Below, piece by piece: positions 1 through 64,000 of a stretch of DNA of 64,000 nt. The number at the start of each line of letters is the position of its first letter. Within the stretch, counting starts at the first letter, position 1. A program made the translations under genes and the position numbers. The notes beneath the pieces are model-generated. The model was not told where the DNA came from and ran no database searches. It worked only from the letters and a program-made list of their open reading frames with translations. Source of the stretch: Diplonema papillatum (lineage: Eukaryota; Euglenozoa; Diplonemea; Diplonemida; Diplonemidae); assembly GCA_030068145.1 (NCBI GenBank), contig JAPJBO010000041.1, forward strand, positions 62,001-126,000, written 5' to 3'.

Positions 1-1490
1 ACTGCTGACGTGGCTCTCTTTTTATTTTCCATCCGAATCATACGATTTCAGTACAGACACCGCAACCTTGTCGTTGCTTCTATCCCGACACATCGGCCCT
101 CTCCCCTGGGCTCGAGCAAGAAAAAAAATGAAAACGCAAAAGATATTCTAACTCAAACAACTTCCGCCGGTGAAGAAAACCTGCCTAAAGGAATCAATTG
201 TCTTTGAGTGGGCTAGTCTGACAGTTGCCGTCGTCAGGGAGACAAAAAAGACTGGCGCGGCTCAGCCGAAGCGAAGGCACTCTGCCAAAGGACAGCGCAG
301 AAGACGAACTGGTAGCAAGGCCACTGCACGCACACCCGGACGGCACTTCGTGCAGGGCTCTGGGAACGATGAAAGGCCGCGGCCAGACGCGATAGTGGTA
401 ATCGCAGAGAAGCTTCAGACTCATCGGGTCGCGCACTAGCGGGCTGGGTTCGCCCGTGCCCATCAGCAGACTCGAGCTAGTTGCACTCGGAGACAACACG
501 CCTGAATGCGATCAAGATCCGCTGGAGAGACAACACACCTACGTGCGCGCCGTTTACAACGTGGACAGAAGCTTCTGTTTTGCGAATGTACCCATACTCT
601 CAGTACTAGCAATCTTGCGGGTTGCCCTTCAATACATCAGGCTAAAAAGACGTAGACTTACGGGTCGCGCACTAGCGGGCTGACCCATCAGCGGTTGAGT
701 GGAACTGGAACTACCAGACTCGAGCTAGTTGCATTCGGAGACAACGCGCCTGACTGCGATCAAGTACCGCTGGAGACAAAACACCTACGTGCGCACCGTT
801 TGCAACGTGGACAGAAGCTTCAGCCTAGTGCCCCGAAGCTTCGGGGCCCCTTGTGGCAACCGTTTTCCCAGCCTCGAGGCCTTGTCCACCCCCCTCGGGA
901 ACTCTGCAAGGCCCCAAAACCACGCTGCCTACGTCTTTTTTGCCTGCATGTATTGAAGGGCAACCCGCAAGATTGCTAGCATTACTGAGATTATGAGATT
1001 ATGGGTGCAGGTGGAGGGGAGTACATTTGCAGTGCAAAATTCGGGAAACTCGTTGTGCATAATGTTGCTGTGTAGTCAGCAGTGGTGGGAAAGCCTCCCG
1101 GCGGGTTGATCAGAATTCCTTACCTTCACCTGTGAAAATGGCACAGGTAAATACAAGTGGGGAACGATCAACCGGTACGCACAAGCAAAATGAAGCCCTG
1201 TCGTTTTTGTTTTCTTGTTCGGGGAATGCCGTGGGTGCCATAACGACTTCTCTCGATCGTCAGACAGCATACGACGGTACCGGATCATCTTGGATCCGCA
1301 CGCTCTCGTTCTTGATGAATGAAGACATTCTTGTCGAATGCCAAGAAAACAACGGCTGCGCCTCTGGCAAGCTCCGGAGGGAGAAGTTCTTTGCCCGGGG
1401 AACCTCTTCAAAAAGAAACAGTCCAGGAATGCAAACCCGCGTGCAACAGAACTCAAGCAAGTCCCTTGCCGGCACAGCGAACCGACCGGC
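1..1490. other. Non-coding stretch with an internal direct and inverted duplication
   Basis: No convincing gene. A block starting CAGACTCGAGCTAGTTGCA at about 473-590 recurs in direct orientation at about 715-835. The segment 589-655 recurs in inverted orientation at about 925-1010 (shared core GCAATCTTGCGGGTTGCCC). ORFs here are short, overlap on both strands and look like chance. Confidence 0.6.
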
Positions 1491-1506
1491 CTGAAGGGGG
1501 TCCACC

Positions 1507-2794
1507 CAATCAACCGGAGGCCGCGAGCGAGCTGGTGAAAAGAAATCTGCGGGCACACAAAAACACGAAAAATAAAAACGAACGAACCACCTGCCGTGTT
1601 TTCCCCTTTCGTGCTCTCACCAGCCAGCCGCATCTGCAACGCAGAACATGTATTGGAAGATGTACTGCCTGCGCGGGCACTGGGGTCCGCCAATCAACCG
1701 GAGGCCGCGAGCGAGCTGGTGAAAAGAAATCTGCGGGCACACAAAAACACGAAAAATGAAAACGAACGAACCACCTGCCGTGTTTTCCCCTTTCGTGCTC
1801 TCACCAGCCAGCCGCATCTGCAACGCAGAACATGTATTGGAAGATGTACTGCCTGCGCGGGCACTGGGGTCCGCCAATCAACCGGAGGCCGCGAGCGAGC
1901 TGGTGAAAAGAAATCTGCGGGCACACAAAAACACGAAAAATAAAAACGAACGAACCACCTGCCGTGTTTTCCCCTTTCGTGCTCTCACCAGCCAGCCGCA
2001 TCTGCAACGCAGAACATGTATTGGAAGATGTACTGCCTGCGCGGGCACTGGGGTCCGCCAATCAACCGGAGGCCGCGAGCGAGCTGGTGAAAAGAAATCT
2101 GCGGGCACACAAAAACACGAAAAATAAAAACGAACGAACCACCTGCCGTGTTTTCCCCTTTCGTGCTCTCACCAGCCAGCCGCATCTGCAACGCAGAACA
2201 TGTATTGGAAGATGTACTGCCTGCGCGGGCACTGGGGTCCGCCAATCAACCGGAGGCCGCGAGCGAGCTGGTGAAAAGAAATCTGCGGGCACACAAAAAC
2301 ACGAAAAATAAAAACGAACGAACCACCTGCCGTGTTTTCCCCTTTCGTGCTCTCACCAGCCAGCCGCATCTGCAACGCAGAACATGTATTGGAAGATGTA
2401 CTGCCTGCGCGGGCACTGGGGTCCGCCAATCAACCGGAGGCCGCGAGCGAGCTGGTGAAAAGAAATCTGCGGGCACTCAAAAACACGAAAAATAAAAACG
2501 AACGAACCACCTGCCGTGTTTTCCTCTTTCGTGCTCTCACCAGCCAGCCGAGTCTGCAACGCAGAACATGTATTGGAAGATGTATTGCCTGCGCGGGCAC
2601 TGGGGTCCGCCAATCAACCGGGGGCCGCGAGCGAGCTGGTGAAAAGAAATCTGCGGGCACACAAAAACACGAGTAAGAAAACGAACGAACCACCTGCCGT
2701 GTTTTCCCCTTTCGTGCTCTCACCAGCCAGCCGAGTCTGCAACGCAGAACATGTATTGGAAGATGTATTGCCTGCGCGGGCACTGGGGTCCGCC
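1507..2794. repeat. 184-bp satellite, seven units
   Basis: Units begin with CAATCAACCGG at 1507, 1691, 1875, 2059, 2243, 2427 and 2611, each 184 bp, and the array ends cleanly at 2794. The first five are nearly identical; the last two share substitutions (for example GAGTCTGCAACG for GCATCTGCAACG and GATGTATTGCC for GATGTACTGCC). ORFs of 76-127 codons recur on both strands because a stop-poor sequence is repeated; they are not likely genes. Confidence 0.95.
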
Positions 2795-2849
2795 GACGCA
2801 GGGGAGTCCGACAACAAGATCACGTCTTCACCGTCGACCGGTGAAAAGT

Positions 2850-2952
2850 GTATAAGCATACCTACTACCCTCATACCACCCGCCTCACAGCCTCAATGAT
2901 CAACCGGAGACCCTAAAACACCGAACCTCTAAACCACAATAAACGCTAGAAA
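2850..2952 (+). repeat. A-type intron-end element
   Basis: Contains the core GATCAACCGGAGACCC followed by CACCGAACC and CACAATAAACGCT, the same order as at 5041, 5483, 5893, 6319, 6761, 18038 and 40092. Upstream it also shares the GTGT...ACTACCCTCATACCACCCGCCTC block of the 40092 copy. It precedes a truncated copy of the coiled-coil exon (about 3000-3110). Confidence 0.75.
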
Positions 2953-3128
2953 ATATTCTCCCCCTTGCTGTGCGTCTCGTGCCGCGATTTAGCACCACGC
3001 TTTTCCAAGAGCTGGAGATCGACAAACTCCAACTTGTGCAGCGCGGTTTGGGGAGGAGCGAGAAAGGAGTGAGACGTCCTCTGCGAACAACTAAATACCC
3101 ACTCTTTCCACCCCCCGACACCCTCAAT

Positions 3129-4220
3129 CATGACTATCCCACAAATCGTCATCACGAGCAAGGACAGCTAAGTTGCGCCTTTTATTGTCGGTAGTCACTT
3201 AGAAACCAGAAACAGTCTAAATTGCAACGGAGCCACGCACAGGAAAAGAAAGAAAAGTCGGGAGACAGCACGTTCAAGTCCTCCTCCCCCCCAGTGAATG
3301 CGGAGGGGGTGGTGTCGAGCCGAGCACCCAGCCGTGCATCGGCAGGCGCCGGCCGCCAGCCTGCCGGAGAACCTGGAACCGGCGAATGACGCGAAGCCGC
3401 CCTCGTCTTCGGCCGACGACGAAATAGCCCCGGCGTCGCCGCACTTCGACATCTACAAGTACCGAGACGCGCAGCTTCTGGCAGTGGCCCAGGCCCAAGG
3501 GCTGCTCCCCGACGCCGACGAGTCGCAGTCCCTGCAGCCGGAGGTCACCCGGCAGTCGCTCTCGGAACGCACTTCGACGAACTCCAACTTGTGCAGCGCG
3601 CGGTTGGGGAGGAGCGAGAAAGGAGTGAGACGTCCTCTGCGAACAACTAAATACCCACTTCCCACTCAATCATGACTATCCAACAAATCGTCATCACGAG
3701 CAAGGACAGCTAAGTTGCGCCTTTTATTGTCGATAGTCACTTAGAAACCAGAAACAGTCTAAATTGCAACGGAGCCACGCACAGGAAAAGAAAGAAAAGT
3801 CGGGAGACAGCACGTTCAAGTCCTCCTCCTCCCCAGTGAATGCGGAGGGGGTGATGTCGAGCCGAGCACCCAGCCGTGCATCGGCAGGCAGCCAGGCGCC
3901 GGCCGCCAGCCTGCCGGAGAACCCGGAACCGACGAATGACGCGAAGCCGCCCTCGTCTTCGGCCGACGACGAAATAGCCCCGGCGTCGCCGCACTTCGAC
4001 ATCTACAAGTACCGAGACGCGCAGCTTCTGGCAGTGGCCCAGACCCAAGGGCTGCTCCCCGACGCCGACGAGTCGCAGTCCCTGCAGCCGGAGGTCACCC
4101 GGCAGTCGCTCTCGGAACGCACTTCGACGAACTCCAACTTGTGCAGCGCGCGGTTGGGGAGGAGCGAGAAAGGAGTGAGACGTCCTCTGCGAACAACTAA
4201 ATACCCACTTCCCACTCAAT
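3129..4220 (+). pseudogene. Two decayed upstream copies of the coiled-coil gene's first exon
   Basis: Units starting CATGACTATCC at 3129, 3671 and 4221 (spacing 542 and 550 bp) repeat the exon that begins the intact gene downstream. In both upstream units the reading frame jumps from the TRQS(L) region to a shortened coiled-coil segment and stops early at about 3675 and 4225. The first unit also has GTG where the presumed start ATG is (3854 in the second unit, 4404 in the intact one). These look like tandem duplicates that have lost function; a truncated alternative product cannot be excluded. Confidence 0.75.
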
Positions 4221-4403
4221 CATGACTATCCAACAAATCGTCATCACGAGCAAGGACAGCGAAGTTGCGCCTTTTATTGTCGATAGTCACTTAGAAACCA
4301 GAAACAGTCTAAATTGCAACGGAGCCACGCACAGGAAAAGAAAGAAAAGTCGGGAGACAGCACGTTCAAGTCCTCCTCCTCCCCAGTGAATGCGGAGGGG
4401 GTG

Positions 4404-4940
4404 ATGTCGAGCCGAGCACCCAGCCGTGCATCGGCAGGCAGCCAGGCGCCGGCCGCCAGCCTGCCGGAGAACCCGGAACCGACGAATGACGCGAAGCCGC
4501 CCTCGTCTTCGGCCGACGACGAAATAGCCCCGGCGTCGCCGCACTTCGACATCTACAAGTACCGAGACGCGCAGCTTCTGGCAGTGGCCCAGGCCCAAGG
4601 GCTGCTCCCCGACGCCGACGAGTCGCAGTCCCTGCAGCCGGAGGCCACCCGGCAGTCGCTCGGAACGCACTTCGACGAAGAGCATTCGGCGCCCGCCAAG
4701 ACCGGCTTGGAGCTCCGCGTCCAAGAGCTGGAGATCGACAACTCCAACTTGCAGCTGCGGTTGGGAAGAAGGGAGAAGGAGTGCGACATCCTCCGCGATG
4801 AAACGGCGCTCATCAAAGCGAAGCACGCAGAGGTGCTCTCCGCCCTGGAGCTGGTCTCGGCGGAGAAAGAGAGGATTGAGCAACGGGCCGCCCGTTTCGG
4901 CCAAAGCGACGACGAACGGATCAACGCTCTGCTCTCGCAG
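4404..4940 (+). CDS. Coiled-coil/Tudor-like protein, first recognisable exon
   Basis: An unidentified protein. The open frame runs from before 4314; the first ATG is at 4404, but the sequence just upstream (CACGCACAG at about 4327) could be a splice acceptor, so an earlier exon is possible. The first part is Ser/Pro/Ala-rich and probably disordered. From about 4700 comes a charged heptad-rich stretch (GLELRVQELEIDNSNLQLRL, then KAKHAEVLSALELVSAEKER) typical of a coiled coil. The exon ends in CTCTCGCAG followed by the donor GTAAAC at 4941, phase 0. Joining it to the exon at 8293 keeps the frame (LLSQ then VVDLEAQLKKK) and continues the coiled coil, which supports the join. No enzymatic motif is visible. 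Confidence 0.75.
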
Positions 4941-5040
4941 GTAAACGAGCTTCCCTTTTTCTTGCTGGAAAAATTTAAGAAAAACATAGCCCTATCTAAA
5001 GTGTGCACATCCCTTTCACGACCCGACTCCCAGCCTCAAT

Positions 5041-5092
5041 GGTCAACGGGAGACCCAAAACCACCGAACCTTTAAACCACAATAAACGCTGA
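5041..5092 (+). repeat. A-type intron-end element
   Basis: Core GGTCAACGGGAGACCC then CCACCGAACC and CACAATAAACGCT, followed 26 nt later by the acceptor TCTCGGTAG of the pseudo-exon at 5119. Confidence 0.8.
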
Positions 5093-5482
5093 TACTGACC
5101 CGTAGCCATTCTCGGTAGAACCGGCTTGGGGCTCCGCGTCCAAGAGCTGGCAGTCGATAACTCCTGCGGTTTGGGGAGGAAGGGGAAAGAGTGCTACGTC
5201 CTCCGCGATGAAATGGCGCTCATCAAAAGCGAAGCACGCAGAGGTGCTCTCCGCCCTGGAGCTAGTCTCGGCGGAGAAAGAGAGGATTGAGCAACGGGCC
5301 GCCCGTTTCGGCCAAAGCGACGACGAACGGATCAACGCTCTGCTCTCGCAGGTAAATGAGCTTCCCTCTTTCTTGTCGGATAAAATTATTTGGAGAAACG
5401 TCAGTCTGAACTTGGCTGGCCATAGTTAAAGTGTGTGCATATATTTCTACATCCTTTTCACACTACCTGACCCAGCCTCGAA

Positions 5483-5532
5483 GGTCAACTGGAGACCTAA
5501 AACACCGAACCTTGAAACCACAATAAACGCTG
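5483..5532 (+). repeat. A-type intron-end element
   Basis: Core GGTCAACTGGAGACC. The upstream ~80 bp (ACTTGGCTGGCCATAGTTAA onward) is also shared with the unlinked copy at 40092. Confidence 0.8.
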
Positions 5533-5892
5533 ATACTGACCCATAGCCATTCTCGGTAGAACCGGCTTGGGGCTCCGCGTCCAAGAGCTGGCAGTCGATA
5601 ACTCCTGCGGTTTGGGGAGGAAGGGGAAAGAGTGCTACGTCCTCCGCGATGAAATGGCGCTCATCAAAAGCGAAGCACGCAGAGGTGCTCTCCGCCCTGG
5701 AGCTAGTCTCGGCGGAGAAAGAGAGGATTGAGCAACGGGCCGCCCGTTTCGGCCAAAGCGACGACGAACGGATCAACGCTCTGCTCTCGCAGGTAAACGA
5801 GCTTCCCTTTTTCTTGCTGGAAAAATTTAAGAAAAACATAGCTTTATCTAAAGTGTGCACATCCCTTTCACGACCCGACTCCCAGCCTCAAT

Positions 5893-5942
5893 GGTCAACT
5901 GGAGACCCAAAACCACCGAACCTTTAAACCACAATAAACGCT
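5893..5942 (+). repeat. A-type intron-end element
   Basis: Core GGTCAACTGGAGACCC, CCACCGAACC and CACAATAAACGCT; lies in the intron before the third pseudo-exon. Confidence 0.8.
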
Positions 5943-6318
5943 GATACTGACCCGTAGCCATTCTCGGTAGAACCGGCTTGGGGCTCCGCGTCCAAGAGCT
6001 GGCAGTCGATAACTCCTGCGGTTTGGGGAGGAAGGGGAAAGAGTGCTACGTCCTCCGCGATGAAATGGCGCTCATCAAAAGCGAAGCACGCAGAGGTGCT
6101 CTCCGCCCTGGAGCTAGTCTCGGCGGAGAAACAGAGGATTGAGCAACGGCCGCTCGCTTCGGCCAAAGCGACGACGAACGGATCAACGCTCTGCTCTCGC
6201 AGGTAAATGAGCTTCCCTCTTTCTTGTCGGATAAAATTATTTGGAGAAACGTCAGTCTGAACTTGGCTGGCCATAGTTAAAGTGTGTTCCTTTTCACACT
6301 ACCTGACCCAGCCTCGAA

Positions 6319-6368
6319 GGTCAACTGGAGACCTAAAACACCGAACCTTGAAACCACAATAAACGCTG
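6319..6368 (+). repeat. A-type intron-end element
   Basis: Core GGTCAACTGGAGACC with the same 3' block; lies in the intron before the fourth pseudo-exon. Confidence 0.8.
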
Positions 6369-6760
6369 ATACTGACCCATAGCCATTCTCGGTAGAACCG
6401 GCTTGGGGCTCCGCGTCCAAGAGCTGGCAGTCGATAACTCCAACTTGCGGCTGCGGTTTGAAGGGGAAAGAGTGCTACGTCCTCCGCGATGAAACGGCGC
6501 TCATCAAAAGCGAAGCACGCAGGTGCTCTCCGCCCTGGAGCTAGTCTCGGCGGAGAACAGAGGATCGAGCAACGGACCGCCCGCTTCGGCCAAAGCGACG
6601 ACGAACGGATCAACGCTCTGCTCTCGCAGGTAAATGAGCTTCCCTCTTTCTTGTCGGATACAATCATTTGGAGAAACGTCAGTCTGAACTTGGCTGGCCA
6701 TAGTTAAAGTGTGTGCATATATTTCTACATCCTTTTCACACTACCTGACCCAGCCTCAAT

Positions 6761-6813
6761 GGTCAACCGGAGACCTAAAACACCGTACCTTTACCGCAAT
6801 AAACGCTAAAACA
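6761..6813 (+). repeat. A-type intron-end element
   Basis: Core GGTCAACCGGAGACC, then CACCGTACC and CGCAATAAACGCT; the last A-type copy in this gene, followed by a short remnant of the coiled-coil exon at about 6850. Confidence 0.8.
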
Positions 6814-6925
6814 ATTTGCCATTTTCTCGCGGTAGAACCAGGCCAAAACCGGCTTGGGGCTCCGCGTCCTATAGCTGGTTGGGAAGGAAGGAGAAAGAGT
6901 GCTACAAAGGAACCCTTTCGACTAT

Positions 6926-6986
6926 GGTCATCATCGGAGACTTTAAACCTCGGATTCCCAAGCCTACTTTCACTCTGACAACATAG
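6926..6986 (+). repeat. B-type intron-end element ending at a 3' splice site
   Basis: Reads GGTCATCATCGGAGACTTTAA, then CCTCGGATTC and ACTTTCACTCTGACA, and ends in ACATAG directly before the exon sequence GTCGTCGACCTTGAGG at 6987. It shares its 5' core with the A-type elements but has a different 3' half. Confidence 0.8.
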
Positions 6987-7384
6987 GTCGTCGACCTTGA
7001 GGCAGAAGCGCGGCCGGGAGGAGAAGCAGGGCAGGAGACGCGAAGAAAGGAGCAGAAGCTCATCGCCGACCTCCGCTCGGAAGTCGCCCACTGGCGGGCG
7101 GCGGCCCACGCAAGGTCCGTGCAGCGGACGCCGCCGGCGCTGGCGCTGACGCCGCGGCACAGCGCAGCCGACAGCCAAGCCATGCTCGGCAACACGGTCA
7201 CCTTCCCGCAGCCGACCAACACCCCTGTCCTCCACACCCCCGCCCACACGCACTTTTTCGACCAACACGACTCCAGCCCGACCGACCCTGCTGTCATCCG
7301 CGCAGCCGCACAGCCCCGCGTTCACCGCCACGCCGCACTCCCCGCACGCGTCGCCGCAGCTAAAAAAAGCCGCCGGGGATTGTA
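6987..7384 (+). pseudogene. First decayed copy of the last exon
   Basis: Copy of the exon at 8293 (spacing 653 bp to the next copy). It lacks about 12 nt after CTTGAGG, is out of frame in part, and ends in KKSRRGL-stop after the Ser/Pro-rich segment, so it never reaches the Tudor-like domain. Confidence 0.75.
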
Positions 7385-7577
7385 AACCTCTGACTCTCAG
7401 CGAACTCTCACTCTGATACCAAAACGTTCGTCGCAAGAACCCCGAACATGAGAGGACGCTCTTCATACGTCGAATACTCGGCAACAGGCAACACAGACAC
7501 ACACGCGCACACGCCCTGCCACTACCACAAATAAGACATGCATAGCAGTAATACTGTATACGATATAAAGGAACTAA

Positions 7578-7639
7578 GGTCACCCGGGAAGCTTGAATCC
7601 TCGGGTTTTCGAAAACGTACTCTCACGTTAACAAAACAG
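7578..7639 (+). repeat. B-type intron-end element ending at a 3' splice site
   Basis: Reads GGTCACCCGGGAAGCTT, CCTCGGGTTTTCGAAAACG, ACTCTCACGTTA and ends in AAAACAG immediately before the exon copy at 7640. The preceding ~130 bp (GGCAACAGGCAACACAGACAC onward) is also present at 47145-47230, so the dispersed unit is longer than the core. Confidence 0.8.
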
Positions 7640-8038
7640 GTCGTCGACCTTGAGGCGCAGCTGAAGAAGAAGCGCGGCCGGGAGGAGAAGCAGAGCAGGA
7701 GACGCGAAGAAAAGGAGCAAAAGCTCATCGCCGACCTCCGCTCGGAAGTCGCCCACTGGCGGGCGGCGGCCCACGCAAGGTCCGTGCAGCGGACGCCGCC
7801 GGCGCTGGCGCTGACGCCGCGGCACAGCGCAGCCGACAGCCAAGCCATGCTCGGCAACACGGTCACCTTCCCGCAGCCGACCAACACCCTGTCCTCCACA
7901 CCCCCGCCCACACGCACTTTTTCGACCAACACGACTCCAGCCCTGTCATCCGCGCAGCCGCACAGCCCCGCGTTCACCGCCACGCCGCACTCCCCGCACG
8001 CGTCGCCGCAGCTAAAAAAAAGCCGCCGGGGATTGTAA
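7640..8038 (+). pseudogene. Second decayed copy of the last exon
   Basis: Reads VVDLEAQLKKKRG in frame through the coiled coil and Pro-rich region but ends in SPQLKKSRRGL-stop at about 8036. It could serve as an alternative terminal exon giving a short isoform; duplication 653 bp upstream of the full exon makes a relic more likely. Confidence 0.65.
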
Positions 8039-8230
8039 ACCTCTGACTCTCAGCGAACTCTCACTCTGATACCAAAACGTTCGTCGCAAGAACCCCGAAC
8101 ATGAGAGGACGCTCTTCATACGTCGAATACTCGGCAACAGGCAACACAGACACACACGCGCACACGCCCTGCCACTACCACAAATAAGACATGCATAGCA
8201 GTAATACTGTATACGGTATAAAGGAACTAA

Positions 8231-8292
8231 GGTCACCCGGGAAGCTTGAATCCTCGGGTTTTCGAAAACGTACTCTCACGTTAACGAAACAG
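8231..8292 (+). repeat. B-type intron-end element ending at a 3' splice site
   Basis: Nearly identical to the copy at 7578; ends in GAAACAG before the exon at 8293. Confidence 0.8.
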
Positions 8293-9528
8293 GTCGTCGA
8301 CCTTGAGGCGCAGCTGAAGAAGAAGCGCGGCCGGGAGGAGAAGCAGAGCAGGAGACGCGAAGAAAAGGAGCAAAAGCTCATCGCCGACCTCCGCTCGGAA
8401 GTCGCCCACTGGCGGGCGGCGGCCCACGCAAGGTCCGTGCAGCGGACGCCGCCGGCGCTGGCGCTGACGCCGCGGCACAGCGCAGCCGACAGCCAAGCCA
8501 TGCTCGGCAACACGGTCACCTTCCCGCAGCCGACCAACACCCCTGTCCTCCACACCCCCGCCCACACGCACTTTTTCGACCAACACGACTCCAGCCCGAC
8601 CGAGGTGCTGTCAGGCACCGTGCCGAGCCGCAAAGACACCCACGCGCCCCAGCTCCCATCCGCGCAGCCGCACAGCCCCGCGTTCACCGCCACGCCGCAC
8701 TCCCCGCACGCATCTTCGCGGCCCCGGAGGGACTCGGCCTCGTCAAGCTACCGCGCCGGCGAATCGGTACTGGCGTGGTGGGGCGGCGGCGGCGCCCGCC
8801 CTGACGCAAGCCCGGGAGCACGGAGCGCCCCCGGCTGGTACCCGGCTTCGGTTGTGTCCGCTGCGCGCGGCGGCGGCGCGCTGGTGGACTGGGGCTTCGG
8901 GCTCGCGCCGAAGGCGGTCCCGCCGTGCGAAGTGCGGCGGCGGGATCCAGTCGCCAGCAAAGCGGACGCGGAACGGCTGGCGAGGAAGCTGGTCGAAAAA
9001 AACGGGTGGTGCCGGCGGCAGTACGCCGACGCCGAAACGGCGTACCTCGCGGCCCGCCAGATCGCGAGGAGCGAAGGGCTCGTCCGGGTGCCGCCGCCGG
9101 CTGCTGGCGACGGCGGAGAGGCTGCCGCCGCGCTCGAGGACCTGCCCGGGTACCGGCCGCTGGCGCTGCCGTCGCAGGTCGACGAGGCGCACCGGCTCGC
9201 GGAGGAGCTGCTGCTCAAGGCGAAGGGGGAGAGGTACAACGGGGCCACGTACACGGTCCTCGGGCGCCTGTCGCCGTCGGAAGCAGAGCAGGCCGCCCAG
9301 CGGATAATTGACTGGGAGCGGGTGCATTCGCCTTCGCCGTCCCCGAGACGATCGTATGTCTTCATGAACAATCTCAGCTTTCGGTCTTCTTGTTGCGTTA
9401 GTACAAGTTTCACGGTTGTGATACGAATCGTTTATTGTATTTTATTGTATTTTTATTGTACAGATTTTCGTATATTATTGTATACAATACTGTACAATAA
9501 TACAATAATTTACAATAATTTACAATAA
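8293..9528 (+). CDS. Coiled-coil/Tudor-like protein, terminal exon
   Basis: Starts VVDLEAQLKKKRGREEKQS in phase 0 with the exon ending at 4940. Order of parts: a highly charged coiled coil (about 60 residues); a Thr/Pro/Ser-rich linker; a compact segment from GESVLAWWGG through GWYPASVVS, LVDWGFG and VPPCEVRRRD that fits a Tudor/Agenet-like barrel by its WYPA..V..LVDW..G pattern; then a helical C-terminus (ADAERLARKLVEKNGW, SEAEQAAQRIIDWERVH). Tudor-like folds usually bind methylated Lys/Arg or Arg-rich peptides; that role here is inference. After about 9354 the frame runs into AT-rich TACAATAAT repeats, and a GTATGT at 9354 is a plausible donor, so the true C-terminus may lie elsewhere. Confidence 0.7.
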   Translation, partial: VVDLEAQLKKKRGREEKQSRRREEKEQKLIADLRSEVAHWRAAAHARSVQRTPPALALTPRHSAADSQAMLGNTVTFPQPTNTPVLHTPAHTHFFDQHDSSPTEVLSGTVPSRKDTHAPQLPSAQPHSPAFTATPHSPHASSRPRRDSASSSYRAGESVLAWWGGGGARPDASPGARSAPGWYPASVVSAARGGGALVDWGFGLAPKAVPPCEVRRRDPVASKADAERLARKLVEKNGWCRRQYADAETAYLAARQIARSEGLVRVPPPAAGDGGEAAAALEDLPGYRPLALPSQVDEAHRLAEELLLKAKGERYNGATYTVLGRLSPSEAEQAAQRIIDWERVHSPSPSPRRSYVFMNNLSFRSSCCVSTSFTVVIRIVYCILLYFYCTDFRILLYTILYNNTIIYNNLQ

Positions 9529-9606
9529 TTTACAATAATTTACAATAATGTACAAGAATGTACAAGAATGTACAATAATTTACAATAATATACAATACAT
9601 TATTGT
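9490..9606. repeat. TACAATAAT minisatellite, left array
   Basis: About ten to twelve tandem units of TACAATAATT/TACAAGAATG. Closely related arrays flank the transposon at 10480-10550 and 14421-14520. Confidence 0.9.
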
Positions 9607-9857
9607 ACGACTGCAGTCCCAGCGATCCTGATGCTCCACCAATCAGGCACTCTTCTGATATCCTAGAAATGACGATGAAGAAACTCCACGAAAAGGTCAA
9701 CGAACAAACTGCAACAAGAAACTGCCCAGTGCACTTAACCAACTGCGAGATCGAGAAAATGATTGAGCAGAACAGCAAACTCGAAAAAGGCTTTCCAGAT
9801 GTTGAAGACTGGAATACACAGTCCCGAGCATTTACCAAAAATGCGCGTGCTCCATAA
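9603..9857 (+). CDS. Hypothetical small ORF
   Basis: An 84-codon frame with a helical, charged middle (ILEMTMKKLHEKVNEQTATR, CEIEKMIEQNSKLEKGF). Base composition is lower in GC than the exons nearby. It begins at a non-ATG codon beside the minisatellite, so it may be a fragment of an exon or of a mobile element. No family recognised. Confidence 0.25.
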   Translation: MYDCSPSDPDAPPIRHSSDILEMTMKKLHEKVNEQTATRNCPVHLTNCEIEKMIEQNSKLEKGFPDVEDWNTQSRAFTKNARAP

Positions 9858-9859
9858 CC

Positions 9860-10479
9860 CCTTTAGGCGCATCAGGCGCACCTGGATTTACCACCCAATT
9901 CAAAAAGTTAGTTTGCAGAGATTTATATTCCGTTGCGGAGTTCCGTTGCTTCTGACAGCTATCTCGCTGCGCTCAATTGCAGCAGATATCTGAATGAAAG
10001 GGGCAGTATTCCCGTTCACGCCCTGGAGAGCATGCTCGGTCGGGGAAACGAGAAAGAACAAAATACGATGTTTTTCACTTCCCTGCTGCGGTCGACCCTG
10101 AAAACGTCGTTTTGAAGCAAACGTCTGTATCAAGGGTCTTCACCTCGGGAAACCTTCACTTCAATTTCCGGACTGAACTGAGTCCGAAGTGAAGATTGCC
10201 GAAGTGAAGATTGTCGAAGTGAAGATCCACCAAGACGTCCTCCTCGCCAAGACACCTGTCGTGGCAACTGCCTTTCCGAATGCTTGTCGCTCTTTCTGGT
10301 AGCCCGTGATATGGCACCTGCTGCATCTTCACCCTCCGCTTGAACTGCAACGCTGTCTTTTTGCGCTCGAGCACCCCTGGCAAAGACACCATGTTCGGAA
10401 GTCTGTCGAGTTCATCGGGTCATTCCGTGTAAAACCTGTCGTAAACCTTCCACACGCCTTACCCCCTGCACCACTGCGT
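9860..10479. other. Spacer between the coiled-coil gene and the transposon
   Basis: No gene seen. A 15-bp motif (GAAGTGAAGATTGYC) is tandemly repeated about three times at 10185-10230. Confidence 0.5.
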
Positions 10480-10551
10480 GTACAATAATGTACAATAATG
10501 TACAATAATCGTACAATAATATACAATAACTGTACAATAATGTACAATAAT
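10480..10551. repeat. TACAATAAT minisatellite at the left transposon boundary
   Basis: Seven or so units of GTACAATAAT ending exactly at the left terminal inverted repeat. Confidence 0.9.
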
Positions 10552-10793
10552 CATACTATGCAGTCCGCCGCATTCCGCCCGACTTACACGGACTAAAAAT
10601 ACTCCCACACGGACTTACACGGAATCGGGGTGAGTCCGTCTGGGGTGCGGGTGGGGTGCGGGTGAACGTTTTCCAATGAAAATACTCAGTATCCTTAGTA
10701 TTGCTTCGTATTCTTAGTATTTCTATTCTTGCACATAACAGTCGTTGCGAACTTGGTCATTGCGGTTGCGGAGACCAGCAGCAAGAACACAGG
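10552..10793 (+). repeat. Left terminal inverted repeat of the hAT-like element
   Basis: Inverted partner of 14172-14421. Includes GGGTGCGGGTGGGGTGCGGG subterminal repeats at about 10635-10665, which are typical places for transposase binding; that role is inferred. Confidence 0.85.
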
Positions 10794-10825
10794 AAACAAA
10801 CACACAACTTCGAAGGGGGGGGGGG

Positions 10826-13222
10826 ATGGGAAGGCCTAAGGGCTCGAAAAACAAGGCGAAGGCCGGCAAGTCTGAACCGTCCAACAAGAAGAGAAGGGTG
10901 ACAATGAGCCAGGCCATGCAGGATGCGGAGTCCAGCAGCGAAGCACCGACTAGCGAAGCACCGAACAGTGAAGCACCGACCAGCGATTCCGAAGGTGGCT
11001 CGTCCGTCCCGATGTCGGTCTCGTCGGTTCTTGGTCCGCTCTTTGAGGCAGTCGAGGCAGCCTCACAGGCTGACGATGCAGGTTCACAGACAGAAGATGC
11101 AGGTTCACAGGCCGGCGGGTCAGCCTCACAGGCTGGTACGCCAGCCTCGCAGACAAAGGTGGTCAAAAGACCGTCTAAGCTGCAGCTCCGAAAGGGGCTG
11201 GCGAAGGGCGCAGCGAAGGTTGCAGTGGCCGGCAGCAAACGCCACAATCTGCTGATTACAGCCGTAAAAAGGATGAACAAGCTCACAGACGCAGAAAAGG
11301 AAGGCTTGGAGCTCAGGAAGGTGAAGGACCTCCCTTCATCTTGGAAGTCGTTAGCACTCAGAGACCCCAACGTCACGTTGCAGGAAGAAGTGATCTGGTG
11401 CGGTTCATGCCAAAAGAAAATCAACTACCTCGACAGCACCACGTGCAAGAAGCATCACACCTACGAAGAACACAAGAAGAGGCACACACTTCTGGTGGCA
11501 CAAAAAAAGGCTGGCGCGGTTGTTGTGGACGTTGACGCCGGTACCGCAAACGTCACTGAAAAGGGGACCGCCGTACAGGACTTCACGAGGTTGGTTGCGA
11601 TGGCCGGCATGAAGGCAGGGGCAGTGGCTTGCATGCGTGTCTTTTTCAGAAAGCATGTCTCCCCGGCAATTCCCCACACGAGGACGCTCATGGATATGAG
11701 TCGGGGGTGCGATGCGAAGACGCAGATGCAGAAGGATCTAATAGAGACGATCGGGACATCGTTTGGCATTGGGTTTGATGGATCCATCATCGACGAGCTC
11801 AAGGAGCAGGCATTGGCAGTGGTCGCATACGACAAGGGACGAGCATACTTGCTGGGACTTCGCGTTGGAGAGGACGGTGAAGCCTTGGACACAACCTCTC
11901 AGTCGGAGTTTGTTGCCAACGTCCTCAAGGACTACGGGATCAAGATACCCAACGTCGCTTACATCGTCGTTGACAAGGCGTCGACGAACGTGGTCGCCCT
12001 TCAGGACTGGGAGGGCATTGTGATATACTGCTTCGGTCACCATCTGAAAAATGCCATCAAGCCGTGGTTCAAGCTGAGTCACCCGAACGCCCACGACACA
12101 CTGCGTCTCTTCAGCAACGCTTTCTACAAAGCACCCACGCGTGAGGTTCGGTGGGTGCAGGCGCAGAAGGCAGTCGTGACCCATGATGTCGATGCAGCCG
12201 CTACAGAAGACGAGATTCCGATCGCCCAAAAGCTGACTGCCCTGCTGTCGTTGCACGAGGATGGCGAAGACGTCGAAGCTGACATCCTTGAGTGTCTTGG
12301 TGAAGGAGATGGAGACATGTTGGAGCGTGCAAAGGAGAGGTTGACGCAAGCTCAAAATGAGAACGTGCCAGTGGACTTGACACCAGAACCACAACGCGAG
12401 CAACGTCCCAGCCCGGAATACCCCCCCTCTATCAACGACACGAGGTGGGATTCCACCTTCAGATGCCTTGCCCACCTGGTCCCCCGCCTGCAGTCTCTTC
12501 CAGCATTTCTTGAGAAAGAACTGAAAAGGAACACCACACCCGAGAGTATCCAACTACTTGCGGGGAAGTTCAGCGATGCAGACGTCACAGAAACGTGTGC
12601 AGCTCTTGTAACGGCCTTGGAAGCCATGGAACCCGTCATGCCCCTTTTCAGTTTTGCTGCTGATCCACCCGCGCGCAAGCCCCTTGCAGCGGAACTCCCC
12701 GCCATGGTTGCAAAAGCCATGAAGGCCGTTGGCAACGATCTCTCCGCCGTCCTGAAAGAGATGTGGAGCACCTATCTTTCCCGGGACATCTTCAAATCCA
12801 TGTGGCTCTTTTGCCCTGAGAAGCTGGGTACGAAGAAGGCAGCGGGAATTGCCATCCCCTCAGTGGAGTCAATCACGGACACATTCAAGGGCGTGTTTCA
12901 CCGCGACGCCAAAACCCAACTGGGCGAGTACCTGAAGGTTTCGATCAGCGTCCTGACGAAATGGAAGGATGCCGAAGCATTCTGGACTTCGAAGAAGCAG
13001 GTATGGCCGGATCTCTCAGCCGTAGCTCTCACGCTGTTGTACCTGCCCGTCAGTGTAACGCGGGTGGACGCCGTGTTCAGCCAGTTGGGGGCAATCTCAA
13101 ATGAGAGAGGGGGGAGAATCAACCCTTCTGCATACGAGACGACAGCCCTTTACTACTGCAACAAAGACATCTCTGGGAGGTTCAAGGACTTCGACGACGA
13201 ACATTCGCTGTCTCGGGTGTGA
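10826..13222 (+). CDS. hAT-family transposase
   Basis: 798 codons from the ATG at 10826; the frame is open further upstream but lies in the terminal repeat, and MGRPKGSKNKAK is an AT-hook-like start. A low-complexity Ser/Thr/Ala stretch follows. Around residues 190-222 is a BED-like zinc finger pattern (WCGSC, then HHTYEEHKKRH). The RNase H-like core shows FDGS (about 316), VVDKASTN (about 382), CFGHHLKNAI and NDTRWDSTF (about 538). The C-terminus (about 730-785: LTLLYLPVSVTRVDAVFSQL, then NERGGRINPSAYE) matches the hAT dimerisation region. No frameshift or stop, so it may be active. It would excise and reinsert the surrounding element. Confidence 0.9.
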   Translation: MGRPKGSKNKAKAGKSEPSNKKRRVTMSQAMQDAESSSEAPTSEAPNSEAPTSDSEGGSSVPMSVSSVLGPLFEAVEAASQADDAGSQTEDAGSQAGGSASQAGTPASQTKVVKRPSKLQLRKGLAKGAAKVAVAGSKRHNLLITAVKRMNKLTDAEKEGLELRKVKDLPSSWKSLALRDPNVTLQEEVIWCGSCQKKINYLDSTTCKKHHTYEEHKKRHTLLVAQKKAGAVVVDVDAGTANVTEKGTAVQDFTRLVAMAGMKAGAVACMRVFFRKHVSPAIPHTRTLMDMSRGCDAKTQMQKDLIETIGTSFGIGFDGSIIDELKEQALAVVAYDKGRAYLLGLRVGEDGEALDTTSQSEFVANVLKDYGIKIPNVAYIVVDKASTNVVALQDWEGIVIYCFGHHLKNAIKPWFKLSHPNAHDTLRLFSNAFYKAPTREVRWVQAQKAVVTHDVDAAATEDEIPIAQKLTALLSLHEDGEDVEADILECLGEGDGDMLERAKERLTQAQNENVPVDLTPEPQREQRPSPEYPPSINDTRWDSTFRCLAHLVPRLQSLPAFLEKELKRNTTPESIQLLAGKFSDADVTETCAALVTALEAMEPVMPLFSFAADPPARKPLAAELPAMVAKAMKAVGNDLSAVLKEMWSTYLSRDIFKSMWLFCPEKLGTKKAAGIAIPSVESITDTFKGVFHRDAKTQLGEYLKVSISVLTKWKDAEAFWTSKKQVWPDLSAVALTLLYLPVSVTRVDAVFSQLGAISNERGGRINPSAYETTALYYCNKDISGRFKDFDDEHSLSRV

Positions 13223-13640
13223 TTCTCAATAACAGGCATCTGAGAACACAACAGTGCAAGCCTTTTTTCTACGTTCAGTGTTTTTCCGGGACTCCCGGAG
13301 TGACTTTTCTGAGCGCACCCTGCTACAGTGTGGCTCGCTGGACCGGAAGAGTGAAAGCCACGAGAGGTCCCCGGAAGTGTTCTCTCCCCTGTTTCCCCTG
13401 TTCCAGGAGGTTCAAAGACTTCGACGACGAACATTCGCTGTCTCGGGTGTGATTCTCAATAACAGGCATCTGAGAACAAAAGTGCAAGCCTTTTTCCTAC
13501 TTTCCTACTTTCAGTGTTTTTCCGGGACTCCTGGAGTGGCTTTTTTTAGCGCACCATGCTACAGCGTGGCTCGCTGGACCGAAACCCGGGAAGAGTGTGC
13601 ACCACGAGAGGTCCCCGGAAGTGTTCTTTCCCCTGTTTCC
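13178..13640 (+). repeat. ~235-bp tandem duplication at the transposase 3' end
   Basis: The last codons and 3' flank (AGGTTCAAGGACTTCGACGA to the GTGTGATTCTCAATAACAGG block, then TTTTTCCGGGACTCC) occur at 13178-13414 and again at 13408-13640, so the second copy repeats the terminal residues and stop codon. Confidence 0.85.
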
Positions 13641-14171
13641 CATCTTTCCCCTCTTCAGCCACGACGAAGTTACGCACATATCCCTTTGTGCTTTTCTCGT
13701 TTCCATGCGCATCTTCCTGGATCAGGTTTCTTGGCGCATGGTCCAGCCGGGTAGAGAAGAACACCAAGAGACCGTGAGTCGGCATTGCGGATTGTCATGG
13801 CGAACTGCGTTCCGTGGCGGAAGACTCGGTCGCCAACACTGTCCTCGAGTGGGATTACTCCCCGTGTGTACGCCACAATGTACGCGGCATACCGCTGGTG
13901 TCGCTGAGAAGTGATAACGGGTCCTTGTCCTGGCTGTTCAACCCGGCACAGATGGGCACAGGGGATCGGAAGCAGTCGGGACCGTGCACATACGCAGTGC
14001 ACATGAGGCAGTGCGCCGCTGTGGCCACACCCTGATTGAACAGTTGTGCGCCCGTGGGCTGCGACCGGCAGACACAGAGCCCACTCGCGGTTGGAGGTGG
14101 GCTCATAGTGGCCATAAGCTCTTCCCGAGTGTGGCAAGGATACTTGACCGCTCACCATCATCACCATAATT

Positions 14172-14421
14172 GTGCTGCTGGTCTCCGCAGCCGCAATGAA
14201 AAGGTTCACAATGACTGTTATGTGCAGGAATGGAAGTAAAAGTCCACGAATAAATACTAAGACTACTGAGTATTTTTCATTGGAAAACGTTCACCCGCAC
14301 CCCACCCGCACTCCACACGGACTCACACCGAGTCCGTGTGGAGTGCGGGTGGGGTGCGGGTAGGAGTCGTCGGCGAAAAAAAAAAAAAATCTGCGCGGAA
14401 AGCGGCGGACTGCATAGTATG
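14172..14421 (-). repeat. Right terminal inverted repeat with a perfect 31-bp hairpin
   Basis: Inverted partner of 10552-10793. Positions 14293-14323 and 14331-14361 form a perfect 31-bp inverted repeat around a 7-nt loop, built from CCCGCACC/GGGTGCGG and CACACGGACT/AGTCCGTGTG. Confidence 0.9.
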
Positions 14422-14520
14422 AATAATGTACAATAATGTACAATAATGTACAATAATGTACAATACAAATACAATAATTCTTGGTCGGCGGGGGAAATAC
14501 AATAATGTACAATAATCCAT
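14421..14520. repeat. TACAATAAT minisatellite at the right transposon boundary
   Basis: AATAATGTAC units, interrupted by a ~25-bp unique piece at about 14480-14497. Same orientation as the left arrays, which suggests the element inserted into an existing array. Confidence 0.85.
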
Positions 14521-15339
14521 TCGTTTCACACGTGAAGTTTCCTGAAAAGCACCCTGCCCACATCCCAAACACGCCCCTTTTTCCTTATGCTCTTTTTGCA
14601 TCCTATTTTCGCATCCCTTTTTCCTAGACAGCAACTTCCTCGAAAAAGACTTGATGCTAGCATCAACCATGCATGAGAGGCAGTGCTCTGCCTAAACATT
14701 AAGCTAAGATTTTCCCCCCCTGCACACCAAGAAGCCTCCGGTTTGCTGAAGCTGGTTCTAGCCACGCTTCGAAGCAAGGACGAAGCCACGCTTTCGCAAA
14801 TGGGGATACGTCGTTTCTTCGTCGTCGAGTCGGTCGATGACGTAGCAGTGCACGTAAAGACGAACTACGCACGCTTACCATAGGGTTAGCGTCAGTTTCA
14901 ATTGTGAGGCAAATCCTCACATTTTGAAAAAAAAAAAAAAAGGAGCCCAGCACGAGCTGCTGTTGTTGACAAAAAAAAATCGGGGGAGGAAACTGGTGTC
15001 ACATCCTTTAGTCCACCTTGGAAAACGGAAAAATCCAAAAGAAAAATGCGTACTTTTGGAACCCTGGGGGTGCCCCGTGGTGTATGGGTCTAACTGCTGG
15101 TGGGACCTAGCTAAAGTCTCATCACCAGGGGGGGACAGTCATAAACACGTCACCAAGAAACATACCCTGAAAAAAATGCCGCTGCGCGGGGCCATGTATA
15201 CCCCCTACCCCCCCCGGTCGGGGGTCCAACCCACTGCACCGGGATGGGCACGGTGCAAGGCTTTTCTTCCGTGCAAACCGCGCTTTTTCTGGATTTACCT
15301 GGAGAAAGGCCATTTGGCCACCTGATCCCGGCTCAGAGG
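14521..15339. other. Spacer with an R4 dispersed repeat
   Basis: At 14633-14711 lies a copy of a dispersed repeat (AAGACTTGATGCTAGCATCA, CATGCATGAGAGGCAG, GCCTAAACATTAA) also found at 41597-41641, 41993-42036, 42390-42466 and 52737-52779. Otherwise homopolymer runs and no gene. Confidence 0.6.
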
Positions 15340-15391
15340 CAGTTCCCCGAAACTTGCTCGAAACTCCCCGAAACTCCCCGAAACTCACCCC
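15340..15391. repeat. AAACTCCCCG minisatellite, first locus
   Basis: About four 10-bp units; a second, longer array of the same unit is at 16588-16655. Confidence 0.8.
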
Positions 15392-15417
15392 GTTTTTGGG
15401 AGAAAAAAGTGGATTTG

Positions 15418-15512
15418 CTTGGGTGGGTGGTGGGTGGGTGGTGGGTGGGTGGTGGGTGGGTGGGTGGGTAGGTGGGTGGTGTGTGTGTGGGTGGGTGGGT
15501 GGTGAGTAGAAG
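15418..15512. repeat. GGTGGGTGGG G-rich minisatellite
   Basis: About 95 bp of GGGTGGGTGGT units on the + strand, with many GGG runs that could form G-quadruplexes. Confidence 0.9.
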
Positions 15513-15534
15513 GAGGTTTTCATCTCAGCACTAC

Positions 15535-16260
15535 CGGCATGACGCATGACGACGAATGTTTGAAGAACAGTTTAGACTTGGAGGTTCAGCGGAGAAGCAG
15601 GTGCTACGCTCCACAAACCCAACCCGCAACGTACCACAAAAACTCCCGCATCAAAAAATCCACAAGACCAGACTGTAGGAGCCGAACCCAACCACCATCG
15701 CAAAAAAAGAAAGTGCCGTTTGTGGCGGTCGAGGTGGTCGTTGACGAGGTGATGCAGACACCGCAAAGTGTACCGTATACTGGATGACGCACGAATGGTT
15801 GAAGAAACATTTAGGCTTGGAGGTGCGGCGGGGAAGCGAGGCGCCGCCACTTTGCACCGTCCGGTGCTCTGATACACTTCGCAAATACAACACATCACAA
15901 CCCCCCGAATCAACAAAACCCCAAGATCCACACCGTAAGCGCCCGAATCAAACCACCATGGCAAAAAAGGAAAATGCCGTTCGTGAAGGTCAAAGTGGTC
16001 GTTGACGAGGCGATGCGGACTCCGCAGAATGGACCGTAAACTGGATGACGCGCAATGACAAATGTTTGAACAAGGGATTAGACGTGGAGGTGCAGCGGAA
16101 GCGAGATGCCGCCACTTTGCACCGCCCGGTGCACTACAGCTCGCAAACCCGACCCGCAACACATCACAAAAACGACCCGAATCAACAAAACCGTACGAGC
16201 CCGAAAAAGAAAAAAGAGAAAATGCCGTTCGTGCGTACGGCTGCGACGAACACGGTTCCA
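15535..16260 (+). repeat. ~250-bp tandem repeat, three diverged units
   Basis: Units starting near 15537, 15781 and 16042 share GGATGACGC, TTGGAGGTGCRGCGG, ACATCACAA and the CGAGGYGATGCGGACNCCGC block. Frames of 70-80 codons cross each unit but do not agree in phase, so I treat this as non-coding repeat. Confidence 0.75.
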
Positions 16261-16900
16261 ATCCAGTTATTGGGTGGTTGACGGCGGCGCATCCGCAGCA
16301 GCAGCGAAGTCAACCACCGCCACCGTCCACGCGCTGGCGGGGATGAACACGAAACCTTCCGAATCACGGAGAAGAAGAAGAAGGCAGAGGAGAACCGGGG
16401 GTAGTGAAGCAACGAACCCGCGGGGTATCGGCACCAGTCTGTCGTGAGCGTGCCACACCCTGGCAAAGACAAGCACATTTGGCCAGACGTGCAGGAGATT
16501 ACTTGCGCACGTGCCAGGCAAGCACCGGCAGCACAGGTCGCAAGTGCCAGCGAGGTAGCCGCATGGGGACCCCCAGTCCCAAACAGGGAAACTCCCCGAA
16601 ACTCCCCGAAACTCCCCGAAACTACCCGAAACTCCCCGAAACTCCCGAAACTTGGGTCAGGATCAGGTGGTTTGGTCTTCGAAAAACAAAATGTTTCAGG
16701 AAATTGCGTGAAGCTATTTTACATCTTCCCTAGCCTTGAACTCCAAACTGACGATATTTTCAAAAAAATATTCGTTTGCTGTCAGGAGCCCAGCGGAAAA
16801 CCAACAAGATGGGCCACTTGGCTAATGCACGAGATCAAATCTAGCTCGATGATTCGATAAAAAGACAACCATCTCTTTTGGGAACCCCACCGATCACCTC
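16261..16900. other. Spacer with the second AAACTCCCCG array
   Basis: Seven or so units of AAACTCCCCG at 16588-16655; no gene recognised in the rest. Confidence 0.6.
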
Positions 16901-17049
16901 AAGCACGCACTACGCTGAATTCCACAAAGAAACAAAAGGTCAATCTGTACGCCCATTCGGGATCGTCGGAAACACAAAGAAAGTTGGGGACACGAATAGG
17001 TAGCAGCCACCGTACGCCCGTCTTCTTGGATGCAACAGTTGACAGTCTT

Positions 17050-17110
17050 CTGTGTATCGAGTGGGCCACGAGGGATGGCACACAGAGTGGGCCACGAGGG
17101 ATGGCACACA
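17050..17110. repeat. Short tandem repeat
   Basis: Two adjacent ~32-bp units of GTGGGCCACGAGGGATGGCA. Confidence 0.85.
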
Positions 17111-17163
17111 ATTTGCTGGGTAACAGTTTCATTGGGGGTAATTTTTGTTTAATAGTATCTGTT

Positions 17164-17370
17164 CTGACGGGTAACATTTCCGGAACAACGGTTGCACATG
17201 AAACGAAAAAGTGCCAAGACAGGAAACCCCCCCCCAGAGAGGTTTGTGCCCTGTACACGCGAAGAACAAGAAACTTTTGCCTGATCATTTTCATCACCTT
17301 TGGTCAGTTGATGCTGATCGTCCGTTGCTTCGCATATCAGTGCAAGCCCCAACTCCGGAAATGTTCTTCA
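17164..17370 (+). repeat. Dispersed repeat R3, copy 1
   Basis: Shares the GACGGGTAACATTTCCGGAA and GCACATGAAA region and the long block from AGAGAGGTTTGTGCCC to CCGGAAATGTTCTTC with 42298-42611. A fragment (GCACATGAAACC, TTTGTACACGCGA) reappears at the window end, 63945-64000. Transposon or retroelement origin is unknown. Confidence 0.8.
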
Positions 17371-17524
17371 AAAGTTTCAGATTATTACCTGCAAACCTTA
17401 GATGTCTCGTCCGTTTTCGTACCCGCAAACACACCAGCAGGAGCTCTCGAAGTAGGTACAGCGTGCCGATCCCGACGCTATGAAGAAGCGAGCCTCCCGC
17501 TAGACGTCAATAAGCCCGTTCACT

Positions 17525-17870
17525 CCTAATCTTCGGAACTGCATCGAATTGCCTGCCGCTGTCTATCACGGCGGTGCCACGGCACACCGGGGGTGATTTC
17601 TGGCCTTGTTTTTGCATTCCGCAGCCGTTATTCCAGCCTAAACGAGCATCCGACCAGTTATTTTGAATTTCCCGAGCATTTGAGGACCACCCGAGCGGTA
17701 GGTTTCTGGTTTTGGGCTGCTGGGGGCCCCCCTTTTTTTGGAAAAGTAGGGGTCTTTTAACGGTCTACTTAGTCCATCCTATTCCCTGGGGCTGCATAGA
17801 ATTGCTTAGGGCTGTCAATAACGGTCCACAGTAGTGTGGCGATGCTGATTATCACCACAGATTCTATGCT
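17525..17870. other. Spacer
   Basis: No gene or clear repeat seen. Confidence 0.4.
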
Positions 17871-18307
17871 TTGGCTATGCCACCCTGCGGCACCGGGTTT
17901 GCGATTTGCCCTCACTCAAGTTACTATGGCTTAGTCAACAATCGGCCTGCAAACAGTGTTCGCGCTAAGGAAAAAGCGGCTGACTTCAGCCGGATAGAAG
18001 AGAAATCTTCAACCCCCCGCCATACCCAAGCCTCTACGGTCAACCGGAGACTTTAAAATACCGACCTTCTAATCCACAAATAACGCTAGAAATCTTGAAA
18101 AACTGGGCGGCTGCTAATCAGACGGCTAACTTTTGGAAGGTCTGCCGAACAGAAGCTTTTTGCGACAACATCTTGATTCACATCTTGCGCGGTTTGTGCA
18201 TCCAAGCTGATTTTGCCCCAGCTGAGCAAGAAACTTGACGACTGTTGCTGCCATCTATGACCGAAAGGGCAAATCGCAAACCCGGTGCCGCAGGGTGGCA
18301 TAGCCAA
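17871..18307. repeat. Perfect 41-bp inverted repeat with a 355-bp spacer
   Basis: Positions 17871-17911 (TTGGCTATGCCACCCTGCGG onward) are the exact reverse complement of 18267-18307. An A-type intron-end element sits between the arms at 18038. The identity of the arms points to a recent foldback or inverted duplication. Confidence 0.9.
18038..18090 (+). repeat. A-type intron-end element
   Basis: CGGTCAACCGGAGACTTT, ATACCGACCTTC, CACAAATAACGCT. No exon recognised next to it. Confidence 0.7.
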
Positions 18308-18700
18308 AGTTTACACGGTTGAAAATCGGCTGATTTTGCGAGTCTGCCGGTAAAAAAAAAGGCTCGCAATTTAATCAGCAGGCAAGCCGGCTGATCGCGC
18401 GCGTACTGGTTGCAAACAGTGTTCGCACAGGAAAAAAGCGGCTGATTTCAGCCGGAAAAGAAATTCTTGGAAAACTGACCGGCTGACAATCAGCCGGCTG
18501 ATTTTTGGAAGGTCTGCCGACCGGAAGGTTTTTGCGACAACATCCATCTTGACCTTGCGTCCGTGGGCGGCACAGCAAAAGCTTACACTCTTGGAAATTG
18601 GCTGGTTTTTGTGCGAGTCTGCTGGTAAGAAAAAAAGGCTCGAAATTTAATCAGCCGGCAAGCCGGCTGATCGCGCGCACACTGGTTGCAAACCACAAAA
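18110..18700. repeat. Two-copy repeat rich in CAGCCGGCTGA
   Basis: The blocks at about 18115-18185 and 18340-18430 recur at about 18480-18555 and 18605-18690 (TTTTTGGAAGGTCTGCCGA, GGCTCGMAATTTAATCAGC, AAGCCGGCTGATCGCGCGC). CAGCCGGCTG is palindromic and occurs several times. Non-coding. Confidence 0.75.
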
Positions 18701-19264
18701 AAAGCAAGAATGAGCTGTCCCTTCACGAAGCCCAGCTATATCTGGGTTAAGCGGGCGTAAGCGTTAAGCAATAAAGACCCATTCGTTGGTGTTTTCCGCA
18801 TATATTGGGCTTCTGCAAGAGTTGGCCAGGTGTCACAATTTTCTTTTAGCCACATGCAATGCGTGAGGAAACTGAACCGCCCGAGTGGGACCTTCTGATC
18901 ATGATCATTTGCAAATTTTCTACCTGCAACCGCGTCCAGGATTCGGTTCAGGGTGCAGTGATCAACGAAACTCTCTCTCTCTGGAAAACTCTCGTCAGCC
19001 TGCCTTTTACTCCAACTCCCAGTGTACGGGACTTTTTCACCAAACCGGTAAAACAGGTTGTGGCACCAACATGGAAGTATCCTTTGTGCTTAAGCACTCA
19101 GCGGATCACCCCCAAGTGACGTTCTAACGTACCCGGTCTCCGTACAAACGCTCAGATGATGATATGCCAACGTGCTGCTAGTTTGATTACCGCCAACAAT
19201 CAAGCGCCAAGAAATTGTGAAAGAAAGTCTTACACCTGAATTCGGGCGCGAAACCGAAAGCAAC
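18701..19264. other. Spacer
   Basis: An 86-codon frame at 18859-19119 has no recognisable domain; I see no other signal. Confidence 0.4.
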
Positions 19265-19267
19265 CCG

Positions 19268-19568
19268 GCAAAATACTCGACGTAGCTGCTTCGACTCCGA
19301 ATGGAAGGGGGGAAATATAGAGGTAAGGGGCAAATACAATACAAACACAATCTGATTTGTTCTTCGCTTACACCACCGTGTGTTGTTTTCTCACTCAGGA
19401 CTTTTGACCTGTTGTGTTTGTGTGATTTGTCGTGTAGAGGTAGACCCGCATGACCTCACGTCCGTTCAACACGTGGTTCGGTAGTTACAGCACTTTGGAT
19501 CCCTTCTGTTCTTTGTCGGGCAGCATCGTCGAGCATTTCCTTTCAAGCTGGCGCTTATGTAAAAAAAA
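19268..19568 (+). repeat. Dispersed repeat R1, copy 1
   Basis: About 300 bp, present in inverted orientation at 40218-40516 and in part at 44965-45074. Shared blocks include TACTCGACGTAGCTGCTTCG, TTCGCTTACACCACCGTGTG, GCATGACCTCACGTCCGTTC and AGCTGGCGCTTATGTAAA. No ORF spans it; short interspersed element or a non-autonomous transposon are possible. Confidence 0.85.
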
Positions 19569-22220
19569 AGACAATACGGGACATCCCCCAACAAGCAAGC
19601 CCCGCTCTCCGCCGGCAGTATCTCCTGCGGAGTCCCGCAGGGAAGAGTCGGCGGGACCTCTTCAGGTTTGGCTGCTCACGAAATCGCGGGGGGTAGGGGT
19701 CGGAAACCCGAACCGGTCTGGAAAAAGGAAAGAAGAACCCGCAAAACGAACGGCAACGAAGGTACACGGCCCCACTTGATATGGCAATTACAAGTTGACT
19801 TCACACGTTCTGTTGATAACATGTACACAAAACACGCATGTTCCGAGTCTGGAGGTTGTGTTAAGTTTTGGAATTGTCGAATTCTGCTCTCGAGCGAGAG
19901 ATTCCGCACATTTATTTACCGTATTTCTGGTGTACGTAAGTAATAGGAGTTTTCCAGATATCCTACGTGTGTGCTTATAGTTCCCTCTTAGGTGATGTGC
20001 ATACCTCTCTGGCACTCCTCAAGACGGTACATGATCCACCCTCATGGATAGTCATACCCACGTTGACTATGGCTATGACGATGTCTTCACCCTCCTAACC
20101 ACCCCCAAACCCTCTTCCAGATGTTGGCGATAACTGTCTTCTCACATGATCGCATGCTATGTCTTTTCACATAGTAGGATGTCAAAAAGGGAGAGGTGGG
20201 TTTGGGTAGAAGGATACGCGAATACTCATCGTCTCACATGTTATGTATGTGCAACCTCACACGTGGGCCGGCGTCTGTACACTCTTTTCTAGCAAACTTG
20301 TTTGGGCACTTTCGGTGCGTCTAGGGGGGTCGAGTGAGGACCTAAAAGGACAAGAGGTATTAGGCGACAAGCTCTGAGTGTTTTGAAAGTCTACTTGCTT
20401 TCGAAGCAAGATTGGAAGGGGACGATTTGGAAACTTAAGGATTCGGAATTGGAAGCTAACACAGGCAATTCCCCCCTCTTCCTTGTTCCCGACCTCGCTT
20501 TTTCGTTAATCGCCCTATCGTACCGAAGAGTCAAGGCCCGAACGAGACCTCCCTGACCACGCGTCGTGAAGGAGAAACCCATCCAGCTGCTGAAGGTCGC
20601 GTTGGAGACTCTGAATATCCGGACCTTCTGGCGAAACCTTCACTTCTGGCAGGTTCTTCTTCTCCAATATTCAAGGGCTGCGGCTCAAACGTTTGTATCA
20701 GAAAAAGCCAAAAAAACGCGAAAGGACGGTGCTACGGCATGATTCGGCAACCGCTGCTAAACGTACCATAAAGTCCAGAAAATCCATGGTGAAGAAAGAA
20801 AACCAAAAATACCGCCACTAAAAGGCATGAAAAGACGCTGACAGTAAATAATGTTGTCGACAACGAAATAATACACCAAAACTACGCAGTTCTTTTAGCG
20901 AGAGGGTTCGGCCCCGAACGAGTTTGCTCACAAATGGGGGGAGGCTTCAATCAATCGTCCTTGGACTTTGTTCCGGCCTTCGTGCAGACCCCATTGCCCT
21001 AGCCTGTCACCAATGTGTCATGTCTTCCTTTTTGCAGCAGATGCTTCGCCTCTCCTTTCGCTCAGCGCGCGCGCGTCAAAAGTCTTCAAGAGTTCAAGAA
21101 CCCTTGCAGATTGGAATAGTCCCTCAAGGCGCGTGGGAGAGAATACGCTTGAGACACCTCGAAAGAGAACCTGGGAATCATGTTGTATGCTACGCTTCGG
21201 TTCATCCAAGTTCGAGACACCTTTTTCCTCCCCCGACCCACGGTCATCTCTCCCTCTCCAGCAGTTTTCTTGTTTGTCTTTTGTGTTGTCTCACTCAGTC
21301 AGGATTCTGTTCCCCAATTTTTTGATTCAAGCGAATTCGCCTCTCGGCTTCCCCGCCCTTTCCATTCGCAGCCGAAAACGCTGTTGAGTGCAAACCAGGG
21401 GGGATGCTGAATGCAAACCGACGTGTAGTGATTCCTGTTTCTATAATACAACGAGCGATTCTGACCTTGACCATTTCTGGTCCTACTTGTCGCAGGTGTT
21501 GCCTCTTACCTGGAGGTTGCTTTCGGTTCATGCAGAAGATTCCCACTACAGACACCCCAGCCCTGCCCAACCTTCCCGAGAAGGTAGTGTACATCAATCA
21601 AACCACCCATCAAAATAGGGCGGGCGATTGCCAAGAGAAGGAGAGCACGCGACATATCGTGTCGACACACGCCTGTCAGGCGGTCTCTCAAAATTTTGAT
21701 TTCGTGGTGGGTTACCCCACTCAACCGCCGACGTGCAGAATGCCTTGTTGTAGGAAGTATCCGACGTGGCCGCCAGTGGAGGACACCTGCAAGCATTCAA
21801 CGAAGACCGTTCACTCGCACATTCATTTGTAAACAAGAACCCGTTTTGTCGAAGACCCAGTGGCCTTAAAATACCGACTATACTTTTACAGAAGAGATAT
21901 CCCTGTGTCGTACAGCTTTTGACCCAAGTTTCCGACCCAAATTCCAGCCCAACTGTACTCAATTTTACTCAGGACTTCTTTTCTCTTATATCCCTAAAGG
22001 TCACCCGGAAACTGAACCCGGGGTTCAAGCGAACTTTCACTCTGAAAGGATGCAATCGCCTCCCGGTGGGCTAGTCGTCTGAAGCAAGGGTTTCTTATGA
22101 GACGGGCCTACGGGCTTTTTTAGGTCCGAAAACCGGCGCCTGAAGCCGCAAGAAGTCTACCAAAAGCGAGCGTCAGTCTAAAATATTCGACACGTGGAAC
22201 CCCTCCCCCACTACGACACT
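19569..22220. other. Long spacer without recognised genes
   Basis: Mixed composition; frames of up to 142 codons overlap on both strands and carry no domain I recognise. A degenerate B-type element (GGTCACCCGGAAACTGAACC, AAGCGAACTTTCACTCTGA) lies at 21999-22048. Confidence 0.5.
21999..22048 (+). repeat. B-type intron-end element
   Basis: GGTCACCCGGAAACTGAACCC, then TTCAAGCGAACTTTCACTCTG. Preceding AAAGG matches other B copies. Confidence 0.75.
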
Positions 22221-23143
22221 CAGGTTCCGCGCTGATGATGGTCCGCCTTATGTGTCCGTGGCTTAAAGGACCGAAATACGGCGCAGACGGGACCCGTGCG
22301 GTGTTGAGCACATACCCATTTCAAGCACGTTCTTGCAATCCCCCCTCATCTTGTAGTTGTATTGTTTCTCCCCCCTCTGACCTCTCCGAGCCAGTTTCTC
22401 GGTGGCATCCCTGAAGGGGGGCATTTCCGAAACAACGCCTGCCCAGGAGAAGTCTAAACGAAATCAAACAAAAGTCTTAGTTTTAAGGAGCCCGTCCCCC
22501 AGAAGTATTTCTCCACTCTCATTGATCCGTGGCTTAAAGGACCGAAACACGGCGCAGACGGGACCAGTGCGGTGTTGAGCACATACCCATTCCAAGCGCG
22601 TTCTTGCAATCCCTCCATTCCAGTAGGGTACTTTGCGTAACGCGACTTGCTGCCCTCAGCACGCAGGATTACTACCTCGCACTCTTTCTCTTTTTGGTAC
22701 TTCAACCGTTGGTGTTGCACACGGCAGCCCCATGACCACTGTGCTCTGCGGAGTTTACTTCGCACATTGCCACCGTAAAAAGAAGACAAGTCAGTGCTGC
22801 CTAGCGAGTCGCAGTCACAATCAGGGCGAGTGCCCTGAGCTTTTAACTGATTGCTCAGACACGGTTGTAGGGGCCTTCTCCCCGTGACGGATTCGCCTGT
22901 GCTCTAGTAGCACGGGTGGTCCTTGCTGTGACGAGCTACGAACAGCCGCCTGACAAACCAGACTCACACCGCCGTCCTGTCTGCAGACAGTCAGGTTCCG
23001 CGCTGATGATGGCCCGTCTTATGTGTCCGTGGCTTAAAGGGCCGAAGCACGGCGCAGACGGGACCAGTGCGGTGTTGAGCGCATACCCATTCCAAGCACG
23101 TTCTTGCAAACCTCCAGAAGTACTACTCCACTCTCATTGATCA
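22221..23143 (+). repeat. Three local copies of a ~120-bp repeat (R6)
   Basis: Copies at about 22221-22345, 22498-22618 and 22991-23143 share GTTCCGCGCTGATGATGG (first and third), TCCGTGGCTTAAAGG, GGCGCAGACGGGAC, GCGGTGTTGAGC and AAGCRCGTTCTTGCAA; the second and third also share AGAAGTA and CTCCACTCTCATTGATC. Non-coding. Confidence 0.85.
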
Positions 23144-24194
23144 GTTGATGCTGTTGCCCGCTGTGTCGTCAATCAGCCCTTGAACAAGAACCCAAACTCA
23201 GGATATGTTCCTGCCTGCCGATTGAAACCCAAACTGCTGGCGGGAATAGGTCCCCCGGAGGCTCTAAAATCCCCGGTCAAACGAGCTTTCACATGTAGAA
23301 CAGACAAGAAAACGAAAATGAAGGGTACGCTTTCAGGAGCCTAGCGATAAGGCAGCCGAGTGGGCAACCTGGCTGAAGCATGAGTTAAAGTCTAGCCCGA
23401 TACAGTAAAGCTTTCCCCCCCACACCTCACACTGTCACACCACACACAAAGCTGAACCCCAGGCACAAAACGTCGACGCCAACTTTGACTGAAAGCCACT
23501 GTTACATCAATGTAACCGGCGAAATCTCACTGAAAACCACTGTTACATCAATGTAACGGGCCAACTTTGACTGAAAACCACTGCCAAACGCTCGTCGAAA
23601 GGGACCTCTGCGGAGTCGGAGTCGAAGCCTGGCAAAGTGTCGCGCTCACAGGCACAAGAAGAACACCCCATCGTCAATACCACCCCACGGCTATGACACG
23701 CATTGTACACTACGACGGGCGCCGTCGCAAGAGCAACCATGCCACAGCCGCGTACTCTCACAGGTGAGACGAGAGGGCAGGGTTCACTTCTCAAAAGACA
23801 AACCCACTGGTTGTGGCCCTGCCCTTGTCAAGGCGCGTCCTGTGTGTACGACGTAAATCGTAGGGTGGGCGAGTCTGACACCTGCGGGTGGGGGGGCAGG
23901 GATTATCCTGCAGGGTTCATGCATGGTTAAAAAAAAGGTTTCTTAACCACGGGAGTTTCTGGTGAAAACCTTTTGTGCTTGCAAGGCCAGTGTCACGGAG
24001 GCTAGAGGACCCACAGGTGGGGTCTACAGCAAAGTGGCGAAGCAGCAACACGCCCACGAAGGTCGCATACCAGGATCACAGGCCATTCAAAAAAGCGCGC
24101 GCAACGTGGAAAAAAAGAATCTTGCCGGCCATGCTACAGACTTTTTTAACCATGATTTTCCCGAATTTCGGGGAAGGAAATTCACTTTGGAAAA
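23144..24194. other. Spacer with a short palindromic tandem
   Basis: At about 23490-23585 the unit CTGAAARCCACTGTTACATC is repeated two to three times; its GTTACATCAATGTAAC core is a near-palindrome. A degenerate B-like fragment lies at about 23268. No gene. Confidence 0.55.
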
Positions 24195-24240
24195 GGCCAC
24201 GCGGAGACTTTGAAATACCGTGCTCTCACGCGAATTCTAG
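24195..24240 (+). repeat. Degenerate B-type intron-end element
   Basis: GGCCACGCGGAGACTTTGAA, TACCGTGCTCTCACGCGAA, then TTCTAG. Confidence 0.55.
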
Positions 24241-24570
24241 CTTTGCGGCCCGCCGTGAGTTAACGTATGTGAATAGTGGCAAACACCACCCCCAACGAAC
24301 AACAACGGAATCCCAGGAGGGGAGCCGAGGGGGTGGCGCCCGAAGAGCGCGGAACTTAGCTTCGCCCAGGACTTTACCACCCTGCCGGGAAAGTACGAGT
24401 GCAGGACTGTCCCCGTACTCGGTGGGTCGGAGGGGGTTCGGGGGGGGTGTCCCCCCCCCCCCCGCGTACGAGCGCAGAACTTAGCTTCACCCTGAATTGT
24501 ACGGTGGTAAGGTACCCCTCACCTTCACCTTTGAATACGCTGTGCACGAAGGATGTTCCTGTTGTTGAAA

Positions 24571-24620
24571 GGTCGTCCAGAGACTCGAAAACCGAAGTTT
24601 CAAGCGGACTTGCACTCTGA
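24571..24620 (+). repeat. B-type intron-end element
   Basis: GGTCGTCCAGAGACTCGAAA, ACCGAAGTTTCAAGCGGAC, TTGCACTCTGAAG. Confidence 0.7.
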
Positions 24621-24639
24621 AGAAAGAAGAAAAGAAAAA

Positions 24640-24915
24640 GAAAAAGAAAAAGGCCGCTCCAGGAACGTGGCGGTCAACCACAGCTTGCAAAGCTTGAGTC
24701 GGAGGCAGCACGGTGCCACAACCCCGTCCGCTCTGCCCTGTGGCTGACCGTCTCGACGAGCTTGTATTCAGCGCAAGCGCCAAGCCCCAAGGTGCGCCAC
24801 GCCTTGGTGCTTTAGTTTGGGAAATCGGTAGCCACTTGACCCGTAGGCCCGTGGCTCTGCAGTACCGCCGAACACGTGAAGCTTGGCTCCCGTGTAGCAG
24901 GCTTTCCCTGGTACC
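24640..24915 (-). repeat. Dispersed repeat R2, copy 1
   Basis: Reverse complement of about 38877-39158 and, in part, of 35888-36057. Shared blocks: CTGACCGTCTCGACGAG, GCGCAAGCGCCAAGCC, ACTTGACCCGTAGGCCCGTG, AACCACAGCTTGCAAAGC. Confidence 0.85.
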
Positions 24916-25889
24916 TTGCACTCTGAAAAATAATAATGTGCAAGGGAGTATACGGCACGGCGTCAATCAGACGCCTAAAAGATGACCCTGTACCAGAAAG
25001 AATAATTCTGCAAAAACACGCAGGGAAAAGAACAGCTTGCTTCAGTAGGTAAGAAAGCAATGAGCCGAACCGGAAGGGTGTTCGACCCATATTTCCAGCG
25101 AAAGTGGCGACCTTGGCCTGGAAGCAAGTTGCACATCACCCACCAAACAGTAACCCCCCTACAAAAGAAACCCTTTACTGGCTTTTCGCCTCCTGCCTCT
25201 CGCCACCTTTGTGTTTTCTTTTTTATTTTGGCGTGGCCATTCTGCCCAAGTCTGCGTTTTTTTGTGTCTAACAAACGCAATTTGTCAAGAACAAAACAGA
25301 TCGATGGCAGCGTACTATCCTCACTCCCGTTAGATGAACAAAACAGGTTTGAAGGAAGTGCGCACAAACAAAGAGGTTGCCTGCCCCCCTCCTCGAGAAC
25401 AGCCCTGTTGTCAAAGACTGGGCGCGCTGTTGTTCGTGCGTGCCGGTTGATCAATTTTCCACGTGGTTTTTGCGAGGTTGGCGGTTTCTGATCAACGCTG
25501 CCAAGATGATTTACGGGGCCAGGATGGGCCCTGGACAGTTGGGCAGGCTTGGGCGTATAGCCACAGTAGTTTTTTTTTTCTTCTTCGTTTCCTCTCTCCC
25601 ACCCGCCTCTCCCTCTCTCTCTCTCTCACTTGTCCAGAATTGTGTGTTCAGACTGGCACGCAAAGGCGGCATTTCGACGCCGGTTTGACGGAACCCGAAA
25701 GCCAATCAACGCAACGAAAAAACAGGCAGCGCCCGCAGAATGTCGGTTGGTTCTGTGTTCCTCCCTTTTATTCTCTTCGGTTGCTCCGCTCAGGGCGGGA
25801 TAGTGATGGGACCTAGTGCAGAGAGAAATAGCCTCGACATGTACTTAGTACGTTAGAAGCAATGGATGATATCTAAACCTGTCAATGAA
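24916..25889. other. Spacer
   Basis: Pyrimidine tract (CTCTCT) at about 25605-25630. No recognised gene; frames of up to 159 codons look like chance. Confidence 0.45.
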
Positions 25890-25988
25890 CACAATTGATG
25901 GACAAGTCTGGTGCCAGCACCCGCGGTAATTCCAGCACCAATGGCGTAAATTAATGCTGCTGCTGTTAAAAAGCTCGGAGTTGGATCC
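25890..25988 (+). pseudogene. SSU (18S-like) rRNA fragment, 530-loop region
   Basis: The sequence from ACAATTGATGGACAAGTCTGG through TGGTGCCAGCACCCGCGG, TAATTCCAGCACCAATGGCG and TTAAAAAGCTCGGAGTTGGA follows the universally conserved 18S helix 18 region. The canonical GCAGCCGCGG reads GCACCCGCGG here, a change inside a normally invariant loop. Only about 100 nt are recognisable and flanks do not continue as rRNA, so this is a pseudogene fragment. Confidence 0.85.
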
Positions 25989-26019
25989 AGAGCTCAGGTT
26001 GCAAGGTGGACCTAGTAGT

Positions 26020-26450
26020 ACGGTGACAGCTTCAGGGTTACAACGCAAGTATTCTGTGGGCGACCAACCCGCAGTGGGCCACCTTTTTTAACGCGTTGCC
26101 TTTCTTTTCAAGTGAAACTTCACTCCAGAAAAACCAGCCCCAAGAAGCCCTACTGCCGAAAGACAGCCGGAGAAACTCTTAAAACCCAGCGAACGTTCAA
26201 AAAGCAGGTCTAGAAACGGTTGCTCCTCTAGGCCGGTCCGTTCCCTTGTGATAGTCAGTGGTATATCGTTCAAGACAACTCCAGGCAGTTATACACAACT
26301 CAGGACGGGATAGTGATGGACCTGGTAGTGAACCGTAGTGTACCGTGGTTCACGGTGACAGCTTTGAGGGTTACAACGCAAGTAATCTGTGGGCTACCAG
26401 CCCGCATTAGCCACCCAGGGGGCCACCTTTTTTGACGCGTTGCCCTCACC
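26020..26450 (+). repeat. Duplicated block beside the rRNA fragment
   Basis: ACGGTGACAGCTTYRGGGTT through ACAACGCAAG and CCACCTTTTTTRACGCGTTG occurs at about 26020-26098 and 26356-26445. GATGGACCTGGTAGTGAACC...ACCGTGGTTCACGG near 26310 resembles 48408-48455 and distantly an SSU segment; that last point is weak. Confidence 0.5.
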
Positions 26451-26639
26451 GTGAAAAGGCGATTGCTACAGTTCCAGGTCAAGTGGGCACCGGCCCCTCG
26501 CGTCAGTAGCAATGGATGCGTACGAGGGTGGGAGGGCTGCTGTTCAGCGAAGCAGGGGCAACCCGCCGAAAGGTGGGGTTGAGAAGGTACATGCCGATAC
26601 TCTACCTACGTGAAACTACCAAGACCTCCCTGTTGCCAA

Positions 26640-28102
26640 AACCCGGAGTTTCAAGTGAAACTTCACTCTAGAAAAACAGCCCCAAGAAGCCCTAGACAGC
26701 CGGAGAAACTCTTAAAACCCAGCGAACGTTCAAAGAGCGGGTCTAAACCCCCGGAATTTCAAGCGAACTTTAACTGTAAAAAAACCGGCCCAAATGTTAG
26801 TCTTGACGTTGGTGAGTGTTTCATGCAGTACGCCGCCAACCACTCTTTCTTAGTACCTACAAATGCATAGTTAGCAAAAGGAAAGGCAGGGTGGTGGGCT
26901 TATGACGATGCATGCCGACCATTCAGCCCTGGTGGAGCTGTGTATTGTGGGGCCCCGCGGCGTGCCCGTGGGCTGTGGGCGGGCTCCCGCGTACGCGGCT
27001 GGGGCTGCTGTCGAGCGACGCCCTTAAGAACACACAGCGTTTCCAGGACACCCCCCTATCGCCGGCAACCAGCCGGAGAGTCTCTTAAAACCCCCGCGTT
27101 TCAAGCGAAACGTTTCAAAAAGCAGGTCTAGAAACCCTGGAGTTTCCAGCGAACCATCACTCTATTAAAAGAACACTTAAAAACCAGCCCCAAAAAGCAG
27201 TGTAGACAACTGAAATTTGAAGCGAACTTGCTTTAGCGAGTTTCATGTAGTGTCACCGCCAATTACTTATTCTTAGTACCTACAAATGCATAGTTAGCAA
27301 CAGGAAAGGCAGGGTGGTGGGCTTGGGACGATGCATGCCGACCAGTCAGCCCTGGTGAAGCTGTGTATTGTGGGGCCCCGCGGCGTGCCCGGGGCTGTGG
27401 GCGGGCTGCCGCGTACGCGGCTGGGGCTGCTGTCGAGCGACGCCCTTAAGAACACACAGCGTTTCCAGGACACCCTCCTATCGCCGGCAACCAGCCGGAG
27501 AGTCTCTTAAACCCCCGCGTTTCAAGCGAAACGTTTCAAAAAGCAGGTCTAGAAACCCTGGAGTTTCCAGCGAACCATCACTCTATTAAAAGAACACTCA
27601 AAAACCAGCCCCAGAAAGCAGTGTAGACACCTGAAATTTGAAGCGAACTTGCTTTAGCGAGTTTCATGTAGTGTCGCCGCCAACTATTATTCTTAGTACC
27701 TACCTGTGCTTAGTTAGCAACAGGAAAGGCAGGGTGGTGGGCTTGGGACGATGCATGCCGACCAGTCAGCCCTGGTGAAGCTGTGTATTGTGGGGCCCCG
27801 CGGCGTGCCCGTGGGCTGTGGGCGGGCTGCCGCGTACGAGGTGGAGGGGCGGCTGGGGCTGCTGTCGAGCGACGCTCTTAAGAACACGTAGCGTTTCCAG
27901 ACACCCCTATTGCCGGAAGCCAGCCGTAGAGACTCTTAAAACCCCCGCGTTTCTTTAAGCCCCCAGAAGGAGGTCTACAAACTTTGAAAATTTGAAGCGA
28001 ACTTGCTTTAGCGAGTTTCATGCAGTACACCGCTATAACTACTTATTCTTAGTACCTACAAATGCACTGTTAGCAACAGGAAAGGCAGGGTGGTGTGGGA
28101 CG
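26640..28102 (+). pseudogene. Three decayed upstream copies of the polyQ gene's 5' end
   Basis: Copies of the start region (ACGATGCATGCCGACCA) have ATGs at 26908, 27331 and 27751, about 420 bp apart. Each keeps the ~80 bp upstream block and the first ~25 codons, then jumps by deletion to the ACACAGCGTTTCCAGGACAC segment and loses the frame. They are shorter and more diverged than the copies at 28103 and 28735. Confidence 0.75.
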
Positions 28103-28570
28103 ATGCATGCCGACCAGTCAGCCCTGGTGGAGCTGTGTATTGTGGGGCCGCGCGGCGTGCCCGTGGGCTGTGGGCGGGCTGCCGCGTACGAGGTGGAGGG
28201 GCGGCTGGGGCTGCTGTCGAGCGAAGCGCGCGAGCGGCGCGTCCTGTGCACCCTGCGCGAGAAGGGCGCCGCCGCGTGGAGGGGCGCGCAGCCCGCTCCG
28301 AACGGCGGGCTCGAAGGGACAGGCTCCGCCCGCGGCCGCAGGCCGGTCCTGCCGCGGCTGCCCGCCGCCACCTCGCCCGGGAAGGTGACGGCCGGCGCCG
28401 CCGGGTTCTCCCCGACCCAGCGCGTCGCCCGCCGCGAGCTCTCCGACCGCTTTGTATTGGAGAGCACCACCAGGACCACCAGGCCCCGTCATGGAAGGAG
28501 CGTACCGATGCCAACACGCTGCGTTCCCAGGACACCCGTATTGCCGGAAGCCAGCCGGAGAGACTCTTAA
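28103..28570 (+). pseudogene. Fourth upstream copy of the polyQ gene's first segment
   Basis: Starts MHADQSALVELCIVGPRGVP and stays in frame for 155 codons through RRELSDRFVLES, then diverges (TTRTTRPRHGRS) and stops at 28570. The next copies begin 632 and 1,264 bp downstream. It could encode a short truncated protein but looks like a tandem relic. Confidence 0.7.
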
Positions 28571-28734
28571 AACCCCCGCGTTTCTTTAAGCCCCCAAAAG
28601 CAGGTCTACAAACTTTGAAGAATTTGAAGCGAACTTGCTTTAGCGAGTTTCATGCAGCACACTGCTATATCCACTTATTCTTAGTACCTACAAATGCACT
28701 GTTAGCAACAGGAAAGGCAGGGTGGTGTGGGACG

Positions 28735-29202
28735 ATGCATGCCGACCAGTCAGCCCTGGTGGAGCTGTGTATTGTGGGGCCGCGCGGCGTGCCCGTGGGC
28801 TGCGGGCGGGCTGCCGCGTACGAGGTGGAGGGGCGGCTGGGGCTGCTGTCGAGCGAAGCGCGCGAGCGGCGCGTCCTGTGCACCCTGCGCGAGAAGGGCG
28901 CCGCCGCGCGGAGGGGCGCGCAGCCCGCTCCGAACGGCGGGCTCGAAGGGACAGGCTCCGCCCGCGGCCGCAGGCCGGTCCTGCCGCGGCTGCCCGCCGC
29001 CGGCTCGCCCGGGAAGGTGACGGCCGGCACCGCCGGGTTCTCCCCGACCCAGCGCGTCGCCCGCCGCGAGCTCTCCGACCGCTTTGTATTGGAGAGCACC
29101 ACCAGGACCACCAGGCCCCGTCATGGAAGGAGCGTACCGATGCCAACACGCTGCGTTCCCAGGACACCCGTATTGCCGGAAGCCAGCCGGAGAGACTCTT
29201 AA
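28735..29202 (+). pseudogene. Fifth upstream copy of the polyQ gene's first segment
   Basis: Nearly identical to the copy at 28103 and to the first ~120 codons of the intact frame at 29367, exactly 632 bp from each. Ends after RRDS at 29202. The near identity indicates recent duplication. Confidence 0.7.
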
Positions 29203-29366
29203 AACCCCCGCGTTTCTTTACGCCCCCAAAAGCAGGTCTACAAACTTTGAAGAATTTGAAGCGAACTTGCTTTAGCGAGTTTCATGCAGTACACTGCTAT
29301 AACCACTTATTCTTAGTACCTACAAATGCACTGTTAGCAACAGGAAAGGCAGGGTGGTGTGGGACG

Positions 29367-29999
29367 ATGCATGCCGACCAGTCAGCCCTGGTGGAGCTGT
29401 GTATTGTGGGGCCGCGCGGCGTGCCCGTGGGCTGCGGGCGGGCTGCCGCGTACGAGGTGGAGGGGCGGCTGGGGCTGCTGTCGAGCGAAGCGCGCGAGCG
29501 GCGCGTCCTGTGCACCCTGCGCGAGAAGGGCGCCGCCGCGCGGAGGGGCGCGCAGCCCGCTCCGAACGGCGGGCTCGAAGGGACAGGCCCCGCCCGCGGC
29601 CGCAGGCCGGTCCTGCCGCGGCTGCCCGCCGCCGACTCACCCGGGAAGGTGACGGCCGGCGCCGCCGGGTTCTCCCCGACCCAGCGCGTCGCCCGCCGCG
29701 AGCTCTCCGACCGCTTTGTATTGGAGAGCGACGCTCTCGCGGCGTACTCGGCTCTCGCCGAGCAGCACCGGGCCCGCACAGGGTCGGCCGCGCGGCCCCT
29801 GGCCCTGAAGGCCCTTCCGCCGTTCTTCCCGCGCGGCCCGGCGAAAAACAGCCCGCAGCGGCGACGACGGCGGCTGGAGCCGGAAAAGCAGGAACAACGA
29901 CTGCCGCGGCAGGAGCAACGGGTGCTGCAGGAACAGCAGGAAGGAGAGCGACAGCAGCGGCAGCAGCAGCAGCAGCAGCGACGAGAGCAACAAACGCAA

Positions 30000-30040
<41 letters not shown>

Positions 30041-33000
30041 CGAGCAACAGCAACAACTGCACCAACAGCAACAACTGCACCAACAGCACCAGCAACAAGA
30101 ACAACAACAAGCCACCCCCGGTGGATCCGTCGACGCCTCCGCCGACAACACGTGCGGAGCCTGGCAACGAGGCCCTGCGCGCGATGCGTGCCGCGGCGCG
30201 AAGCGCGTGCCGCAGCTCGCAGCGCCCGCCGCGGACGAAGCCGCCGCCGGCGGCGGCCCCCCGCAGGCCGCCCCGCCCGGCCCGGGCTTCGACGCGTACT
30301 GCCTCAAGCGCAAGCGGCAGGAGCACGCGCAGGAGAGGCTCGCCGCGACCACCCGCGGGAGACGGAAGCACCCGCCGCAGCGGCGCCTGCTCGCGCCGCT
30401 GGGCGGCGGCGGCGCCGGCCTGCCGGGGGTGTGCTCCGACGAGTGCCACGCCAGAGAGGTGTTGTTGGAAGCGGCGTTCGAGGTGTTCGCGCGGTGGCGG
30501 GTGATGGCCGGCGAGGCAAACCGGAGAGGCTGGCTCGCCTCGCGCTGCGCCGCGGGCTGGGCGGCGCTGCTGGCCGCAGCGCGGGCCGACGCAGAGCAGC
30601 GCTTTCTCCGCGAATACGCGGCGGCGCTGCGGGCCAACGCTTGCGCCTGGCTGCGGCAGGCGGAGGCTGCGGCCCGAGGCCTGGCGGGCGCCGCGGAAGC
30701 GTGGTCTCGGCAGTCGGCGGGCGACGCATGGTGCCGCGCCGGCCGAGAGCTGGCGACCCGGAAGCACGCGACTTCGCGGAAAACCGTCGCCGACCTCGAA
30801 GCCAAGCACTGGGCCCGCCTGGCCACCCTTGCGCGCCTCGGCGGCCGCCGCGAGGCGGCGGCCGACCGCCAGGCGGCCCTGTACCAAGCAGCCCTCGACT
30901 TCCCCGCGGCGGAAGCCGCTTCCCGGGCCTCCGTGCAGGGGGCGGAAGCAGCTGCCAGGGCTGCCCTCGGAGCGCACGCGGCAACCGCGGTGCTGGCAGC
31001 CGTATCCGGCAACGCCGAACCGACGGCGCGTGTCCGGCTAGAGGCGGAGGAGGCCCGCCGTCGGGTAGCGTCCCTACACGAGCCCCGCGACTGGGGCGCC
31101 TTGGCGATCGCCGCCGCCTTCTCCTCCACCGCCGCGACGCTCACAACGGACTGCAACCGCGGGACTGCAAGCTTCCTCGCCGACGAAGACGCTCTGCGCA
31201 AAACGCTCGCGGCCCGGTTCGAAGCGGGGGTCGCGACCCGGAACTGCGAGGAGCACGAGGGACAGGCGCGGGCGGCCCTCGAAAAAACCGGGTTGGCATC
31301 CGGCTTCGGGATACTCAACGCGAGCGAGGTCTGCCGCGGGGAGATATCCGGGCGGGCCGCGGTCGTCGCCCGGCGGGCGAAGTGGGTGCGGAAGACCGAG
31401 GACTGGGTCGAGGCGGTTTTTTCCCGCTGGGTGGGGCTGGCGGGGGTGGAGGAAGAGGAGGGGTGGGCGAGGGAAGCGGCGGCCGGCGAGTGGGACGGCT
31501 GGCTGGCGAGAGCGCGGGTTCGCTCGAAGCGGGCGAAGATGCGGGAGCTCGCGGCCCGGGAAGAGCGGCTTGAGATGGAGGACAACGAAGGGAACGGCAA
31601 CCCGCAGACGCCGTTCGAGGCGCTGGTCCACCACCGCGCCGCCCAGGCGCGCCGGCAAGCCCGGGTCCAAGCGCAGGCCCTTTTCCTCCCTGCCCACTGC
31701 CTCCGCGCCGAGGGCGCCGCACGGGCGTCCATCGCGTCTGCCGAACAAAGCGACAGGGCCCAAGTCTCCAGCCAGCTCGCTTACTCCCTGTGGCTCCGGC
31801 TGTGCCTCACGTCCTCTTCCAAGTCCGCCTTCGTCCGCAACCGGGTTCCGACCCCGTACATAACCTTGCTCTACCTCCTGCGCCAGGCCCAGTCGCCGCC
31901 GGGGGGTGCGAGGACTGCAGAGGAAAAATCCCCTGGGCTTCGGAAAGCCGCCCCGATGCCGAACGCCCGCGCCGATGCCTGCGGACGTGGCGGGCTGCGT
32001 GGTTCCGCCCGCGAACCAGCGAAAGCGGCTCAGTTATACTGTGGGAATCAGAAATCAAACCCGGAGCAGGACAAAACAGCCAGTGAACCAGGAGGAGGAG
32101 GGTGCCGGCTACTCGATAACCAACATCTTGGGGAGGAGCACCGGTCCGAACCCGCTGGGAAGGGTCGCAGCCGGAGGCGCGCCAGGAAGTGTGCGCGGGG
32201 CGGGGGAGGAGGCGGGGGAGGAGGCGCAGCCGGGCTTCTGCGGGCGGCCGTGGCGGAAGGGGTTCGCGGGTGGGTGCTGGAAGACGGGTTGGAGAACGAC
32301 TGGAGGGAGCAGCGACGGGTGCTGCTGGGCAAGGTGGCGGGGGTCACGTCGTGGTACTTGGCGAAGAGCCGCGTGCTGTTGTACACGCGCCGCCGCGACC
32401 TGGCCGGCTGCGAACGCAGGGCACTGCAGTGGTGCCGGGACGGCAGCTGGCTCCTCTGCCTGGCGGAGGCCAAGTGCCTCACCGCCGACACGCTGCCGCT
32501 GTCAACCGAAAACTCGTGCGACGCCCTCGAAACGGCCAGACGTTCAGCCTTACGCACGAACCGTCCGGCCACCCGAACCGTCATCCTCGCAGCGATCCTG
32601 CTGCTCTTCAGCCGCACTCGCCTGCACCACACCCGGGTCCTGCAGAAAACAGGCCGGGCCTGCCTCCACCGAGCCGTGTGCCACGAATCCTTCGACATCG
32701 TGCGCTCCGTCAAAACCCTCCGGTACATCACCCTCTCGGCGTTTCCCCACCGGGGGTCGTCTGCCTTCGCCGGCCCGCCGGAGCAAGGGGGGGTGCGAGC
32801 CCGCGCGGAATCCTCGCAGCTGGCGAACGGCGCCGGGGGCGGCGGCCTCGCGTTCCTGCTGCGCGTGGCGTGCCCGAGCCGCTTCGCCGGCGGCGGGTTG
32901 CTGGCGATGGCCGGCGGAGACACCCCGGGGATCTTCGCCCTGTACGCGTCGGTGGTGCGGACCCTGCGGGACGCTGAGGGCGGCGGTTGGCTGCCGCCGG

Positions 33001-34547
33001 GCTTAGCGGCCGCGCGGGGGGGGGTGCGGGGCGTGTCGCCTGCAAGGGGGGGCAAAAAATTCTCCGTTTTGGGGGTCGGCCGGCGGCGGATGACCCGCAC
33101 CGTCGAGGTCGAGCGGGCGCGCAGCTTCCTCGCGCGGCCGCCGTCGGTCCTCCGCGGCCGCCGCCTGTCGTCGCTCCCGTTCGCGTCTTTTTCGGCCGGC
33201 GGGAATCTCCGCCTCCCGGGAGAAAACAACGCTTCTTTTTTTCCGGGGGAAAGCACGTCTATTTGGGGGGACGCGGCGGCCGGCCCGGGAGCCCTAGCGG
33301 GAAGAGCAGCAGCAGCAGGCCCGCCCGCGGCCCTGCTGCTGCTACTCTTCGCCCGCGCGCCGGCGCCGCCGCCGACGGCAGTGCTCCGGGTTGCCCTGCA
33401 CGCCGTCGGCGACTTTTTCGAGGCCGTCGCGCAGCACCGGAAGGTGCCCAAATCCGCTTCTTTTATGTACACCGCGCGTTGCGCCGCATCGGCGCAACGC
33501 GGGGCGACCCCATTGGAGCTCGGCAGCGTGCCCTACGTGCCGTCGCCGACGAGCACGGTCCCGTCCAGCCCCGACCTCGCCTCCAGGGACAACCTGCCCC
33601 GCCCGCGGGCCGACCGAGGCGCCGGCAGCAAGGCGTCGGTCGACCGCTCCTTCGGGCTGTTTTTGGCCAGCGCCGAAGACCCGCAGCAGCAGCAGAACCC
33701 GACCATCTCGTTCCGCGTGCCCGCGGCGTCCGCGAACCCCGCCGCCGCAACGCATCGGTCGTCCGCACAAGCGGACGACGCGCCCGTCCCCGCCCGCCCG
33801 CCGAAGCTATCATTTTTTTGCTCGGCGAGCCCCCCGGCGGCGCTGCCCGGCACCTCCCAGCAGCACCTTCTTCTCTCCCCCAGCCCCGCACACCCTGCGC
33901 GGCACTCCAGGGCGAGCGTGCATATCAACACCGACGAGCTGCCCTTTGGGTGGGGGCTCGCCGTTTTGGCCATGTCCGCGGCCCTGTCGCGGGTCGACGG
34001 CCCGAAGCGGCCTCCACACCTCGCCGTCGGCGGCGCGCCGCCCGGCAAGCGGAAGAGCGTGCGCAGCTTCCGCAGCTCGCGGCACTCGGTCCTGATCCGG
34101 CGGGAGTTCAGCCTGGCCGGCCAGCAGCAGCGGCAGCCGTGCCGGTTCGCGGCGCTGCCGCTGCTCTTCGGGGGGAGGGTTCCCTTGCTGCTCGCCGTGC
34201 TGCCGGCGCCGCTAGAGACCCCGCTAGAGCGCCTCCGACAGTCGAGCGCCGCCGAAATACAGAAGTTCTACCGCTCGCACTGCGCAAGGCGGGCGGCGCG
34301 GAGGCAGCGCGCGCGGGGCCGCACGCAGCTGCAGGCCGCCGCGCTGTACGACAACTTGCAGCGCAACATGCCGACTGGGACCGTGGTGGAGGCGTACGAC
34401 TTGGAGTACTTCCCGTTGAATGGACAGCGGGGGCGTGTCGTGAGGTGGATGCCGGACGAGGTCATTGTCACGTTCGTGTGCCCGAAGAGCACCAAATCAC
34501 TACCGTGGGACTGTATTTTCAAAGTTGGGCTCGGTTTGAAGTGCTAA
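29367..34547 (+). CDS. PolyQ/Ala-rich protein with C-terminal IQ-like motif
   Basis: A 1,726-codon frame from the ATG at 29367; the same frame is open upstream, but this ATG and MHADQSALVELC are kept in all five upstream copies. Residues ~1-140 form the duplicated N-terminal segment. At ~190-250 is a Gln-rich tract (longest run 14). Then come long Ala/Arg/Glu-rich helices with spaced Trp (~360-800), a mixed region (~950-1120, LENDWREQRRVLLGKVAG), and Ser/Pro-rich stretches. Near ~1630 AEIQKFYRSHCARRAARRQR fits an IQ (calmodulin-binding) motif. At ~1684 FPLNGQRGRVVRWM, followed by EVIVTF, fits the LNG..G SH3-like turn. Function unknown. Some less coding-like parts (about 31830-32150) may be unspliced introns, so the protein is provisional. 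Confidence 0.6.
29925..30113 (+). repeat. CAG/CAA repeat encoding polyglutamine
   Basis: Mixed CAG and CAA codons, longest uninterrupted Gln run 14, followed by HEQQQQLHQQQQLHQQ. The reverse strand is open over the same stretch, a by-product of the repeat. Confidence 0.95.
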
Positions 34548-34559
34548 GTCTTACATCGC

Positions 34560-35887
34560 ATATTAGGGCAAAGGTTACACGATCTGCAGCGTCTCTTTGA
34601 AGACAGGTAACCAACCGTCTCCCAAGCTGGGCTCAGTTTGCTGTTTTGACATTGACTCTCAACCCGCATCTTGCGTTTCACGACCTGGACTCCTCCTGCA
34701 GGCAACTACACGTCATCCCCTGCCGGAAACTTCACGTTGAAGGCAAGTACACCTGGACTCCTCCTGCAGGCAACGACACATCGCCCCCTTCCGGAAACTT
34801 CACGTTGACTCTTACTGAATGCAACTACACCTGGACTTCTCCTGCAGACAGCACTTTGCTTCAACCAGTTTCTTTTCCAAGCTGGTGGCGGTGCTGCTGT
34901 GCTGTGCAGCGTGGCCTAGCCCGGACACGTCGAAGTGCTTCGAGGGAGACAACCGCGGCCGATATACAGTGGTATCGTTCACGGCACGAAAGTAGGGCAT
35001 GCCAATTGGGACCGTGTCCTTGGCTACTACAAGCTTACTATTTATCGGCAACGGGCCGTGGATGATGGTCGAGGTCGTAGCCGCTGGTTGAGCCTTTGCT
35101 CTGCGTTTTCGAGATCGAGGCAAATTAGTCGAAGCCGAATAAGAGCCGGCAATTGTAAGACACTTGCTGTGGGAGCATGCAGCCTCGAAGTTGCGTGCGC
35201 AGAAGTCTAATACCGTGAAAGGGAAGCCTCAGCTTTCTCTGCTCTGAAGTACAACCGAGTGCTGTTCGTTTTGCCCAGCACACCCACACAGCACATACGC
35301 ACACGCCCTGTACCTCTCTCTCCCTCTCTCGCTTTCTTCTCGCACCCTATGAAACGACACCCTTCCGGGTGTCCTTTCACTGTACGCTGTTCGGACAGCC
35401 AGCCGCAGCTGTGGCTTGCGAAGCAAAATTGAAGACAATCTTTCCTTCAGATGCTATGTGTTACCGACAAGGCGCTGCAACGCATGCGTGGCAAGCACCG
35501 GGAAGGCGCCGAGAGCAGGCGCAGCAACGAAATGCATTGCACCCCCACCGATGCTGTGGCAGAAGGTTACAACGAGTACCCACTCGAGTCCGGTGCTGAA
35601 GCATCGCGTTCCTTGTTTGAAAAGCGCCAGTCCTGGCTTCCGCCACAGGGGGTTTCACGATCGCTGAAACGCGTGACAGGAATAGGGACATGCACGTGAT
35701 ACATCGTAAAACCTGGATTTCTCACACCCAAAGCGTGCCCCCGCGACTCCAAGCGCCCTCAAGTAGTTGACCTCCCACGTCTTGACATCTTGTTTATCCG
35801 GTCAGACTCTCCCGGACAGACCCGAGGCTTCGCACGGCTGAACTGTGTTTCTTCTCTGCGTTGCATGCCTCATCCCGTGCCCGCCAA
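34560..35887. other. Spacer with a short tandem repeat
   Basis: At about 34683-34860 ACCTGGACTCCTCCTGCAGG and CCGGAAACTTCACGTTGA recur two to three times at ~70-80 bp intervals. A hairpin GACACCCTTCCGGGTGTC is at about 35355. A frame at 35451-35699 has exon-like composition but no recognised domain. Confidence 0.5.
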
Positions 35888-36057
35888 GCTTCACGTGTTC
35901 GGCAGTACTGCAGAGCCACGGGCCTACGGGTCAAGTGGCTACCGATTTCCCAACCTAAAGCATCAAGGCTTGGCGCACCTTGAGGCTTGGCGCTTGCGCT
36001 GAACACAATCTCGTCGAGACGGTCAGCCACAGGGCAGAGCGGACGGAGTTGTAGCAC
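35888..36057 (+). repeat. Dispersed repeat R2, copy 2
   Basis: Matches 38908-39065 and the reverse complement of 24725-24893. Confidence 0.85.
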
Positions 36058-38876
<2,819 letters not shown>

Positions 38877-39158
38877 GTACCAGGGAAAGCCTGCTACACG
38901 GGAGCTAAGCTTCACGTGTTCGGCGGTACTGCAGAGCCACGGGCCTACGGGTCAAGTGGCTACCGATTTCCCAAACTAAAGCATCAAGGCTTGGCGCACC
39001 TTGGGGCTTGGCGCTTGCGCTGAACACAATCTCGTCGAGACGGTCAGCCACAAGGCAGAGCGGACGGAATCGTAGCACTGTGGTGCCTCCGACTCAAGCT
39101 TTGCAAGCTGTGGTTGACCGTCACGTTCCTGGACCAGGTGCGGCCTCTTTCTTTTTCT
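38877..39158 (+). repeat. Dispersed repeat R2, copy 3
   Basis: Full-length relative of the copy at 24640-24915 in opposite orientation. Confidence 0.85.
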
Positions 39159-40004
39159 TTTTTGAAAGTATGCCAATACTGCAGGGAATAGTTGACTAGA
39201 CCTCTTGAGTTTGTGCTAACCACGAATTGGGGAGTCGGGAGAACCTACAAAGCCAAAGCAGGACCGACCCCCCCGTTCGTGAGAAAAAGCGAAGAATATA
39301 ACTTCTTTTTTCCATCTATCTTTGCCAAGAGCTGCACGCCCCAACCGCCAGCATCATGTACTGGATGCGACGCGGAACAAGTGCTGACAGCACCGCCCAG
39401 CGAATGGAGGGCCACAAAGTGGCAATTCGACCGGTCGGGGGGTGCTTAGCAGCCAATGGCCTGATGGCTGAGTGCACACCTAAAGCAGGGGCTGCATCCT
39501 CGTGTTGTAGCCGTGTTGTGTATAGGGCTTCGTGGGGGCCTGGTCAACCACCTCATCGCAATAGGCGCCAACTTTCTCGACAGTGATTGGAGGGGGCGGG
39601 TCTCCATGAAGAAGAGAAAAGTAAAGCAAGACCTGTCCCCTGCGCCTGCTGTCTCCGGCTGCTTCGGCAGACGACACATACTACTACTTCTTTGACAAAC
39701 CCGGTTTCTGAAACCGGGAAACCGGGTTTCCAAAGTCCCCTGCTCTAGCAGCTCGCCAGAGGAGCAACCATGCTTTCTACAGAAACCCTGCCGCTCCTTG
39801 ATCGAGATGTTTGAAGACGAGGCGAACCGGCTGAAAGAAGAGTTGTTGAGCACGACCAGCGATACGTTCCTCAATGAGACCAGCCGATCCAACGGTTTGC
39901 TATTTTTGTTTGTTTACAATGCATTTGTTGACACTAAAACCATCAACCCGCATGCGCGTGGGGGGACCAAGACTAAATTCAAAGCGAACTTCTTCTTGGT
40001 GTCG
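39159..40004. other. Spacer with a possible coiled-coil exon
   Basis: A frame around 39777-39895 reads LIEMFEDEANRLKEELL with exon-like composition and GT at 39896; no acceptor is certain. A short palindrome cluster (AAACCCGGTTTC, GAAACCGGGAAACCGGGTTT) is at 39697-39727. Confidence 0.35.
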
Positions 40005-40145
40005 GTAGCAACAGTTACAAACTTGGCTAGCCGTAGTTAAAGTGTGTAATCATGCCTACATCTCACATACTACCCGCCTCCCAGTCTCAATGGTCAACCG
40101 GAGACCCAAAAACACCGAACCTCTGAACCACAATAAACGCTAAAA
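40005..40145 (+). repeat. A-type intron-end element, long form
   Basis: Matches the intron at 5405-5532 along its length: ACTTGGCTAGCCGTAGTTAA, AGTGTGTAA, CCTACATC, then GGTCAACCGGAGACCC (40092) and CACAATAAACGCT. This unlinked copy shows the unit is about 130-140 bp and dispersed. Confidence 0.8.
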
Positions 40146-40217
40146 ATCAGTAGTTGGCAGCGTGCTACATGAAACTCACCGAAGCGGGTGAGTTCCGGTA
40201 GTTTGCACAAACAAAAC

Positions 40218-40516
40218 CCGTTTCTTTTACATAAGCGCCAGCTTGAAAGGAAATGCTCGACGATGCTGCCCGACAAAGCACAGAAGGGATCCCAAGTGCT
40301 GTGACTACAGAACCACGTAGTGAACGGACGTGAGGTCATGCGGGTCCACCTACACGACAAATCACACAAACACAACAGGTCAAAGTCCTGAGTGAGAAAA
40401 CAACACACGGTGGTGTAAGCGAAGAACAAGTCAGGTTGTGTTTGTATTGTATTTGCCCCTTACCTCTATAATTCCATTTGGAGTCGAAGCAGCTACGTCG
40501 AGTATTTTCTCCTTTC
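40218..40516 (-). repeat. Dispersed repeat R1, copy 2
   Basis: Reverse complement of 19268-19568 with a few percent differences. Confidence 0.85.
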
Positions 40517-41192
40517 CTCCTTTACGTTGATCATAGGTGTCACGGCAAGTTTTGGCAGCCGCTGCTTAACAAAATTTGACGTGGGCGGCTTTGGATTTAC
40601 ATCTGAATGACACCTCAATACAAAAAAAGTTGTCGACAACTAACAAGTAAAAGAATAAAACAAAACTACGCATCTCTTTAGGACGACCCCTGCCGAAAAA
40701 AAAAAAAACCAAGTTGACGCCAACGAACACGTAACACAAACCCGGCTTCTGGGGCTGTCATCCGCCGTGTAAACAGGGGATTAGCTTCTACATCCACATT
40801 GGGACTGTCAGTCCAAATTTGGAAAAGCCGGCGTGGAAAAAGAGTTTGTTTGTACGTGCCGGGGGAGGATTAGCCTGTTAGTGAGTGAATATGATCGGTA
40901 GGCTAAACTTCTCCCAAACACGCTGCCAGCGTTCTCTTTCGTGTTTACAATTAATTGTTATTACGAAAAATGGCACTGCACCATCACCCAAGAGGTGGCC
41001 AATGTGCAATCCGAGGCACTCAGGGCCCAGCATTGTCGTGAAGATACGTCGCGTCGCGCTGTGTTGAGCCCATTCGACGCAAAAAGCCGTTAGCGGTCCA
41101 AATTTGGAAAATGTGCCGGAAACCAAGCTAAGGCCCTGCCGTGTAAAAAACAAAAAAAAAATAAAATAAAAAAAAAAACCCTAACCTCGCAG
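40517..41192. other. Spacer or upstream intron
   Basis: Homopolymer A runs near 40695 and 41145-41180. GGTGTCACGG...GGCAGCCGCTGCTTAAC at about 40535 resembles 36555 and 45549. No gene seen. Confidence 0.4.
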
Positions 41193-41407
41193 CGAGCCGC
41201 GCCCCCGGCCCCGGCGGCAAGAGCAAGAAGGGCCGCAAACGTGTCAAGTTCAAGGACGAGACCGACTGCATGGAAATCACCGACGTCGGGGAGCGCATCG
41301 GGCGCGGTGACTTCTGGCACGAGGGCGAGCTCGAGGAGATGCGCGGCGGCCTCACGCAGACGCACGAGTGCTACTACTGCTGCGCAGAGCCGAACGACTG
41401 CGAATGG
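41193..41407 (+). CDS. Internal exon of a Cys-rich protein
   Basis: Acceptor CCTCGCAG before 41193 and donor GTATGT at 41408 bound a GC-rich open frame. It starts with a basic stretch (GGKSKKGRKRVKFKDE), continues with ITDVGERIGRGDFWHEGELE, and ends in HECYYCCAEPNDCEW. It ends in phase 0, matching the exon at 42137. The cysteine pattern suggests a zinc-binding site completed by the next exon. Family not recognised; the upstream start exon was not found. Confidence 0.6.
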
Positions 41408-42136
41408 GTATGTGCGCCCCCTCCCCATGCGTTCAAGAGCGAAACCAGAGACAAAGAACGAGGTGCGCACAACACCGCGGTGAAAAAAAAAAAAAGAACA
41501 AAGAGGAATAGTCCCTTAAGGTTCCAGACCCTACCTGCGGAATCTTACACTCCCTGCGACCCTTTTTCCCTTTCCCCCTTTTCTATTTTACACTTTCTTC
41601 GAAGAAGACTTGACGCCAGCATCAAACATGCACGAGAGGCAGAAAAAAATCGTGCCGAAAACTATTATTAATTAAACTACGATTTTCTCCCCTTTCCCCA
41701 CCGATCGCTTTCTTCTTAACCCTATTCCGACGGGGCACCTACAGATTCATTCTGGGGTTTTCAGGGTCGACACGGGCACACCCTGGGTCGATTTTCTAAC
41801 TGTCGTGAGTTGACGACTTTTTGGCCTCCGAGAGCGGCAATTACAAGTAGTTGCCTAAGTTGGAATTTGTGGACTAACTGCTGCGCAGAAAGAGTAGTGT
41901 TGACACTCTTTCTCTTAAGTTCTCCCGTAAGAAGTTGCGACAACGAAAGAAACAGTGAAGAAAAATGAACAAAAACTCTGCATTCATTCCGGCGACGAAG
42001 AGACTCGACGCTAGCATCAAACGTGCATAGAGGCAAACTAAGACGTCCCCCAGGGTCTTTTGGTTAGGATCATCTATCCGGCCGGTCCCTGATGTAGTGT
42101 TCCCGTACGTTTCTGAAATGTCCCTTTTTCTTGCAG
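41408..42136 (+). other. Intron with two R4 repeat fragments
   Basis: Between two phase-matched exons. R4 pieces (AAGACTTGACGCCAGCATCA at 41606; AGACTCGACGCTAGCATCAA at about 42000) lie inside. Confidence 0.55.
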
Positions 42137-42244
42137 GCGTTGTATTCACTTTTCGAAGAACCAACCGCCGCTGATGGTTCGCCGGGCGACTGGCACCTGG
42201 TATGCGATAGAGACGAGTGCCTGGCGAAGGTGAAGCCGTGGTGG
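42137..42244 (+). CDS. Second internal exon of the Cys-rich protein
   Basis: Acceptor TTTTTCTTGCAG and donor GTATGC at 42245. Encodes ALYSLFEEPTAADG then WHLVCDRDECLAKVKPWW in frame with the previous exon. The CDRDEC pair with CYYC upstream gives a plausible four-cysteine zinc site. Length 108 bp, phase 0 at both ends. Confidence 0.6.
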
Positions 42245-42297
42245 GTATGCCGCTTGCAATCTATTTTTTTTAATAGCACATCTGTTATTTTCTTCTG

Positions 42298-42611
42298 TAC
42301 TGACGGGAACATTTCCGGAATAGGCACATGAAAGAGAAAACGAAGCCAACGAAAAAGTGCTATTACTGGAACCCCCCCCCCCCAAGCATCAAGTCTTCGA
42401 AGAAGACTTGATGCTAGCATCAAACATGCATGAGAGGCAGTGCCCTGCCTAAACATTAAACTAAGTTTTCCCCCCAGAGAGGTTTATACCCTGTACACTC
42501 GAAGAACAAGAAACTTTTGCTTTATCATTTTCATCACCTTTAGTCAGTTGATGCTGATCGTCCGTTGCTTCGTTTATCAGTGCAAGCCCCAACTCCGGAA
42601 ATGTTCTTCCA
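42298..42611 (+). repeat. Dispersed repeats R3 (copy 2) and R4
   Basis: 42298-42355 and 42475-42611 match 17164-17370. An R4 copy (GAAGACTTGATGCTAGCATC, CATGCATGAGAGGCAG) is inserted between them at 42390-42466, so R4 appears to have landed inside R3. Confidence 0.75.
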
Positions 42612-42639
42612 GGACCTTCTCCTGCTGTGGGTGGTTTTG

Positions 42640-42769
42640 TAGCTCAAAGTTGCAAAACGGACCTCTTGCAAGCGATGTAGAACCTCCTGCGCACCGGTCG
42701 CGGATAGAAGCCGCCATTGATTCGGGTTCGTTCTTGGCAAATCACATTTGTTGGACACAAAAACCGCAG
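42640..42769 (+). CDS. Possible further exon of the same gene
   Basis: Open frame ending SGSFLANHICWTQKPQ before a GTACGA donor at 42770. Joining to 42997 keeps phase 0. The acceptor is unclear (no AG in the right phase with a good tract), so the left boundary is approximate. Confidence 0.3.
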
Positions 42770-42820
42770 GTACGATACGCACACTAGTATCCGATACCGT
42801 AAAGGAACCTTTACGACGAT

Positions 42821-42868
42821 GGTCACCCGGAGACTATAAAACCTCGGATCTCGAAGGGAACTTACACT
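42821..42868 (+). repeat. B-type intron-end element
   Basis: GGTCACCCGGAGACTATAAA, CCTCGGATCTCGAAGGGAAC, TTACACTCC; first of two tandem B copies in this intron. Confidence 0.8.
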
Positions 42869-42928
42869 CCATGAACACAAGAACCCGCACTCACACCCCT
42901 TTCTTGCTCTAAGAACCCATTTAACAAC

Positions 42929-42996
42929 GGTCACACGGAGACCCTAAACCTCCGGAATTGCAAGCGAACTTTAACTCTAAAACACAACCGCCGCAG
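42929..42996 (+). repeat. B-type intron-end element ending at a 3' splice site
   Basis: GGTCACACGGAGACCCTAAA, CCTCCGGAATTGCAAGCGAA, CTTTAACTCT, ending in CGCCGCAG before the exon at 42997; the ATG of the F-box-like frame follows at 43012. Confidence 0.8.
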
Positions 42997-43011
42997 ACCT
43001 TCTGCTACACG

Positions 43012-43617
43012 ATGGGCGACTCGCTGAGCCGCTGCAGCGTGTCGGTGATCCGCAACATCCTGGGCTACCTCCCGCGCCGCGAGGCGATCAAGTGCGTGGC
43101 CGTCGCGGCCGACTGGCGCGAGGCCTTCTGGTCGCTGCTCGACTTCGACGGCGCCGACGCCTCGCACGGCAAGCTGCCGACCGCCGCCTTGGTCGCCGGC
43201 GCCCTGCAAACCGAAGCGTTCGCGTGCCTTTGCGCGACCCTCGCCATCCGCAACCTCCCCGCGCTCAGCGGAGAGCAGCAGTCGCAGCAGCTGATGAATC
43301 AACTGAGCGACGCCGAGATTCTGCACCACATCACGCTCACGCACTGCGGGCTGTCCCTGGCACAGTACGAGGCGCTGCTCAGCAACGGTCTGGTCGGCTC
43401 TCTGGCCACGATCGAGGACGTCACCATCGGGCCGTTCCCCGGCGGCGGCAAAGGCGCCGGCGAGGTGCTGCGGCGCTTCGAGACCATCTTCTCCGCCCTC
43501 AGCACCGACCTGGAGGACCAGCACTTGGTCATCAACGTCCTCGAGCCCGCGCCGGAGCTAAGGGCGGCCCTCCAAGGCGTCAACCCGCCGCCGGGCTTGT
43601 CGATAGCCTATCGATAG
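43012..43617 (+). CDS. F-box-like protein
   Basis: 201 codons from the first ATG. If the exon at 42997 is internal, translation continues from upstream as TFCYT-MGDS. The segment VIRNILGYLPRREAIKCVAV, then AADWREAFW, fits the F-box pattern (hydrophobic-LP..hydrophobic..V...W); F-box proteins usually tether substrates to SCF ubiquitin ligases through Skp1. The rest is Leu-rich helical (QLMNQLSDAEILHHITLTHC, LSLAQYEALLSNGLVGSLAT) without a recognised substrate domain. The tail PPPGLSIAYR differs from the second copy's tail, so one has been altered. Confidence 0.65.
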   Translation: MGDSLSRCSVSVIRNILGYLPRREAIKCVAVAADWREAFWSLLDFDGADASHGKLPTAALVAGALQTEAFACLCATLAIRNLPALSGEQQSQQLMNQLSDAEILHHITLTHCGLSLAQYEALLSNGLVGSLATIEDVTIGPFPGGGKGAGEVLRRFETIFSALSTDLEDQHLVINVLEPAPELRAALQGVNPPPGLSIAYR

Positions 43618-43890
43618 CGCGTGAATCCAGCCTCAGCGTTCGTCGCAACTGATGTTCACGCCATGTGCCGCCAATGCGGTGTCAAGTAGTCGGTATAACT
43701 GGAGTGGACGAGCCTCCATTTGCTCCAAGGAGTTTCGTGCGGGATTGTTGCTCACGTAGCACGCATGAAGAAAGGGAAACCTCGTTCAATAGTAGTCATT
43801 CAGGAATCAACCGAATGCATGGTAACTTGCGAGATGGAAGAAAAGGTCTCACCAAAAATGGAGAAGCAACCCGGCGAAGTCACTTTCCAG

Positions 43891-44476
43891 CGTGTCGGTG
43901 ATCCGCAACATCCTGGGCTACCTCCCGCGCCGCGAGGCGATCAAATGCGTGGCCGTCGCGGCCGACTGGCGCGAGGCCTTCTGGTCGCTGCTCGACTTCG
44001 ACGGCGCCGACGCCTCGCACGGCAAGCTGCCGACCGCCGCCTTGGTCGCCGGCGCCCTGCAAACCGAAGCGTTCGCGTGCCTTTGCGCGACCCTCGCCAT
44101 CCGCAACCTCCCCGCGCTCAGCGGAGAGCAGCAGTCGCAGCAGCTGATGAATCAACTGAGCGACGCCGAGATTCTGCACCACATCACGCTCACGCACTGC
44201 GGGCTGTCCCTGGCACAGTACGAGGCGCTGCTCAGCAACGGTCTGGTCGGCTCTCTGGCCACGATCGAGGACGTCACCATCGGGCCGTTCCCCGGCGGCG
44301 GCAAAGGCGCCGGCGAGGTGCTGCGGCGCTTCGAGACCATCTTCTCCGCCCTCAGCACCGACCTGGAGGACCAGCACTTGGTCATCAACGTCCTCGAGCC
44401 CGCGCCGGAGCTGAAGGCCGCCCTCCAAGGCGTCAACAGCCCCCATTTACTCCAATCCTTGCATGGGGCTCAATGA
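43891..44476 (+). pseudogene. Second, almost identical copy of the F-box-like exon
   Basis: 43891-44434 repeats 43038-43581 at a spacing of 853 bp with only a handful of substitutions. It lacks the original start; CACTTTCCAG at 43881-43890 could act as an acceptor. The upstream open frame (MKKGKPRSIVVIQEST...) reads into it in another phase. It is either a duplicated internal exon or a start-less pseudogene. Confidence 0.65.
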
Positions 44477-44960
44477 CACACCAATAACGTGACTCTGGTA
44501 GGTATATCAACCAGAAGTTAGTACTACGCTACGAGCCCAGGCCTAGCGGCATCTCAGGCTCAGGGATCCTTGTCTTCATTCCTTTAAGGGTTGATCATCA
44601 ACGTTTCTTGAGCCCGCGTCGGAGCTGAAGGCCGCCTTCCAAGACGTCAACCAGCCTCCATTTACTCCAATACTTGCATGGGGCTCAATGGCACACCACA
44701 ACGTGACTCTGGCAGGTGTAACAATCAGAAGGTAGTACTACGCTACGATAGCGGCATCTCAGGCTCAGGGATCCTTGCCTTCCTTTCCTTTGAGGGTTGA
44801 TCATCAACGTTCTCGAGCCCGCGTCGGAGCTGAAGGCCGCCTTCCAAGACGTCAACCAGCCTCCATTTACTCCAATACTTGCACGGGGCTCAATGGCACA
44901 CCAACAACGTGACTCTGGCAGGTATATCAACCAGAAGGTAGTACCACGCTACGATAGCGG
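44380..44960 (+). repeat. Three copies of the F-box gene's 3' end
   Basis: GTCATCAACG/ATCATCAACG...GAGCCCGCG..GGAGCTGAAGGC starts copies at about 44380, 44591 and 44807 (spacing about 211 and 216 bp), each followed by CCTCCATTTACTCCAATACT-like sequence and GGGGCTCAATG. Confidence 0.85.
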
Positions 44961-44964
44961 CACC

Positions 44965-45074
44965 CTACACGATAAAGCACACAAACACAACAGGTCAAAG
45001 TCTTGAGTGAGAAAACAACACACGGTGGTGTAAGCGAAGAACAAAAGTCGAAGCAGCTACGTCGAGTATTTTCC
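44965..45074 (-). repeat. Dispersed repeat R1, partial copy
   Basis: CACACAAACACAACAGGTCA, TGAGTGAGAAAACAACACAC, GTCGAAGCAGCTACGTCGAG; an internally deleted relative of 40218-40516. Confidence 0.8.
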
Positions 45075-46151
45075 GGCGTGCATCACGTACTGAGTGAGGA
45101 AGCGCACCCCTCCGTTTCGTCACCAGTGACTCAAGCTAGCAGAAGACCGCACTAACATGAGGGAACACCCTCGTCCCACAAGTCGTATATTTGTTGCATG
45201 AGTGTGATTGTCAGGCCTTCGACTACCCTGAGCAACGCACAAGTCAAACGGAGACTTTAAGAACCCCCCGACCGCTTCGCACAAGAAGCCGTCTGGAGAA
45301 AAGACACTGAAAAAGTGAAAGGATGCGCATCCTCGTTTGCCATTACAAGAGACGGTTGGCGGCAGTGCATCGTGTGGTAACTATCAAATAGGGACCACGT
45401 GCACACAAACATCAAGTGATGTTCCAACGTATCCGCACGTGGGCATTGTCATGTATTATGTGTATATGTCGAAAGTTTGCATGCCCCATCAAAAGCAATC
45501 GAAAAGAAAACAAAAGAGCGTTTTACCACCTTAGCAACGGGATGTTTGGCAGCCGCTGCATGCTAATCCAAGTGGTTTATGTACTTAAAATAACTCAATG
45601 CTAAGCGGCACCCCGAAGGAAGGCCCGATCGCCGGCCGCAAGCGGAAGAAGACGAAGGCGACCACACCCGACTCAGGGGTGCATCGAAGGAAGAAGAAGG
45701 TACCGAGGGCAAGCAGCTCTCAGAAACGACCGGGGACCACGGGCACACCAATGCCTCGAAAGTGGAAAACGGGCACTCCTGCCCGCCCTCGTACTCGCCG
45801 ACTCAGTCTTTGGAATCGCAAGAAAGCCAAACCCCGCTAGCTCCACAAATACTCGACCTTGACGACGCAATGGCAGGTGACGACGTCATCCGATAACCTG
45901 ACTTTCAAGGCAGTGCATGCTAATCCATGTGGTTCATGTACTTAAAAGAACTCAATGCTAATCAAACATACCGTGGGGGGCGCCGAAGCTTTACCAGCTT
46001 CGGCTGACACCATTTGCGCACTTAACCACGGTTAAGAAGACGACTGAAAGCATAGACACAAAGATAGCTCAAAGCTTCTGCAGAATAACACGAAAAGCGT
46101 CTAGGCAAAACCCGTTTTCACATTTCTTTTGCCCGGTTGCCGTTGTAAAAT
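45075..46151. other. Spacer with R5 repeats and a small basic ORF
   Basis: R5 (GCTAATCCATGTGGTTCATG, TACTTAAAAGAACTCAATGC) occurs at 45560-45602 and 45918-45961; other copies are at 52685 and 36594. Between them, 45598-45840 holds an 80-codon Lys/Arg-rich frame (GRKRKKTKATTPDSGVHRRK) with no family match. A degenerate B-type core is at about 45242. Confidence 0.5.
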
Positions 46152-46303
46152 GGGGGTCGAATAATAACAGTTATTTGACACGTCTGGTTGTCTAAAAAAC
46201 ACTACCACTATTTGATTCTGCTACTGTTCGGCTACCCGGAACTTTTTTTAGTATTCGACAAATCGAATACTAACACAGGTGTTATTATTATTCGACCCCC
46301 CCC
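46152..46303. repeat. Foldback/MITE-like element
   Basis: GGGGGTCGAATAATAACA (46152) faces GTTATTATTATTCGACCCCC (46281) as inverted termini about 150 bp apart. Inside is a second perfect hairpin, AGTATTCG and CGAATACT, at 46250-46271. No ORF. Typical of a small non-autonomous DNA element. Confidence 0.75.
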
Positions 46304-47140
46304 TTTATGCTCGAAACATGCAGAATGCGCCGAAAGGCGCCTTCGTAGTGCGGCGAAGCCAATATCACGCACAAACACAAAGCAACGACGAAGCGTGCCT
46401 TGGCTGGCAGTGCCTGACGAACGATGGCGCGCGCGTGCCAAAGGAAAAAAGTAAAGAAAACAGAAGTAAAAAGTAAAAGAAACGACAACAACATGTATCC
46501 CAGTAAAAAAACCAGTAGGCAAAGCGTTCGTTCTTCTCTCAATGCTCTTCGCACCGCTTTTTCCTTGCGTGTTCCAAAAATAGGGAGCGTATCAGATCGG
46601 CTTGAGGCAGTCAAACTCAACGTACGATTGCAAGTGAATACAAGAATGTGTCATTCACCCCGCTATCCCTCAGCGCAATTTGCAGGCACCTTCGAGCCTT
46701 CTGCGTGCAGTGCCAGACTGTGGACACAACACCAGGAATATCTTCCTCACGGAGCACCTCCTGCAACGACCCGCACTCACGCACACCGCCCAATAAACCG
46801 GTAGACGTCACGCTTCTTCCGAAGGTCACCCGGAGACATCAGAATCACGGGCTCGTGAACTTTCACTCTCAACACAACTCAATTTAAGGAGCGATTTAAC
46901 CTACATGTGTTCTGGTTAGACCGCTGCCAACGTTCTTTTTAGCTGTAACAAATACTGTCTCCAGGGAAGCAGAAATTGGTTATCGCAAAAAAAAAAAAAA
47001 AAAAACAACTAGCTTCGCACATTTCTTCAACAGCGAAACACAATACACTTTTTGAGTGCAGAGAAAAGTGGGGTTGGCTCGAATAGAGGCTATTCATAGG
47101 ACCTCTAGTCTCGAAGAATTGGGGAAAATTAGTCGGATCG
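46304..47140. other. Spacer with a B-type element
   Basis: GAAGGTCACCCGGAGACATC, then ACTTTCACTCTCAACACAAC at 46824-46880. A-run at about 46986-47004. No gene recognised. Confidence 0.5.
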
Positions 47141-47144
47141 TCGG

Positions 47145-47402
47145 CAACAGGCAACAAAGACGCACCCACGCACGTGCACCACCGCTACCACAAACACGAC
47201 ACGCGTACCAATAAACGATACCTTTAAGGGACCGGTCACCCGGTGACTCTAACCCCCAGGATCCTCAAGCGAACATCCAGTCTCAATAGGAGCCTCGGGA
47301 AGGCCACGAATAACGCATACCAATTATGATACCATTAAGGAACCGATGGTCTCCCGGAGTTCTAACCCCCCGGACCCTCAAGCGAACATTCAGTCTCAAT
47401 AG
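47145..47402 (+). repeat. Two B-type elements in the PFDN5 leader
   Basis: Cores GGTCACCCGGTGACTCTAAC at 47234 and GGTCTCCCGGAGTTCTAACC at 47348, each followed by AAGCGAACATYCAGTCTCAA and TAGGAGCCTCGGGA. The preceding GGCAACAGGCAACAAAGACG (about 47145) matches the introns before 7640 and 8293. The last AG (47401-47402) could be a splice acceptor 90 nt before the PFDN5 ATG. Confidence 0.8.
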
Positions 47403-47492
47403 GAGCCTCGGGAGGGTGACACACGCAGAACTCCTCGTACTACGCGAGAGAGAGGGAGAGAGGAAGAAGAAGAAAACAGAGAGAAGTCGAAC

Positions 47493-47750
47493 ATGGCGCC
47501 ACAGGGAGTCGCCGTAGGGGATCTGTCAGTGAACGAGCTGCAGACGTACATCAAGGTGCTCCGCGACGAGTTGCAGGTGCTGATGAACCAGTATGGTGCC
47601 CTGAAGACTGCCCGAGAGCGGTACCTCGACAGCAAGCAGACGCTCGAGAGTCTGGAGCAGTGCAAAGAGGGCGAGAAGATACTCATCCCCATCACGCACA
47701 GCCTGTTCGTCCGGGGAGAGCTGGGGGCTACGGACTCGGCCATCATAGAG
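47493..47750 (+). CDS. PFDN5: Prefoldin subunit 5, exon 1
   Basis: Encodes the first 86 residues of an alpha-class prefoldin subunit. Prefoldin is a cytosolic hexameric co-chaperone that passes unfolded actin and tubulin to the TRiC/CCT chaperonin. The ATG at 47493 is followed by NELQTYIKVLRDELQVLMNQ (N-terminal coiled-coil helix), RYLDSKQTLESLEQCKEGEK and ILIPITHSLFVRGEL, which match the conserved helix and beta-hairpin of PFDN5. The exon ends IIE in phase 0 before the donor GTATGC at 47751. The partner exon is at 52875, 5.1 kb away; together they give 148 residues, near the usual ~150. Confidence 0.93.
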
Positions 47751-47918
47751 GTATGCCGTTTTCATCCCAAGCCGAGTATGACACGAAGAACGGAAACTCT
47801 CCGAAGAGATGATCCCCGCACTGGTTCATCCCGCGTCGCCAGTCCTGCTTACCGGAAGTGGCCCACTTAGAACCAGGATTCTACATCAGGGTTCAATGAA
47901 GTAACCCCTCTGCCCACG

Positions 47919-48180
47919 CCCATTTAAAGTTTGAGAATAGGTCGAGGAAGCGATTTCCCCAGTGCCTCCAATCATTCGCTTTACCTGGCGTAACTCCGGG
48001 ACTGTTTTGGTTCTAGCTATCCTAAGGGAAAACTTCGGCGTGAACCAGCTACTAGATGGTTCGATGGGTCTTTCGCCCCTATACCCAGCTTTGACGAGCG
48101 ATTTGCACCGCGCTTTGAAGAGCAGTGGGAGCATAGGTCAACCACACACCAGGCATTTTGTTTTCCCCGAAGCCAGGGGT
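47919..48180 (-). pseudogene. LSU (28S-like) rRNA fragment, antisense
   Basis: Read on the + strand, CCCATTTAAAGTTTGAGAAT, AATCATTCGCTTTACC, CTAGCTATCCTAAGGGAAAA, ACCAGCTACTAGATGGTTCG and TCTTTCGCCCCTATACCCAG are the reverse complement of a conserved eukaryotic LSU rRNA segment; the match fades after about 48140-48180. About 260 nt with scattered substitutions; not a functional rRNA gene. It lies antisense within the PFDN5 intron. Confidence 0.9.
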
Positions 48181-48650
48181 ACCGGGGGATCACCCCACCG
48201 TAAGTTGCTATTCGGATTTCTTCATTCCTTTCCTCTGATTGAACGGAAACCCGCTGCTGCAATGCACATCAGCAATGCAATGCCTGACTGCAAGGTTCAA
48301 CTGCACCCCCAACATTGAGGATACCCGATTGAGCCGGACCATCCCCTCTTGATAGACCGTGATAGACCGCAGAATACAGCACCAGGCGATGCAGCTCTAG
48401 GGACTAGGGATGGACCTGATAGACCGTGGTGTATACCGTGATTCACGGATAAACAGCGGCGGATACTTCGATGCAGTTTCAAGAGATAGGGACGAACCGG
48501 CTCAACCCGATGAGAGGTTCCCCACCTACTCGTGTGTTTCGTCTCGTTCAGGCTGGTGGTCGGACTTGCGGGATTGCCTCTTTTCGCCGCTAGGGCCCGA
48601 TGCGCTCGTGCCCGTTTTCGCTGACTTTTCCCCCCCCAGGAAAACGAACC

Positions 48651-48736
48651 GTGATGATTTAACCGTGAATATTCGCAATGACAGCCCTCGAGGGTTGGAT
48701 GGAAAGAGCCCACGACAAACTACAACCAAGAACTGA
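48651..48736 (+). ncRNA. Box C/D snoRNA-like copy 1
   Basis: C box GTGATGA at 48651 and D box CTGA at 48733, 86 nt in total. Between them: GAATATTCGCAATGACA, an AGCCCTCGAGGGTT hairpin, GGATGGAAAGAGCCCACG and ACAAACTACAACCAAGAA next to the D box. The last stretch is the usual guide position. Target unknown. Confidence 0.85.
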
Positions 48737-48944
48737 GTAGCAAAACAGGTCAGAATGGGTGAGAGGTGGGATCACAAGGTTAATTGGTTCAGGGAGTTGT
48801 TTTTGCCCGGACTGAGCGTCTGTGCTCGTGATGCGTCATGTTTTCGCTGCCTTCTGCTAATCATCTTGTTCCGACCCTTCCTGTTAGCCGCCCGTCTGAC
48901 TTCCTCTCCTTGCCAGGTTCATCGATCTTCGCAGAGTTTCTACC

Positions 48945-49030
48945 GTGATGATTTATCCGTGAATATTCGCAATGACAGCCCTCGAGGGTTGGATGGAAAG
49001 AGCCCACGACAAACTACAACCAAGAACTGA
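48945..49030 (+). ncRNA. Box C/D snoRNA-like copy 2
   Basis: 86 nt, hairpin AGCCCTCGAGGGTT. Flanks CTAC (before the C box, one C apart) and GTAG (after the D box) can pair as a terminal stem. Confidence 0.87.
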
Positions 49031-49236
49031 GTAGCAAAACAGGTCAGAATGGGTGAGAAGTGGGATCACAAGGTTAATTGGTTCGGGAGTTGTTTTGCCC
49101 GGACTGAGCGTCTGTGCTCGTGATGCGTCATGTTTTCGCTGCCTTCTGCTAATCATCTTGTTCCGGCCCTTCCTGTTAGCCGCCCGTCTGACTTCCTCTC
49201 CTTGCCAGGTTCATCGATCTTCGCAGAGTTTCTACC

Positions 49237-49322
49237 GTGATGATTTATCCGTGAATATTCGCAATGACAGCCCTCGAGGGTTGCATGGAAAGAGCCCACG
49301 ACAAACTACAACCAAGAACTGA
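49237..49322 (+). ncRNA. Box C/D snoRNA-like copy 3
   Basis: 86 nt; same subfamily and CTAC/GTAG terminal stem as copy 2, with GCATGG for GGATGG in the C'-like position. Confidence 0.87.
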
Positions 49323-49523
49323 GTAGTAAAGCATGGTGAGAAGTGGGATCACGAGGTTAATTGGGAAGTTGTATAGCCCGGACTGGACTGAGCGTCTGTG
49401 CTCATGATGCATCGTGTTTTTGCTTCCTTCTGCCAGTCTTATCATCTTGTTCCGGCCCTTCCGGTTAGCCGCCCGTCTGGCTTCCTCGTGGCCAGGTTCG
49501 TCAAATTTCGCAGAGTTTCTACC

Positions 49524-49590
49524 GTGATGATTCTAACGTGAAAACTCGCAATGACAGCCCTCGAGGGTTGGATGGAAAGAGCTCACGACG
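49524..49590 (+). pseudogene. Box C/D snoRNA-like copy 4, truncated
   Basis: C box GTGATGA and hairpin kept, but AAAACTCGC replaces AATATTCGC and the 3' half with guide and D box is missing after GCTCACGACG. Probably dead. Confidence 0.8.
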
Positions 49591-49768
49591 AGTGGGATCA
49601 CCAGGTTAAATGGGTTAGAAGTTGTACAGCCCGGACTGAGCGTCTGTGCTCGTGATGCGTCATGTTTTTGCTTCCTTCTGCTAATCATCTTGTTCCGGCC
49701 CTGCTGGTTAGCCGCCCGTCTGACTTCCTCTCCTGGCCAGGTTCATCGATCTTCGCAAGGTTTCTACC

Positions 49769-49854
49769 GTGATGATTTATCCGTGAATATTCGCAATGAC
49801 AGCCCTCGAGGGTTGCATGGAAAGAGCCCACGACAAACTACAACCAAGAACTGA
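49769..49854 (+). ncRNA. Box C/D snoRNA-like copy 5
   Basis: 86 nt, intact C and D boxes, hairpin AGCCCTCGAGGGTT, followed by CTAG rather than GTAG, so the terminal stem is weak. Confidence 0.82.
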
Positions 49855-50148
49855 CTAGCAAAACAGGTCAGAATGGGTGAGAAGTGGGATCACGAGGTTA
49901 ATTGGATCAGGGAAGTTGTATAGCCCGGACTGGGCGTCTGTGTGCTCATGATGCATCGTGGGTTTGCTTCCTTCTGCCCGTCTTATCATCTTGTTCCGGC
50001 CCTTCCGGTTAGCCGCCCGTCTGGCTTCCTCGTGGCCAGGTTCGTCAATTTTCGCAGTGATTCAAAGCACAGACACGAAGATCGCTCAAAGCATTCGCAA
50101 AATAACACGAAAAGCCTCTAGGCAAAACCCCGTTTTCACATTTCTACC

Positions 50149-50234
50149 GTGATGATTCTAACGTGAATATTCGCAATGACAGCCCTGGAGGGTTGAATGG
50201 AAAGAGCCCACGACGAACTACAACCAAGAACTGA
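50149..50234 (+). ncRNA. Box C/D snoRNA-like copy 6
   Basis: 86 nt; loop change gives AGCCCTGGAGGGTT, and CGACGAACTACAACC before the D box has one change in the guide. CTAC/GTAG terminal stem. An ~80-bp insertion (50060-50140) upstream resembles 46040-46120. Confidence 0.83.
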
Positions 50235-50450
50235 GTAGCAAAACAAGAGTTGAGAGGGGGTCAGATGGGTTAGCAGTTGGATCACAAGGTCACACGGTAC
50301 TAGAAGTTGCATAGCCCGGCCTCTTGCATCGTGTTTTCACTTCCTTTTCTGCTCGTCTTCTCAATCCCTCCGGTTAGCCGCCCACGTCTGACTTCTTCTC
50401 TTGGCCGCTTTGAGCTGTGTCCTCGCGTCAAGGTTCAGAGAAGTGCCACC

Positions 50451-50536
50451 GTGATGATTTAAACGTGAATATTCGCAATGACAGCCTTCGAAGACTGGAT
50501 GGAAAGAGCCCACGACAAACTACAACCAAGAACTGA
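50451..50536 (+). ncRNA. Box C/D snoRNA-like copy 7
   Basis: 86 nt; hairpin AGCCTTCGAAGACT. Flanks TGCCAC and GTTGCA can pair at five of six positions. Confidence 0.84.
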
Positions 50537-50709
50537 GTTGCAAAACAAGCCGTCGAGGGTCAGATGTTCGCCTCTTGCATCGTGTTTCACTTCCTTTTGC
50601 TCGTCGTAACACTACGTTCCGACTCCGGATAGCCGACCGCGTCTGGCATCCTTTCGTGGCCGTTTTGAGCTGTGAAGTATTGAGTCCTTGCGTCTTGGTT
50701 TATGCCACA

Positions 50710-50795
50710 GTGATGATTTAAACGTGAATATTCGCAATGACAGCCTTTGAAGGCTGGATGGAAAGAGCCCACGACAAACTACAACCAAGAACTGA
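50710..50795 (+). ncRNA. Box C/D snoRNA-like copy 8
   Basis: 86 nt; hairpin AGCCTTTGAAGGCT, a perfect stem that differs from copy 1 by a paired C-G to T-A change and a G-T to G-C change. Confidence 0.86.
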
Positions 50796-50988
50796 GTAGC
50801 AGTACAAAAGTTGATGGCCCGGGCTGCGCTCGCATCGGTGCTCGTGATCCATCGTGTTTTCACCTCTTTCTGCTCGTCTTTGTCGTCACGTTCGGACCTC
50901 TCCGATCAGTCGCCCGTGTCTGCTCTTGGCCGCTTCGACCTGATTGAGTCCTCGCGTTTAGTTTCATCGATCTTCGAGGAGGCGCACA

Positions 50989-51074
50989 GTGATGATTTAA
51001 ACGTGAATATTCGCAATGACATCCGTTCGAGGTTGGATGGAAAGAGCCCACGACAAACTACAACCAAGAACTGA
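50989..51074 (+). ncRNA. Box C/D snoRNA-like copy 9
   Basis: 86 nt; third subfamily with ATCCGTTCGAGGTT in the hairpin position, where pairing is poorer. C and D boxes and guide intact. Confidence 0.82.
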
Positions 51075-51297
51075 ATTGCAAAACAAGCCGTCGAGGGTCA
51101 GATGGGTGAGCAGTTGGATCACAAAGTAGTTGTGCTGGAAGCTGTATATCCCGGGCTGCGTTCGCCTCTTGCATCGTGTTTCACATCCTTTTGCTCGTCG
51201 TATCACTACGTTCCGACTCCGGATAGCCGACCGCGTCTGGCATCCTCTCTCGTGGCCGTTTTGAGCTGTGAAGTATTGAGTCCTTGCATATATGCCA

Positions 51298-51383
51298 GTG
51301 ATGATTTAAACGTGAATATTCGCAATGACAGCCTTTCAAGGCTAGATGGAAAGAGCCCACGACAAACTACAACCAAGAACTGA
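51298..51383 (+). ncRNA. Box C/D snoRNA-like copy 10
   Basis: 86 nt; hairpin AGCCTTTCAAGGCT (perfect stem, TC loop), then AGATGG. Confidence 0.85.
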
Positions 51384-51582
51384 GTAGCAGTACAAGAGTT
51401 GATGGCCCGGGCTGTGATCGCATCGGTGCTCGTGATCCATCGTGTTTTCACCTCTTTCTGCTCGTCTTTGTCGTCACGTTCGGACTCCTCCGATTACTCG
51501 CCCGTGGCTGCTCTTGGCCGCTTCGACCTGGTAGCTATTGAGTCCTCGCGTTTAGTTTTATCGATCTTCGAGTAGGCGCACT

Positions 51583-51668
51583 GTGATGATTTAAACGTGA
51601 ATATTCGCAATGACATCCCTTTGAGGTTGGATGGAAAGAGCCCACGACAAACTACAACCAAGAACTGA
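51583..51668 (+). ncRNA. Box C/D snoRNA-like copy 11
   Basis: 86 nt; ATCCCTTTGAGGTT subfamily like copy 9. Confidence 0.82.
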
Positions 51669-51736
51669 GTGTCAAAACAAGAGTTGAGGACGTTTGGTAC
51701 GGATTTGGATAGCAATGGGAAGTTAGCTAGCCGACC

Positions 51737-51822
51737 GTGATGATTTAAACGTGAATATTCGCAATGACAGCCTTTGAAGGCTGGATGGAAAGAGCCCACG
51801 ACAAACTACAACCAAGAACTGA
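51737..51822 (+). ncRNA. Box C/D snoRNA-like copy 12
   Basis: 86 nt; hairpin AGCCTTTGAAGGCT as in copy 8. Only 68 nt separate it from the D box of copy 11, the shortest spacer. Confidence 0.85.
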
Positions 51823-52003
51823 GTAGCAGTACAAGAGTTGATGGCCCGGGCTGCGCTCGCGTCGGTGCTCGTGATGCATCGTGTTCACCTCTTTCTCGCC
51901 CGTCTTTGTCGTCGCGTTCGGGCCCCTCCGATTCGTCGCCCGCGTCTGCCCTTCGACCTGGTAACTATTGAGTCCTCGCGTTTAGTTTCATCGAAGGCGC
52001 ACC

Positions 52004-52089
52004 GTGATGATTTAAACGTGAATATTCGCAATGACATCCCTTCGGGGTTGGATGGAAAGAGCCCACGACAAACTACAACCAAGAACTGA
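52004..52089 (+). ncRNA. Box C/D snoRNA-like copy 13
   Basis: 86 nt; ATCCCTTCGGGGTT places a TTCG loop on a CCC/GGG stem. Confidence 0.84.
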
Positions 52090-52216
52090 GTGTCAAAACA
52101 AGAGCTGAGGCGGCGTTGGGTTAGATGAATTAGAAATGGGGTAGGAGTTTGTATCGTCCGAGTCTTGCTGGTAACCAACGGGCCGTCACGTCTAGTTTCA
52201 TCGAGGAAGCGCCACC

Positions 52217-52302
52217 GTGATGATTTAAACGTGAATATTCGCAATGACAGCCCTTGACGGTTGGATGGAAAGAGCCCACGACAAACTACAACCAAGAACT
52301 GA
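52217..52302 (+). ncRNA. Box C/D snoRNA-like copy 14
   Basis: 86 nt; AGCCCTTGACGGTT leaves one C-C mismatch in the stem. C, D and guide intact. Confidence 0.83.
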
Positions 52303-52494
52303 GTATGATGAGAAGATTGGCTAACGCTAACTAATTGTCATCGCTGGTCTAACTCTCATTTGAATGTCACTTCGTTTTGGGTGTCAGCCCTCTGGTAGCC
52401 TCTACGAAAGGCCCGCTGCAGGAGCGGAAGGTGTTTGCGGTGTAGTCGCTTCGCTGGGAAGTGTCCTCTGTTCAGGCCTGTGAGGAAGCGACCC

Positions 52495-52570
52495 GTGATG
52501 ATTTAAACGTGAATATTCGCAATGACAAGCCGTCGGGTTGGATGCAAAGAGCACCACGACAACCAATCTC
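52495..52570 (+). pseudogene. Box C/D snoRNA-like copy 15, degenerate
   Basis: C box and GAATATTCGCAATGACA kept, hairpin shortened (AGCCGTCGGGTTGG), extra bases in GAGCACCACGAC, and no D box after ACAACCAATC. Confidence 0.8.
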
Positions 52571-52684
52571 TTCTCATTGTGCTAGGTTCGGGGGTACGGT
52601 TTCGTACCCTACTTCGGGAGCTGTACACTCCCTTTCCCATTTTTGCATTCCTTTTCTATACAACATCTTCTGCTTAACAAGTGC

Positions 52685-52779
52685 ATGCTAATCCATGTGG
52701 TTCATGTACTTAAAAGAACTCAATGCTAACACCAATCATGCGTGGGAGGCAGTGTTCTGTCTAAACATTATACTAAGAC
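52685..52779 (+). repeat. R5 and R4 repeat pair inside the PFDN5 intron
   Basis: R5 (GCTAATCCATGTGGTTCATG to AACTCAATGCTAA) directly followed by R4 (CATGCGTGGGAGGCAGTG, CTAAACATTATACTAAG). Confidence 0.8.
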
Positions 52780-52874
52780 TTTTCCCCCGTGGAACCCTAA
52801 TGCCAAGTTCGGCGTGTGTGATGCCAAGTTCTGGATCCGTAGGGCATGGTAGAACACTCAAACTCACCACACAG

Positions 52875-53063
52875 ATGGGCGCCGGATACTACGTGAAAAT
52901 GAGCACGACGAAGGGCAAGGACTTCATGATGCGCAAGACGAAAGGCCTGACGAACATGATGCAGGAGATTGAAAAGAACGTCCACCTCAAGCAGCAGCAG
53001 CTCCAGATCATGGAGGAGACGTTCCAGCAGAAGGCGCGGACCGCTGGCCCCCCCCCGGCGTGA
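52875..53063 (+). CDS. PFDN5: Prefoldin subunit 5, exon 2
   Basis: Begins after CACCACACAG and encodes MGAGYYVKMSTTKGKDFMMR, then KTKGLTNMMQEIEKNVHLKQ and QQLQIMEETFQQK before a TGA at 53061. GxGYYV, opening the second half, and the C-terminal coiled-coil helix are the conserved second half of PFDN5. It joins exon 1 in phase 0 (DSAIIE then MGAGYYV). The tail ARTAGPPPA is short. Confidence 0.92.
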   Translation: MGAGYYVKMSTTKGKDFMMRKTKGLTNMMQEIEKNVHLKQQQLQIMEETFQQKARTAGPPPA

Positions 53064-53649
53064 TAGAAAACGACGTGCCGACCCCCGCCCCCCCCTCGGC
53101 ACCTACAACGATTTCTTTTGCGGCAGACATGGACTTGACGGGACTCTCTCCAGTGGAGTCGGGTTGTACCATCCCCGGTCTGGTATCACGACGCAGTATT
53201 TCATGATGACCGTTCGGATGCACCTGGATGCTACACACCAAGCGGCGACAGCTGAATGGTAACGAACACGTTAACCATTTTGCTCGCATGTTGGAACACC
53301 ATATGCACGGTGTCAGGAGCAGTCAATACTCACCTGCTGCTCATTAGTGCGACGGTGGCAGGACCCACCGCCGTCCGCCGTAAATCTAAGTGAAAAAAAG
53401 CCACCTCTTCGCCGCTCGCTAGAAGAAGACTAGCTGGACTCAATCCAACCCAGTATGGTACAGTTGCGCACCAGTGCACTGCCTAGTGCACACCGGTTGA
53501 CAGCAACTGCGCCAAGCACGTACTTGGCCTGCCCCCTTGTCGTCGGCTTGTAGTCGGCTCACGCACGAGGTCTGGCAGAAGCGGGAAATCATGAGCGCGA
53601 CTTTAACTCCACCTGTGTGACCCGGGCCCTGTGTGTCCTGCACGGAAGT

Positions 53650-53815
53650 CCAGCCTCGGGAGCTAGAGATAAAGCTGGAGTTCAAAAAGCGGGTGTCACA
53701 CCCGCCTTTCGGGTGCGGATTTACGCGCGTTTTGATTGTAGCACACCCGCTTTTCGGGTGTGATTCGGGCACACCCTCTTTTAACTCCAGCTTCTGCGGC
53801 TGGACCTCCACCGTG
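53650..53815. repeat. Foldback element
   Basis: Inverted arms GCTGGAGTTCAAAAAGCGGG and, on the right, TTTTAACTCCAGC, with two nested hairpins of ACACCCGC(C/T)TTTCGGGTG type in the middle. MITE-like; no ORF. Confidence 0.7.
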
Positions 53816-54032
53816 TGTACACGTGATGATCGACCGAACGACCCTGTGGCTCCCCTAGGTAAAAAAACCGTACCAGTCTTCACTGAAAAAGGGGGGGCCA
53901 AGACTACATTTTGGTGAAGTTTGGTCTTGATTTGGCCCCATTAGACACAGCCTTCGGCTAGCCGAGAGATGGTGATGAGATGACAGTGTCCGCAACGATC
54001 GCTCCCATCACCACCCGCTACCCAGCCTCAAT

Positions 54033-54075
54033 GGTCAACCGGAGACTCTAAAACACCGGCCTTCGAAGTTTAAAC
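54033..54075 (+). repeat. A-type intron-end element
   Basis: CCCAGCCTCAATGGTCAACC then GGAGACTCTAAAACACCGG; the 3' block is degenerate. Confidence 0.75.
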
Positions 54076-54823
54076 CCGCGCAGACTCTTTTTTCTTAGAA
54101 AAGCTGACGTCACGGCCAACGTTACCAGGTCACTTTCTCCAGACCGACCAGCAGCTGTCAGGTCGGTGGTCGGCGATAGTGGCCCGCCCACGTGTGAAGG
54201 GCTTGCCGACTGCCATCACGGTTTAGAGACCATCAGCACCAGAGGATCCTTTTTTCCTCAAGACCTGACGCATCTTCGGCCCTTTTTCTTCTGCGTTGCA
54301 CGTAAGCACTTGGCAGCAGCTCGCAAGTCCGCTCTTCGTTCGTTTCTTTTTCGTTTGCGGGCAGGGGGGATGCTCCGCTTCGATCCACGGCCTCCCTGTT
54401 ATGAGGTGATCACAGGTTATAGTAGCATGTGACCCATGTGAAAAGACATACCAAGTGATCACATGGTAGTAATCCAGTTTGAGACATGCTGTGTTGCATG
54501 TTGCGAACGAAGCACGGGAAACCACTTGCAATTTTCAGAACAAAGTGGATCGTGCCCCCTTGCCTCGCACTGCCTCGAGAATCAATGCCGCCGGGAACAC
54601 TCCGTCCTTTTTTTCTTCCCCGTTCGCCTTCTCTAGACACCACCTGCACACACAACACCGCATTGAGCCGGTCCATCCCCTCTTGGGGGAGTGCAAAAAG
54701 GCCTGCGTTTGTCAGTTTTTGCTTACCCCCATCCAACCTCGCTTTTGGCGAGTGGATATGAGGAGTTCGCTCAGAAACGTAAGGATTCCAACTTGACGCG
54801 CTGAAGGCGCTTAAGCAAGCTTG

Positions 54824-54827
<4 letters not shown>

Positions 54828-54857
<30 letters not shown>
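54828..54857. repeat. (GT)n microsatellite
   Basis: About 15 GT units. Confidence 0.95.
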
Positions 54858-54858
<1 letters not shown>

Positions 54859-54899
54859 TGGCACACAGTCTTTCACTCTAGCATGATTTGAATAACAAA

Positions 54900-54949
54900 G
54901 GCCACCCGGAGACTTCAAATACCAAGCGAACTTTAACTCGACAACACAG
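54900..54949 (+). repeat. B-type intron-end element ending in CAG
   Basis: GGCCACCCGGAGACTTCAAAT, ACCAAGCGAACTTTAACTCG and ACAACACAG, 26 nt upstream of the ATG of the large ORF at 54976. Confidence 0.8.
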
Positions 54950-54975
54950 GGCTACGCGGGGGGGCCTTCCAGGCC

Positions 54976-57900
54976 ATGGCGCTCGACACCTCGCAGCTGA
55001 CAGCTGTAGTGGAAGACTGCCTCCAAGACGTGCGCGGGTGCCTCGGGAGGGTCATCGACGAGGTCAAAAGGGTGCGGGCGGCCGTCGATGGCGCCACGGG
55101 CCGCGTCGACGGCTTGGAAGCCGAGCTCGCCGCCCGCGCCTCTGGCGCCGCGCAGCTCGAACGGCGGCTCAGCACCGTCGAAAGAGCCCTGCGCACCGCC
55201 GCGCAAGGGCATTCTGCTTCAGCGACCCTTTTCGCGGAGATGGATGCTCCGAAGGCATCTGCGGAAGGGAATTCTGCTTCCGTGACACTGACGTGTCACG
55301 GCTTCGCGGACGGCCACCCCGCACCTGCAAACCTTCCCGCCTACGAGTCTTCACTATGCGGTGCTGAGGTGCTCGCGGCGTCTACGCAAGAGGATTCTGC
55401 TCCGGCGAGTCATCCTGCAAAGTTGCCGACTTCCGGCTCCACACCCGCATCTCCTCACACCGCGCAAGGGCATCCTGCTTCAGCGAACCTTCTCTCCAAG
55501 CTGGATCGAGCCGCGCCTGCGCAAGAGGATTCTGCTCTCTTGGCAAGCATTTCCGCCAAAATGCGGTCTTCCAACTCAGCGCACGGCCAACCCGCACCAG
55601 CAAACCTTCCCGCCCCCGAGTGTTCACCTCGCGCGGCTGCAGCGTTCGCCGCGCAAGGGCAGTCTGCCGCCGCGAACTCGCGCGGCACGACGGACACTCC
55701 GAAGCCCCGGCCCGTGCCAACGCAAGGCCACTTCCTTGTGTGCGCGGGCAACGCGGCCCCAGCCGGTTCTCCCGGCGCCGAGAAGCAGCAGCAGACTGCG
55801 GAGCCCCTGCAGCAGCAGCAGACCGCGGAACCCCTGCGGCAGCAGCAGCAGACTGCGGAGCCCCTGCGGCAGCAGCAGCAGACCGCGGAACCCCTGCAGC
55901 AGCAGCAGACTGCGGAGCCCCTGCAGCAGCAGCAGACGGCGGAGCCCCTGCAGCAGCAGCAGACTGCGGAGCCCCTGCGGCAGCAGCAGCAGACCGCGGA
56001 ACCCCTGCAGCAGCAGCAGACTGCGGAGCCCCTGCAGCAGCAGCAGACGGCGGAGCCCCTGCGGCAGCAGCAGCAGACCGCGGAACCCCTGCGGCAGCAG
56101 CAGCAGACCGCGGAACCCCTGCAGCAGCAGCAGACTGCGGAGCCCCTGCGGCAACAAGGAGCAAAGGCGGGCAGCGCGTTCGTCCGCTGCGGTGCAAAGG
56201 ACAACCAAGCGGCGCAAGGCGAAGCTGCCCGTTTGGTCCAGAGTGCCAAAGACACGCGGGCGCAAGGCGAAACTGCCCATTTGTTCCAGAGTGACGAAGA
56301 CACGCCGTCGCTGCTGCGGGAATCTGCACCCGTACCCGTCGGCGCAGGGGTCCCCGCCGTTGGCGGTGCTGCCTCCTCTCGGAACCCGAATCGGCACGGG
56401 GTTGTGGACCAGCAACCCGACCGTCGGAAGCCTGCGGCCCCCGGTTGCCAGCCGGCGGAGACCTCGGCCGCGAAGAGCCTGGCCTCGCGCGTGCGCAGAT
56501 TGGAGCAACTGCTGGTGCAGTGTCTCGACGCGCCGGATCCTGCCGGTGACGGTCTCCCCAAGCCACTCGGCGCTGCCAGCGGCAGTGCAGGAGGCCCCTC
56601 GAAGTGGGTGGCCAACAGGGAAGGATGCTCCACTGTGCTGCGTGACCTTGCCAGCAAACCGGGAGCTCAGGATTGTGTTCAACCGGTCAGGAACGACACC
56701 CAAGAAGCCTCCGGCAAAGCAAGAAGAAAAATACCCAGTTGCAACCGCGTGGAAACCTCGCCAACCGCCGAAGGGCGAGAAGCCGGTCGCCCCCGTAAGC
56801 ACAACGAAGCGGCCGGCGATGACCGAGGGGAGAGGGGCAAATTGAACAGCCACAGACCACACACTACCACACACGCGGTCGTGTGCAAGGAAGGAAACCC
56901 CACGAGTCTTCCAAGTGCAGTCCAGCAAGACGACACCGAAGACCGCACTACTTCCCCGCACCCAACGGAGCAGGAGTCCGGTCGTGGGAGAAGACCATCC
57001 GGCGGCCTGCAACAAGCGTGCTCGAGTCTTCCAAGCGCAGCCCAGCAAGCCAGCGCCGCTACCTCTACTTCCCAGCACTCAAAGCGGCGGGAATCCATTC
57101 CCGGCGACAAGCGATCTCGCGGGCCGTGCCAGCCCGACGACCTGACCTCATACGCTACCACCGATTCGCGTGGGCGCGGGAGCCGGAACGGCGCGAACAG
57201 GGCATTCCCAGGCGCCGGCCCTGGCGCCGAGGGTCCGGTAGAGGGGGCAGAGAGGTCCCGCAACAGCAAGGTGCTCCCGCCGTCCCAAGCTGGCCTGGCC
57301 AGAAGTTTAGGCGAAGCGGCCGGCGATGAACGAGGGGGGAGGGGCATCCTGAACAGCGACGGACCAGACACCACCGCACACGCGGCGGGTGCACAGCGGG
57401 GGGCCAAGAAGGAAGGAAACCCCACGAGTCTTCCAAGTGCAGCCCAGCAAGACGACGCCGAAGACCGCACTACTTCTCCGCACCCAACGGAGCAGGAGTC
57501 CGGTCGGGGGGGAAGACTACCCGGTGGCCTGCACCAAGCGTGTTCGAGTCTTCCAAGTGCAGCCCAGCAAGCCAGCGCCGATGACCGCACTACCTCTACT
57601 TCCCAGCACCCGAAGCGGCGGGAATCCATTCCCGGCGACAAACAATCTCGCGGGCCGTGCCAGCCCGACGACCTGACCTCATACGCTACCGCCGACTCGC
57701 GTGGGCGCGGGAGCCGGAACGGCGCGAACAGAGCATCCCCGGGCCCCGGCCCTGGCGCCGAGGGTCCGGTGGAGGGGGCAGAGAGGTTCCGCAACACCAA
57801 GGTGCCCCCTCCGCCCCAAGGACAAGGTTCCGGCCTGGCCGGAACTTTGGGCGGCGCGGGCGGCGGTGGTTTGGGAGACGGAAGGTCCGGCGCTGCGGCC

Positions 57901-60900
57901 GCCGCAGGTTGGGAAAAGGTGTCGGGTGGAATGTGCAAGGCGGACCTGCCTCCTTCGTCTCACGCGACTCCGGTCGTGCGCCCGTGGATGCCGTCTTGCG
58001 CTGGCTCGTCTCTTGGCGGCTTGCGTGGGGCGACACCTGACAGCGACGACGGGAGTGACGATTGTGTGTCTTCTTCTCCCCGGTTGTCCCCGTCACACTC
58101 ACCCGCCGCACTGTGCGACGATGCGTCCCCCTCGCTGACACCCTTCTCGGTGTCGTGCCACGAGATCTGCCCCGTCGCGCTATTTCCCGAAAAAGCAAGC
58201 CCGGCGCACCCCTCGACGCCGCCCCGCGTGTCCTCTCCGAAATTGCGCAGCGCGGGCACTCCTGGTGGCCGGTCGCCGCACGTTCGCGCTTCTTCACTGC
58301 GGCCCGGCCAAGCGCAGAGGGGCCCGTTTTCTCCGGCCCGCGGGCTTGACGCCCCGTCTCCCGTCGCCGCGAACTTTTCGCCGCGGGGGGGGTGCGGTGT
58401 TGAAGGGGAGAGAAAGGGCGCGCACAACAGCAACAACTACCGCAACAACAACAGCAACAACAACAACTGCAACAACAACTGCAACAACAACAGCAACGGC
58501 AACAACAACAACAACAGCAACAGCAACAACAACAACAGCAACAGCAACGGCAACAACAACAGCAACAACAACAACAACAGCAACGGCAATAACAACAACA
58601 ACAACAACAACAACAGCAACAGCAGCAACGCTCGTTCGCCTTCGCACGTCGGCGAACAGGCGGCGGCGACGAGCGGAAGCAACGCACCGTACGCGCGGAA
58701 GCCTGCGCAGACAAGCGGCTCGAGGGACGGCGTGCCTGGGCTGCCCAGGACGGCGGTTTCGGACCTGAGGCAGAGACACGGTGCAGGAGGAGGGACCGTC
58801 GCGAGTCACCCGCTGCCGTGCGGTGTTCCGGGGGAAGGAGAGAGCACGCCCAACAACAACACCAACAACACCAACACCACCAACAACACCAACAACACCA
58901 ACAACACCAACAACACCAACAACACCAACAACACCAACAACACCAACAACACCAACAACACCAACACCACCAACACCACCAACACCACCAACAACACCAA
59001 CAACACCAACAACACTAACACCATCAACACCACCAACAACACCAACAACAACAAATACGCCCGTCCGACTTCGCACCCCGACGAACAAGCAGCAACCACA
59101 CCGTACGGCCACCTGTCGCCGCGGAAGCCTGCGCAGGTCGGCTCCTCGAGGGACGGCGCGCCCGGGCTGCCCAGGACGGCGCTGGCGGACCTGCGGACGA
59201 CCGGCACCCGGGGCAGAGGGCCCCGCATCCCGCCCGGGTTCGAGCCGCCGCAGAGCCCGGACCGGGTGGGCCTGCCGGCGGCCAAAAAATCGGCCGCCGC
59301 GAGGTCCGTGACCCACCCGGCGCAGCTGCCGGTCACCAAAGGCCACGGCCCGGCCGGGCTGCCGGCGAAGCCTGGCCACGGGTGGGCCCTCGTCGCCGCG
59401 CGGTCGAACTCCGCCGCGCTGCCGACGATGCCGTTGGCCGCGGATTCGGCTCTTCCCGAGGAAGGCGGCCATGCGAAGCTGGAACAGCCGGCACCGCAGT
59501 GTCCCGACGAATCTTGCGTGCCGTTGCGAGAGGCGACGAGCAGGGGGCCAAGCGGCCACAGATGCCGGGAGCCCGGCCTCCGGCCGGCAACGGCGCGGTC
59601 GACCTCCACCGCGCTGCCGGGCGAGCAGGCTGCCATACCGTCCCTGTTACCGGGGGCGGCGGGCGGGGGGCCAAACGGCGCTAGCCGGGCGGCCGACTGC
59701 CGCCAACCATTGGCCACAGATTCGGCTCTTTCCGAGCGGAAGGAAGACAGCCATGCCAGGCTGGAACAGCCGGCACCGCAGTGTCCCGGCGAATCTTGCG
59801 TGCCGTCGGACCCCCCAGGGACGAAGAGTGGGGGGCCAAGCGGCAAAAGCCCGGCCGATTGCCGCGACTTCGTCGTGTGTCGGTTGGCAAGCGCCGGTTC
59901 TCGGACGGAGACGGCGTGCTCGCAGCGCTCACGTTCTGACCGAAATCCACGCAGTTCTCAAGAAGCGGCGTCTCGCGCGGGGCTCGCGGGCCCGGCAGAA
60001 GCGCAAAACGGCCGCGAACACGGCGGCAGAGGACCGACGAGACCGTCGGCCGCAGATTGGGCTCTTTCCGAGCGGGAGAAAGGCAGCTATACTTTGCCGG
60101 CATTGCAGTGTCCCGATGAATCTTGCGTGCACACGGAGCCAGCGCCCGCCACGGCCCACGGGTTCGTCTTGCACGATACACCAACTCGCGTGCTGCCGTC
60201 GTCCTCCGGCATCGGCGCGCAAGATCCACCAGCCGCCCCCATAGTTTCGCCACTGCATCCGCGGGTTGTGCGGGATTGTCCGCCGGCATCCGCTTTTTCG
60301 CCGCTGCGGAATGACGCGCCAACGGGTGGTCCGTGTGTCGTTGTTGCGCAGGGGGCAGTTGGCGACTGGCACGCGGGCATCGGAAGGCAAGATCCACCAG
60401 TCGTTTCGCCACTGCATCCGCGTGTTGCGCGGGAATGTCCGCCGGCATCCGCTTTTTCGCCGCTGCGAAACGACGCGCCAACTGGCGGTCCGTGTGCTGG
60501 GACAGTCGGCGACCGGCGCGCTGGAACCGGCGCGCAAGATTCGCCAGTTCCCATGCACCGGCGCGTTGCACAGGAACATCCGCCTGCGTCCGCTTTTTCG
60601 CCACTGCGAAACGACACGCCAAGTCTTCTTTCACGTGCTGCGCACGGAGCGGTCGGCGGCCGGCACGCCGGCATCGGCGCGCAAGATCCACCAGCCGCCC
60701 CCATCGTTTCGCCACTGCATCCGCGTGTTGCGCGGGGTGGCGAGCGGCGGGCGAGGTTGCGGGCCACTTCGGGTGCGCATGGCAATTGTGCCTTGCGTGG
60801 CACAGGGTCGCTGGGTGGCGTAGACTGCGCCTTGCGCGACACAGGATCGCTTGACGATTCCTCGCGTTCGCAGGCGCAGCCCGGCCAATCCCTCTGGGAA

Positions 60901-62853
60901 CGTGGCAATTGTGCCTTGCGTGGCACGGGGTCGCTGGGTGGCGTAGACTGCGCCTTGCGCGACACAGGACCGCTTGACGATTCCTCGCGTTCGCCGGCGC
61001 AGCCCGGTCAATCCCACTGGGAACCTGACAATTGTGCCTTGCGTGACACAGGGTCGCTGGGCGGCGTAGACTGCGCCTTGCGCGACACAGGACCGCTTGA
61101 CGATTCCTCGCGTTCGCCGGCGCAGCCCGGTCAATCCCACTGGGAACCTGACAATTGTGCCTTGCGTGACACAGGGTCGCTGGGCGGCGTAGACTGCGCC
61201 TTGCGCGACACAGGATCGCTTGACGATTCCTCACGTTCGCAGGCGCAGCCCGGCCAATCCCACTGGGAACCTGACAATTGTGCCTTGCGTGACACAGGGT
61301 CGCTGGGCGGCGTAGACTGCGCCTTGCGCGACACAGGATCGCTTGACGATTCCTCACGTTCGCAGGCGCAGCCCGGCCAATCCCACTGGGAACCTGACAA
61401 TTGTGCCTTGCGTGACACAGGGTCGCTGGGCGGCGTAGACTGCGCCTTGCGCGACACAGGATCGCTTGACGATTCCTCGCGTTCGCAGGCGCAGCCCGGC
61501 CAATCCCTCTGGGAACGTGGCAATTGTGCCTTGCGTGGCACAGGGTCGCTGGGTGGCGTAGACTGCGCCTTGCGCGACACAGGATCGTTTGTCGATTCCT
61601 CGCGTTTGCAGGCGCAGCCCGGCCCAACCCACTGGGAACCTGCCATAAATGGTGCCTCGCCCGGCGCACGTGGCGCCGCCGCCGCCGCGCCCCCGCACCC
61701 CTGGGCCCTGCCGGCGGAGGGCGGGACGACATCGTATCTAGCGGAGCCGTCCGAGTTCCGCCTCCGGCCGTCCCGCCCCCAGGCCGCGCCGCCCGGCCCC
61801 CGATGCCGCGGGGAAGAGGCGCCGGCGACGGGGGCAGCCGCGCCGCCGCCGGACGCGGCGGGTGCCGGCGCCACACGCTTTCCGCGAGGCGGAGAGGGCG
61901 CCCGTTCGAACCAAATCGGCCCGAACCCGTCGTGGCAGGCTTGCTCCCGGCAGCCGGTCGCACCCACGGTGCCAGACCTCCGGCAGAGCTCGCAGGGCGG
62001 GCCCGCGAAAAGCAGGGCGGAAAGTGTCCTGAGCGCGACGTTCTCCCCCCGGGAAGAAGACTTGGGGCTGGCTTCAAACATACGGGAGAGAAGACAAGCA
62101 GGGCCTGGACACGATACTGATATTTCCCCCCCGGACGGTTCGGGGATCGTCCCCCCGCACAACTCGCGCGCCTCGTCGGCACACCCGGGCGAACGAAAAG
62201 TCGATGGCCGACGCCGCGGGGCCTGTCTTCCGAAACCGGAGCCTGAGGGGCCGGAATCACGGTTTCACCGGAATCATTCCCTGGGTCCGAAGGGAATGGA
62301 CGGCATCGCGCGTCATCAGGGACAGGCTCCCGACTATGAACGACAAGTCGATGATCGACGCCGCGGGGCCTGTCTTCAGGAACCGGAGCCTGAGGAGCCG
62401 GAATCGCGGTTTCACCGGAATCATTCCCTGGGTCCGAAGGGAGCGGACGGCATCGCGCGTCAACAAGGAAAGGCCCCCTACGATGATCGAGGCCGCAGGG
62501 CCTGTCTTCAGGAACCGGAGGGGCCAGAATCGCGGGCTCGCTGGCATTCGCCCGCAGACAGGAAGGGGACGTCCCGCGTCCACCGTTGCCCTCCGCCGGG
62601 AGTGGACCCGCCGCCGAACTCTCGGGCGACGCAAGCGGTGACTTCGTCTGACGGCGACAACTCGCCGCTGTTGACGTATTCGCCCTTCGACTCGCCGGAC
62701 CGGCCGCCGCCGCCGGCAGCCCGCCGCGGCCCGCGCTTCACGCCGGGCGAGCCTCAGAGCGGCTCATCTCCTGGCAGCATCTTCGGCCGGGCGTCCCGCT
62801 CGCCTGTGTCTCCTCCGCCCCCGACGCCGCGGGGCTTGTCTTCTGGAACGTGA
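54976..62853 (+). CDS. 2,625-residue low-complexity repeat protein
   Basis: Uninterrupted frame from the ATG at 54976. Residues ~1-75 form a coiled coil (TSQLTAVVEDCLQDVRGCLG, VRAAVDGATGRVDGLEAELA). Then come degenerate QGHPASANL-type repeats; 13 tandem TAEPL(R)QQQ(Q) units (55793-56155); long Ser/Pro/Arg-rich stretches with duplicated SLPSAAQQ and ESGRG blocks; an Asn-rich tract (58432-58630); an NNT tract (58851-59056); seven tandem 41-residue units (60783-61643); and a Pro-rich tail (SPFDSPDRPPPPAARRGPRF). No catalytic domain, signal peptide or membrane helix. Probably disordered, perhaps scaffold-like; function unknown. An antisense frame of 859 codons over 59681-62260 is a composition artefact. 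Introns cannot be excluded. Confidence 0.65.
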   Translation: MALDTSQLTAVVEDCLQDVRGCLGRVIDEVKRVRAAVDGATGRVDGLEAELAARASGAAQLERRLSTVERALRTAAQGHSASATLFAEMDAPKASAEGNSASVTLTCHGFADGHPAPANLPAYESSLCGAEVLAASTQEDSAPASHPAKLPTSGSTPASPHTAQGHPASANLLSKLDRAAPAQEDSALLASISAKMRSSNSAHGQPAPANLPAPECSPRAAAAFAAQGQSAAANSRGTTDTPKPRPVPTQGHFLVCAGNAAPAGSPGAEKQQQTAEPLQQQQTAEPLRQQQQTAEPLRQQQQTAEPLQQQQTAEPLQQQQTAEPLQQQQTAEPLRQQQQTAEPLQQQQTAEPLQQQQTAEPLRQQQQTAEPLRQQQQTAEPLQQQQTAEPLRQQGAKAGSAFVRCGAKDNQAAQGEAARLVQSAKDTRAQGETAHLFQSDEDTPSLLRESAPVPVGAGVPAVGGAASSRNPNRHGVVDQQPDRRKPAAPGCQPAETSAAKSLASRVRRLEQLLVQCLDAPDPAGDGLPKPLGAASGSAGGPSKWVANREGCSTVLRDLASKPGAQDCVQPVRNDTQEASGKARRKIPSCNRVETSPTAEGREAGRPRKHNEAAGDDRGERGKLNSHRPHTTTHAVVCKEGNPTSLPSAVQQDDTEDRTTSPHPTEQESGRGRRPSGGLQQACSSLPSAAQQASAATSTSQHSKRRESIPGDKRSRGPCQPDDLTSYATTDSRGRGSRNGANRAFPGAGPGAEGPVEGAERSRNSKVLPPSQAGLARSLGEAAGDERGGRGILNSDGPDTTAHAAGAQRGAKKEGNPTSLPSAAQQDDAEDRTTSPHPTEQESGRGGRLPGGLHQACSSLPSAAQQASADDRTTSTSQHPKRRESIPGDKQSRGPCQPDDLTSYATADSRGRGSRNGANRASPGPGPGAEGPVEGAERFRNTKVPPPPQGQGSGLAGTLGGAGGGGLGDGRSGAAAAAGWEKVSGGMCKADLPPSSHATPVVRPWMPSCAGSSLGGLRGATPDSDDGSDDCVSSSPRLSPSHSPAALCDDASPSLTPFSVSCHEICPVALFPEKASPAHPSTPPRVSSPKLRSAGTPGGRSPHVRASSLRPGQAQRGPFSPARGLDAPSPVAANFSPRGGCGVEGERKGAHNSNNYRNNNSNNNNCNNNCNNNSNGNNNNNSNSNNNNSNSNGNNNSNNNNNSNGNNNNNNNNNSNSSNARSPSHVGEQAAATSGSNAPYARKPAQTSGSRDGVPGLPRTAVSDLRQRHGAGGGTVASHPLPCGVPGEGESTPNNNTNNTNTTNNTNNTNNTNNTNNTNNTNNTNNTNNTNTTNTTNTTNNTNNTNNTNTINTTNNTNNNKYARPTSHPDEQAATTPYGHLSPRKPAQVGSSRDGAPGLPRTALADLRTTGTRGRGPRIPPGFEPPQSPDRVGLPAAKKSAAARSVTHPAQLPVTKGHGPAGLPAKPGHGWALVAARSNSAALPTMPLAADSALPEEGGHAKLEQPAPQCPDESCVPLREATSRGPSGHRCREPGLRPATARSTSTALPGEQAAIPSLLPGAAGGGPNGASRAADCRQPLATDSALSERKEDSHARLEQPAPQCPGESCVPSDPPGTKSGGPSGKSPADCRDFVVCRLASAGSRTETACSQRSRSDRNPRSSQEAASRAGLAGPAEAQNGREHGGRGPTRPSAADWALSEREKGSYTLPALQCPDESCVHTEPAPATAHGFVLHDTPTRVLPSSSGIGAQDPPAAPIVSPLHPRVVRDCPPASAFSPLRNDAPTGGPCVVVAQGAVGDWHAGIGRQDPPVVSPLHPRVARECPPASAFSPLRNDAPTGGPCAGTVGDRRAGTGAQDSPVPMHRRVAQEHPPASAFSPLRNDTPSLLSRAAHGAVGGRHAGIGAQDPPAAPIVSPLHPRVARGGERRARLRATSGAHGNCALRGTGSLGGVDCALRDTGSLDDSSRSQAQPGQSLWERGNCALRGTGSLGGVDCALRDTGPLDDSSRSPAQPGQSHWEPDNCALRDTGSLGGVDCALRDTGPLDDSSRSPAQPGQSHWEPDNCALRDTGSLGGVDCALRDTGSLDDSSRSQAQPGQSHWEPDNCALRDTGSLGGVDCALRDTGSLDDSSRSQAQPGQSHWEPDNCALRDTGSLGGVDCALRDTGSLDDSSRSQAQPGQSLWERGNCALRGTGSLGGVDCALRDTGSFVDSSRLQAQPGPTHWEPAINGASPGARGAAAAAPPHPWALPAEGGTTSYLAEPSEFRLRPSRPQAAPPGPRCRGEEAPATGAAAPPPDAAGAGATRFPRGGEGARSNQIGPNPSWQACSRQPVAPTVPDLRQSSQGGPAKSRAESVLSATFSPREEDLGLASNIRERRQAGPGHDTDISPPDGSGIVPPHNSRASSAHPGERKVDGRRRGACLPKPEPEGPESRFHRNHSLGPKGMDGIARHQGQAPDYERQVDDRRRGACLQEPEPEEPESRFHRNHSLGPKGADGIARQQGKAPYDDRGRRACLQEPEGPESRARWHSPADRKGTSRVHRCPPPGVDPPPNSRATQAVTSSDGDNSPLLTYSPFDSPDRPPPPAARRGPRFTPGEPQSGSSPGSIFGRASRSPVSPPPPTPRGLSSGT
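55793..56155 (+). repeat. Coding minisatellite, 13 TAEPL-Q units
   Basis: 27- and 30-bp units, CAGCAGCAGACTGCGGAGCC-like, in two lengths (with or without the CGG codon) mixed in irregular order. Confidence 0.95.
58432..58630 (+). repeat. Asn-rich (AAC)n coding repeat
   Basis: Mostly AAC codons with AGC, GGC and TGC interruptions. Confidence 0.95.
58851..59056 (+). repeat. (AACAACACC)n coding repeat
   Basis: Nine-bp unit encoding Asn-Asn-Thr, about 20 units, flanked by similar Arg/Pro-rich sequence on both sides (SRDGVPGLPRTA and SRDGAPGLPRTA), so the flanks are duplicated too. Confidence 0.95.
60783..61643 (+). repeat. 123-bp coding satellite, seven units
   Basis: 41-residue units NCALRGTGSLGGVDCALRDT then GSLDDSSRSQAQPGQSLWER-like. 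Each unit has an internal near-duplicate (NCALRxTGSLGG and DCALRDTGSLDD). Variants alternate (R/P, SHWEPD/SLWERG), giving a partly ordered array. Confidence 0.95.
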
Positions 62854-63470
62854 GGGGCCAGGATCGTCGTTCGCTGGCATTCGCCCACAGACCGGAAGGG
62901 GACGTCCCGCGCCCACCGTTGCCTTCCGCCGGAAGTGGACCCGCCGCCGAACGGGCGGCGCAAGCGATGACTTCGTCTGACGGCGAAAACTCGCCCTGTG
63001 GACGTATTCGCCCTTCGACTCGCCGGACCGGCCGCCGCCGCCGGCAGCCCGCCGCGGCCCGCGCTTCACGCCGGGCGAGCCTCAGAGCGGCTCATCTCCT
63101 GGCAGCATCTTCGGCCGGGCGTCCCGCTCGCCTGTGTCTCCTCCGCCTCCGACGCCGCGGGGCTTGTCTTCCGGAACGTGAGGGGCCAGGATCGTGGTTC
63201 GCTGGCATTCGCCCACAGACCGGAAGGGGACGTCCCGCGTCCACCGTTGCCTTCCGCCGGAAGTGGACCCGCCGCCGAACGGGCGGCGCAAGCGATGACT
63301 TCGTCTGACGGCGACAACTCGCCCTGTGGACGTATTGGCCCTTCGACTCGCCGGACCGTCCTCCGCCGGCGGCGGCCCGCCGCATCTGCTGGCAGCATCT
63401 TCGGCTGGGCTCGCCTGTCTCCTCCGCCCCCGACGACGCGGGGCTTGTCTTCCGGACCGTGAGGGAATTC
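62620..63470 (+). repeat. Three tandem copies of the large gene's 3' end
   Basis: The end of the ORF (62520-62850) recurs from about 62850 and 63180, ~330 bp apart, each with GGGGCTTGTCTTCYGGAAC, TTCGCTGGCATTCGCC and GGGGACGTCCCGC. The first repeat break creates the TGA at 62851, so the downstream copies are outside the frame. Confidence 0.8.
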
Positions 63471-64000
63471 ACGGAATCATTTCTGGATCTCTGAAGGGAG
63501 CGAACGGCATTGCGTGTCATCAGGGACAGGCACCCGACGATAAACGACAAGCTGATACTCGACGCTGTGGCTGTCTTCCGGAACCTGAGGACCAGAATCG
63601 CGGGTTCGCTGGCATCATTCCCTGTCTGATGGCGTCTGCATGGCGTATGGGTGACTCTTAACGTAAAAGCTACACACACACGAGGCTGCACAAACAAAAC
63701 CCGCTTATCGGGCCGAAGCGCCCAAACTGCCCCCCAAGCACCCAAGCACGCTTTTTACAATTTTCTCCAAGCACGCAGCCAGCCCCCCCCACCTTTTCTT
63801 TTCCAGTTTCCTTCCACTCGGCACCTCTCTCCCTCCTCTTTAGATCCGGCCCAAACAAAAGGCGGGTTTCGACGTAGACCTTGTTTTTTTTTTTGTTATT
63901 ATACTGGTAGCACTGTTGTACTGAAGAAGACATCCTTTTCCGGAAGCAATGGCTGCACATGAAACCAACCAAGCGAGAGGTGCATTCTTTGTACACGCGA
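63471..64000. other. Window end, spacer with an R3 fragment
   Basis: Similarity to 62260-62470 (GAATTCACGGAATCATT, GCATTGCGTGTCATCAGGGA) continues to about 63620. GCACATGAAACC...TTTGTACACGCGA at 63945-64000 matches part of R3. No gene seen. Confidence 0.5.

What the first reader, a model, noticed from the sequence alone, without database searches (positions are those of the whole stretch)
48651..52570. A 15-copy array of one box C/D snoRNA inside the PFDN5 intron
Seen: GTGATGA is followed by CTGA after exactly 86 nt in 13 of 15 copies, while the DNA between copies varies from 68 to about 300 nt. Sequence between the boxes is conserved and the spacers are not to the same degree, as expected if the RNA rather than the DNA repeat is selected. 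Known: box C/D RNAs guide 2'-O-methylation or processing of rRNA and are often intronic. Inferred: high dosage of one guide RNA, or a non-rRNA role, from a chaperone gene's intron.
Basis: partly seen in the sequence, partly recalled or inferred. Interest (0 to 1): 0.88.

Follow-up and report, generated by a model that had tools for sequence, protein, structure and literature searches.

The report
U24-like snoRNA array in PFDN5 intron
In the marine protist Diplonema papillatum one intron of an ordinary chaperone gene carries about fifteen copies of a small guide RNA whose two recognition segments match neighbouring bases of the large ribosomal RNA, and several other guide RNAs in the same genome are multiplied in the same way.

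Summary
Confirmed: 15 GTGATGA boxes at 48651-52495, CTGA at +82 in 13 of 15, in sense in the 5.1-kb PFDN5 intron of Diplonema papillatum. Units differ less than spacers (mean distance 0.064 v 0.349; 77 of 78 pairs). The 13 nt before box D and the 11 nt before D' perfectly complement stretches of the organism's own 28S one base apart; 0 of 20,000 shuffles give two runs of 11 or more within 40 nt. U24 binds this stretch, so the RNA works like U24, an rRNA double guide; no non-rRNA role is needed. By the D+5 rule it would mark U1506 and A1520, not the yeast-equivalent C1504/A1516/G1517, so strict U24 membership stays open. Of six other guide types searched, three (U27-, U38-, U77/80-type) also form homogeneous tandem arrays; three gave none. 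Of nine arrays in all, three lie demonstrably in sense introns (PFDN5, a cytidylate-kinase-like gene, a dynein heavy chain), one probably, five unresolved. No RNA evidence was available. New variant of a known kind.

The parts
47493..47750 (+). PFDN5 exon 1 (coding part), donor GAG|GTATGC
   Evidence: joined protein 100% identical to D. papillatum prefoldin subunit 5; Pfam Prefoldin
47751..52874 (+). PFDN5 intron (GT-AG, phase 0) that holds the array
   Evidence: sequence; protein identity across the junction
47822..48031 (-). Antisense piece of 28S rRNA in the same intron; does not contain the target of the guide
   Evidence: Rfam RF02543, 153 bits; no 11-nt or longer complement of the unit in it; the genome paper reports about 3600 scattered 28S pieces (passage)
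48651..48736 (+). snoRNA unit 1 (full)
48945..49030 (+). snoRNA unit 2 (full)
49237..49322 (+). snoRNA unit 3 (full)
49524..49591 (+). snoRNA unit 4, truncated: D guide and box D lost
49769..49854 (+). snoRNA unit 5 (full)
50149..50234 (+). snoRNA unit 6 (full)
50451..50536 (+). snoRNA unit 7 (full)
50710..50795 (+). snoRNA unit 8 (full)
50989..51074 (+). snoRNA unit 9 (full)
51298..51383 (+). snoRNA unit 10 (full)
51583..51668 (+). snoRNA unit 11 (full)
51737..51822 (+). snoRNA unit 12 (full); its elements are listed below as the example
51737..51743 (+). box C, GTGATGA (unit positions 1-7)
   Evidence: present in 15 of 15
51752..51762 (+). D' guide, 11 nt (unit positions 16-26), complementary to LSU 1517-1527
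51764..51767 (+). putative box D', ATGA (unit positions 28-31)
   Evidence: position and invariance; the same ATGA stands after the D' guide of the U77/80-type unit, where D'+5 falls on LSU A942
51768..51783 (+). hairpin between D' and C' (unit positions 32-47); sequence varies between copies, 89.7% of cells pair
51785..51791 (+). putative degenerate box C' (unit positions 49-55)
   Evidence: invariance and K-turn geometry (inference)
51805..51817 (+). D guide, 13 nt (unit positions 69-81), complementary to LSU 1503-1515
51819..51822 (+). box D, CTGA (unit positions 83-86)
   Evidence: at +82 in 13 of 15 copies
52004..52089 (+). snoRNA unit 13 (full)
52217..52302 (+). snoRNA unit 14 (full)
52495..52562 (+). 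snoRNA unit 15, degenerate: box D and D guide lost, indels present
52875..53063 (+). PFDN5 exon 2 with stop codon

Best explanation
The array encodes 13 intact copies (of 15) of one canonical box C/D snoRNA, a double guide for 2'-O-methylation of 28S rRNA that works like U24. Shown from sequence: boxes C, D and a likely D', a conserved internal hairpin, two antisense elements that pair with adjacent 28S stretches, sense orientation in a spliced intron, and three other guide types amplified in this genome. Inferred: the units are cut out of the PFDN5 pre-mRNA or its excised intron, assembled with fibrillarin, Nop56/58 and the 15.5K protein, and methylate LSU U1506 (D+5) and A1520 (D'+5). Because exonucleases alone would stop at the outermost units of the intron, an endonuclease must cut between units if all are to be freed. 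The copy number is kept by unequal exchange and gene conversion, and supplies dosage.
For: 13-nt and 11-nt perfect complements to LSU 1503-1515 and 1517-1527, each ending one base short of its box. 0 of 20,000 dinucleotide shuffles have two runs of 11 or more within 40 nt of the rDNA unit (12 have two of 10 or more; 150 have a single run of 13 or more); the 14 spacers reach 9-12. Duplex energies -20.5 and -15.7 kcal/mol at this site are the best in the rDNA unit for each guide. Two nearly invariant blocks hold boxes and guides, and variation sits mainly in linker and hairpin. Hairpin cells paired 89.7%; whole structure 83.8% against 19-45% when slid. Yeast and Arabidopsis U24 use D and D' guides on this stretch, and U24 is among six Arabidopsis snoRNAs whose two elements target sites 11-18 nt apart (PMC8053127, passages). 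U27-, U38- and U77/80-type guides are arrays too, with D'+5 bases SSU A28, LSU A1199 and LSU A942.
Against: No RNA data. Rfam gives no snoRNA match in the window at gathering score; the weak hits to one unit are snoR64 (18.6 bits, gathering 45), SNORD14 (14.6, gathering 64) and two others, and SNORD24 is not among them. Units do not fold better than shuffles (z -1.48 to 0.33 in 5 folds). The number of pairs changed on both sides (3) is reached by 268 of 500 shuffles. The outer stem is weak: pair 5-97 forms in 6 of 13 copies. Positions 49-68 are almost invariant but pair no better with rDNA than shuffles (24 of 40 as good, the control using wider target windows), so part of the constraint is unexplained. 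Spacers show no excess structure that would mark cleavage sites (z -0.43 to 2.06 in 14).
Confidence: 0.88

Rival explanations
1. An ordinary tandem repeat (satellite) beside a gene, without a functional RNA; [quoted passage not shown]
For: Repeats next to genes are common here (PMC10161547, passage). Spacers share blocks too, so whole segments were duplicated.
Against: Unit distance 0.064 against 0.349 in spacers, no indel in 13 units, variation mainly in linker and hairpin; two adjacent 28S complements next to the boxes; boxes and rRNA guides likewise in tandem units of three other guide types.
Confidence: 0.04
2. The complementarity is descent, not guide function: the unit arose from an antisense 28S piece, of which the genome holds thousands, and another such piece lies in the same intron.
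For: The two antisense elements have the order they would have in an antisense 28S piece; an antisense 28S piece lies at 47822-48031; one of my guide searches did hit tandem antisense 28S pieces (C95).
Against: 42 unit-specific bases with D', hairpin and C' lie where 28S has one base; C, D' and D boxes are in guide register; the piece in the intron holds no 11-nt complement of the unit; U24 of yeast and plants pairs D and D' guides with the same stretch.
Confidence: 0.03
3. A snoRNA-like RNA with a non-rRNA role, as supposed for SNORD115/116, or a processing factor for pre-rRNA rather than a methylation guide.
For: High copy number; abundant T. brucei snoRNAs were found to act in rRNA processing (PMC6411936, passages); the 20 near-invariant bases 49-68 have no rDNA partner better than chance.
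Against: Both guides fit mature 28S in guide register, and three of six other rRNA guide types searched are arrays in this genome, so copy number is no sign of an unusual role.
Confidence: 0.07
4. A true U24 orthologue that marks the same bases as in yeast (C1504, A1516, G1517 here), with the effective boxes or register misread by me.
For: Same stretch, same order of the two elements; the three yeast-marked letters are kept in the Diplonema 28S; D' registers are lax, since yeast U24 marks two bases with one D' guide.
Against: CTGA at 83-86 is the first CTGA after box C in all 13 full units and puts D+5 on U1506; A1516 is the unpaired base between the duplexes; ATGA as D' gives the register I expected from recall in the U77/80-type unit.
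Confidence: 0.3

Closest known systems
U24 (SNORD24, yeast snR24) box C/D snoRNA
   Same: Two antisense elements before D and D' that pair with adjacent stretches of the same LSU site; intron-encoded in yeast and mammals (recalled); yeast marks C1437 by D and A1449/G1450 by D' (PMC8053127, passages).
   Different: Predicted marked bases are U1506 (+2 from the C1437 equivalent) and A1520; host gene is PFDN5; 15 tandem copies, whereas Arabidopsis has two variants; no Rfam SNORD24 match.
SNORD115/SNORD116 arrays of mammals
   Same: Large tandem arrays of related C/D snoRNAs in introns.
   Different: There consecutive introns of the host SNHG14 each give one copy, and targets are unknown (PMC11608373, abstract start in search listing). 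Here 15 copies share one intron of a protein gene, and both guides fit 28S.
Intronic and polycistronic snoRNA clusters of Chlamydomonas and plants
   Same: Several snoRNAs in one precursor, multi-copy families (PMC7671301, passages; the Chlamydomonas paper itself was not held).
   Different: Those clusters mix different guides (recalled); each array looked at here shows a single guide.
Kinetoplastid and Euglena guide snoRNA clusters
   Same: Nearest relatives; clustered guide genes, in Euglena multi-copy and linked (PMC2784804, passages).
   Different: Kinetoplastid clusters are not intronic and mix C/D and H/ACA RNAs (recalled); Diplonema uses introns of protein genes and homogeneous arrays.

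Membership tests
box C/D snoRNA | Box C (RUGAUGA) near the 5' end and box D (CUGA) near the 3' end | tested here: met
   GTGATGA in 15 of 15, CTGA at +82 in 13 of 15
box C/D snoRNA | Short terminal stem / K-turn next to C and D | tested here: inconclusive
   Inner two pairs form in 11 and 12 of 13 copies, outer two in 6 and 10 of 13
box C/D snoRNA | Internal D'/C' with linker | tested here: inconclusive
   D' ATGA and hairpin conserved; C' is degenerate and placed by inference
box C/D snoRNA | About 10-20 nt antisense to rRNA directly upstream of D or D' | tested here: met
   13 nt and 11 nt, perfect, adjacent in LSU
box C/D snoRNA | Stable RNA bound by fibrillarin, Nop56, Nop58, 15.5K | not testable with these tools
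   No RNA or pull-down data available
U24 (SNORD24/snR24) | Both guides pair with the same LSU stretch, the D guide's site lying 5' of the D' guide's site | tested here: met
   LSU 1503-1515 and 1517-1527; yeast/plant pattern from PMC8053127 (passages)
U24 (SNORD24/snR24) | D+5 on the equivalent of yeast C1437 and D'+5 on A1449 | tested here: not met
   D+5 = U1506, D'+5 = A1520; the equivalents are C1504 and A1516 (the placing of the yeast numbers on this motif is my own, from recall of the motif and the offsets 0, +12, +13)
U24 (SNORD24/snR24) | Match to Rfam SNORD24 | tested here: not met
   Not among the four matches up to E 10 for the stretch with unit 2 nor the two up to E 5 for 7 kb

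The most novel reading that the evidence does not exclude
In diplonemids modification-guide snoRNAs as a class are kept as homogeneous tandem arrays, one guide per array, in sense orientation inside introns of unrelated protein genes, unlike the mixed clusters of their kinetoplastid and euglenid relatives. Such introns must be cut between units by an endonuclease, or persist as strings of snoRNPs. The U24-like guide has also slid by two bases, so that it marks different nucleotides of the same 28S stretch.
Probability: 0.4. Interest if true: 0.68.

Novelty: new variant of a known kind. Interest (0 to 1): 0.55.

Why it matters
Diplonemids are among the most species-rich marine protists and the sister group of Kinetoplastida (PMC10161547, abstract). 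The main text of that first nuclear genome paper contains no word beginning with 'sno', and two library searches listed no paper whose title concerns diplonemid snoRNAs. This gives the group candidate guide snoRNAs with targets, and a gene architecture (15 copies in one intron) that breaks the one-snoRNA-per-intron habit of animals (PMC11028025, passages). It makes testable how many snoRNPs one intron can release, why a housekeeping guide needs such dosage, and whether U24 marks can slide along a conserved site.

Tried and rejected
Rejected target: from memory of human 18S I first expected the D guide to match the 18S helix near UUCUUAGUUGG (human Um1442 region). The organism's own SSU reads CTCCTGGTTGG there, and no run of 9 or more falls in it.

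Rejected as snoRNA: U18-type hits on C95 and C82 (C95 is tandem antisense 28S; C82 shows no box C in the 60 nt upstream); U33-type hits on C245 (a coding-type repeat by eye), the other U33-type hits not being looked at; U43-type hits (10 against 10 in the reversed control), not looked at further. These three types count as not found; other box letters or registers could have hidden them.

Led nowhere: Rfam scans; fold stability of units and spacers; an rDNA partner for unit positions 49-68; hosts of the C330, C1245, C607 and C137 arrays (open frames; Pfam on one frame each of C1245 and C607, none found; no Pfam search for C330 and C137). C1550 was not examined for hosts. Pfam gave no domain above cut-off for the second CFAP69 exon, so that array is only probably intronic. 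Single-copy hits of the U27 and U38 patterns on other contigs were not followed, except C178, C4 and C330:217881.
Full report
WHERE IT IS. The window is contig C41:62001-126000 of a 271-Mb genome. The protein read from the two exons around the array is identical over all 148 aa to prefoldin subunit 5 of Diplonema papillatum, on a contig of 546,244 bases, the length of C41. The organism is thus a diplonemid (Euglenozoa). The intron is 47751-52874, GT-AG, as are most introns of this species (PMC10161547, passages).

THE OBSERVATION. 15 GTGATGA boxes stand at 48651-52495 and CTGA follows at +82 in 13 of 15. Copy 4 has lost the D half and copy 15 is degenerate. I left both out of the conservation counts. 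Among the other 13 copies 71 of 86 positions are invariant and there is no indel. Mean pairwise distance is 0.064 in the unit and 0.349 in aligned spacer columns (gaps ignored), and 77 of 78 pairs are closer in the unit. The 15 variable positions lie at 10-13, 34-48 and 67. Positions 32-47 form a hairpin, 6 bp, 89.7% of cells paired. One of its pairs changes C-G to U-A and another G-U to G-C between copies. Against controls: cells paired 83.8% for the whole structure versus 79.3% in shuffles (3 of 500 as high) and 19-45% when slid; but the number of pairs changed on both sides (3) is reached by 268 of 500 shuffles. Structure support is therefore moderate. Single units do not fold better than shuffles (5 folds).

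THE TARGET. The organism's rDNA was found on C217. 13 nt before box D (unit 69-81) are perfectly complementary to LSU 1503-1515, and 11 nt before D' (unit 16-26) to LSU 1517-1527 (LSU numbered from the Rfam start). The only other run of 9 or more, 10 nt, falls in the hairpin of the unit and before the start of LSU. In 20,000 dinucleotide shuffles of the unit 150 had a run of 13 or more, 12 had two runs of 10 or more within 40 nt, and none had two of 11 or more. A smaller earlier test gave 5 of 1000 for 13 or more, 17 of 1000 for two runs of 9 or more within 60 nt, and 984 of 1000 for two of 7 or more, so short runs mean nothing. The 14 spacers reach 9-12 nt. The local 28S sequence, AGATCTTGGTTGTAGTAGCGAATATTCA, is the stretch bound by U24: yeast U24 marks C1437 by its D guide and A1449 and G1450 by its D' guide, Arabidopsis the equivalents (PMC8053127, passages). 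The offsets 0, +12, +13 fall on C, A and G of this motif; that the yeast numbers lie here is from recall of the motif.

REGISTER. With box D at 83-86 and D' (ATGA) at 28-31 the D+5 rule gives LSU U1506 and A1520, not C1504, A1516, G1517. ATGA as D' is backed by the U77/80-type unit of the same genome, where D'+5 falls on LSU A942; D'+5 of the U27- and U38-type units, with CTGA as D', falls on SSU A28 and LSU A1199. From recall these are the bases that yeast and human guides mark. So the shift in the U24-like guide looks real, but it is a prediction. Because the marked base is a defining feature of U24 and was not met, I call the RNA U24-like and do not file it as U24. It still works like U24.

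NOT ALONE. The 5' and 3' parts occur nowhere else in the assembly beyond control level. I then searched six other conserved guide types, each by one pattern derived from the organism's own rRNA followed by CTGA, with one mismatch allowed. Three of six gave homogeneous tandem arrays. U27-type (38 hits, 1 in the reversed control): 15 units on C276, 13 on C330, 2 on C1550. U38-type (48 hits, 3 in control; the array copies have one G-U pair): 13 on C225, 17 on C1245, 4 on C851, 3 on C607. U77/80-type (22 hits, 0 in control): 17 matches on C137. Units were counted. Box C, guide and box D are all in place in 13 of 15, 10 of 13, 2 of 2, 11 of 13, 14 of 17, 3 of 4 and 3 of 3 units of these U27 and U38 arrays, in the order given, and in 3 of the 4 U77/80-type units read, the fourth being cut by the end of the stretch. 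Three of six gave none: U18 (3 hits, 0 in control; not snoRNA-like), U33 (20 hits, 9 in control; the one cluster looked at is a coding-type repeat) and U43 (10 hits, 10 in control).

HOSTS. Of nine arrays including the PFDN5 one, three are shown to be intronic and in sense. PFDN5. C276: exons of a cytidylate-kinase-like gene flank the array and, joined, align without a gap at the junction to a kinetoplastid protein. C851: the array splits the dynein stalk domain, the upstream exon matching profile positions 3-188 and the downstream exon 193-338. C225 is probable: CFAP69 ARM repeats upstream and a plausible next exon without a credible Pfam hit. Five are unresolved: C330, C1245, C607 and C137 (flanks read, no host recognised) and C1550 (not examined).

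HOW IT WORKS. Shown: anatomy, target complementarity, sense intronic place, amplification. Inferred: units are released from the intron and act as methylation guides; release of more than the outer ends needs cuts between units; copies are homogenised by unequal exchange. In animals one snoRNA per intron is the rule, and two in an intron can yield snoRNA-ended long RNAs (PMC11028025, passages), so a string of snoRNPs is a possible alternative product. Spacers show no excess structure, so the cleavage signal is unknown. Dosage is a plausible benefit; abundant snoRNAs of T. brucei have roles in rRNA processing (PMC6411936, passages), but here other ordinary guides are amplified as well.

WHAT STAYS UNEXPLAINED. 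Positions 49-68 are nearly invariant, yet pair with rDNA no better than shuffles (24 of 40 as good; the shuffles were scanned with 80-nt target windows and the real segment with 60-nt ones, which helps the shuffles). Expression was not testable.

IN PRINT. 'Diplonema papillatum' with 'snoRNA' gave 4 papers and 'diplonemid' with 'snoRNA' 3, seen as listings; none has a title on diplonemid snoRNAs. The genome paper's main text has 0 words beginning with 'sno'; its supplement on structural RNAs was not readable here. A search for six phrases for tandem snoRNA arrays gave 21 papers, of which 20 were listed, most of them on Prader-Willi syndrome or imprinted loci.

Noticed in passing
window 25828-25941 (+) and 47822-48031 (-): Pieces of SSU and LSU rRNA genes outside rDNA; a 27-nt SSU word occurs 313 times in the genome with up to one mismatch, rDNA copies included. 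The genome paper reports about 3600 28S pieces (passage).
   Followed up: partly
L048 4818-5090 (C95:338818-339090): Tandem copies of an antisense 28S piece, spacing 125-137, that mimic a U18-type guide.
   Followed up: partly
L072 (C137:341801-342400): The U77/80-type unit has a second 12-nt antisense element for rDNA overlapping its D' target (rDNA 4679-4690 and 4687-4699), so it may contact one LSU site with two elements.
   Followed up: partly
L050, reverse strand, about 2560-2650 (C330:217881): A lone U27-type guide in a different body, with ATGATGA upstream and CTGA downstream: a possible diverged isoform.
   Followed up: no
unit positions 49-68 of the full copies: 20 nearly invariant bases between C' and the D guide without an rDNA partner better than chance.
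   Followed up: partly
window 53820-53884 (+): Weak Rfam hit to the trypanosome snoRNA snoTBR7 (18 bits, gathering 45, E 5) downstream of PFDN5; probably chance.
   Followed up: no
window 10739-13222 (+): An 827-aa open frame that looks like a transposase by eye, but has no Pfam match at E 0.001.
   Followed up: partly
L073 (C245:227601-228000): A repeat of 255 nt that looks coding (Pro/Ala/Thr-rich) by eye and mimics a U33-type guide.
   Followed up: partly
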